Shown: positions 1-30,955 of the stretch, piece by piece
Numbering within the stretch: position 1 is the stretch's first letter
Layout of the letters: the number at the start of each line of letters is the position of its first letter
Source of the DNA: a virus
IMG/VR virus record: IMGVR_UViG_3300027733_000149
Location: 1-30,955 of that record
Direction: 5' to 3' (one strand)
Length of the DNA stretch: 30,955 nucleotides
The notes under the pieces: generated by a model
Told to the model about the DNA's origin: nothing
Databases searched by the model: none
Seen by the model: only the letters and a program-made list of their open reading frames with translations
Position numbers and translations under genes: made by a program

Positions 1-435
1 GAATTGTTCCTCAAGGTGAGGTGTTCGGTAGTTTCCTTCTTTATTAAATAGCTTTTCTCCTGACCTTTTTAACTCGATAAATAAACCATGATAAATTCCT
101 TTTGGTTCAAATATATGTAAGTCTGGCATTGCACGATTAGAACGTAGGGAAGCACATTTAATAGCTTGACCCATACTTAACTTAATTCCACTCATGTCTG
201 TATTGAATATCATATCAGGATAAGTGTGTTTTAGCCAAATAACTAATGCTTTATGTTCTTGCGCCTCTGTTGGTCTTGTTTTATCCCTAAGTATTTCCTC
301 CTGCACCTCTTTATGTGGTTTTCTCCCCTTTTTCTTAATCGGTTGCGCTTTCTTTGGTGCGGTTGGTATGTACCTGCTTCTTTCAATCCGTTGTTGCATA
401 TCAAGCAATTCTTGTGATGTTAAGTTTTTAGCCAT
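1..435 (-). CDS. VRR-NUC-like nuclease (partial, C-terminus off the window)
   Basis: The frame opens with MAKNLTSQELLDMQQRIE at 435 and stays open to base 1, so the C-terminus is missing. After a basic linker (KKKGRKPHK) the later part reads MPDLHIFEPKG...HGLFIELKR, the D...(E)xK core of the PD-(D/E)XK / VRR-NUC fold used by phage nucleases that cut branched or replication-intermediate DNA. It is the last visible gene of a minus-strand operon with a YqaJ-like exonuclease and a NinB-like protein, which fits a role in phage recombination. The fold is read from motifs; the exact substrate is inference. Confidence 0.75.
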   Translation of the reverse strand, partial: MAKNLTSQELLDMQQRIERSRYIPTAPKKAQPIKKKGRKPHKEVQEEILRDKTRPTEAQEHKALVIWLKHTYPDMIFNTDMSGIKLSMGQAIKCASLRSNRAMPDLHIFEPKGIYHGLFIELKRSGEKLFNKEGNYRTPHLEEQF

Positions 436-453
436 TTTTTTAGTTTTAATTGT

Positions 454-897
454 TTATTCAAAATCTATTTGTAAAGTCTCGTTTGGAAGGGGTGTTTTAA
501 TATTAAAGTATTCATAAATTAATCTCCTGCACCTTTCCTCGTATTCTTCAAATTCAACCGTTGTTAAATCCTTTGTACTTTGTGTTATCTTTTTTATTTC
601 TCCAGTTCTTTTACTTGCTACCTCTTTCCAATTACAAGCCTTTTTTAATTCCTCATGACATTGGTAACTATCCAAATACTCTCCCCATTCCTCATTAGCA
701 CCTTGTTGAAAGTAAAGTATAATAACACCCCAATAATATCCGTTCTGACTAAGTGAACGCTGTTTATATAGCTTTTCAATAGTAATCTTAATTCGTTTGC
801 CTTCAAATAAGGTAAGGTATTTAGCGATTAATGAAGATACATTTTTCTGTAACTTACCCGATTTAACATTACTAATAAATATTTCCTTTCGTGCCAT
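454..897 (-). CDS. NinB-like recombination protein
   Basis: 147 residues. The segment RSLSQNGYYWGVI (about residues 47-59) matches the RSxxQNxxYW-type signature of NinB/Orf-like phage recombination mediators, which bind single-stranded DNA and assist RecA-independent recombination. Length is close to lambda NinB. Its start codon shares base 897 with the stop of the upstream YqaJ-like gene, so translation is probably coupled. The family call rests on a short motif and the recombination context. Confidence 0.6.
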   Translation of the reverse strand: MARKEIFISNVKSGKLQKNVSSLIAKYLTLFEGKRIKITIEKLYKQRSLSQNGYYWGVIILYFQQGANEEWGEYLDSYQCHEELKKACNWKEVASKRTGEIKKITQSTKDLTTVEFEEYEERCRRLIYEYFNIKTPLPNETLQIDFE

Positions 898-1523
898 TAG
901 AACTGCTTTTTATTCCTTAATTGAGTAACAAAATTATCTCGAATAACAACCGCTTCATCAATACGTTTTTTAATCAAGTCAATCATTACTTCATCACGTT
1001 CAATTACTATTTCATGCCACATAGGCTCACCATTGTAAATAATGTAGTTAAAAAAATGACAACGAACAGAATTTGTACACAACATTTCCATTTGCATCTG
1101 CGCTATATATTCGCTATCTATTTCATCTACACCACCTGCAACTAATCTGAAAAATTTATTAGCACGAGGGGCTTTTATTTCTAATACAGCATCTTTATTT
1201 ACTATACCATCAGGACTAGCCCCCGCATTTTCACCGAAAGGGAAGAACGAACATTTTTGAACATCCATAAATTCCATTTCTTTTAGTTCTGAAAACTTAT
1301 TGAAAGCGAATGGTTCTAACGTATTGCCTCTTTGCATATCAAATGATTCAAATTGCTCTGATTCATCTTTTCCGAAAACTATTTCTACTGCATTTTCAAA
1401 AGCATACGTTTCTCCTGTTTTGCCAAGTCCTTTTACTCCAAGCAATCGGTGTATTTGCGAACCAGTAAAACGGCCTCTACGCATTTCGTACCAATCATCG
1501 GTACGTTGTAAACTATTTTCCAT
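897..1523 (-). CDS. YqaJ-like phage exonuclease
   Basis: 208 residues. The N-terminus RTDDWYEMRRGRFTGSQIHR is the typical opening of YqaJ-type viral recombinases (lambda-exonuclease-like PD-(D/E)XK fold). The catalytic core is visible as ASPDGIV (about residue 102) followed by AVLEIKAP (about residue 112), with the downstream helix YIAQMQMEML (about residue 140) seen in this family. Such enzymes resect double-stranded ends for phage recombination with a partner annealase. Overlaps the upstream gene by 11 bases and the downstream gene by one, so it sits in a tight operon. Confidence 0.88.
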   Translation of the reverse strand: MENSLQRTDDWYEMRRGRFTGSQIHRLLGVKGLGKTGETYAFENAVEIVFGKDESEQFESFDMQRGNTLEPFAFNKFSELKEMEFMDVQKCSFFPFGENAGASPDGIVNKDAVLEIKAPRANKFFRLVAGGVDEIDSEYIAQMQMEMLCTNSVRCHFFNYIIYNGEPMWHEIVIERDEVMIDLIKKRIDEAVVIRDNFVTQLRNKKQF

Positions 1524-2019
1524 AAGATATATATTTAGCTTCCATTTCGGGAGTTATTTCATACACCGTTTTTATCTTTTCAATAGTAGCATTCTTTGAT
1601 TTTGCTGCCTCGAAATTAGCCTCTGTAAATTGAGGCTTCGCTTTCTCTTTTGGTTGTACTGGCGATATTCTTACTCCTGTTGTTATATCCTTGCCAAACT
1701 TTACATTTTGCTCGATATATAGCCCCACTTTTACGTTTGTCCAATCTTCAACCATTGGTGATTGTTGTGGGTGAAATGTTCTTAATACCCTTGCATTTCC
1801 CGCATTTAAAACAAGCGGTTTAATAGGTTCAACAAAGTAAGCGATATTGTGATTCCCTTTCTTTCCATTTATAGAGATGTCATAGCATTGTTTTACCTCT
1901 TTGATGGTGAATATTAAAGACTTTTTTTGTTCGATTACATCTTCTAAGTCAGCAGAGCATAGATAATCTGATTTGTACACTTTACGAAAGTGATGTTTAG
2001 GTGTTGTTTTCTGTTCCAT
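1513..2019 (-). CDS. conserved protein of the exonuclease operon
   Basis: 168 residues with no catalytic motif that I recognise. Proteins of this type (TPKHHFRKVYKSDYL N-terminus, KPLVLNAGNA centre, VRISPVQP towards the C-terminus) occur beside PD-(D/E)XK exonucleases in Bacteroidota phages and prophages, from memory. Its position directly upstream of and overlapping the YqaJ-like gene suggests a DNA-binding partner or ssDNA-binding role. That function is inference from neighbourhood only. Confidence 0.7.
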   Translation of the reverse strand: MEQKTTPKHHFRKVYKSDYLCSADLEDVIEQKKSLIFTIKEVKQCYDISINGKKGNHNIAYFVEPIKPLVLNAGNARVLRTFHPQQSPMVEDWTNVKVGLYIEQNVKFGKDITTGVRISPVQPKEKAKPQFTEANFEAAKSKNATIEKIKTVYEITPEMEAKYISYGK

Positions 2020-2020
2020 T

Positions 2021-2185
2021 TTATTTGTTATTGTTTAAGTTAATTGATTCGTAAATTTTTACTGCCGTTTCGTTTTGATATTTCTTGATTAAAGCGAACA
2101 CTAAGTTTTCAGTTTCTTCGTGTTTGAAAGTAGATTTAAGTTCAGCCTTAATATCTTCGTCACTTGTTATCTTTAGTGGTGTCAT
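2021..2185 (-). CDS. small protein, 54 aa
   Basis: Short frame starting MTPLKITSDEDIKAELKS and ending with TAA one base before the next gene's ATG. The ATG follows an A/T-rich leader. No recognised domain; it is charged and probably helical. It is kept as a real gene because it fills the space between two operon members exactly, with one base between its stop and the next start. Confidence 0.6.
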   Translation of the reverse strand: MTPLKITSDEDIKAELKSTFKHEETENLVFALIKKYQNETAVKIYESINLNNNK

Positions 2186-2211
2186 TTTTTTAAAGTTTGC
2201 AAAGTTAATAA

Positions 2212-2391
2212 TTATTCGTTGTTTCTGTCATTATTTAACATTTCGTCCTCCTTTTCTTTTATGATACAAGTACCGCAAAGTTCTTGACCGTAATAGTCAA
2301 CAAGGTTATTAGAATGTTTGTCGCATTTTTCGCAACGTGGCGTGTGTTCGGGAGGCGTTGATAGCTTCCATTCGTCATAGTTATTTCCCAT
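2212..2391 (-). CDS. small zinc-ribbon-like protein, 59 aa
   Basis: Starts MGNNYDEWKLSTPPEH and carries two CxxC knuckles, RCEKCDKH and LCGTCIIK, about 18 residues apart: a probable single zinc ribbon. It is the first gene of the minus-strand recombination operon, downstream of a possible promoter at 2413-2441. Specific function unknown; small zinc proteins of this kind are common in phage early operons. Confidence 0.65.
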   Translation of the reverse strand: MGNNYDEWKLSTPPEHTPRCEKCDKHSNNLVDYYGQELCGTCIIKEKEDEMLNNDRNNE

Positions 2392-2412
2392 TGTTTTAGT
2401 TGTTTAATTGCT

Positions 2413-2441
2413 AGTTTATGTTACTTTGTTATTTATTTCAA
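2413..2441 (-). promoter_or_regulatory. possible promoter of the recombination operon
   Basis: On the minus strand TTGAAA (2436-2441) and TAAACT (2413-2418) are separated by 17 bases, a sigma70-like arrangement 22 bases upstream of the ATG at 2391. It lies just beyond the last cassette-array site. In an A/T-rich region such matches arise by chance, and Bacteroidota use a different -7 element, so confidence is low. Confidence 0.3.
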
Positions 2442-2469
2442 GGGGTGATTAGTTTGAATTACATTCATT

Positions 2470-2509
2470 TAACTCTAGTACTTGTTGCGCAAATCTAGTA
2501 GTTATAAGC
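2470..2509 (-). repeat. short attC-like site, distal end of array
   Basis: TAACTCTAG at the left pairs with CTAGTAGTTA at the right, leaving one bulged base, around a TTGCGCAA loop; the outer box is GTTATAAGC. It follows the last cassette gene and marks the boundary with the recombination operon. It is much shorter than the others. Confidence 0.5.
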
Positions 2510-2513
2510 CATT

Positions 2514-2738
2514 TTAGAGAAACACTCCGAACTTGACTGCAAAGTCCCACCATCCGAAGCATAACATAAAGCCTCTATGCCTTACATCTGTAAATGCTTC
2601 GTGATTGGTATTTATAAATAGTATTGTAGGTAAAACTGTTTTTTCAGGGTCGGCTTTATCTCTACCAACTTTGAAATAAAAACGGCTTATAACAGCACCT
2701 AACAAAAATTGGCGGCTTAGTGGTTTCTTGGAGTTCAT
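2514..2738 (-). CDS. cassette protein with attC-derived leader
   Basis: 74 residues from the ATG at 2738 (MNSKKPLSRQFLLGAVISRF). An upstream ATG at 2792 lies inside an attC arm and is less likely. The chosen ATG sits in the loop of the attC-like site 2685-2817, and the frame runs through the right arm: GTTATAAGC of the box is read as V-I-S. The body (FKVGRDKADPE to the C-terminal GWWDFAVKFG) is the cassette's own part and resembles small conserved proteins of Bacteroidota phages. Function unknown. Confidence 0.6.
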   Translation of the reverse strand: MNSKKPLSRQFLLGAVISRFYFKVGRDKADPEKTVLPTILFINTNHEAFTDVRHRGFMLCFGWWDFAVKFGVFL

Positions 2739-2817
2739 TGCTTCGTATTTAATTTTGTTTATAATTGAAATTTTGTGCTTCGTAATCGCCAACTTCGGTT
2801 AGCTGCAAAACGTTAGT
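2685..2817 (-). repeat. attC-like site with start codon in its loop
   Basis: The left arm (2685-2714, TTATAAC box, then CACCTAAC and ATTGGCGG) pairs with the right arm (2786-2817, CGCCAACTTCGGTTAGCTGC and an outer GTTAGTG box). The loop is about 70 bases and holds the ATG of the next cassette gene. Bases 2685-2709 are identical to 10400-10424 at the other end of the array. Confidence 0.75.
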
Positions 2818-2835
2818 GGTAATAAAAATAAAACA

Positions 2836-3081
2836 TTAGCATCTTCGTTCCACAAATTCATTAAATACCTTTTCACATTTTTCAATACCGAACTGGAAGA
2901 CCAAAAATCCAATTTTAAGGTTTATATAAAGTTCTTCTATTTCATCATCTTTAAGTTCTTTCATCTTATCATTTGATAAAATTGGATTTTCTTCTATCCA
3001 TTCAATAACCCTACTATCATAATAATGAATTTGTAGTGGATTATATTTTCTAATTTCGTATTCTATTAAAGTTCTTTCCAT
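2836..3081 (-). CDS. cassette protein, 81 aa, unknown
   Basis: Start chosen at MERTLIEYEIRKYNPLQIHY (3081), because the longer frame to 3108 runs into the attC box at 3100-3106. Acidic, helical protein with a central KMKELKDDEIEELYINLK segment; no known domain seen. It forms one cassette with the site 2685-2817 downstream. Similar small acidic proteins are frequent in phage accessory regions. Confidence 0.6.
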   Translation of the reverse strand: MERTLIEYEIRKYNPLQIHYYDSRVIEWIEENPILSNDKMKELKDDEIEELYINLKIGFLVFQFGIEKCEKVFNEFVERRC

Positions 3082-3099
3082 AGTTTTATTTTTACATAC

Positions 3100-3194
3100 A
3101 CATAACAAAGTGTATAAGTAATGTGGCTAATAAATTTATCTATAAGTTGAAAGTGTGTGCAAAGCCACACTACTCATACACTCAACCGTTAGCA
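3100..3194 (-). repeat. attC-like site
   Basis: ACATAAC plus AGTGTATAAGTAATGTGGC at the left pairs with GCCACACTACTCATACACT and CCGTTAGCA at the right, about 24 paired bases, with an unpaired spacer next to the boxes. It shares the GTGTATAAG/CATACAC arm with sites 3467-3560 and 5711-5808 and with the half-site 7977-8005. Confidence 0.85.
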
Positions 3195-3200
3195 GTAAGT

Positions 3201-3440
3201 TTAAGAAACGTCATCGCTTTTGGTTTTACATTCATGTTTTATTAAACCACAATAAATCCATTCAATAAACCGTCCTAAATATCCTATACATTCTCCACAT
3301 TTTTGACAACAATAACTTGGATATTTAGGGCTGAACGTTTTGCAATTTATACACAATGAATTTGGTTTTCTTAATTCACAAACTACACCCATTTCTGGAT
3401 TTATTGCTTTATTGTGTTTACATCTTAATTCTCTTTTCAT
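3201..3440 (-). CDS. cysteine-rich cassette protein
   Basis: 79 residues with ten cysteines, including CINCKTF and YCCQKCGECIG, suggesting one or two zinc-binding clusters. The N-terminus MKRELRCKHNKAINPEMG begins right after the site 3467-3560. It is a single-gene cassette followed by the site 3100-3194. Function unknown; zinc-dependent binding is an inference from the cysteine spacing. Confidence 0.6.
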   Translation of the reverse strand: MKRELRCKHNKAINPEMGVVCELRKPNSLCINCKTFSPKYPSYCCQKCGECIGYLGRFIEWIYCGLIKHECKTKSDDVS

Positions 3441-3466
3441 ATTTAATTTTGTTATAAAAACCTACT

Positions 3467-3560
3467 GCTAACAAAGTGTATAGCAAATAAGCCATTAAAG
3501 TTTATACTATATTGATAATGTTGAGTGTGGCTTACTTGCCATACACTCACCGTTATAAGC
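3467..3560 (-). repeat. attC-like site
   Basis: GCTAACAAAGTGTATAGCAA...TAAGCCA pairs with TGGCTTACTTGCCATACACT...CCGTTATAAGC. The arms pair over about 22 bases, with two extra bases on one side beside the box: the asymmetry expected of attC rather than of a perfect terminator hairpin. No T-run follows it. Confidence 0.87.
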
Positions 3561-3569
3561 AAATAAAAA

Positions 3570-3809
3570 TTACTCGCTTTTCGTTTCATCAACAACTTTT
3601 TGGTTTCTAATTTCGCCTTCCAACTCCATCATTTCCATAAAGCAATCTCTTAAATGCGAGTGCATTTTACCTAACTCAAATCCATAAACAACATCATCTT
3701 TTTCGGAGTTACATAAATCTCTAACCAAATCCGCATTTAATTCAAACATTCTTTTGTAATGCTCAATTTGTTCTAACTGTTCTTGTGTAATCAAATATTC
3801 TCGTTCCAT
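3570..3809 (-). CDS. cassette protein, 79 aa, unknown
   Basis: Start placed at MEREYLITQEQLEQIEHYKR (3809); the longer frame to 3848 enters the attC site 3828-3959. The product is helical and acidic, probably a short coiled coil (EQLEQIEHYKRMFELN, then FMEMMELEGEIRNQK). No enzyme motif. Single-gene cassette followed by the site 3467-3560. Confidence 0.6.
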   Translation of the reverse strand: MEREYLITQEQLEQIEHYKRMFELNADLVRDLCNSEKDDVVYGFELGKMHSHLRDCFMEMMELEGEIRNQKVVDETKSE

Positions 3810-3827
3810 AATCCGTAATTTTATCAG

Positions 3828-3959
3828 CTTATAACATACGCTATACAAAAGTGGGGCTGTGTGCCAAATTTGTACAGTAGTACTTCTAATTTACTTTTTA
3901 GGTAAGTAAGGGTTCAGTACTTCTAAGTCCCCACCTTCGTATAGCGTCAGCCGTTATAA
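3828..3959 (-). repeat. attC-like site (VCR-like arms)
   Basis: CTTATAAC then TACGCTATAC...AGTGGGG at the left pairs with CCCCAC...GTATAGCGTCAGCCGTTATAA at the right, with a two-base mismatch and a four-base unpaired patch. The long loop (about 75 bases) has no open frame. Only 15 bases separate it from the next site. Confidence 0.85.
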
Positions 3960-3974
3960 AACATTAAAACGATT

Positions 3975-4103
3975 TTATAACAACAAATATAAATAATAGC
4001 CAAGACAAGATTCTATACTTGTATTGAGTTCAGCTCCCGAAGTCCTACCTCTACTTAGATATTCAGCCACAAGGCTACTATTTATATTTGCGTTACGTTA
4101 TAA
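3975..4103 (-). repeat. attC-like site
   Basis: TTATAAC AACAAATATAAATAATAGCC pairs with GGCTACTATTTATATTTGCG and GTTATAA, about 20 paired bases. Together with 3828-3959 it forms two adjacent sites with no gene between, i.e. an ORF-less cassette. It shares the AACAAATAT arm with 7053-7139 and 8346-8400. Confidence 0.87.
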
Positions 4104-4110
4104 GTAATTG

Positions 4111-4428
4111 CTACATTCCGTACATTTCAAGAACTATACCTTTTGAACGACATAATTCAGCCCACGCTTCTTGACAGTAATTTCTACCGTGTAATGCGTT
4201 ATTAAACTCGTGGCACAATTCCGTTACCAACAATTCAATATCTTGGGATAAGTCAATTTGATTTTCATATTGATACCTTCCGCGTAATATGCCATCTTCG
4301 TATAAGTGCAATTTGCTTTTTGCTCTTGTTTCTAAATCTACATAGCATTGGTCTTTTTCGCTATTGTAGTGCATTGATGTAGAAATTCCTTTCTTTGCCA
4401 ACGCTTTCATTATGTCTTGTATTTCCAT
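4111..4428 (-). CDS. cassette protein, 105 aa, unknown
   Basis: MEIQDIMKALAKKGISTSMH start, a central acidic segment (DLSQDIELLVTELCHEFNNA) and a C-terminal QEAWAELCRSKGIVLEMYGM. It has a compact mixed alpha/beta look with no catalytic motif that I can name. It fits cleanly between attC-like sites 4463-4518 and 3975-4103, so it is a one-gene cassette. A reading frame of 105 codons makes it one of the surer cassette genes. Confidence 0.7.
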   Translation of the reverse strand: MEIQDIMKALAKKGISTSMHYNSEKDQCYVDLETRAKSKLHLYEDGILRGRYQYENQIDLSQDIELLVTELCHEFNNALHGRNYCQEAWAELCRSKGIVLEMYGM

Positions 4429-4462
4429 TTTAATTAAGTTTATCGTTAATAATCCGCAACTA

Positions 4463-4518
4463 CTTATAACAGCACATTGGCGGCATTAAAACGACCGCCA
4501 ATCTGCGAATCGTTATAG
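4463..4518 (-). repeat. compact attC-like site
   Basis: TTATAAC AGCACATTGGCGG, loop CATTAAAACGA, then CCGCCAAT CTGCGAATC GTTATAG. Eight perfectly paired bases (ATTGGCGG) close a short loop, with an asymmetric unpaired spacer between stem and boxes. At 56 bases this is close to the classical short attC size. Confidence 0.88.
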
Positions 4519-4519
4519 G

Positions 4520-4699
4520 TCAGTTTGCCCACCAAGTTCCGCACTTTTTGCAAGCGTATGAATTTTTAGTGAGCGTTGTTCTATATCCTTTAGCATTACA
4601 GGTAGGGCAAACCGAACCTATAACATTGTGTTTATTCAATGCCGAGTTCATCGGTTGCTCAACTTTTTTGCTTTTAAATAATTTTTGTATCCAGTTCAT
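4520..4699 (-). CDS. small zinc-ribbon cassette protein, 59 aa
   Basis: Frame MNWIQKLFKSKKVEQ...VCPTCNAKGYR...YACKKCGTWWAN. Two CxxC knuckles about 19 residues apart form a likely zinc ribbon, after a basic N-terminal helix. Its 5' end overlaps the end of the upstream gene (4674-5075) by 26 bases and no attC lies between them, so the two probably travel as a two-gene cassette. Its stop codon lies next to the box of the site 4463-4518. It ends in TGA. Confidence 0.65.
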   Translation of the reverse strand: MNWIQKLFKSKKVEQPMNSALNKHNVIGSVCPTCNAKGYRTTLTKNSYACKKCGTWWAN

Positions 4700-5075
4700 A
4701 ATTTCGTTCTTTTAATTCGGCACTATCTACATCAAAGTTTGACTTAAAGATTTCTAATACTGCCTTTACTTCTTCTGTTGAAGGTATTTTTGAACTGCTC
4801 TTTTCAGCGTTTAATTTTACTCTACTTATGAAATTATCTTCTGTTATAACACTTCCTTTTTGTATCATTGGAGTATCTACTGTCCACCGTGTCAAACTTT
4901 CTCTAACGTAATCAACTGTATTGTCATTATTAACTCGACAAATACATCCATATATCTTCATTGACATTCCATCAAACTCAACGAAATTCCCTACTTGTAA
5001 AACATCGCCTAACACTGCATTGGAAATATTGGGGCTTTCGTTCTTACTTTCAGCTTTTGTGCTTTCTACTTTCAT
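4674..5075 (-). CDS. cassette protein with probable leader, 133 aa
   Basis: Begins MKVESTKAESKNESPNIS at 5075, inside the presumed loop of the weak attC-like site 5007-5090; the box at 5007-5013 is read within the frame (V-L-G-D about residue 22). The body starts near DVLQVGNFVEFDGMSMKIYG, a small beta-rich-looking domain, and ends in a helical tail. No known domain. If the leader is an attC product, the original cassette protein is about 110 residues. Confidence 0.6.
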   Translation of the reverse strand: MKVESTKAESKNESPNISNAVLGDVLQVGNFVEFDGMSMKIYGCICRVNNDNTVDYVRESLTRWTVDTPMIQKGSVITEDNFISRVKLNAEKSSSKIPSTEEVKAVLEIFKSNFDVDSAELKERNYELDTKII

Positions 5076-5090
5076 TTGTAAACGTTAGGC
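5007..5090 (-). repeat. weak attC-like site
   Basis: Boxes GCCTAAC (5007-5013) and GTTAGGC (5084-5090) are perfect inverted copies and sit where an attC is expected, but the arms between them pair poorly (roughly half of 18 bases). The ATG of the next gene (5075) lies between the boxes. Confidence 0.4.
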
Positions 5091-5366
5091 ACAATATTGA
5101 ATAACCTTGTACCTATATTTAGCCATTTGTTTATTTGGATGGTATTCAACTGACCAACAATCTTTATCAGTCCAATAACCTTTTGATTCACAAAACTCTT
5201 TTGCTTCTTGTTCGGTTAATTTATAACCAAATGGTTTATATCCATCGGCATTGCGATTTTCCATTGAATCTATCCATCCTCTTTCGATAAGGAAAATACT
5301 GTGCCTAACAACAGGTATATCCAATTGCTTGGTTTGTGCTTCTAATTTACTTTCTTCTGTTTTCAT
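5085..5366 (-). CDS. cassette protein with attC-derived leader, 93 aa
   Basis: Starts MKTEESKLEAQTKQLD at 5366, in the loop of the attC-like site 5303-5432. The frame passes through the site's terminal box, where GTTAGGCAC is read as V-R-H. The cassette body has an alternative start at MENRNADGYKPFGYK and continues ...LTEQEAKEFCESKGYW to VEYHPNKQMAKYRYKVIQYC. This aromatic, basic domain recurs in small phage proteins; function unknown. Which start is used decides whether the leader is made. Confidence 0.6.
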   Translation of the reverse strand: MKTEESKLEAQTKQLDIPVVRHSIFLIERGWIDSMENRNADGYKPFGYKLTEQEAKEFCESKGYWTDKDCWSVEYHPNKQMAKYRYKVIQYCA

Positions 5367-5432
5367 ACTTTTGTTCTTTTTATTAAATTTGTACTAATTT
5401 TACGCAACTATATATACCTGCGACCGTTATGT
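5303..5432 (-). repeat. attC-like site with start codon in its loop
   Basis: GCCTAAC AACAGGTATATCCAATTGC at the left pairs with GCAACTATATATACCTGCGACC and GTTATGT at the right: about 18 paired bases. The 75-base loop contains the ATG (5366) of the following gene. The left box, GTTAGGC on the minus strand, is in frame with that gene. Confidence 0.82.
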
Positions 5433-5449
5433 GTAATAAAAAACTAAAA

Positions 5450-5674
5450 TTAAACTACTGCAACTTTATACAGTGTTCTATTATTGAAGTTTTCTTTTGA
5501 AAAACCTTTTATTACATCATTATTTTTGTGTGAAATTGTTTCAATGTCATCTATGTTGTTTTTGATGTCATTCAATGTTTTACTCAATCTACTCCAGTAA
5601 ATTTGTTCACATAAAAATATACCAGTCCATTGTAGGTTTTTCAAAATAAAATCTGTTAATTTAGTTCGTTTCAT
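5450..5674 (-). CDS. cassette protein, 74 aa, unknown
   Basis: MKRTKLTDFILKNLQWTGIF start followed by a helical central part (SRLSKTLNDIKNNIDDIETI) and a short basic tail. The hydrophobic stretch at residues 15-25 is too short for a membrane segment. No recognised family. Lies between attC-like sites 5711-5808 and 5303-5432, one gene per cassette. Confidence 0.55.
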   Translation of the reverse strand: MKRTKLTDFILKNLQWTGIFLCEQIYWSRLSKTLNDIKNNIDDIETISHKNNDVIKGFSKENFNNRTLYKVAVV

Positions 5675-5710
5675 ATATTTAAAAGTTTAATTTTTTTACG
5701 TTTTTTACAT

Positions 5711-5808
5711 ACTTATAACAAGGTGTATAAGAAAGTTTTTTACAAAGGTAGGTATAAAATTTGATATTTCCAAATAAAAACCTTCTCATACACCCAATCG
5801 TTATGTGC
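5711..5808 (-). repeat. attC-like site
   Basis: ACTTATAAC AAGGTGTATAAGAAAG...TTTTT pairs with AAAAACCTTCTCATACACC CAATC GTTATGTGC, about 21 paired bases with unpaired bases near the box. Same arm family as 3100-3194 and 3467-3560. Confidence 0.87.
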
Positions 5809-6092
5809 TATTTAACTGCACCGTATTTTAACTTACCATTCAAGTAATCTCTAACATCAAATGTTATATTATCTGCTTTAATTGTTGCACTGCAATGTTC
5901 AGTTGATGTTATGGTATCACCACATTGTGATATGTATGTTACAAATATCCTTGTTGCATGATGCGGTGCAACACTTAAAACTTTTTTATATGTATAACAT
6001 TTTGGTTCATTCCCACATGAAAATAAACAGCACATAACAAGCAATATAAAAAATGCCTTAGTTACTGCTAAAATTGGAGTTTTTGTTTTCAT
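5808..6092 (-). CDS. cassette-encoded lipoprotein
   Basis: 94 residues. The N-terminus has a basic start, a hydrophobic core (AFFILLVMCC) and a lipobox LFSC followed by GNEP, i.e. a signal peptide for lipid attachment at about Cys 26. The mature part is about 70 residues with three further cysteines and a threonine-rich beta-like segment. In the host it should end up on the periplasmic side of a membrane. A superinfection-exclusion or surface role is possible, but nothing specific shows it. Confidence 0.65.
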   Translation of the reverse strand: MKTKTPILAVTKAFFILLVMCCLFSCGNEPKCYTYKKVLSVAPHHATRIFVTYISQCGDTITSTEHCSATIKADNITFDVRDYLNGKLKYGAVK

Positions 6093-6123
6093 AATAAATT
6101 TATTTTTAAATTAATAATTTTTT

Positions 6124-6163
6124 ACTTTTAAATCGGCACTTCTTATATTGCCGTCCGTTAGCA
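6124..6163 (-). repeat. short degenerate attC-like site
   Basis: CGGCA / TGCCG closes a ten-base loop and the right box is CCGTTAGCA, but the left box reads TTTTAAAT in place of an RYYYAAC. It lies exactly between two cassette genes. Probably a decayed site that recombines poorly or not at all. Confidence 0.4.
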
Positions 6164-6170
6164 GTAATAA

Positions 6171-6362
6171 CTACCACTTATCTACATCAGATAAATCAAG
6201 TTCCTTTTTGGTTAAATGTGATACTACTTTTACACCTGTTCCCATTCCGTAAGGAGTAAACACATAATCATAATGTCCATATTCTCCAAAAAGGTCTTTA
6301 ATTTTATCTTGCCACTCTTTTAATCTTTTTTCTTGGTCTTCGTCTAATTTAAAGTTTGTCAT
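6171..6362 (-). CDS. cassette protein, 63 aa, unknown
   Basis: MTNFKLDEDQEKRLKEWQDK start: a charged helix followed by an aromatic/glycine segment (YGHYDYVFTPYGMGTGVKVV) and an acidic tail DLSDVDKW. The pattern resembles small phage proteins that carry a helix plus a beta hairpin. No family assigned. It starts 17 bases after the box of the site 6379-6470. Confidence 0.6.
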   Translation of the reverse strand: MTNFKLDEDQEKRLKEWQDKIKDLFGEYGHYDYVFTPYGMGTGVKVVSHLTKKELDLSDVDKW

Positions 6363-6378
6363 ATTAATCCGTTACTAC

Positions 6379-6470
6379 TGCTAACCGCGTATATACAAGA
6401 TACGCCTACAAGCATTTGTTTATAATTTGAAATTTCGTTTAGGCGTACCTCGTATATACGCAAATTTAAA
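6379..6470 (-). repeat. attC-like site, one box degenerate
   Basis: GCTAAC CGCGTATATACAAGATACGCCTA pairs with TAGGCGTACCTCGTATATACGC over about 22 bases with two mismatches, one of the longest stems in the array. The right-hand outer box reads AAATTTAAAC rather than GTT, while the left one (GTTAGC on the minus strand) is intact, so the recombining end may still work. Confidence 0.8.
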
Positions 6471-6678
6471 CACCCGCCACCGCACTAAGTAGTTCATCAA
6501 TCACCGTATCAACTTGTTTACCCGCTTGTCCCTTGTTATCATTCAACATACGTTTAAAGAACCCTGCATATATTACATCGGTCAGTATGTTTTCTTTGTT
6601 CACTTCGGGGTAGCCAAATTGTTTCAAGTTGCTTACTCCTGCTGTCAATAGTTTGTCTTTGATTTGTTCGTTTGTCAT
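6466..6678 (-). CDS. cassette protein, 70 aa, conserved phage type
   Basis: MTNEQIKDKLLTAGVSNLKQ start, centre ENILTDVIYAGFFKRMLND, end VDTVIDELLSAVAGV. An all-helical small protein of a type that I recall from Bacteroidota phages, without assigned function. Its GTT-TAA end lies inside the degenerate box of the following site, so cassette and gene end coincide. A-rich leader before the ATG. Confidence 0.65.
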   Translation of the reverse strand: MTNEQIKDKLLTAGVSNLKQFGYPEVNKENILTDVIYAGFFKRMLNDNKGQAGKQVDTVIDELLSAVAGV

Positions 6679-6770
6679 TTTATTTTAGTTTTAAAGTTTA
6701 TCAATTCCTCCCCGCAAAAGGGTGTTTATATTATACTCTGTTTTTCAATTTAAGTTTAGTTTAATAAACG

Positions 6771-6796
6771 TTTCATATTTGCAACCGTTATATTCA
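6771..6796 (-). repeat. attC-like half-site
   Basis: CATATTTGCAACCGTTATATTC matches the right arm and box of sites 7053-7139 and 8346-8400, but no matching left arm (an AACAAATATG-like sequence) is found between 6679 and 6770. It looks like one surviving half of a site. Confidence 0.5.
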
Positions 6797-6808
6797 ATAA
6801 CTTAAAAT

Positions 6809-7030
6809 TCATGGTTTTAATGGACCTAAAAATGAAGCATTTTCATAATATGGATGATGTATTGGTTCGGAATCCCATAACGCATTTAATGATTTAATCT
6901 TTGCTCTTTCTTCATCACCTGATACGACAGCAAATTCTATATCACCATCTTTAAGTTTTATCTTGTATAATCCATCACCATTAGGTTTATCAGACCAAGA
7001 ATTTTCAGTTTTAAATTCAATTTTTTCCAT
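6809..7030 (-). CDS. cassette protein, 73 aa, unknown
   Basis: MEKIEFKTENSWSDKPNGDG start, then alternating beta-like and charged segments (GLYKIKLKDGDIEFAVVSGD) and an aromatic C-terminal part (IHHPYYENASFLGPLKP). The layout recalls small single-domain proteins of the DUF551 neighbourhood (tryptophan early, PLKP late) but is not a clear member. Ends with TGA. Confidence 0.6.
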   Translation of the reverse strand: MEKIEFKTENSWSDKPNGDGLYKIKLKDGDIEFAVVSGDEERAKIKSLNALWDSEPIHHPYYENASFLGPLKP

Positions 7031-7052
7031 ATGTATAAATTTTAAGTTACTA

Positions 7053-7139
7053 AATATAACAACAAATATAAGAAATAAATCTTACTTTGTCTATTTTTTA
7101 ATGAAAAGATTTACTTCTCATATTTGCTGATGTTACCTG
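7053..7139 (-). repeat. attC-like site
   Basis: AATATAAC AACAAATATAAGAAATAAATCTT pairs with AAGATTTACTTCTCATATTTGCTGAT and GTTACCT, about 20 paired bases, with unpaired spacer bases beside the boxes. Same arm family as 3975-4103 and 8346-8400. Confidence 0.87.
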
Positions 7140-7144
7140 CAAGG

Positions 7145-7507
7145 CTACCTTGACACTTCGATAATAGCATCAGGATATTCTTTACAGGCTTCTAAATACT
7201 TTTCGACAAAAGGAACAAAATGCTCATACATTCCCCACCCATTAGGAGAATTGAAAGTTTCAAAATGTTCAGGTCTTGCTTTTAAATCAGCTAATCCTTT
7301 TTCAAGTAATTCAACTATTTCACTTGCCTTTGTTTTTCCAATTTCCTCTGGTCGCCAAAGGGCTTCATAAATTCCTGCTTCACCTGCCATTTTACCTAAG
7401 TTATGGGTAATGTTTGCATCGTAAACGGTTTCATCTTCTTCTGTTAATGTTTTGCCAGCATCGTAGCTAATCCATTTTTTTCGTGTTAAATAAACACCTA
7501 AACTCAT
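7145..7507 (-). CDS. conserved phage protein (MSLGVYL family)
   Basis: 120 residues. The sequence shows MSLGVYLTRKK at the start, ITHNLGKMAGEAGIYEALWR in the middle, SPNGWGMYEHFVPFV and a C-terminal YPDAIIEVSR. Proteins with these blocks are widespread in unrelated tailed phages; from memory no function is assigned. Here it is the cargo of a single-gene cassette bounded by sites 7547-7671 and 7053-7139, which suggests that such widespread small phage genes can move as cassettes. Confidence 0.8.
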   Translation of the reverse strand: MSLGVYLTRKKWISYDAGKTLTEEDETVYDANITHNLGKMAGEAGIYEALWRPEEIGKTKASEIVELLEKGLADLKARPEHFETFNSPNGWGMYEHFVPFVEKYLEACKEYPDAIIEVSR

Positions 7508-7546
7508 TTTGTTCCTTTTTTAAATTCTGCTGAATAATCCGCCCAG

Positions 7547-7671
7547 CAGGTAACAGCGGTTTGGCAAAAAAGCCGTTAAGTATTTCAAATGAACATTTGT
7601 GCTAAACATCAATATTCGTGTTCCAAATTAGCATCCGTTTCGGCTTCTTTGCCAACCCGCAAACGTTAGCA
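7547..7671 (-). repeat. attC-like site
   Basis: AGGTAACA GCGGTTTGGCAAAAAAGCCG pairs with CGGCTTCTTTGCCAACCCGC AAAC GTTAGCAATC, about 19 paired bases with one mismatch. The loop is about 65 bases and has no minus-strand start codon followed by a usable frame. Confidence 0.87.
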
Positions 7672-7908
7672 ATCATTTTGTTCCCTACGCACGAAGAACT
7701 CGTCATAAGTTTCTTTAGCGTGTTTTTCGGGGTAATAATCCAAGTGGTTGTCATTTCTGCCCTGAACATACATTTTACACATTTGTTCCTTTTCTTTTGG
7801 TAGCAATTGCCAAATTTTTTCCTTCATATTAGTATGTGTGGGATGATAATTTTTGTCATCAAATTCCTTGCACCATTCTAACAATTGATTTAATACTGTT
7901 TTTTCCAT
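7666..7908 (-). CDS. cassette protein, 80 aa, unknown
   Basis: Start set at MEKTVLNQLLEWCKEFDDKN (7908); the longer frame to 7977 has an untypical N-terminus and enters the half-site region. C-terminal part YPEKHAKETYDEFFVRREQN resembles the end of a family of small Bacteroidota phage proteins with a helical N-terminal EWCKEF-like segment. No function known. Its 3' end overlaps the attC box of 7547-7671. Confidence 0.62.
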   Translation of the reverse strand: MEKTVLNQLLEWCKEFDDKNYHPTHTNMKEKIWQLLPKEKEQMCKMYVQGRNDNHLDYYPEKHAKETYDEFFVRREQNDC

Positions 7909-7976
7909 ATTTATAATTTTAGTTTCAAAATCCACGCAAACAAAACGAAGTGCTAATTTAAAAGTTTCTACAAGCA

Positions 7977-8005
7977 AACCTTCTCATACACCCGACCGTT
8001 ATGCA
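7977..8005 (-). repeat. attC-like half-site
   Basis: ACCTTCTCATACACCCGACCGTTATGCAC is nearly identical to the right arm of site 5711-5808 (CCTTCTCATACACCCAATCGTTATGTGC) but the partner arm with GGTGTATAAG is missing to its left. Likely remnant of a recombined or deleted site. Confidence 0.55.
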
Positions 8006-8019
8006 CAATTAATTGCTTT

Positions 8020-8313
8020 TTAAGTATTCATCAACGCAATCGTTACTTGAATGTCCTTCGCAGTTAAAATCATATCATACTCGATAAATATGACATCACC
8101 TTCTCGTTCATCAAAGGACTCTAGTCTATTATACATATATTTTAAATCTTTATCATATTCTAATAAAAATTCTTGATATTGATAAATCATAACAGACACA
8201 TGATTTCCTTCGCCAGCAAGTATAGATTCAGCACCTTCAAATGAACATAATTTAGCAAAACCATCTGTTATGCTTTTCATATATTCTTCGTATTCCTTTT
8301 GATATTCTCTCAT
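8020..8313 (-). CDS. cassette protein, 97 aa, unknown
   Basis: MREYQKEYEEYMKSITDGFA start; acidic and helical at first, then IYQYQEFLLEYDKDLKYMYN and a C-terminal DVIFIEYDMILTAKDIQVTI that looks like two beta strands. No known domain. It follows site 8346-8400 with a normal A-rich leader and is followed only by an attC half-site, so it may no longer be separable from the next cassette. Confidence 0.6.
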   Translation of the reverse strand: MREYQKEYEEYMKSITDGFAKLCSFEGAESILAGEGNHVSVMIYQYQEFLLEYDKDLKYMYNRLESFDEREGDVIFIEYDMILTAKDIQVTIALMNT

Positions 8314-8345
8314 TTTTTTATTTGTATAAAAATTTTAAAACTAAA

Positions 8346-8400
8346 ACATAACAACAAATAAAACACATTAAAACGATGTTTTATTTGCAACCGTTAGCGG
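8346..8400 (-). repeat. compact attC-like site
   Basis: ACATAAC AACAAATAAAACA, loop CATTAAAACGA, then TGTTTTATTTGCAACC GTTAGCG: 11-13 paired bases closing a short loop. It shares the exact 11-base loop with site 4463-4518. Confidence 0.88.
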
Positions 8401-8407
8401 TAATTGG

Positions 8408-8674
8408 TCACACTAACTTCCATTGCCAGTCAAAAGCACTTTCACTCTTGCATTGGCAGCAAAATATATCATATGCAGGTCTCCAACTTGTTAAATGTAT
8501 TGTTCCGTCAGGTGCTTTTGCTAATAGTTCCACATCATTCGGTGGTGGTTCTTCATTAACATACATCCAACTACCGCTAACACCAAATAAACCCAATAAA
8601 AGTGTCTGTGCGTAATCGGTAGTTATTTCGTCATATTTTAGCTGTTCTGCTATTTTTAAAATTTGGTCTTTCAT
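8408..8674 (-). CDS. DUF551-like cassette protein with attC-derived leader
   Basis: 88 residues. The leader MKDQILKIAEQLKYDEITTD...LLLGLFGVSG is encoded by the loop and arm of the site 8575-8708: GTTAGCGG of the box is read V-S-G. The body begins with SWMYVNEEPPPNDVELLAKA, the W..V.E..P..D..VL opening of DUF551-type domains, and ends in two tryptophans. Leaders of the form ILxIAEQL...LFGVSGS precede unrelated bodies in Bacteroidota phage proteins, from memory, which supports leader swapping. Function of the body unknown. Confidence 0.7.
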   Translation of the reverse strand: MKDQILKIAEQLKYDEITTDYAQTLLLGLFGVSGSWMYVNEEPPPNDVELLAKAPDGTIHLTSWRPAYDIFCCQCKSESAFDWQWKLV

Positions 8675-8708
8675 ATCTTTTACTGTGTTTATTTGTAACC
8701 GTTATCGG
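8575..8708 (-). repeat. attC-like site with start codon in its loop
   Basis: CGCTAACACC AAATAAACCCAATAAAAG at the left pairs with CTTTTACTGTGTTTATTTGTAACC and GTTATCG at the right, about 18 paired bases with few mismatches. The ATG of the next cassette gene (8674) lies in the loop, and the left arm is coding (LLGLFGVSG). Confidence 0.82.
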
Positions 8709-8713
8709 CAACC

Positions 8714-9118
8714 CTAATACGACTTACCGTGTTTATGTGGGCGACTTGCATTATATCTCATTTTTGCCTTAATATGACTTTCAATATCAATGCCTTTAAA
8801 TGCACATAAATCAAGCACACGAATAACTACATCGGCCAATTCATCTTCAAAAGTGTTTTTAACTGAATGTTCAAACTCGTTTTTAAAAGCTTCCTCGCCA
8901 CAAAATGAAGCTCCATAATTGGCATCTGCCAAGCCTTTGATAAACCACTTTTTAGATTCGTCAATGTTTTCGTAATACCATTTTTTTCTATCCGCTTCCA
9001 ATGCTTCGGAAACTTCTGAATGTATAAGGCAAAGCATTTCGCCAATGTTTTTTTCACTATCAAAAAATCCTTTTGATTTGGCATTTTCGTGAATTTTTGT
9101 TGCTAATTCGTTTAACAT
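8714..9118 (-). CDS. MazG-like nucleotide pyrophosphohydrolase
   Basis: 134 residues. Two metal-binding helices typical of the all-alpha NTP pyrophosphatase superfamily are visible: SEVSEALEADRKKW (about residues 34-47; ExxE-type) and EDELADVVIRVLDLCAF (about residues 91-107; ExxD). Such phage enzymes hydrolyse (d)NTPs or (p)ppGpp-like nucleotides to pyrophosphate and monophosphate. It is the clearest enzyme in the array and is bounded by attC-like sites 9170-9262 and 8575-8708. Substrate is not determined by the sequence. Confidence 0.85.
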   Translation of the reverse strand: MLNELATKIHENAKSKGFFDSEKNIGEMLCLIHSEVSEALEADRKKWYYENIDESKKWFIKGLADANYGASFCGEEAFKNEFEHSVKNTFEDELADVVIRVLDLCAFKGIDIESHIKAKMRYNASRPHKHGKSY

Positions 9119-9169
9119 TTTTGTATTTGTTTTTAAGTTTATAATTCATCATTACGAAAGAAGGGCAGC

Positions 9170-9262
9170 CGATAACACGTAATATAAAAAATTGGCTATC
9201 AGCGTTTGTGGTAACGTGAAAGGTTCATACAAGCCAACTTTTCATATTACCAACCGTTATAG
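9170..9262 (-). repeat. attC-like site
   Basis: CGATAACA CGTAATATAAAAAATTGGCT pairs with AGCCAACTTTTCATATTACC AACC GTTATAG, about 19 paired bases, loop about 28 bases. Unpaired bases beside the box are on one side only. Confidence 0.88.
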
Positions 9263-9275
9263 AGAATAAAACAAA

Positions 9276-9497
9276 CTACTTACCTGCTTTACCTCTTTCA
9301 TATGCTTCTGAGATATGCCACATTATTTTCTGCTTCAACCAATCTTTTGTTTCTTTATTTATAATTTTGAGTTTTTCATCAAGTTCTTTAAATGTATCAT
9401 CTACAACAGAACCGTTTGTTTTACTCTCTATAACAACAGATATATTCAAGTTTTCTGTTGCTTCGTTGAAACTTTTTATGTGTCTTTTATCTTTCAT
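9276..9497 (-). CDS. cassette protein with attC-derived leader, 73 aa
   Basis: The start MKDKRHIKSFNEATENLN lies in the loop of the site 9428-9563 and the next residues ISVVIES are encoded by its arm and box (GTTATAGAG read V-I-E). Leaders of the type (K)SFNE..ENLNIS occur, from memory, before unrelated bodies in Bacteroidota phage proteins. The body after the box is helical (FKELDEKLKIINKETKDWLK, then AYERGKAGK) with no known function. Confidence 0.66.
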   Translation of the reverse strand: MKDKRHIKSFNEATENLNISVVIESKTNGSVVDDTFKELDEKLKIINKETKDWLKQKIMWHISEAYERGKAGK

Positions 9498-9563
9498 CTT
9501 CGTGTGTTTTTTAGTGTATATATTAAAAAAGAAAACCTGAAATATATCTGATTATCATTAGCA
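9428..9563 (-). repeat. attC-like site with start codon in its loop
   Basis: CTATAAC AACAGATATATTCAAGTTTTC at the left pairs with GAAAACCTGAAATATATCTGATTATC at the right, about 20 paired bases. The right outer box reads CATTAGCAG in place of GTTAGCAG, one base from consensus. The 75-base loop carries the ATG at 9497. Confidence 0.8.
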
Positions 9564-9573
9564 GAAATGGCTA

Positions 9574-9927
9574 CTATACCGCTTCGTAAGACAATAACTG
9601 CTCTTTTAATATTTCGGCTTCCTCTTGCACTTTCTCTTTTGACCATTTAGATAGGTTGTCTGAATAATGAGCCGTATCAAATCCAACGCACCATTTACCT
9701 TCATCTTCTTTATCTAATTCCCATTTTTCAACCATCTTAGCATCTACTAATTCTGAAAAAGTTAATCCACCGTGAACATCTACATCAATATCGTCATAGT
9801 GTTTACCGTGTAATGGGTTGTTTTCAGGGATAAGAACATATCCATTTCCCCAACCAAAATCAATCATACCTCTTGTATATCTCCATATACTACATTTTGG
9901 TAATATTATTTCTAATGTGGCTTCCAT
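9574..9927 (-). CDS. conserved phage protein (VHGGLTF family)
   Basis: 117 residues with the blocks NNPLHGKHYDDIDVDVHGGL (residues about 36-55) and KWCVGFDTAHYSDN (about 79-92), followed by an acidic helix. These blocks recur in small proteins of many unrelated phages; from memory no function is assigned. The D-D-D-H pattern could bind a metal, which is a guess. Cargo of a cassette ending with site 9428-9563. The 185 bases before the next site (9928-10112) are very A/T-rich and show no gene. Confidence 0.75.
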   Translation of the reverse strand: MEATLEIILPKCSIWRYTRGMIDFGWGNGYVLIPENNPLHGKHYDDIDVDVHGGLTFSELVDAKMVEKWELDKEDEGKWCVGFDTAHYSDNLSKWSKEKVQEEAEILKEQLLSYEAV

Positions 9928-10100
9928 TTTTTTATATTTTCAAATTTAAGTTTCATAGATTTAGTATTTTTCCATATTGTAAAATGCTTAAATCTAAAAA
10001 TAAGTGTATACATTTCGTAATTTTCTAAAAAATTTTTCATTTATTATAATTTTTATTTTTAAATTTCCATCCTAATAATAAAAATGATTAAGTTTTTCGG
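9928..10100. other. A/T-rich non-coding stretch
   Basis: Between the start of gene 9574-9927 and the degenerate site near 10101 I see no frame of useful length, no strong hairpin and no clear promoter. It could be the leader of the cassette gene, or the decayed remains of an ORF-less cassette. Confidence 0.5.
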
Positions 10101-10147
10101 TTAATTTACTTTTGTGCTTCTAATGCCACAAGCATCGAACGTTAGCT
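10101..10147 (-). repeat. degenerate compact attC-like site
   Basis: GTGCTT and AAGCAT close a ten-base loop, followed by CGAAC and a good box GTTAGCT. The left box is TTAATTTAC, off consensus. It lies between genes 10158-10379 and 9574-9927 where a site is expected. Confidence 0.45.
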
Positions 10148-10157
10148 TCAATAAAAA

Positions 10158-10379
10158 TTACTCATTTGGCATTTTTGGTAATGGCATCCAATGAGTAACA
10201 TCATCAACCCAATTGCCTATTGCTGGTTCATCAGTTTCCCACCACTCTTTTTCTCTGTTCCATCTCCCTACAAAGATTGCTAAGTCATTACAAAACAAAA
10301 CATCTTCCGAAAGATGCTTTTGCCATTCGTGTTTTGTCCAAGTTCCTGTTGGTTTAATTTTTTGGTCTATCCATTCCAT
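10158..10379 (-). CDS. DUF551-like cassette protein
   Basis: 73 residues: MEWIDQKIKPTGTWTKHEWQ, centre NDLAIFVGRWNREKEWWETD, end VTHWMPLPKMPNE. The W-I start and the V-T-H-W-M-P-L-P ending are the signature of DUF551 proteins, which are common in phages and lack a known function. First cassette of the array in the direction of reading. A second DUF551-like body occurs at 8408-8674. Confidence 0.78.
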   Translation of the reverse strand: MEWIDQKIKPTGTWTKHEWQKHLSEDVLFCNDLAIFVGRWNREKEWWETDEPAIGNWVDDVTHWMPLPKMPNE

Positions 10380-10399
10380 CGCACTAATTTTATTTTACA

Positions 10400-10480
10400 G
10401 CTTATAACAGCACCTAACAAAAATGTCTGCTAAGCATTGTTTGTCAAATGAAGTAATTTTTAGGCAACTGCTCTTATCAA
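10400..10480 (-). repeat. attC-like or attI-like site at the proximal end
   Basis: The left arm (10400-10424) is identical over 25 bases to that of 2685-2817, but the partner arm near 10455-10478 (TTTTTAGG...CTGCTCTTATC) pairs only partly and its outer box lacks GTT. Since it precedes the first cassette it could be a decayed attC or the array's insertion point. No integrase gene is next to it. Confidence 0.45.
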
Positions 10481-10504
10481 TAATACTAAGACTTCTGTAA
10501 AAAT

Positions 10505-10536
10505 AAAAAAAGGATCCCTTAAAAAGAGATCCTTTA
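10505..10536 (-). terminator. rho-independent terminator
   Basis: Read on the minus strand, AAAGGATCTC - TTTTTAA - GGGATCCTTT followed by TTTTATTTTT: a ten-base stem with a T-run. It closes the transcription unit of gene 10558-11286 and separates phage genes from the cassette array. Confidence 0.85.
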
Positions 10537-10557
10537 GAGCCTGACGTTAAATTTATT

Positions 10558-11286
10558 TTAGATTTTAGTTCCGCATGTTGGGCAAAACTTCCATCCTTGT
10601 GATTTCATTCGTGAACCACAGCTGTGACAGTAGTTACGAATGGTTTGTGCTTCGACTGGTTTTTGAGATTCTGGTAAAATCTGCAAATCTATTGATTTGC
10701 TAATCCATGAATTGTACGTTGAATTGTCAGAAACAAAATGTTGATTTGAAGTTTCACCCTTTTCAGTACGACCAGTTTCAATATTCGTTTCAACATTTGC
10801 TGCAATCGAACTTACACTACCGATGTCTGATGAAAAGTAGCAGAGTGAACGATTAAGATCGTTGCCGACTGATGGACTGCCAAACATCGTGTTAACGTTC
10901 CAATCATACACGGTTGGTTGGTAATACTGAACTATGAGTTCATCGTAAAATTCGATTCGTATCTTACCGTTATTTTGAATTGCTTTTGCAGCATCAGTCG
11001 AATTCTCAACTGAGTAGGTTTCAAAAAGAAACTTTTTAGCTTCATCCAACCAACGCTCTAGAAAAACTCTTTGTCCTGGACGAAGAACTATACCTGAATT
11101 AGAGATTGATACTCCATTCATGTAAATCTTGGTTAAAACCTTTGTTGTTTTTGGATTAAAAAGCTCTATCTCAAAATGAGTTTTATCTTTAAGATAGAAA
11201 GAGTCGCCGTATTGTTTTAGGCGATTGTGATTTACTGCAATGCTTGCAGAGGGGTCGCTTACCCCAATTTGGTGATAATATGTCAT
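10558..11286 (-). CDS. conserved phage protein with C-terminal zinc ribbon
   Basis: 242 residues. N-terminal half is conserved-looking and beta-rich (NHNRLKQYGDSFYLKDKTHF, then SNSGIVLRPGQRVFLERWLD, FLFETYSVE). The C-terminus has two knuckles, YCHSCGSRMK and FCPTCGTKI, forming a zinc ribbon. Proteins with this layout are frequent in marine and environmental T4-like phages, from memory; function unknown, possibly virion-associated or regulatory. Followed by a strong terminator, with a structured gap upstream. Confidence 0.75.
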   Translation of the reverse strand: MTYYHQIGVSDPSASIAVNHNRLKQYGDSFYLKDKTHFEIELFNPKTTKVLTKIYMNGVSISNSGIVLRPGQRVFLERWLDEAKKFLFETYSVENSTDAAKAIQNNGKIRIEFYDELIVQYYQPTVYDWNVNTMFGSPSVGNDLNRSLCYFSSDIGSVSSIAANVETNIETGRTEKGETSNQHFVSDNSTYNSWISKSIDLQILPESQKPVEAQTIRNYCHSCGSRMKSQGWKFCPTCGTKI

Positions 11287-11335
11287 ATTTACCTTGATTA
11301 TTTTTTAATTAAGCAGACGCCTTTGTGGCAAACAC

Positions 11336-11373
11336 CACTCTAAAGCCAATTAGACTCAACGCCGACTAGAGTG
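11336..11373. other. hairpin in a 129-base gap
   Basis: CACTCTA (11336-11342) and TAGAGTG (11367-11373) form a seven-base stem with a 24-base loop, in a non-coding gap between two minus-strand genes. No T-run follows and it does not fold as a tRNA by eye. Could be a processing or regulatory hairpin. Confidence 0.35.
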
Positions 11374-11415
11374 TCAGGCTCTTGTAGTTATATACTCTAC
11401 TCAAATTAAATAGTT

Positions 11416-11667
11416 TTAACTTCGCGGCTTTCTAGTCCCGTCTTCAAATGCACGTTTCGTTGCATCCTTCATTCGAAGTACATCTGCAAGTGACAAGTTA
11501 TGTGATTCAACAAATGCTTCAATTGCACCAACAAGATCTGCTAATTCAACGAATAACATTATCGGATTTGCCTGAGCATAGGCATCTTCTGTTTCTAAGA
11601 ATTCTTCTCTAATCTTTGAGAAGTCTCCATACGTTCCCTTAGGAATCTCCTTTATGTGGTAACCCAT
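11416..11667 (-). CDS. MazG-like/phage NTP-PPase-like protein
   Basis: Start set at MGYHIKEIPKGTYGDFSKIR (11667), because residues of the longer frame to 11775 lie inside the upstream gene. 83 residues with ...EEFLETEDAYAQANPIMLF and VELADLVGAIEAFVESHN, the ExxD helix of the MazG-like superfamily; the first acidic helix is EEFLETEDA. A compact member probably acting on nucleotides. Overlaps the aaRS-like gene by 29 bases. Substrate unknown. Confidence 0.65.
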   Translation of the reverse strand: MGYHIKEIPKGTYGDFSKIREEFLETEDAYAQANPIMLFVELADLVGAIEAFVESHNLSLADVLRMKDATKRAFEDGTRKPRS

Positions 11668-12211
11668 TTTTCTTAAGTATTTCTTTGACCATTGATAGTC
11701 GAGGCTCAGCACAGCCGGTGCCATAAATCCAAGTAAGATACTCACAGTTTCGAATACCGTAACTTCCAAGTTCAATACCGGCGGCTTCTAAATCATATCC
11801 AAGTGTCGTAGGTTTCATCATTATATGTAAACCTAATTCATTTTCAAAAAATTCTCGAGCATCTCTGACAACCGTTTTTAGATTAGTATCAGATACTTCA
11901 TCAGTCACAATCAATTCATTCTTGATAAAATATTTTGTATGGGTCGCATCAAATGGCTCGTCTCTAAAGCATGGAGTCACAGTTTGATATCGCCCGTTTG
12001 GTAAGAAGCCCTTTAAATATAGGTAGAGAAAGCTTTGTTCACCAGATGCAACTAGAACTTTGCCTTTTCCAGCAATTTCCCAATCCTTTGTTCCAAGCGG
12101 CTTAGTGATATTTGATATTGCTTGAGTAACTGTCCATGGTGACTCAATTCGAGTATATCCAAGGTTAGTGTAATGCGCGATTGCTCTATCGAGCCTTCCA
12201 TAATCTATCAT
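11639..12211 (-). CDS. class II aminoacyl-tRNA-synthetase-like catalytic core
   Basis: 190 residues. Motif-2-like YQTVTPCFRDEPFD (about residues 74-87; FRxE type) and motif-3-like EYLTWIYGTGCAEPRLSMVK (about 157-176; ending G-x-A-E-P-R) are those of class II synthetase cores of the PheRS/SepRS/PylRS kind. No tRNA-binding domain is present, so it is a stand-alone core about half the normal length. Such orphan cores often use adenylation chemistry for other substrates. Overlaps its neighbour upstream by four bases. Substrate unknown. Confidence 0.72.
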   Translation of the reverse strand: MIDYGRLDRAIAHYTNLGYTRIESPWTVTQAISNITKPLGTKDWEIAGKGKVLVASGEQSFLYLYLKGFLPNGRYQTVTPCFRDEPFDATHTKYFIKNELIVTDEVSDTNLKTVVRDAREFFENELGLHIMMKPTTLGYDLEAAGIELGSYGIRNCEYLTWIYGTGCAEPRLSMVKEILKKNGLPHKGDS

Positions 12212-12510
12212 AATTTAATTCTGTTTTCTTGAGAGTATGTGTATTCTGGCATAATGCAAGTATCGTACTTTGTTATAAAGTTCATGAGAATTCTCAAATT
12301 ACCGAATGTGTCATACTCAATATCTTTATCGAATTTATTAGAAAATTTTATTCCGTTTCCATGATCAGTGGCTGACATTATTTCTTGACCCGGATAAGTC
12401 CATGCCGGTAGATGTGAATACCTTAGTGTATAGACCGTTCTTTTATCTGTTTGATTAACGTCGATGTCATATTCATGACTATCGCCATCATATATTTTAA
12501 ATGTTTTCAT
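12208..12510 (-). CDS. unknown protein, 100 aa
   Basis: MKTFKIYDGDSHEYDIDVNQ start; alternating beta-like segments and many acidic and aromatic residues; ends in PEYTYSQENRIKL. No family recognised. The four-base overlap with the aaRS-like gene downstream suggests translational coupling, and so a possible shared role. Single domain, presumably cytoplasmic. Confidence 0.65.
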   Translation of the reverse strand: MKTFKIYDGDSHEYDIDVNQTDKRTVYTLRYSHLPAWTYPGQEIMSATDHGNGIKFSNKFDKDIEYDTFGNLRILMNFITKYDTCIMPEYTYSQENRIKL

Positions 12511-12534
12511 ATTTTCTTTTTTCTACTAATTCAA

Positions 12535-12799
12535 TTAGTACTGACCCCTATGTCTTTGATGAACATAATAGAGTAGGTTTTGAACTTTTTCTGCGTGATT
12601 CATATTCAATAATTTAAAAGTCATTTCTTTGACATACTTACCGTTGTCTATTGAATATTCGATCGCACTTAACGTTGCAACAGTGTCCTTCTCATAAAAG
12701 ATAGTATTGTTCTCAGAATGAAATCCAGTAGTATCTATTTTTTTTAATTGATGTACAGCCGATTAATAAGGCTGAACTTAATATTAATAATTTATTCAT
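12535..12799 (-). pseudogene. lipoprotein gene broken by an A-homopolymer frameshift
   Basis: The frame opens MNKLLILSSALLIGCTSIKK (signal peptide with lipobox LIGC) and then hits a run of eight A (12738-12745 as T on the plus strand). As written it stops after about 28 residues. With one A fewer it continues IDTTGFHSENNTIFYEKDT...VQNLLYYVHQRHRGQY to a stop at 12535, a coherent 86-87 residue lipoprotein. Either a sequencing/assembly indel, a phase-variable tract or true decay. The start overlaps the homing endonuclease gene by eight bases. Confidence 0.7.
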
Positions 12800-13601
12800 G
12801 GTTATTTTGTTTTCTTTCGTTTATTATTTCTATTAACTCGCTATAGTTTTTGTCTATTATAAATACAAAATTATATCCTAATTTTTCACAACTTTCTTTT
12901 TTAAAAAAATTAATTTTTATATTATTTTTATAAGTGTACGTCGATTTTATTTCTACAATTAAATTTTTATCCCTTATGAAAAAATCAGAATGATAAATCT
13001 TAGTGTTATTATTGACATTATATGGTATAGCTGGACCCCTTTCTACAATAATATTATTTTTATTACAAAAAATAAGAAAATCTAATTCATATGATCCTTG
13101 ATACAAAATACCATTGTATGTTGATGTTTTAAAGGAGTTTTTTTGAATTTTATTCCATATTTCTGGAAATTGATTAGTATGCCGCACTCCATACTTATTC
13201 AAACAAGTTTTTTCTTTCTTTTTTTGATTATTAAATGTCTCTGAACCATATTTTTCCAATTTGGTCTTTCTGCTTTTCATTAAAGAATTATGAGTATTTC
13301 GCAATGATAGTTCTCTCTGTAGAGCTGGATTATCGAAGTTTGATCCATATTTTTTAATTCTTTCTTTACTGGAACATGATTTACAGTTATGCACAGGTCT
13401 ATTTGATATTCCTCTAAATTGAATATTAAACGTTGCATCGCATAAATCACATTTAATATTTACTCTTGCGTGACTTCCACTAGGTAAATGAGTAGGGCTA
13501 ACATAAAGTATTTGACCGACACTTGCAGAATATCCAAAACGTCTATACTGTTTCAAGTGATTTGAATTAACTTTAACTGGAACACGTTCATCTAAAAACA
13601 T
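12792..13601 (-). CDS. putative homing endonuclease (zinc finger + PD-(D/E)XK/VSR-like nuclease)
   Basis: 269 residues. N-terminal region has CDLCDATFN and CKSCSS knuckles (about residues 51-78), followed by KYG-type repeats (KKYGSNFDNP, EKYGSETF, NKYGVRHTNQ) typical of phage homing endonucleases, and a C-terminal nuclease with YELDFLIFC...HSDFFIRDKNLIVEIKS (E...D...ExK). Free-standing, same strand as neighbours, between a DUF4326 gene and a broken lipoprotein gene. Related in design to the enzyme at 27535-29118. The cleavage target cannot be read from the sequence. Confidence 0.78.
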   Translation of the reverse strand: MFLDERVPVKVNSNHLKQYRRFGYSASVGQILYVSPTHLPSGSHARVNIKCDLCDATFNIQFRGISNRPVHNCKSCSSKERIKKYGSNFDNPALQRELSLRNTHNSLMKSRKTKLEKYGSETFNNQKKKEKTCLNKYGVRHTNQFPEIWNKIQKNSFKTSTYNGILYQGSYELDFLIFCNKNNIIVERGPAIPYNVNNNTKIYHSDFFIRDKNLIVEIKSTYTYKNNIKINFFKKESCEKLGYNFVFIIDKNYSELIEIINERKQNNHE

Positions 13602-13667
13602 AATACATAATTCTTTTAATTATATATTAGTTTTAACCCTAAGAAATGTCATGAATATTCAAAAGGT

Positions 13668-14009
13668 TTATTTATTTTTAATGTATTCTGAATATTCATT
13701 GTTCTCAAGCAGTTCCATCAATACTTCTCCATGACAAATCATTTTCATTCCTTCAGTATAATATGAAGGAGTTTGGCAACACCAGCACCCGAGAGTCTTT
13801 CCTTCGAGTTCATGTAAGTGTTCCAATAACCATTTGCCTTCGCCTTCTAGAATATACTTTCTATAACTCTCGACAGCCTCTTCTCGAGAAGCAACTATTT
13901 GAGTTGCCTTGGTCGGTTTATTATCGATATGTGTGAACGGATTTCCCCATTTTGAGCCGCGTCCAATATACACATCATATGGTTCCCGTTTAAAGTGAAC
14001 TACTTTCAT
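13668..14009 (-). CDS. DUF4326 protein
   Basis: Start set at MKVVHFKREPYDVYIGRG (14009), two bases after the upstream stop; an ATG at 14033 is possible. 113 residues with VYIGRGSKWGNPF (about residues 13-25), an AVESYRKYIL helix, and KTLGCWCCQTP...CHGEVLMELL, the signature blocks of DUF4326. The family is predicted to bind or process nucleotide-like ligands, from comparative studies; no activity is proved here. Common in T4-like phages. Confidence 0.85.
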   Translation of the reverse strand: MKVVHFKREPYDVYIGRGSKWGNPFTHIDNKPTKATQIVASREEAVESYRKYILEGEGKWLLEHLHELEGKTLGCWCCQTPSYYTEGMKMICHGEVLMELLENNEYSEYIKNK

Positions 14010-14011
14010 TT

Positions 14012-14221
14012 TTATCGTTTCCATGTTATACATCCATCTACCCAGATTTCCAGTACTGAGCTGTCTTTTTGTGCATGTTTTGAATATGCTTCGACATTTT
14101 TTATTTTATCATATACTCGGTGTTTATTACCTTTGTATACAAGTTTAATCACAGATCCTCCTGGAATCAGGCTTAAATCATTTGTTCGGTAGCCGGCTCC
14201 GACGTTTATTTCGTGTCCCAT
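14012..14221 (-). CDS. small protein, 69 aa, unknown
   Basis: MGHEINVGAGYRTNDLSLIP start, a central GGSVIKLVYKGNKHRVYDKI and a C-terminal VLEIWVDGCITWKR. Predicted beta-rich small domain with a basic middle, perhaps nucleic-acid-binding; no family recognised. Its start and stop fit tightly between neighbours (three bases after the lipoprotein gene's end, two before the DUF4326 gene). Confidence 0.6.
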   Translation of the reverse strand: MGHEINVGAGYRTNDLSLIPGGSVIKLVYKGNKHRVYDKIKNVEAYSKHAQKDSSVLEIWVDGCITWKR

Positions 14222-14224
14222 ATT

Positions 14225-14455
14225 TTATTTAATTTGTATCATAGTAACACTCTCTACTCCTCGGTAGATAAGTATATTCACAGTATCGTCCACTGTTATT
14301 TTATACAGACCATGAGTGATTTGTTCTGAAAGTTTTTCTATTTTTATGTTTCCTGCATGATAAGTCAGATCTTCGTCTAATTTTGAAACAGTACGATTCG
14401 TAGATTGACTACAAGATAGTAACAATAGAGTAATAAAGATTAATAAGTATTTCAT
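14225..14455 (-). CDS. small lipoprotein
   Basis: 76 residues. MKYLLIFITLLLLSCSQSTN is a classical lipoprotein signal peptide with lipobox LLSC and cleavage before Cys 15. The mature part is about 60 residues (HAGNIKIEKLSEQITHGLYK, then DDTVNILIYRGVESVTMIQI), beta-rich. It should be anchored in a host membrane. Lipoproteins of this size in phages often block superinfection; that is only a possibility here. Confidence 0.7.
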   Translation of the reverse strand: MKYLLIFITLLLLSCSQSTNRTVSKLDEDLTYHAGNIKIEKLSEQITHGLYKITVDDTVNILIYRGVESVTMIQIK

Positions 14456-14477
14456 GTTATTTTTTTGTAGAGTCCAA

Positions 14478-14841
14478 TTAATATTCGTGTTTCTCTAAAT
14501 TAAACGCTTTAAATATTTCTTCGGCATCTGCCGGTAATATTTTTATCCAGATAAAAACTTCTCCATATGGATTTGTTCCAATATTACATCCTCCAAATTC
14601 CCAATAGTCAATCTGACCAAAATAGGTATTTTCTCAGAATGAAATAGCCCAATGTGGTGTATTTTCCTGTATTATAGGAAATGCTTCCATGTATGTTAGT
14701 TTACTAGGTTTCCTTTGAAAGACTCCTGGATTGTCTACTGTTCCCTTTTCATCTACCCAACTCTTATATGACTTTGATAAAGCAGCATCATAAAGTTCTC
14801 TTGGATTTTTTTGGAATATTTTTTATTATCGCATGCTTCAT
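14478..14841 (-). pseudogene. gene with homopolymer frameshift and in-frame TGA
   Basis: A coherent protein is visible only after two repairs. Starting MKHAIIKNIPK at 14841, a run of seven A (14806-14812 as T) must lose one base to continue NPRELYDAALSKSYKSWVDE...THWAISF-type sequence. An in-frame TGA (14634-14636) then interrupts it before ENTYFGQIDYWEFGGCNIGT...FKAFNLEKHEY with a stop at 14478. Coding character on both sides of the TGA is clear. Decay, or sequence error, are both possible. Family unknown. Confidence 0.65.
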
Positions 14842-14845
14842 TTCA

Positions 14846-15175
14846 CTATCCAGGTATTTTATTTTCAAATTCTTCTTTTAGCTTAAGATAGCTATCATAC
14901 CGTCTATTCTTGGCCCATTTTGCATCTCGCTCATTATCTTTAATTCTCAGGTTGAATTCTTCATCTGTTTCTTCAATCATTCGAGTAACAATTGCATAGT
15001 AATGAGGATCCCATGAGTTATTTTCAGAATAGTAACCTTCATCACGACCAATAGTAAGGTGATCAGAATCTTGGAATTCAATATGTTTAATATCTTTCCA
15101 TTCAATTGGGTTATCGGACTGTATGTGAAAAATATCAGTCGCAATCTTGATTTTGGTTGGTGATTTATCTTTCAT
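14846..15175 (-). CDS. unknown protein, 109 aa
   Basis: Start set at MKDKSPTKIKIATDIFHIQS (15175), which overlaps the end of the HD hydrolase gene by 11 bases; the longer frame to 15286 lies inside that gene. Acidic, with HLTIGRDEGYYSENNSWDPH in the middle and a helical RDAKWAKNRRYDSYLKLKEE tail. No family recognised. Probably co-translated with the hydrolase. Confidence 0.65.
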   Translation of the reverse strand: MKDKSPTKIKIATDIFHIQSDNPIEWKDIKHIEFQDSDHLTIGRDEGYYSENNSWDPHYYAIVTRMIEETDEEFNLRIKDNERDAKWAKNRRYDSYLKLKEEFENKIPG

Positions 15176-15689
15176 CTTTAAATAGGTCAAGTAAATATGC
15201 ATATAGTGGAAAGTATTCATGCTGAAACTTTCCTTCAACTCCAAGTTGTTCACCGAAGTTTTTATTTTCTTTTTTGTACATTTCAAACATTCGTGACTGC
15301 GTCATTTTAGAATACTGCACGTTTGCAATACGATCACATAATTTTACGAATATTGCACCCGGCGTCATTCTGATTCCAGTATAATATGCATCATTTGCTC
15401 GCTCTTTACGATTCTTTCCTTTCTCATTTGAGACAGCGTAAATAATATCTGCTGCATGTTCTCCAAGAACTTCTTTAACATCATTATAAGAGGTGCGAGT
15501 ATCTTCGATTAGGTCATGTCCAAATGCAGCTAACCTACATTCATACCTTAGTTTTTCGCTTAGCAGATGTTCATAACTATGTGCTACCTGTGCGACCATT
15601 CTTAGATGGAATTCATATGGCAAATACTTGTCGTAATAATGATTTGTGTTATTGTGCTGATCGACGCACCACTGGATTTTCTTTTCCAT
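15165..15689 (-). CDS. SpoT/MESH1-like HD phosphohydrolase
   Basis: 174 residues. HD-domain signatures: AHSYEHLLSEKLRYECRLAA, then FGHDLIEDTRTSY (HDxxED, about residues 57-69) and VKLCDRIANV (about residues 115-124), the pattern of the RelA/SpoT-type hydrolase fold. Small stand-alone forms remove pyrophosphate from (p)ppGpp or hydrolyse related nucleotides with Mn2+. One base separates it from the cREC gene upstream, so the two are probably co-expressed. The exact nucleotide is not set by the sequence. Confidence 0.82.
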   Translation of the reverse strand: MEKKIQWCVDQHNNTNHYYDKYLPYEFHLRMVAQVAHSYEHLLSEKLRYECRLAAFGHDLIEDTRTSYNDVKEVLGEHAADIIYAVSNEKGKNRKERANDAYYTGIRMTPGAIFVKLCDRIANVQYSKMTQSRMFEMYKKENKNFGEQLGVEGKFQHEYFPLYAYLLDLFKDER

Positions 15690-15690
15690 A

Positions 15691-16149
15691 TTATACTGTG
15701 TGTTTTATTTCTACTCTTACACAGGTTTGAGGCTGTGCTTCGTTCATTAAAAAGTTGTTAATATAACCCATGATATTTGCAGAACCGATTGGATTTGCAG
15801 AATGTGTGTATATTGTTGGAAACGGCATGTTTTTTGCGCGCTTTACATCTCGTGGAGTAAGTTCCCATTTAGGATTCATATCATAAAAATGATTCATTAT
15901 CCATTTTGCACAGTCTAATCCTGTTTTTTCAGCAATGTTTGAATAATCTAATTCAAAATTGGGAGAAACGTTCCGGTAATATTCCTGCATTGCAGATTCA
16001 CCAAGATCATGGTCTAATGATATTGTCGAGATGTTCTCTAACCCAAGTTCTTTAACTTTGGCTACAAACTCATCATAATTGCGAACCACAACCCAATCTC
16101 TATCAACCGGAGTTCGAACGTCGTCTAAATAAATTCTTTGTTTTTCCAT
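15691..16149 (-). CDS. cREC (cyclic-phosphate-processing receiver-like) protein
   Basis: 152 residues. IYLDDVRTPVDRDWVVVRNY (residues 6-25) and ISTISLDHDLGE (about residues 40-51) are the D-D and SLDHDLG blocks of the cREC receiver-like family, which comparative work predicts to act on cyclic phosphates or nucleotide ends. First gene of the minus-strand group, with its promoter presumably in the divergent gap 16150-16236. Paired with the HD hydrolase. Function predicted from family literature, not shown. Confidence 0.75.
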   Translation of the reverse strand: MEKQRIYLDDVRTPVDRDWVVVRNYDEFVAKVKELGLENISTISLDHDLGESAMQEYYRNVSPNFELDYSNIAEKTGLDCAKWIMNHFYDMNPKWELTPRDVKRAKNMPFPTIYTHSANPIGSANIMGYINNFLMNEAQPQTCVRVEIKHTV

Positions 16150-16236
16150 TTATAAATCAATTATACTCAAATCGAATTACAATATTAAATTTTTGACATA
16201 CTTTTCTTGATAAATAAATTAAAATAAATCACTGAT
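16150..16236. promoter_or_regulatory. divergent intergenic region with late-promoter-like motif
   Basis: Separates minus- and plus-strand blocks. On the plus strand TAAATAAAT (16211-16219) lies 18 bases before the ATG at 16237, close to the T4 late consensus TATAAATA. TTGACA is also present at 16193-16198. The same motif recurs upstream of other structural genes. Minus-strand elements are not obvious. Confidence 0.4.
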
Positions 16237-16890
16237 ATGCCAGGAAGAGTTTTAAATTTCTCAGAATTTGCAGGTAAGTACTCTAGCGATGATGAAAAGA
16301 CCCTAGATTCATTTACTCAATCCTCAAATAACTTCGAAGAAGGATTTGACAAAGAATCATATAACCAAAAACCAATTGGCCCAAATAAACCAGTAGAAGG
16401 AGGCATTGAAATGACACCGCCTCAGCCTGGAGAAGTAGGATCACCTAAATTTACATCAGCAGTTGATGCTGGCATGAATGCACCAGAAGAAGTTGAAGCG
16501 CCTGCTGAAACTCCAGCTGAACCTACAGAAGAGGAAGAACCAGTAGAACAAGAAGAAACTGAAGAAGTAACTGAACCTGCAGAAGAGGAAGAATCAGAAG
16601 AGAAGAAAGAAGGAGAAGAAGTTCCTGAACCAGAAGCTGGTGCAAATCCTAAAAACGTTGAAGAATCGTATAGAGTTAAAAATTTCCGTGGATTCCTTAA
16701 TGAATCGCATAACGAATACTTATTCGACGATGATTGGAAAGAAGAGGCAGAGGAAGATGATTACAAATGTCCTACTTGCGGAGAAGAAGATTATACTTCA
16801 GATTTCGGAGAAGAATCAGATGATGAACATTGCCCAGACTGTGGTGCAGAATTCGACAAATTTGGAGCAACCTGCGGGTGCAATATGTAA
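16237..16890 (+). CDS. acidic protein with C-terminal zinc ribbon; possible prohead-core/virion protein
   Basis: 217 residues. Begins MPGRVLNFSEFAGKYSSDDE; the middle (about residues 75-145) is very rich in Glu and Pro. A second targeting-like segment, SYRVKNFRGFLNES, follows near residue 145, with L-N-E just before Ser. The C-terminus has CPTCGEEDY and CPDCGAEF plus CGCNM: a zinc ribbon. Highly acidic scaffold-like composition and position at the head of the virion gene block suggest a prohead core or capsid-internal protein. No homologue named. Confidence 0.65.
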   Translation: MPGRVLNFSEFAGKYSSDDEKTLDSFTQSSNNFEEGFDKESYNQKPIGPNKPVEGGIEMTPPQPGEVGSPKFTSAVDAGMNAPEEVEAPAETPAEPTEEEEPVEQEETEEVTEPAEEEESEEKKEGEEVPEPEAGANPKNVEESYRVKNFRGFLNESHNEYLFDDDWKEEAEEDDYKCPTCGEEDYTSDFGEESDDEHCPDCGAEFDKFGATCGCNM

Positions 16891-16907
16891 AAATATATTT
16901 AGAAAAG

Positions 16908-17504
16908 GTGACAGATATAATTATCGCATTTTTATCGGGAGTAATTGGACCAGTGATAGTTGTCATGGTTAGTCATTATTTGACAAAACGAAAGAAACCG
17001 GATGTTTTAGTAGAGACAGTTAATAATGCGAACATTATTAATGATGAGATCGAACATGTACTTGAAGAGTATAAAGCAGATCGTATTTGGATTTTACAAT
17101 TCCATAATGGTGGACACTTCTATCCTACTGGAAAATCGATTCAAAAATTTAGTATGATCTACGAATTTGTTAGATTATCGAAAGATACAATTAGAGAAAA
17201 CTTTCAAAATATTCCAGTAAATCTTTTTAGTAAAGCATTATCAAAGGTATTGAAGGATGACTATCTTGCAATAACTGACTATAAAGACGAAACTGTTGCA
17301 ACTTGTGGTTTAAAATATCTTTCAGATGAATGTAGAACAAAAAGTTCATACTTCTTTGGAATCAGAAACTTCGAAAATCGTTTAATTGCAGTACTGGGAG
17401 TAGAATATACTGATCGTAAGCGAGTATTAAATGCTGAAGAAATTGTGAAATTACGAGTATCTGCTGCTCAAATTAGCGGAGAATTAGCATCACATCTTAA
17501 ATGA
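16908..17504 (+). CDS. membrane-anchored GAF-like protein
   Basis: Start set at GTG 16908 (VTDIIIAFLSGVIGPVIVVM), since the in-frame ATG at 16830 lies inside the upstream gene. About 198 residues: one N-terminal membrane segment (residues 3-22) and a basic stop (TKRKK), then a soluble domain with RIWILQFHNGGHFYPTGKSI and FFGIRNFENRLIAVLGVEYT, which looks like a GAF-type ligand-binding fold. Its last codons overlap the next ATG (ATGA). Role unknown; membrane sensing is inference. Confidence 0.6.
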   Translation: MTDIIIAFLSGVIGPVIVVMVSHYLTKRKKPDVLVETVNNANIINDEIEHVLEEYKADRIWILQFHNGGHFYPTGKSIQKFSMIYEFVRLSKDTIRENFQNIPVNLFSKALSKVLKDDYLAITDYKDETVATCGLKYLSDECRTKSSYFFGIRNFENRLIAVLGVEYTDRKRVLNAEEIVKLRVSAAQISGELASHLK

Positions 17505-17656
17505 AGAAACTAGTTGAAAACTATTTTGAATTTATACAGTCGGCTCAGATCGCCCAGAATCCCAACGCGTATACAATGTACAGCGCAAACCCACAAGGAT
17601 TTACACATTCTAGAGCACAAGCAATTGCACGATATGCACAAAAGTGCAAGGACTAA
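17501..17656 (+). CDS. small protein, 51 aa, with T4-IP-like N-terminus
   Basis: MKKLVENYFEFIQSAQIAQN start; ends QAIARYAQKCKD, TAA at 17654. Start overlaps the preceding stop by ATGA, a normal coupled arrangement, and 3' end overlaps the convergent gene 17653-17904 by four bases. The ENYFEFI segment resembles capsid-targeting starts in this block. Contains an N-Q-rich helical body. Function unknown. Confidence 0.6.
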   Translation: MKKLVENYFEFIQSAQIAQNPNAYTMYSANPQGFTHSRAQAIARYAQKCKD

Positions 17657-17904
17657 TCGTCGTCTTCGTCCAGCTCATCTAATCGCGTGGGAAAGATACT
17701 TATACTGCTAATCTCCCAATTTAATAGAACATCATCCAAATCATCGTGAACTATCGAAAGAGTTTGAATCTCTTCACCGATTGTTTTATAGCTATGTGTT
17801 AGAATTTTTTCTTTGATTTGTTCCAACTTTGATAAAATTGTCGTTTCTAATTCTTTACGAATTGCCTGCGACTTAACTATCAGTTCATCATTTATTTTTG
17901 CCAT
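17653..17904 (-). CDS. small coiled-coil protein, 83 aa
   Basis: MAKINDELIVKSQAIRKELE start, long charged helix (residues 1-60, KLEQIKEKIL) and a strongly acidic tail DELDEDDD. The only minus-strand gene inside the plus-strand virion block. No family recognised. The minus-strand leader lies in the gap 17905-17984, shared with the plus-strand gene downstream. Confidence 0.6.
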   Translation of the reverse strand: MAKINDELIVKSQAIRKELETTILSKLEQIKEKILTHSYKTIGEEIQTLSIVHDDLDDVLLNWEISSISIFPTRLDELDEDDD

Positions 17905-17940
17905 ACATTACTTTTATATTACGAAATATCGTTTGGTTTC

Positions 17941-17950
17941 TAAATAAATA
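17941..17950 (+). promoter_or_regulatory. late-promoter-like motif
   Basis: TAAATAAATA (preceded by C) 35 bases before the ATG at 17985; same core as the motif at 16211 and, on the other strand, at 21571-21580. Resembles T4 late promoters. Confidence 0.4.
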
Positions 17951-17984
17951 AACTAAAGATCAAATCTTATTAAAATAACATAAC

Positions 17985-18443
17985 ATGAGAATGAAAAATT
18001 TTAAAAGCATTAGACGCCTCCTTGAGCAAGCAGCATTACCTGCAGCAATTGAGCCAAATGCAACGGCATCACTAGGACTTCAACCAGAAGCTCCAGAAAC
18101 TCCAGAAATGCCAATCGATTATCCAGCACAACAGCTTGCGCTTCCAGCAGAAGGTCAAGCATCTGCTCCAGTTGATCCAATGACGATGACTGTTGGTGAT
18201 TTCATCAATAAATGTAAAGAGAATGATCCATTGGTAGCAATGGGAATTGAATCATATGTTGAAAAGAATCGTCATATGTTTGGCGGTCACACTGCACAAC
18301 CTGCACAAATGATGACTCAACCAGATCAGGATTTGACATTTTCCGCTGCAGTTGCTCCACAAGATGCACAAATTGCACCTCCTGCACCAGTACAACCATT
18401 TTCATTAGATCAATCACAAGATTCTCTAAATTTTCCAGGATAA
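17985..18443 (+). CDS. Pro/Ala-rich virion-type protein
   Basis: 152 residues. MRMKNFKSIRRLLEQAALPA start, with L-L-E before Gln and Ala, similar to a capsid-targeting sequence plus [L/I]xE cleavage site. The rest is Pro/Ala/Gln-rich low-complexity (e.g. PAQQLALPAEGQASAPVDP) with one ordered helical segment (TVGDFINKCKENDPLVAMGI). Probably packaged in or attached to the virion; this is inference. One base separates it from the next gene. Confidence 0.65.
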   Translation: MRMKNFKSIRRLLEQAALPAAIEPNATASLGLQPEAPETPEMPIDYPAQQLALPAEGQASAPVDPMTMTVGDFINKCKENDPLVAMGIESYVEKNRHMFGGHTAQPAQMMTQPDQDLTFSAAVAPQDAQIAPPAPVQPFSLDQSQDSLNFPG

Positions 18444-18444
18444 A

Positions 18445-18726
18445 ATGATTAAGGGCTTTGTAAACTATATAGTTGAAGTAATGGGAACTGACTCAATGGA
18501 ACGAGATCCAGCAGATATTATTATGAGCCCCGATACAGAACGTGCAAGCGCAATGATGTTTTATGCAGGATCATCTGGGTCTATTCCAGCACAATGGAAT
18601 AATTCACCTTTCTTAAGCGGTGGAAGATTAACCAGCGCCTTCGGATTAAACCCAAAGACGGCTAAGAAGAAGAACGTATTATCATACCATGATTTTAGAA
18701 AAGCAGCAAAGCATTTTTCAAAATAA
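18445..18726 (+). CDS. unknown virion-block protein, 93 aa
   Basis: MIKGFVNYIVEVMGTDSMER start with I-V-E before Val at residue 12, again fitting the targeting-plus-cleavage pattern. The centre FLSGGRLTSAFGLNPKTAKK is glycine-rich; the C-terminus VLSYHDFRKAAKHFSK is basic. Tandemly placed with the flanking Pro/Ala-rich genes. No homologue recognised. Confidence 0.65.
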   Translation: MIKGFVNYIVEVMGTDSMERDPADIIMSPDTERASAMMFYAGSSGSIPAQWNNSPFLSGGRLTSAFGLNPKTAKKKNVLSYHDFRKAAKHFSK

Positions 18727-18730
18727 ATAA
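18721..18730 (+). promoter_or_regulatory. late-promoter-like motif
   Basis: AAATAAATAA overlapping the preceding stop codon, 18 bases before the ATG at 18748. Weaker than the copies at 16211 and 17941, since the A/T context makes chance likely. Confidence 0.3.
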
Positions 18731-18747
18731 TAAAAATATACACTACA

Positions 18748-19122
18748 ATGGCAGCATCATATGTTTCAAGTTTTAAGAAGTTCATGAAAACAGCAGAAAA
18801 AGAAACTGCTCCTGAATTGGAAGTCGGTGCAAATCCAGCAGTTGAAGAACAAGTAACTCCAGCAGCACCAGTCGCACCGCCAAATACTGCTCCAAAAGCA
18901 GATATTCCAGTGGCTCCGCCAAGTATTGAAGCAAATCCTGCAGTAATTGCAACTCGACAAGCAGCAGCAGCAGCTATTGCAAACAGAGATAAAGTTATCT
19001 CTGATAAACAAGCAGAACTTGATAAACTTAAAGCTGCACAGGACGCTTTAGTAAATACGGCAAACACTAACTTAAATAAAGCATTGCAAGATGCTGGAAA
19101 AGCAGCAAACCCAACAACATAA
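18748..19122 (+). CDS. Ala/Pro-rich protein with helical C-terminus
   Basis: 124 residues. MAASYVSSFKKFMKTAEKET start, a Pro/Ala/Val linker (residues about 35-65) and an alanine-rich helix (RQAAAAAIANRDKVISDKQA, then ELDKLKAAQDALV), probably a coiled coil. Its TAA overlaps the next ATG by one base. Composition fits a capsid-internal or core protein. No function assigned. Confidence 0.65.
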   Translation: MAASYVSSFKKFMKTAEKETAPELEVGANPAVEEQVTPAAPVAPPNTAPKADIPVAPPSIEANPAVIATRQAAAAAIANRDKVISDKQAELDKLKAAQDALVNTANTNLNKALQDAGKAANPTT

Positions 19123-19568
19123 TGGAAAAACGAGTAAAGTCATATCAGGAATTCATCAATGAGGCAACAAAAGAAGTTGTTTACCCGACTAACTTTACTG
19201 GCATGGTACAGAGCGCTCTAGCTGGAGTCTATACGTCAGTAATGGCAATCGCACAGGAACTTGCAAATGAAAAAGCTGCTCGAAATCCTGGTAGATATAC
19301 TGGAACAATTGAGGATATTGATATTACCAGAGCTATGAATCTTATTTTTCATAGCGACTGGAAAAAGAAATTAAAACAAAAAGCACTTGGCCAAATGATG
19401 CATAAATCAATGGAACGTGCAGGCAAGCAAGATGCAGTTATTGCAAAAAAGAACCAGCGAGCAATGGGTAGAATGCTAGGAGACAAAGGCTTTACAGTCG
19501 ATGTCGACAAATCTAGTGTTAGATTCAGTGACGATGGATCAGGTGGCGGACCGGGATCAAATCAATAA
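19122..19568 (+). CDS. protein with T4 internal-protein-like capsid-targeting start
   Basis: 148 residues. MEKRVKSYQEFINEATKEVV starts with KSYQEFINEA, close to the T4 internal-protein targeting sequence KTYQEFIAEA, and keeps the I-x-E/A prohead-protease cut point. The rest is basic (DITRAMNLIFHSDWKKKLKQ, MERAGKQDAVIAKKNQRAMG) and ends in a Gly/Ser-rich tail, as expected of a DNA-associated packaged protein. Packaging is inferred. Confidence 0.7.
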   Translation: MEKRVKSYQEFINEATKEVVYPTNFTGMVQSALAGVYTSVMAIAQELANEKAARNPGRYTGTIEDIDITRAMNLIFHSDWKKKLKQKALGQMMHKSMERAGKQDAVIAKKNQRAMGRMLGDKGFTVDVDKSSVRFSDDGSGGGPGSNQ

Positions 19569-19575
19569 ACTAACG

Positions 19576-20313
19576 ATGAGCGAAAAAGAACTTATAGAAG
19601 ACATTAATAACGAAATCACCTTTTCTGGTGCATTACCATATTCTCTTCCAGAAAAAGAGATTAAACGTATCATCACAAACGATTGTCGATATTTTTGGGA
19701 TAACTGGAGACATGCAGTAGAGAGCAGATATCTGTTATTACCGCTTGAACTGTTTAAAAATGCAACATTTAAAAAGTTTAGACAAATCCAATTACCAGAC
19801 TGTGTACAATTTGTCGTTGATTTTAAAGAAGCACGCGGTGGAGGTTCAATGTTTGGAACAATTGACCGAGATTTTGCTGAACAAAAATTCATCGGATCTG
19901 AAATTTACTTGACACCATTTGTTGGAGAAAGTTTAGTGTATCGTACCGTTATTTTCTCATTCTTAGATCTTACTAAAAGTTTTATGATTGACTCAATTGC
20001 GTATGATTACAATAAGAACACTAAAATGCTTGGAGTTTTAGGTAGAACTCCACCAGCTAACGCAGTTCTTCGAGTTTATAAAAAACTTGAACCTGATAAA
20101 TTATATGAGGATGAGGTGTTTCAAAGATATGTTCGTGCTCACTCAAAAGTAAGACTTGCGCATATGTTACAAACATTCAATTATACTTTGCCTGGAGACG
20201 TTACTGTAAATTATCAGAATATCACAACTACTGCTGAAAAGGAGATGGAAGAAGTTAAAGCAATGATGAAGGGAGAAAACACTCCCGATTGGATGTTTTT
20301 AGTTCATCAATAA
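19576..20313 (+). CDS. T4-like virion structural protein (baseplate/tail region)
   Basis: 245 residues; start MSEKELIEDINNEITFSGAL at 19576, eight bases after the previous stop (a longer frame from 19501 lies inside the previous gene). Blocks DCRYFWDNWRHAVESRYLLL, FLDLTKSFMIDSIAYDYNKN and RYVRAHSKVRLAHMLQTFNY. I recall similar proteins annotated as virion structural proteins in T4-like phages, next to gp25. Position directly before the gp25-like gene supports a baseplate or tail role. Specific gp number not assigned. Confidence 0.65.
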   Translation: MSEKELIEDINNEITFSGALPYSLPEKEIKRIITNDCRYFWDNWRHAVESRYLLLPLELFKNATFKKFRQIQLPDCVQFVVDFKEARGGGSMFGTIDRDFAEQKFIGSEIYLTPFVGESLVYRTVIFSFLDLTKSFMIDSIAYDYNKNTKMLGVLGRTPPANAVLRVYKKLEPDKLYEDEVFQRYVRAHSKVRLAHMLQTFNYTLPGDVTVNYQNITTTAEKEMEEVKAMMKGENTPDWMFLVHQ

Positions 20314-20318
20314 TTAAT

Positions 20319-20696
20319 ATGGCACAACTTAGAGATTTTTATCTTAGACCTGAAACTGACCCAGCATATCGACCAGAACAACTCGAAGTGCATGAGGACC
20401 TTGAGTCTGCTCTACAGCAGATTAAGATGACGCTATTCACTAAAAAAGGAGAAGTTCTTGGAGAACCTGATTTTGGACTCGATGTCGAAAAGTACCTATT
20501 TGAATTTACAATTGATCCGTTTGCTCTTACTAAAGAAGCAGGCGGACAAATTAACAAGTATGTTGGCGAAGCTAGAAAAAGAAATATTGGAGTTCGTCCA
20601 GCATCATATTCAGATGATCGAGCAGGTCGTGAAATATTTGTCTTACTGATAGATATACCGGAGCTTAAAAATCCACTCTCAATCTTTTACGATTAA
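20319..20696 (+). CDS. 25: gp25-like baseplate wedge protein
   Basis: 125 residues from MAQLRDFYLRPETDPAYRPE. The central LFTKKGEVLGEPDFGLDVEK followed by YLFEFT is the signature of the gp25/W family of baseplate wedge proteins (lysozyme-like fold, structural role). The C-terminal IFVLLIDIPELKN strands fit the family. Length matches T4 gp25 (132). Followed at once by a strong terminator. Confidence 0.88.
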   Translation: MAQLRDFYLRPETDPAYRPEQLEVHEDLESALQQIKMTLFTKKGEVLGEPDFGLDVEKYLFEFTIDPFALTKEAGGQINKYVGEARKRNIGVRPASYSDDRAGREIFVLLIDIPELKNPLSIFYD

Positions 20697-20700
20697 ACAA

Positions 20701-20727
20701 AAAAATCCCCAATTGGGGATTTTGTAG
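20701..20727. terminator. bidirectional rho-independent terminator
   Basis: AAAAATCCCC - AATT - GGGGATTTT: nine-base perfect stem with A/T flanks, between the plus-strand gp25-like gene and the end of the minus-strand protease gene. Serves both converging units. Confidence 0.9.
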
Positions 20728-20749
20728 TTTTATAAGAATAGTAAAAGGT

Positions 20750-21562
20750 TTATAAACCTTTTGCCGTTAACCATGCTCGCATAGCTGCTGCCAGTGTAAT
20801 ATCTGCACTACTTGCAAGATTCGGCGCTGGCACAGGTGCTGGTGCAGGAACTGTATTTGGAAGCAATACGATAACATCTCCTTGCTGACTAAGCAAAGTA
20901 CCCAGGTCAGTAAATGTTAAATAAAATCTTCCACTTAATCCCCAAGAAGTACCCCATGAATTATCGAACCAGACTCTTGAATTAGGAACATCAATTTGTC
21001 TAGCAACAATTTCATGACCGCCGGCTAGAGAACCTGTTATTTTTACTCGACCGTCTCTGTCTGGAAAAGTCATTCCATTGTACCAATTAATACCAACAAG
21101 TATTGGATATTGTGTTAATGCAAGTAGAGCATCATTTAAAGTAAATGTGTGTTGATATCCAGATATAATACCAGCTGATTGCAATGCTTTTGCGATTGAT
21201 AAACCAGTAGAGCCAAAGTCATTTGGCGGATATGGACCACTTCCATCAATTATTTCAGCATCTGAATAAAGTGCAAGTGCGCCTATTTGATTTAATGGAT
21301 ATTTGCTAACTTTAGGAAGCGTGTTAAATAATGGATCAGTTGCAAGTGCCCCGACTCCAGCATTACCTGTACAACTTCCAACATTTCCTTGATTTAATAT
21401 GGAAATATGTCTAGGATGTGTTACTGATGCAAGAGAGCGGCCTCGAGTATCAAAGGCAAAATTTCGAGACCTTGAATCATGATAAACATTTCTTTTAAGT
21501 CTAGGATCAGTACTTGGAATTCGTTCCTTTACTATTATTATTTTATCCATTGTATTACTCAT
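20750..21562 (-). CDS. papain-like (C1) cysteine peptidase
   Basis: 270 residues. ILNQGNVGSCTGNAGVGALA (about residues 54-73) carries the Gln and catalytic Cys; GGHEIVARQI (about residue 180) the His; WFDNSWGTSWGLSGRFYL (about residues 197-214) the Asn in NSWG. That is a full C1A triad order. After it comes a Pro/Ala linker (about 237-246) and a short C-terminal helix. Placed beside the portal gene, so late expression is likely. It may act in virion maturation, in lysis or on host proteins; sequence does not decide. Confidence 0.87.
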   Translation of the reverse strand: MSNTMDKIIIVKERIPSTDPRLKRNVYHDSRSRNFAFDTRGRSLASVTHPRHISILNQGNVGSCTGNAGVGALATDPLFNTLPKVSKYPLNQIGALALYSDAEIIDGSGPYPPNDFGSTGLSIAKALQSAGIISGYQHTFTLNDALLALTQYPILVGINWYNGMTFPDRDGRVKITGSLAGGHEIVARQIDVPNSRVWFDNSWGTSWGLSGRFYLTFTDLGTLLSQQGDVIVLLPNTVPAPAPVPAPNLASSADITLAAAMRAWLTAKGL

Positions 21563-21570
21563 TTTTTATT

Positions 21571-21580
21571 ATTTATTTAG
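21571..21580 (-). promoter_or_regulatory. late-promoter-like motif
   Basis: Minus strand CTAAATAAAT, nine bases upstream of the ATG at 21562 and overlapping the portal stop codon. Same core as 17941-17950 on the other strand. Confidence 0.4.
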
Positions 21581-23280
21581 AGTTGACCAGTACCTTTAGT
21601 TTCTCCACCTTCAATTGTTTCAGACCCGGCTTCTGCTGCTGGTGCTGATGGTGCAGCTCCGCCTCCGCCGGCACCAGCACCGGCTCCTCCAGCAGCTCCT
21701 GCGACTGAATCAGGTTCGGCATCATCTTTTGAATCAAACCATTGTTGATTTGCTTCAATTTCAGATTCAGTCATTTTAAGTTCCTTACGAATCAAGTACT
21801 CAGTTGAGAAGAACGGTGTTCCATCATCTCTAGTGATTCCTTTCTTAGCAGTGAATGATGCAATACGTTTCGCTTCGATTTCGTTTTCCTTAATTTCTTC
21901 GAATACATTATCATTATGGTAGGTAATACCGATTGCATTTACGAATTTATGGTCATCGGCTAACTCCGGAAAATCTAAACACATTTGTAAGTACCAAGGT
22001 TTAATTATTAATTCTGAGAAGGCAGAACGTAGTCGTTTAATAAATTTCTGATAACGAATTTCCTCACGACTAATACCTTCGGCATTAAGTGTGAATGCTC
22101 CCATACCACTTTGACCTTCCCAACGAGAATATGGAATTTTAGAGTCCATTTTTAATTTCTTATAAAAGTAATTTAGCAATTCGGAACCAGATAAATTTGG
22201 TCCAGGATAAGCTAGTGTATCGATCTTCACCTGTTGATTTTGATCGTTTACTGGAAGAACATAATTTTTATAGAATAAGATATTTGGTTTACCGTCTACT
22301 GCTAATTCACCAGTGTCTCCATTAAATGAAATATCTTCTTTTAATAAGTTCATAAATTCACGAACGTCTTCTTGACTCTTTTGTAAACTTTTAGAACCTA
22401 CTGGAACAGTTGTGGTCAAACGAATTGGCGCATTCATTACGTGCCAAATAACTTTACTGTGCTCAATAACACGAAGTAGATTAAAAGAACGAATTAAACG
22501 TTCAACAAATGAAACACGTTTTGTTCTAAAGTGATTTGCGTATGAAATATAGATAATTTGCGAGTCATTTAATACTCGAGTTCCTCCATTAGATAGGTCA
22601 TATTGTAACCATTGTAGGAACAGCTTGCCCTTTGCATCTTTTTGTAACTGTGGTGAAATACTTGCGGGGTCAAGTTCTTTAAAACCAATAATTTCAGTTG
22701 GTTTTTGTAAATCGTTATATACTATTTCAAAACACAAGTGGCCTTCAACTAAGAATTGGAACGCATACTGCCATGCAGAAATACCGCCATTGAATCCCCA
22801 AGCATTATACATCTTGTCGAAATTATCAATGTGACGCTTTACTACTTTTTCTTGGAAATTAAGTCTTTCCTCTTTTGTAGATCCGCGATACATGATTTTT
22901 CCGGTTAAATCTGTTGCATAACAAAAACGATTTTCATCATCGTTAACAATCATATCATCTACGATTGTTTCAAGGATAAATTCGATTTCGCCATTTGATG
23001 CAACGTCACGAAGGCGTTCACGTTTCACTACGTAATCCAACTGGAAGAAGGCAATTGCCTTTGATCGAAGCTGTGAGGTAGTATCGGCAATTGCCATTGA
23101 GAATTTAAGTAAATCATCACCAGGACCAAGTCGAGTTGATCGTGCTGCAATTTGGCTCTCAATGAAACCAATCGCTTGTGAGTTTTTAAGAAGTAAGTCT
23201 TCGTACTTTGTACCGAATTTGCTTAGTCCAGCTAATTTGCCGCTAGAACGTCCTCTTGGTGTATCTAAAAATCCACTCAT
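21577..23280 (-). CDS. 20: T4 gp20-like portal protein
   Basis: 567 residues. Blocks typical of T4-like portals: FILETIVDDMIVNDDENRFC, WAFNGGISAWQYA-type segment near residue 165, FQFLVEGHLCFEIVYNDLQK, IIGFKELDPASISP, HSKVIWHVMNAPIRL and SRWEGQSGMGAFTLNAEGIS. The C-terminal 60 residues are Gly/Ala-rich and disordered. It forms the dodecameric ring through which DNA enters the head and to which the neck binds. Flanked by the gp4-like and protease genes. Confidence 0.9.
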   Translation of the reverse strand: MSGFLDTPRGRSSGKLAGLSKFGTKYEDLLLKNSQAIGFIESQIAARSTRLGPGDDLLKFSMAIADTTSQLRSKAIAFFQLDYVVKRERLRDVASNGEIEFILETIVDDMIVNDDENRFCYATDLTGKIMYRGSTKEERLNFQEKVVKRHIDNFDKMYNAWGFNGGISAWQYAFQFLVEGHLCFEIVYNDLQKPTEIIGFKELDPASISPQLQKDAKGKLFLQWLQYDLSNGGTRVLNDSQIIYISYANHFRTKRVSFVERLIRSFNLLRVIEHSKVIWHVMNAPIRLTTTVPVGSKSLQKSQEDVREFMNLLKEDISFNGDTGELAVDGKPNILFYKNYVLPVNDQNQQVKIDTLAYPGPNLSGSELLNYFYKKLKMDSKIPYSRWEGQSGMGAFTLNAEGISREEIRYQKFIKRLRSAFSELIIKPWYLQMCLDFPELADDHKFVNAIGITYHNDNVFEEIKENEIEAKRIASFTAKKGITRDDGTPFFSTEYLIRKELKMTESEIEANQQWFDSKDDAEPDSVAGAAGGAGAGAGGGGAAPSAPAAEAGSETIEGGETKGTGQL

Positions 23281-23295
23281 ATATTATTATTATTA

Positions 23296-23913
23296 TTATA
23301 TTGAATTTGCCATAAACTCTTCAAAAACTCGTTCCATACTAAGGTTATCTGGGAAAAGTCCGATCTGGGAAAACCTAGGTCGGATCATCATTCCAAAATT
23401 ATCCCAATCTATTAATCGAGCTTCTGCGATATCGTCTATATTATATTTATTTATTGAATAGTTTAGGTTAGAGAAACCTATGATTTGACTTAGAATAGTT
23501 GTATTCACTAAATAAAAGCGCTGATCTATTAATTGTCGCTCAGCCAATGGCATAAGTTTACCATCTCGATATAAGTGCGGAAATCCGTTCTTTGCAGAAA
23601 ATTCATAGTATGCCTCCAGTAGTTTTGTACTAACCGGAATCGGCATTGTTCTTAAATTAAGAATAATCGCAGTTTCTTTCCAATTATCATGGAATAGAAC
23701 TAACCCACATGGACGTAAATCATAATATGGTTTACCACTGGCCAGCTGAGGAACTATTTCTTCTGTTAAGTTAGGAACATTACTAACAATTTTAAGAGAA
23801 TAGAATCTACCAGGTATGAATTGACCTCGACGTTGAATAACTCCAAGAGTCTCTGCAACTTGAGTTAGATCAAGTCTACCGTTATTTTTCTCTATTTCTT
23901 CAAATTTCTTCAA
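23296..23913 (-). CDS. T4-like virion assembly protein
   Basis: 205 residues. RRGQFIPGRFYSLKI (about residues 28-42) and SGKPYYDLRPCGLVLFHDNW (about 59-78) followed by ILNLRTMPIPVSTKLLEAYY resemble a conserved family of T4-like phages that lies with head/neck genes and is annotated variously. Sits between the portal and gp4-like genes. Role in head completion or neck assembly is inferred from position. Confidence 0.6.
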   Translation of the reverse strand: MKKFEEIEKNNGRLDLTQVAETLGVIQRRGQFIPGRFYSLKIVSNVPNLTEEIVPQLASGKPYYDLRPCGLVLFHDNWKETAIILNLRTMPIPVSTKLLEAYYEFSAKNGFPHLYRDGKLMPLAERQLIDQRFYLVNTTILSQIIGFSNLNYSINKYNIDDIAEARLIDWDNFGMMIRPRFSQIGLFPDNLSMERVFEEFMANSI

Positions 23914-23933
23914 ACTGCTAAACTTTAGATATT

Positions 23934-24437
23934 TTACACCTTACTGAATAAAAAGTTTTCGGTTATTATCCCGAAACGCATTTCATGTTTACTTGCATAA
24001 AGTCTAGCTGCCGCAAACTTTGCATTATTAATAATATATGCTTTCGCATGACGTGCATAATTTAAGGTCTGCTTCTCAGTAAGTCTCTTTGGCGGTTCAG
24101 GTGGAGTCAAATACTTGTTCGGTTTGACTTCAATTAACCATTTATTTAGTGAATCATTTGTACCCTTAGTTGCCATATAACAATCAATCCAATAAGTACA
24201 TTCTTTTTTTAGAATCGGATTGAAATAAGGAACACCTACTGGCTCAGATGCATATTCAACAACTGCATCATTCTGATCACAATAGGTTAGGAATTTAAGT
24301 TCCCAACTTGAACGATATATGATTTTACTAAGATCACCTGTATATTTGTGTGGGTTGTGCGGAGTAAAATACCCTTGCTTGACTCGACCATTTTGAGGTT
24401 TCAAAAAGTCATGTATGTCTCTTTCCTTTTTTGCCAT
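23934..24437 (-). CDS. 4: gp4-like head completion protein
   Basis: 167 residues. QGYFTPHNPHKYTGD, then IIYRSSWELKFLTYCDQNDA (about residues 39-58), VGVPYFNPILKKECTYWIDC and KWLIEVKPNKYL are the blocks of T4 gp4 (head completion). The E...D...ExK spacing indicates a TnsA/PD-(D/E)XK-like nuclease fold. Length close to T4 gp4 (150). In T4 it is needed for stable heads and joining to tails. Confidence 0.85.
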   Translation of the reverse strand: MAKKERDIHDFLKPQNGRVKQGYFTPHNPHKYTGDLSKIIYRSSWELKFLTYCDQNDAVVEYASEPVGVPYFNPILKKECTYWIDCYMATKGTNDSLNKWLIEVKPNKYLTPPEPPKRLTEKQTLNYARHAKAYIINNAKFAAARLYASKHEMRFGIITENFLFSKV

Positions 24438-24450
24438 ATATTATTATATA

Positions 24451-24480
24451 TTAAAAAAGGAGCCGAGCTGGCTCCCTTTA
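24451..24480 (-). terminator. rho-independent terminator
   Basis: Minus strand: GGGAGCC-AGCTC-GGCTCC followed by TTTTTT. Closes the transcript of gene 24521-24853 just upstream of the gp4-like gene, which therefore needs its own promoter in the A/T-rich gap 24438-24450. Confidence 0.85.
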
Positions 24481-24520
24481 ACTCTGTACCCATCGGCACG
24501 AGGAAATAATTAAGTAACGC

Positions 24521-24853
24521 TTAATCTTCTAAGTGATCTGCAATAAATTGATCAGCTTCTTCTGGACCAATTTTACCAAGTTCAACCAATTTAACTATTA
24601 GCGCTGCGATTGCAAGTTTTTCAGGAACATCTTCTTCTGACATTTCAAGCTCGTTCTTTTCAAAAGCAGTAGTTAAGTCGTTAAATGCTGCTTCTGCTGC
24701 TTCTGCAACTTCTTCTTCAGAACCAACGAGTTCGACTAACGCATCTAACATAGTTTCATCAAGATTTAATTCATCAAGTACTGCAGCATCTGATGGATTA
24801 TCTCCGCAGGTAGTGCAATTTGAGAATTCGTTAAGTGACATGATTCTTTTCAT
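24521..24853 (-). CDS. acidic helical protein, possible prohead core component
   Basis: 110 residues. MKRIMSLNEFSNCTTCGDNP start with L-N-E near residue 8 (targeting-like), then a strongly acidic helical body (LDETMLDALVELVGSEEEVA, EKLAIAALIVKLVELGKIG) ending ADHLED. Composition and location among head genes suggest a core or internal protein. A CTTC knuckle occurs once. Has its own terminator and a TAAATAATA motif at 24871-24880 upstream. Confidence 0.65.
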   Translation of the reverse strand: MKRIMSLNEFSNCTTCGDNPSDAAVLDELNLDETMLDALVELVGSEEEVAEAAEAAFNDLTTAFEKNELEMSEEDVPEKLAIAALIVKLVELGKIGPEEADQFIADHLED

Positions 24854-24870
24854 GATTTATCTGATATTTT

Positions 24871-24880
24871 TATTATTTAT
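24871..24880 (-). promoter_or_regulatory. late-promoter-like motif
   Basis: Minus strand ATAAATAATA, about 18 bases upstream of the ATG at 24853 and right after the primase stop. Confidence 0.35.
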
Positions 24881-26022
24881 TAAACAAGCATCAGATCGAA
24901 TGCAGAATTTGAAAAGTATTTATCCAGAAAGTCATTAAATGAGTCAAATGTTAATTCAGAATCGCGAATAAGTAAGAAGCGATATAGGTCATTAATATCT
25001 TTGATTTCATCACGAATAATTTTAGCGGCAGTCGGGTAGGTTTTACGTAAATCATACATTATTTTACACCATAGAAATACAGTATACCCTTTCATTAACA
25101 ATTCAAGGCTGTGTTGCTTTCCAGCTTTATCATTATCGAATAAGATTCGTGAGTTCTTCTTAGTTACTAGGCTTGCTAACAATTGTTTGCTTTTTGTTAC
25201 GCCAGTTGTTGCTAAACAGTTTCGAACAAACATTGCATCAATTTGTCCCTCAGTGATTGTAATCATCTGAGTGAAATTGATGTTTAGGATATTGAAATAG
25301 TTATTGATTGAATTGACTTCAGTTATAAATTCGTCTTCTAAATCATTAAGTAGACCAGTCTTCTTAAAATCAGTGTAGTTTTTGATATTATATTTTGGTC
25401 CAGGATAGTTATCATCAATGTATCGAATGGCAAAGCCAAGTACTCTACCTGATTTAAGGTCAAGATTAAAAAGATAGATTTTATCTTCTCTTGAATCATA
25501 ATAACAGCTTTGTTCAAATACTGGAAGTCGATTAATCTTTCGTTTATCAACAAATTTTCCAATTGGACTTTCAGGATCGGCTTCTGAACATGGACTAAGA
25601 GCAAATCGACTAATTAGGTCACGAAAGACTAGAAGTTTCTGACCGACTTCTCGATTGATTAGAAATTCAATTAAAAATCCTCGTTTCTTTGTTGAGGTAG
25701 TCGGTTTGTATTCAAGTTTCTTGGCACTTACTCCAGGAACACCGAGCTGATATTTTTGTGCAAAATTAGATATAAACTTATCTAGCTTGATCCAAACAGA
25801 ACAGCCATCATTGAAGCACTTATATGTTTGAGTAGATAGGTATAGATTTCCGCGTTTTTTATTTGGGTCACGTTCTGAGTCACCACAATAAGGACAAGCA
25901 AAATTAAGCTTATCATCATCGGTGTCATTTATCTGCTGGCGAATCTGATCTCCAGGAAAACGTTTTTTAAGAACGTCTTGACAAAATTCAGTTACAGAGT
26001 ACGTCGTTTCCAATTTAAACAT
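24880..26022 (-). CDS. 61: DnaG-type primase (T4 gp61-like)
   Basis: 380 residues. N-terminal zinc ribbon FACPYCGDSE...YKCFNDGCSVW (about residues 41-80). Toprim part visible as MITITEGQIDAMFVRNCL (about residues 254-271; E at the GQID motif) and SRILFDNDKAGKQ (about 291-303; DxD). It makes RNA primers for lagging-strand synthesis with the replicative helicase. Start overlaps the polymerase stop by one base, so replication proteins are co-translated. Confidence 0.87.
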   Translation of the reverse strand: MFKLETTYSVTEFCQDVLKKRFPGDQIRQQINDTDDDKLNFACPYCGDSERDPNKKRGNLYLSTQTYKCFNDGCSVWIKLDKFISNFAQKYQLGVPGVSAKKLEYKPTTSTKKRGFLIEFLINREVGQKLLVFRDLISRFALSPCSEADPESPIGKFVDKRKINRLPVFEQSCYYDSREDKIYLFNLDLKSGRVLGFAIRYIDDNYPGPKYNIKNYTDFKKTGLLNDLEDEFITEVNSINNYFNILNINFTQMITITEGQIDAMFVRNCLATTGVTKSKQLLASLVTKKNSRILFDNDKAGKQHSLELLMKGYTVFLWCKIMYDLRKTYPTAAKIIRDEIKDINDLYRFLLIRDSELTFDSFNDFLDKYFSNSAFDLMLV

Positions 26023-27464
26023 TAGTCTTCAGTTGCGTCATCCTCTTCGAGTTTACTAAGAGCTACTGCTTTCTTTTTAGTTATGCGTTTGAGATATTTT
26101 TCAAGTTCAAACTTCGGAACAATTATCGAGTTTAAGCCATATTTTGTGATTATTGAAAGATATTCAGCAAAATCATTTTCTGGAATATCTGCATCCGGAT
26201 TACCGATAATTTTCCAGAATTTTTCTGGTACTTCAACATATTCTAATGTGTCCTGATCGACAACATATAGTGGATAAATTTGGTCATCGGTTAAAGGTTT
26301 CTTACTCTTCACCGTAATTAGTTCAACGCTACGTTTAAGATTAGAATCAAGCGAACTCATCTTCATCGCTTCCAATAAACGATTTACTGGCTCGACAATT
26401 AGCGAAAAGAATTGAATATCACGATCAATCGGCGGTGCAAGCTCAGGTGGATAATTTTCAGGAGAATATGCGAACACATCAAAATTATGTTCATTTGACG
26501 CACAATAATAAAATTTAATCTTATCGCCTTCGCGAATAGACGCATATTTCTTATTTAAACCTGTTTTAAGTAAGAGATAATTATAACAGGCAGCTGCTCT
26601 TGGAAAGATTGCGATACCTTTGCGCAACGATAACGTTTCAATGTTATCAACGTATTTATTATATACACGAATTCTAAAATTGAATGCGATATCATCGATT
26701 GGCAACTCCATATATTCATCCTTGAGTGCTTGTAATTGAGGAACTAAGTCACGTTCGATATTTAGATTCTTACCAATTTCCATCACATACTCAGTAAGCA
26801 CAGTCAATTTCTTTCTGGCCCAAATCGGATATGACCCTTTAACTGGTTCAAGACCCTTGATAATCAATTGTCGCTTTTCCTTTGGAATAAGTTCCATTGC
26901 TGGATTTGGGTCGTACGCTACTTTAATTGCATAATTTTTCTTCTTCAACCAGATACCATATTCAGATAGATTTTCGAGCTTGAATTTAAGACGGTTCTTC
27001 GTATTAAATACTCTGCCATATTTTTCAAAGCAGGCATCAAAATAGTTAGAAAGTCGATGCTGATCAATTGCGACACATAATTTCAATGACTCATCTCGAG
27101 TTAACGTGATGCCCTCTATTGAACTAAGTGCAGAATCAAATTGAACATATATCGAGTCAGTATCTGTATAGATCGCAGCCTCTTCTGTGACCTGATGAAT
27201 AACATATTGATCGATACCTAACGTCTTGTGCAATTCAGTATCCAAGTGCCACTTTGCTTGAAAATAGTGATTTACTGCCTTAATACTAAACTTAATTAGG
27301 TCCTGACCTTGTAAAGTAATCGATTGGGCAATATCCGGATTATAAAAGTAGAACCACTTATTTCCAAATGCACCATATATACTGTTGATCAAGATCTTTA
27401 TTGCATTTTGCTTAAGATCAAGTTTTTTAATTTGTCGTGTCGTATCTTCCATATGTAATATCAT
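26022..27464 (-). CDS. 43: C-terminal half of a family B DNA polymerase (T4 gp43-like), 5' part missing
   Basis: 480 residues starting MILHMEDTTRQIKKLD, only about 18 residues before motif B (KQNAIKILINSIYGAFGNKW). Motif C is YTDTDSIYV (about residues 98-106). The thumb and C-terminal region follow to TKKKAVALSKLEE. The proofreading exonuclease domain and motif A (DxxSLYPS), which fill the first half of the approximately 900-residue T4 enzyme, are absent from this frame and from the window. Next to it, on the other strand, is a homing endonuclease. Probably a split polymerase (gp43B-like). Confidence 0.88.
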   Translation of the reverse strand: MILHMEDTTRQIKKLDLKQNAIKILINSIYGAFGNKWFYFYNPDIAQSITLQGQDLIKFSIKAVNHYFQAKWHLDTELHKTLGIDQYVIHQVTEEAAIYTDTDSIYVQFDSALSSIEGITLTRDESLKLCVAIDQHRLSNYFDACFEKYGRVFNTKNRLKFKLENLSEYGIWLKKKNYAIKVAYDPNPAMELIPKEKRQLIIKGLEPVKGSYPIWARKKLTVLTEYVMEIGKNLNIERDLVPQLQALKDEYMELPIDDIAFNFRIRVYNKYVDNIETLSLRKGIAIFPRAAACYNYLLLKTGLNKKYASIREGDKIKFYYCASNEHNFDVFAYSPENYPPELAPPIDRDIQFFSLIVEPVNRLLEAMKMSSLDSNLKRSVELITVKSKKPLTDDQIYPLYVVDQDTLEYVEVPEKFWKIIGNPDADIPENDFAEYLSIITKYGLNSIIVPKFELEKYLKRITKKKAVALSKLEEDDATED

Positions 27465-27534
27465 ACTAAATATTTGACATAAGTTTAAACTAAAAGTAAG
27501 GTGCGTAGTAATATATAAATAAAAGAAAAAGATT
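27465..27534. other. divergent gap between polymerase half and endonuclease
   Basis: Seventy bases carrying TTTGACATAAGT (plus strand) and the late-promoter-like TATAAATA at 27514-27521. Minus-strand expression of the polymerase half must start here or within the endonuclease gene. A plausible split point of the old gene 43. Confidence 0.45.
27514..27521 (+). promoter_or_regulatory. T4-type late promoter
   Basis: TATAAATA, an exact match to the T4 late consensus, 13 bases upstream of the ATG of the homing endonuclease. Late promoters in front of free-standing homing endonucleases are known in T4. Confidence 0.55.
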
Positions 27535-29118
27535 ATGATACTTAGTGATTTCTTAAATGAATACGGAAGAGTAAATTCAATGAAACTAAGAGACTCGTGG
27601 ATGGAATCTCATCTACCAGATAAGTATGCTGAGATAAACAAATTTATTGAAGATAATAATATTTCTACAAATAGATTTGTAGAAAAGGTCTGGTATTATC
27701 TAAATAATGTAACTGGCACGGTAACATGTAAGAAAGAAAAATGTTACAATAAGAAGACTTTCTTAGGGCTACTCACTGGATTTAGCACATACTGTTCATC
27801 AAAATGCTCAAATGGCGATTCTGTTGTAAAAAATAAAAAAATACAAGCATCATTAGATAAGTATGGAGTAGAAAATCCATATCAATCTACTGAAATAATT
27901 AAGAAGATAAGAGCGACGAATTTAGTAAGGCACGGAGTAGACAATCCTATGCACTCAAGTAAGATTAAAAATGAGATGATTGCACGATCATTAAAGAAAA
28001 CTGGTAGGCGCTGGTCATTATCTAATGGAGGAAGTGCGGATGTAATAAAGAAGGCAAATAATAAAGCTGCATTTGAAGAAAAATATGTAGATCTACAGGT
28101 TATTGAATATTCATATGAAAAATTTGGAATATGCACATTTAAAAAAGATAAGTGTGGTCACACGTTTCAAATAACCAAGTGGCAGGCATATCTGCGTAAT
28201 ATGCACAATATCGAATTATGCACAGTATGTAATCCAATAGGAAGTTTTAATTCTACTAAATGGCAAACTGAACTATCTGACTTCTTAATGACAAATAATA
28301 TATCTTTTGTTGAACGAGACAGGACAGTTCTTTGCCCGTTTGAATTAGATTTTTATTTACCTGAACATAATATAGCAATAGAATTAGATGGACTTTATTG
28401 GCACTCTATCAATTTTAAAGAGCCTAAATATCATGTAGATAAGACAAATTCATGTGAATCTTTAGGAATTCAGTTGATTCACATATTTGAAGATGAATGG
28501 ATTTACCGAAGAGAAATAGTCTTATCTAGAATATTAAACTTGGTTAATAAAAATAAGCGTAGAATATTTGCTAGAAAGTGTGTGGTCCTAGAAATAAGTT
28601 CAGAGGTAGCCAAAAACTTCATAGATAATAATCATATACAAGGAAATATTCCATCAAGCAAAAGATATGGTTTATTTTTTGATACTGAATTAGTTTCAGT
28701 AATGACATTTGGAGCGTTAAGGATATCCTTGGGGTCAAGAGCAAAGTCTGGCGAATATGAAATGTATCGATTCTGTAATAAAAAAGAAATAAGTGTTGTC
28801 GGTGGGGCAAGTAAACTATTAAAATTTTTTATTAATTCAGTAAAACCTAAATACATATTATCATATGCTGACCGCAGATGGTCCACTGGAAAGATATACA
28901 AGACTCTAGGATTTAAAGAAATAACTAAGACTGCTCCTAATTTTTGGTATGTAAATGGAGACACTAGAGAACATCGGTTTAATTACACTAGAAAGAAATT
29001 ACTTACTAAATATGCATCTGATCCTGCTAAGAGCACAGATGACCTGCTCATGGAGTTAGGACTAGTTAGAATATATGATTCTGGAAATCTTAAGTATGAG
29101 ATGAATCTAGTTTACTAA
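27535..29118 (+). CDS. homing endonuclease (zinc finger, KYG repeats, VSR-like nuclease, C-terminal binding domain)
   Basis: 527 residues. CKKEKCYNKKTF and YCSSKCSNGD (about residues 62-96) suggest zinc binding; DKYGVENPYQ and VRHGVDNPMHSS (about 103-137) are NUMOD-like repeats; FELDFYLPEHNIAIELDGLY (about 269-288) followed by W-H-S is the VSR/EDxHD-like nuclease core. The last 180 residues (ARKCVVLEISSEVAKNFIDN, SYADRRWSTGKIYKTLGF) are a domain common in such enzymes. Lies where the polymerase gene is interrupted, on the opposite strand. Likely cuts endonuclease-free gene 43 alleles. Confidence 0.82.
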   Translation: MILSDFLNEYGRVNSMKLRDSWMESHLPDKYAEINKFIEDNNISTNRFVEKVWYYLNNVTGTVTCKKEKCYNKKTFLGLLTGFSTYCSSKCSNGDSVVKNKKIQASLDKYGVENPYQSTEIIKKIRATNLVRHGVDNPMHSSKIKNEMIARSLKKTGRRWSLSNGGSADVIKKANNKAAFEEKYVDLQVIEYSYEKFGICTFKKDKCGHTFQITKWQAYLRNMHNIELCTVCNPIGSFNSTKWQTELSDFLMTNNISFVERDRTVLCPFELDFYLPEHNIAIELDGLYWHSINFKEPKYHVDKTNSCESLGIQLIHIFEDEWIYRREIVLSRILNLVNKNKRRIFARKCVVLEISSEVAKNFIDNNHIQGNIPSSKRYGLFFDTELVSVMTFGALRISLGSRAKSGEYEMYRFCNKKEISVVGGASKLLKFFINSVKPKYILSYADRRWSTGKIYKTLGFKEITKTAPNFWYVNGDTREHRFNYTRKKLLTKYASDPAKSTDDLLMELGLVRIYDSGNLKYEMNLVY

Positions 29119-29278
29119 TATTACCTGGATATTAGTATTTTTTTGGAAAAATAAAAGTATTTCTTCTAAATCTATACGTGAATCTTTGGCCTTCGAAATA
29201 TATAATAAAAAAGAGGTTCTATATGGGTGAAAAGCATTCGCTGGATAAAACTTCAGAGTTATATACATACTGCCATTT

Positions 29279-29830
29279 ATGGAAGCATTTCCATTTACTG
29301 AGTATAAAATAACACTGGAAACAGACGAGATTGACTCAGGAATAGCGCCTATGCTATTAAACGAGTTAGGCACCTTTGGTACGAGCACTCACCTAAACTT
29401 TTACTATACTGAAAATGACTCAGCAGTTCAAATATCTTTTGATCAAGACGACGTCTTTGACATTGAAGATATTTCATATAAGATTAAGATACTAAATTCC
29501 ATTAGAGAATATTTAGACACAAGTATACAAAGTGATGTAATAAAGGATAAATTTGCTGCTATTAAAAAGAGTAAAAAGTTTATCGACCTCTTAGAATCTG
29601 ATAATCTTAGCTATTCACCATTTATCGAAGTTTTACAAGACATGTGTGAAATCCACGATATTACTTTTTCTACACCACAATTATTGGGAATACAAAAATT
29701 GAGTTTTGCTCAAATTCACGAACATCAGCTTACGCCAAAACAGAGAGAAACATTAAAGTCTTTTTTAAATTTTAAATTACACTATGTTAAAATAATACTT
29801 GGTATAGTGATCGCAGCTAAAATATACTGA
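29279..29830 (+). CDS. unknown protein, 183 aa
   Basis: MEAFPFTEYKITLETDEIDS start; acidic first half with beta character (STHLNFYYTENDSAVQISFD) and a helical second half (LTPKQRETLKSFLNFKLHYV) ending in a hydrophobic ILGIVIAAKIY that could be a short membrane-touching tail. No family recognised. Four bases separate it from the phoH gene. The 160-base gap before it (29119-29278) shows no gene. Confidence 0.6.
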   Translation: MEAFPFTEYKITLETDEIDSGIAPMLLNELGTFGTSTHLNFYYTENDSAVQISFDQDDVFDIEDISYKIKILNSIREYLDTSIQSDVIKDKFAAIKKSKKFIDLLESDNLSYSPFIEVLQDMCEIHDITFSTPQLLGIQKLSFAQIHEHQLTPKQRETLKSFLNFKLHYVKIILGIVIAAKIY

Positions 29831-29834
29831 TAGA

Positions 29835-30605
29835 ATGGCAAAAAACAGAACAAAATTATCTAAAGAGGAACATGAAGACGTTTCTAATTGGGACAAAGAG
29901 CGCACGAATTTACTTTCGGCAAAAATTATGTCCAATCGAATTGACATCAAATGTCGATCTAATGCACAAAAGGAAGTTCTTCGAGCAATTGACGAAAAAG
30001 TAATTTCAGTAATAATTGGCCCACCAGGAACAGGTAAAACCTATCTCTCATGTGCAAAGGCATTAAAATTTATTAAAGAAGAATCGATGATCTATCACAA
30101 GATCGTCTTAATTAAGTCGGTGAATGTGCCAAAGGACGAGGAGATCGGTTACCTAAAAGGTACGCTAGAAGAAAAGATGGAAATGTACATGTACCCGTTC
30201 ATCAGTAACTTTCATAAAGTTATTGGAAAAGCAACAACTGAACAACTGAAGAGCTCAGGAATAATTGAAATTTTACCAATTAAATTTGCACTAGGAGTAA
30301 CTCTAGATGACTCAATAATAATCGTAGATGAAGCTCAGCAAATATCAAAAGACAACCTACGAACGCTAATCACTCGAATAGGAACTAACTCAAAAATGAT
30401 TTTCCTAGGTGATATCAAACAGAAGTCAGTTAATAAAAGAGAGAAAAGTGCTCTTGAAATTCTAATAGAGCATTTTAACAATATTCCTGAAATAGGAATT
30501 GTCAAATTGGGTCGAGAGGATATTGTTCGACACCCAATTATTAAAAAGCTTGAAGATATCTTTGATAGTATTGAAGAGTCTGAAAAACTAAATGGTAATA
30601 AATAA
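29835..30605 (+). CDS. phoH: PhoH-like ATPase
   Basis: 256 residues. Walker A IIGPPGTGKTYLS (about residues 60-72) and Walker B SIIIVDEAQQIS (about 156-167) with flanking LIKSVNVPKDEEIGYLKGTL and KMIFLGDIKQKSVNKR are the standard blocks of the PhoH family. Common auxiliary gene of large phages; a helicase or RNA-related ATPase role is suspected but not settled. Same strand as its neighbours. Confidence 0.9.
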   Translation: MAKNRTKLSKEEHEDVSNWDKERTNLLSAKIMSNRIDIKCRSNAQKEVLRAIDEKVISVIIGPPGTGKTYLSCAKALKFIKEESMIYHKIVLIKSVNVPKDEEIGYLKGTLEEKMEMYMYPFISNFHKVIGKATTEQLKSSGIIEILPIKFALGVTLDDSIIIVDEAQQISKDNLRTLITRIGTNSKMIFLGDIKQKSVNKREKSALEILIEHFNNIPEIGIVKLGREDIVRHPIIKKLEDIFDSIEESEKLNGNK

Positions 30606-30610
30606 CAATA

Positions 30611-30955
30611 ATGAAGCATATCCGAAAATTTATCCTAGAGTCAAAGTCAACTGTCGAGACTGAGTTTGAAGTAATTAAAAGTTTACACAAACTTGGACTA
30701 GTTGACGATTCTGAACTTAAAGTATATACTTATATCGCTTCAGGAAGCACTGGAGATCTCAATTTACAAGGTACTCCAATCCAGAGTCTGCCAGCTGGGC
30801 TACGAGTTGACGGAAATCTCAATTTAAGTGATACTCCAATCCAGAGTCTGCCAGCTGATTTACATGTTGGCGGATATCTCGATTTAAGTGATACTCCAAT
30901 CCAGAGTCTGCCAGCTGGGCTACGAGTTGGTGGAAGTCTCGATTTAATCCGTACT
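30611..30955 (+). CDS. leucine-rich-repeat-like protein (partial, 3' end off the window)
   Basis: Starts MKHIRKFILESKSTVETEFE (targeting-like, I-L-E before Ser) and runs open to the window end (115 codons). From about residue 54 it is made of 20-residue repeats of the form L-x-L-S-D-T-P-I-Q-S-L-P-A-G-L-R-V-G-G-x, the LxLxxTxIxxLP pattern of bacterial LRRs. Probably a solenoid for protein binding, maybe virion-associated. Total length unknown. Confidence 0.75.
   Translation, partial: MKHIRKFILESKSTVETEFEVIKSLHKLGLVDDSELKVYTYIASGSTGDLNLQGTPIQSLPAGLRVDGNLNLSDTPIQSLPADLHVGGYLDLSDTPIQSLPAGLRVGGSLDLIRT
30772..30955 (+). repeat. 60-base tandem repeats in an LRR coding region
   Basis: ACTCCAATCCAGAGTCTGCC recurs at about 30774, 30834 and 30894 with only a few differences per unit; each unit encodes one 20-residue LRR. 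More units probably follow beyond the window. Such near-identical repeats can expand or contract by slippage or recombination. Confidence 0.85.

Follow-up and report, generated by a model that had tools for sequence, protein, structure and literature searches.

In an integron cassette, the first bases after the G^TT crossover point pair with the R'' box of the cassette's own attC site, since R' is complete only in the circle. The IntI insertion, together with the extrahelical bases of attC that it reads, is held to be what enables an integron integrase to act on a folded single strand in the correct orientation; dif-like sites are the substrates of Xer proteins. According to the accessible text of Bouvier 2009, the pairing between the start of a cassette and its own R'' reaches 9–11 nt in most cassettes. 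The closest systems described in phages are the CALINs, notably those of Polaribacter phage P12002L, in which site attC2 is recombined by IntI1 and the attC sites show divergent directions (Qi 2023, PMC9892861); the available part of that report describes no dedicated phage integrase, systematic gene reversal or empty module. Likewise, in the accessible portions of two studies, ORF-less or gene-less cassettes with attC are known from bacterial integrons (PMC11014356, PMC6557892). Both ORF-less cassettes and phage CALINs are therefore already known; the integron-like system to which the array described here belongs differs from canonical integrons in three tested features at once, and no description of a phage-borne reversed integron-like system was found in open-licence PubMed Central.

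The window, i.e., the whole stretch of DNA that was analysed (30,955 nucleotides), is a 31-kb viral record (IMGVR_UViG_3300027733_000149) whose nearest named phages are Polaribacter P12002L and Cellulophaga phi39:1. P12002L shares its site family, with loop CATTAAAACGA at positions 30009–30055 and the genes on the other strand. A site caller with free spacer lengths detected 14 attC-like sites in an array that spans positions 2690–9259 (Table 1) and one more outside the array, versus a mean of 0.5 per Markov shuffle (10 shuffles of the array length). The geometry of these sites is nearly fixed, i.e., YAAC, approx. 2 unpaired nucleotides, a stem, a variable loop, the stem partner, approx. 5 unpaired nucleotides and GTT; the right spacer exceeds the left one by 3 nt in 10 of the 14 array sites, and the spacers measure exactly 2 and 5 nt in nine of them. 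The bottom strand was the more stable one in all five sites that were folded. At the left end of the array, GTTATAAGCC (2501–2510) is the exact reverse complement of GGCTTATAAC (2684–2693) at the first attC-like site, which gives 10 nt of pairing with R''. This end has no TATA, and a search of the window for the pattern TATATA...GTT gave no match there; therefore, it could be a worn attI. Just to the left of the array (454–1523) there are genes for a NinB/Orf-like recombination mediator and for a lambda-exonuclease/RecE-like nuclease, and at the right end of the record (30752–30947) three direct repeats of 60 b encode a repeat protein that is cut by the contig end.

Table 1. Features of the cassette array, in positions of the window.
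Feature	Position	Strand	Basis and recurrence
attI-like left end of array (weak), ctagta followed by GTTATAAGCC	2491–2503	+	read from sequence
attC-like site 1	2690–2815	+	caller; related hairpin 75–78% in integrase-bearing L226, L238, L268
attC-like site 2	3103–3191	+	caller and folding; 93% in L014 with other neighbours; 96% in integrase-bearing L236
attC-like site 3	3469–3555	+	caller
gene of cassette left of doublet, 79 aa, function unassigned	3570–3809	-	cassette body 3551–3836
attC-like site 4, left half of doublet	3829–3959	+	caller and folding; TTATAAC 3829–3835, GTTATAA 3953–3959
empty cassette body GTTATAAAA-CATTAAAACGA-TTTTATAAC (linker)	3953–3981	+	its exact pattern counted 45 times over 119 representative loci
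ORF-less cassette of 144 b, from the crossover TT of site 4 to the crossover G of site 5	3954–4097	+	longest ORF 31 aa
attC-like site 5, right half of doublet	3975–4103	+	caller and folding; TTATAAC 3975–3981, GTTATAA 4097–4103
gene of cassette right of doublet, 105 aa, PHROG 11295, function unassigned	4111–4428	-	recurrence of body in relatives
attC-like site 6, short, loop CATTAAAACGA	4467–4515	+	caller; hairpin alone 96% in L118
attC-like site 7	5306–5429	+	caller
attC-like site 8	5716–5803	+	caller and folding; 93% in integrase-bearing L256
attC-like site 9	6035–6160	+	caller; 89% in integrase-bearing L257
attC-like hairpin, degenerate right box, not passed by caller	6377–6464	+	recurrence in relatives: 92–95% in L008, L097, L134, L135; 94–96% in integrase-bearing L228, L229, L250
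attC-like site 10	7057–7135	+	caller; 88% in integrase-bearing L246, L287
attC-like site 11	7551–7668	+	caller and folding
attC-like site 12, short, loop CATTAAAACGA	8349–8396	+	caller; 96% in integrase-bearing L276, 99% in L284
attC-like site 13, overlaps start of its gene	8578–8704	+	caller
attC-like site 14, last accepted by caller	9173–9259	+	caller

The two attC-like palindromes that a preliminary description of this DNA had located at 3828–3959 and 3975–4103 are the fourth and fifth of the 14 array sites; their positions were right and both of them fold. As single-stranded DNA, the bottom (minus) strand of site 4 reaches −22.7 kcal/mol (z −5.13) and that of site 5 −17.4 kcal/mol (z −3.75), and in neither case was any of 200 dinucleotide shuffles as good. 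In agreement with the claim that no gene lies between the two crossover boxes, the longest ORF of the 144-b cassette has 31 aa on the minus strand and 2 aa on the plus strand (ATG, GTG and TTG starts), and no conserved small ORF was found between the sites. The definition of an ORF-less cassette in the accessible text of PMC11014356 uses a limit of 70 aa, and the stretch between the two crossover points, with 31 aa at most, falls within it. Judging from its sequence, 3954–4097 is very probably a cassette without an ORF, part of the array of an integron-like system that belongs to Bacteroidota phages and for which we infer recombination.

The spacing of 15 bases between the two sites is correct, but these bases are more than a plain spacer; AAAACATTAAAACGATTTT together with the boxes on either side forms a separate hairpin, with a perfect stem of 9 bp around CATTAAAACGA. 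This loop occurs three times in the window, versus 0.03 expected, and is the loop of the short sites 6 and 12 too. The 19-b core of the empty body is present in at least 119 viral stretches, and also in 66 genome stretches, many of them from Flavobacteriaceae. The left end of the linker (GTTAnnnn, CATT) pairs with its right end (AAAACGA, nnnnTAAC); judged against the gene-bearing cassettes, the linker appears as the remainder of a cassette once the gene is gone. It is similar to the gene-less cassettes of bacteria in that attC is present without a gene, and differs from them in that the phage body consists of two pairing ends around an 11-nt loop and is common to many phage contigs. Hairpins with the CATTAAAACGA loop are also present in bacterial chromosomes of the Flavobacteriaceae (L142–L206; Algibacter, Lacinutrix and Aquimarina), often after a TTTAACG box.

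The preliminary description suggested looking in related phages for the same doublet or for a version with a gene in between. The doublet as a whole is not conserved: the arms of site 4 and the empty body are found together only in L055, there with a different second hairpin, and a 21-mer from the loop of site 5 had no exact match elsewhere in the viral contigs. Similarly, no match to the doublet was detected among plasmids, and the sole match in named phages was one of 46 b in Cellulophaga phage phi39:1. In contrast, the gene-containing version does exist, since the hairpin family of site 4 is present at 72–87% in five integrase-bearing relatives (L238, L273, L241, L250 and L251), where it precedes a longer module.

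After a CG^TT box, every cassette opens with TTRnnn and carries a single short minus-strand gene (or, in the doublet, no gene); an attC-like hairpin of its own closes it, upstream of the start codon of the gene. Because the first bases of the cassette complement the outer part of its own R'' box, attC is complete only once the circle is free. Among the loci retrieved with the loop motif or with two cassette proteins, pairing of at least 8 nt between R' and the R'' of the next site, i.e., across the gene, was detected in 97 of 146 modules (66.4%); the rate was 2.1% inside single hairpins (242 tested) and 3.0% for pairs drawn at random. Of the 13 modules of the window, eight, the empty one among them, show this pairing and five fail to do so. 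An independent set, found through the integrase described below, gave 191 of 249 modules with complementarity between the cassette start and its own R'', versus 12 of 314 within the hairpin and 3.9% for random pairs; here the boxes read AACA in 313 and CGTT in 309 of 316 sites. The ORFs run against attC in 126 of 131 modules of the first set and in 225 of 230 of the second.

A comparison of 12 pairs of homologous modules revealed that the hairpin at the 5' side of the gene (the right one) is common to six pairs, in five of which the other hairpin differs; both hairpins differ in six pairs, and the left hairpin alone is shared in none. Shared segments extend from R' to R' in six cases and from R'' to R'' in none. 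From these results, it follows that the cassette is the gene plus the right-hand hairpin, with the gene reversed. A full decoupling of gene and site was discarded as the main reading, given that the gene and its 5'-side hairpin are usually transferred together, and is considered below as a rival. Regarding the cassettes without a gene, one with the same empty body as that of the window (L046) is 98.1% identical in L019 and 99.3% identical in L087, bounded at R' on both sides and with different neighbours, and a second one, with a near-identical loop, recurs in L131, L014 and L073. The L046, L019 and L087 copies indicate that ORF-less cassettes of this build do move without a gene; for the doublet of the window itself, no mobile copy with other neighbours was present in the sequences searched. 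Such a cassette would move in the same way as the gene cassettes, given that GTTATAAAA-CATTAAAACGA-TTTTATAAC, its body, contributes nothing but the pair of complementary ends. The early proposal that what moves is the site rather than the gene agrees with these ORF-less copies (98–99% identity), but it is too strong, since most cassettes here consist of gene and site.

The cassette bodies at both sides of the doublet also recur. That of the left gene (3551–3836) was found at 95–97% in five other viral contigs, and its 5' hairpin differs in L131 and L133; the body of the right gene (4111–4428) is 91–95% identical in L007, L008 and L009, between other hairpins or none. Relatives of this last gene with 73–78% aa identity (L010 and L011) have no hairpin adjoining the gene. 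In other phages the gene bodies 3552–3835 and 4097–4470 have different hairpins on both sides, at 94–97%, and therefore the sites have been re-paired with genes. The gene-only homologies around the doublet break at R'' as well as at R', and plain recombination at R' leaves the R'' breaks unexplained. These breaks could be accounted for if hairpins and gene bodies were exchanged separately, with crossovers at R'' (top strand) and at R' (bottom strand), so that the doublet would be an intermediate of a site swap; crossovers at both boxes would be expected because the sites are devoid of the extrahelical bases that fix strand choice. The two flanking bodies agree with this explanation, as does the presence of the site 4 hairpin on other genes in L055, L238, L273, L251 and L250, with the break between TAAC and A; furthermore, the accessible text of Bouvier 2009 indicates that co-inverting the extrahelical bases and the central spacer moves recombination to R''. 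Nevertheless, in six of the 12 homologous pairs the gene keeps its 5'-side hairpin and in none of the 12 does it keep only the other one, only 2 of 4,331 HSPs are inverted, when top-by-bottom recombination would invert the units, and the breaks at the gene side are mostly diffuse, 25–80 b off R'' (114 left ends). A separate exchange of hairpins and genes is, for these reasons, a possible but rather doubtful explanation.

In the integrase-found set, 117 right ends of shared segments lie within 8 b of R' and 5 at R'', as site-specific recombination at G^TT would leave them, and the left, gene-side ends are diffuse, with 55 at R'' and 114 at 25–80 b beyond it. On the basis of these alignments, attC and the 5' leader are common to different genes. 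The re-pairing may have come about by strand-indifferent recombination, by slippage over the hairpins or by homologous exchange. In the array orientation, L131 (5770–5856) and L133 (8264–8350) show the same hairpin on the same gene with the loop inverted, which looks like a flip of the palindrome.

Each gene has its hairpin in the 5' leader, and the G-T pairs of the minus strand would be G-U in RNA. These observations would fit with hairpins that serve the minus-strand transcripts as terminators, processing sites or leader structures, i.e., as RNA elements, the shuffling being ordinary phage mosaicism by homologous recombination; the homology often reaches 25–80 b into the leader, and the genes for a NinB/Orf-like protein and for an exonuclease adjoin the array. 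We regard this explanation as extremely improbable, given that it does not predict a pairing that occurs across the gene rather than within the hairpin, nor the sharp ends of the segments at R' (117 within 8 b versus 5 at R''), nor the linkage to an integrase and an attI-like site that is described next.

In the window record, a fragment, the array stands without an integrase, with neither a tyrosine recombinase nor a match to PF00589, and its sites are of a divergent attC type. No tyrosine recombinase was found in the first 11 relative records, many of which are fragments. Among 42 larger viral records that have the loop or a relative of a cassette gene, again with many fragments, a tyrosine recombinase is present in 11 and absent from 31. 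The best six recombinases all have approx. 266 aa, and the loop is present around five of them (L220, L222, L223, L224 and L225). The alignment of these six integrases led to 236 related viral loci, of which 80, chosen by the integrase alone, were analysed. In these 80 loci there are 352 sites in 317 kb on the array side of the integrase, versus 9 in 421 kb on the other side; at least two sites are present upstream of the integrase in 59 of the 63 loci that have at least 1 kb there, versus 0 of 63 in shuffles, and in 53 of 57 loci when six near-copies were left out. The GTT partner of the first R'' is located 32–93 b from the start codon of the integrase in 52 of 62 loci (42–60 b in 49 of the 52), and TATA precedes it at one fixed place in 52 of 52; the relatives have, then, an attI-like site next to the integrase, as canonical integrons do. 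The array of the window is tied to this larger system by its hairpins, which recur in integrase-bearing arrays, and by the complete cassette 7129–7563 (before site 11), 86% identical in the integrase-bearing phage array L235. In the proposed mechanism, the tyrosine recombinase of approx. 266 aa would fold the bottom strand of the hairpins and join them at R' to attI or to another attC, excising and inserting circular cassettes, in arrays that in the relatives begin at the attI-like site, approx. 50 b from the start codon of the recombinase.

The six phage integrases score 136.5–170.7 bits on TIGR02249, the integron integrase model, with a cut-off of 265; their best NCBIfam model is NF040815 (XerA_Arch), with 165–195 bits and a cut-off of 220. 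The alignment to IntI4 (2a3v) omits approx. 48 residues (query 173–208, chain 175–258), and the KGxKxR and HxxRH motifs are separated by 52–55 residues in 33 of 33 phage integrases, versus 99–100 in five IntI, 58–59 in 11 of 12 host relatives and 64–69 in six of seven Xer proteins. On the evidence of these spacings, the phage integrase is without the insertion specific to IntI. A structure model of middling quality (pLDDT 81, pTM 0.58, built with six sequences) had its best match in 5hxy (Z 19.0), tied with IntI4 2a3v (Z 18.7), given that differences in Z within 1 are ties. A tree built from 54 proteins places all 33 phage integrases in a single clade (100/100), apart from Xer proteins and host relatives; only two IntI are included, and therefore the joining point of this group is not fixed. 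The phage enzymes are thus similar to XerA-like tyrosine recombinases in their best NCBIfam model and best structural match, and differ from them in that the sampled clade groups apart and is tied to cassette arrays.

As a control, 12 canonical IntI loci from genomes of the host phylum were analysed with the same gap-tolerant caller as the phage set. These loci yielded 51 sites (six loci with at least two), 47 of them with a bulge in the left arm; the ORFs run along attC in 36 cases and against it in one (1/37), and pairing across the gene was present in 28 of 37 at a looser cut. Therefore, this method does detect the canonical orientation and the extrahelical base in loci that have them. With this caller, the 330 sites of the phage set have a left-arm bulge in 13 cases, a right-arm bulge in 107 and none in 210; the ORFs run against attC in 222 of 238 cases and along it in 16, and pairing was found in 183 of 240. 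The phage system shares with the canonical integron the integrase gene at one end of the array, the attI-like site near its start codon, the imperfect palindromes with R''/R' boxes (YAAC and GTT), the reconstitution of R' in the circle, and the better folding of the bottom strand. In contrast, the phage cassette genes run against attC, and therefore attC is at the 5' end of the gene and not at its 3' end; the sites are devoid of the extrahelical base on the R''-L'' arm (13/330 versus 47/51 in the control); and the integrase stays below the 265 bits of TIGR02249 and is without the family insertion. We regard the system as one that would work like an integron without being a member of the canonical family, given that three tested features differ at once.

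It could still be argued that these sites form a CALIN of ordinary host origin, i.e., that cassettes of canonical IntI integrons were captured and left without an integrase, as reported for phages by Qi 2023. Such sites or relatives of the cassettes are present without a tyrosine recombinase in the window, in the 11 records and in P12002L, this site family is carried by P12002L, which is among the phages with sites tested with IntI1, and 57 of 198 genomes sampled from the phylum of one host have IntI above the cut-off. Nevertheless, a host origin is very improbable when confronted with the left-arm bulge (13/330 in phage versus 47/51 in canonical sites), the ORFs against attC (222/238 versus 1/37), the partner integrase without the insertion (52–55 versus 99–100 residues between two motifs) and the sites that adjoin the phage integrase in 59 of 63 loci, from the 80 of 236 analysed. 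All of 17 host genomes match TIGR02249 weakly, with none above the cut-off, and the same is true for 14 of 14 controls; a host integrase near such sites was discarded, as the 12 loci around the best host matches hold no array and contain one stray site. The 57 of 198 genomes (G070–G264, sampled from the phylum of an Aquimarina genome) in which the integron integrase model scores above the cut-off are more than expected; in the available text of PMC9024848, a complete Bacteroidetes integron is reported only in Salinibacter.

With moderate confidence, we favour the view that this is a separate integron class native to Bacteroidota phages, with a small, insertion-less integrase, a bulge-less attC that serves as 5' leader, cassettes read toward the integrase, and ORF-less cassettes as portable sites that could be joined to new genes, i.e., a cassette birthplace. 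A large phage group that is without both the IntI insertion and the extrahelical bases, yet has attI, an array and the circle signature, would make the dependence on these features directly testable. The system would show phages that run their own cassette system, not phages that carry captured fragments, and its ORF-less cassettes, together with the sites that occur on different genes, are relevant to how genes come by an attC site, a question that is still open.

TAnnTTTG is the promoter box of Bacteroidota. On the gene strand it is not enriched within the hairpins (22 versus 26.6 in shuffles), and a promoter in the hairpin was discarded on this ground; it is somewhat enriched on the other strand of the hairpins (47 versus 28.0), there are 36 versus 19.6 in the 80 b on the gene side of R'', and one lies inside an arm of site 5. 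The preliminary description had considered the cassette either empty or regulatory; it is indeed ORF-less, but a regulatory RNA in the loop found no support. Rfam gave no matches in the whole window at gathering scores, one chance match and nothing meaningful in the doublet, and low-scoring matches only in two other ORF-less cassettes; ARAGORN detected no tRNA or tmRNA in the window. The loops of the ORF-less class were not more structured than shuffles (median folding z 0.07; 0.39 for the loop of site 5), and a structured RNA in the doublet was discarded as well. That the loop of site 5 harbours a promoter or a small structured RNA would be in line with the accessible text of PMC11014356, where gene-less Vibrio cassettes mostly have promoter activity, with the higher G+C of the loops of 17 cassettes of the ORF-less class (0.43 versus 0.27 in 100 others), and with the tRNA T-arm-like stretches of the cassette that recurs in L014, L073 and L131. 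Considering the folding of the loops, the Rfam and tRNA searches of the doublet and the counts of TAnnTTTG, a regulatory or RNA-coding cassette is nevertheless unlikely, and our guess is that the ORF-less cassette acts as a spare site that could be joined to a neighbouring gene. The recurring cassette of L014, L073 and L131 (approx. 155 b) has a loop with two hairpins similar to the T-arm of tRNA (GGTTCGATTCC and GGGTTCGACTCCC), and part of it matches the tmRNA model with 12.3 bits (E 0.0023 in a search of 191 b; gathering score 47). Another contig that carries these cassettes, L132, has an uninterrupted series of twelve tRNA genes and one tmRNA gene at positions 7736–9299.
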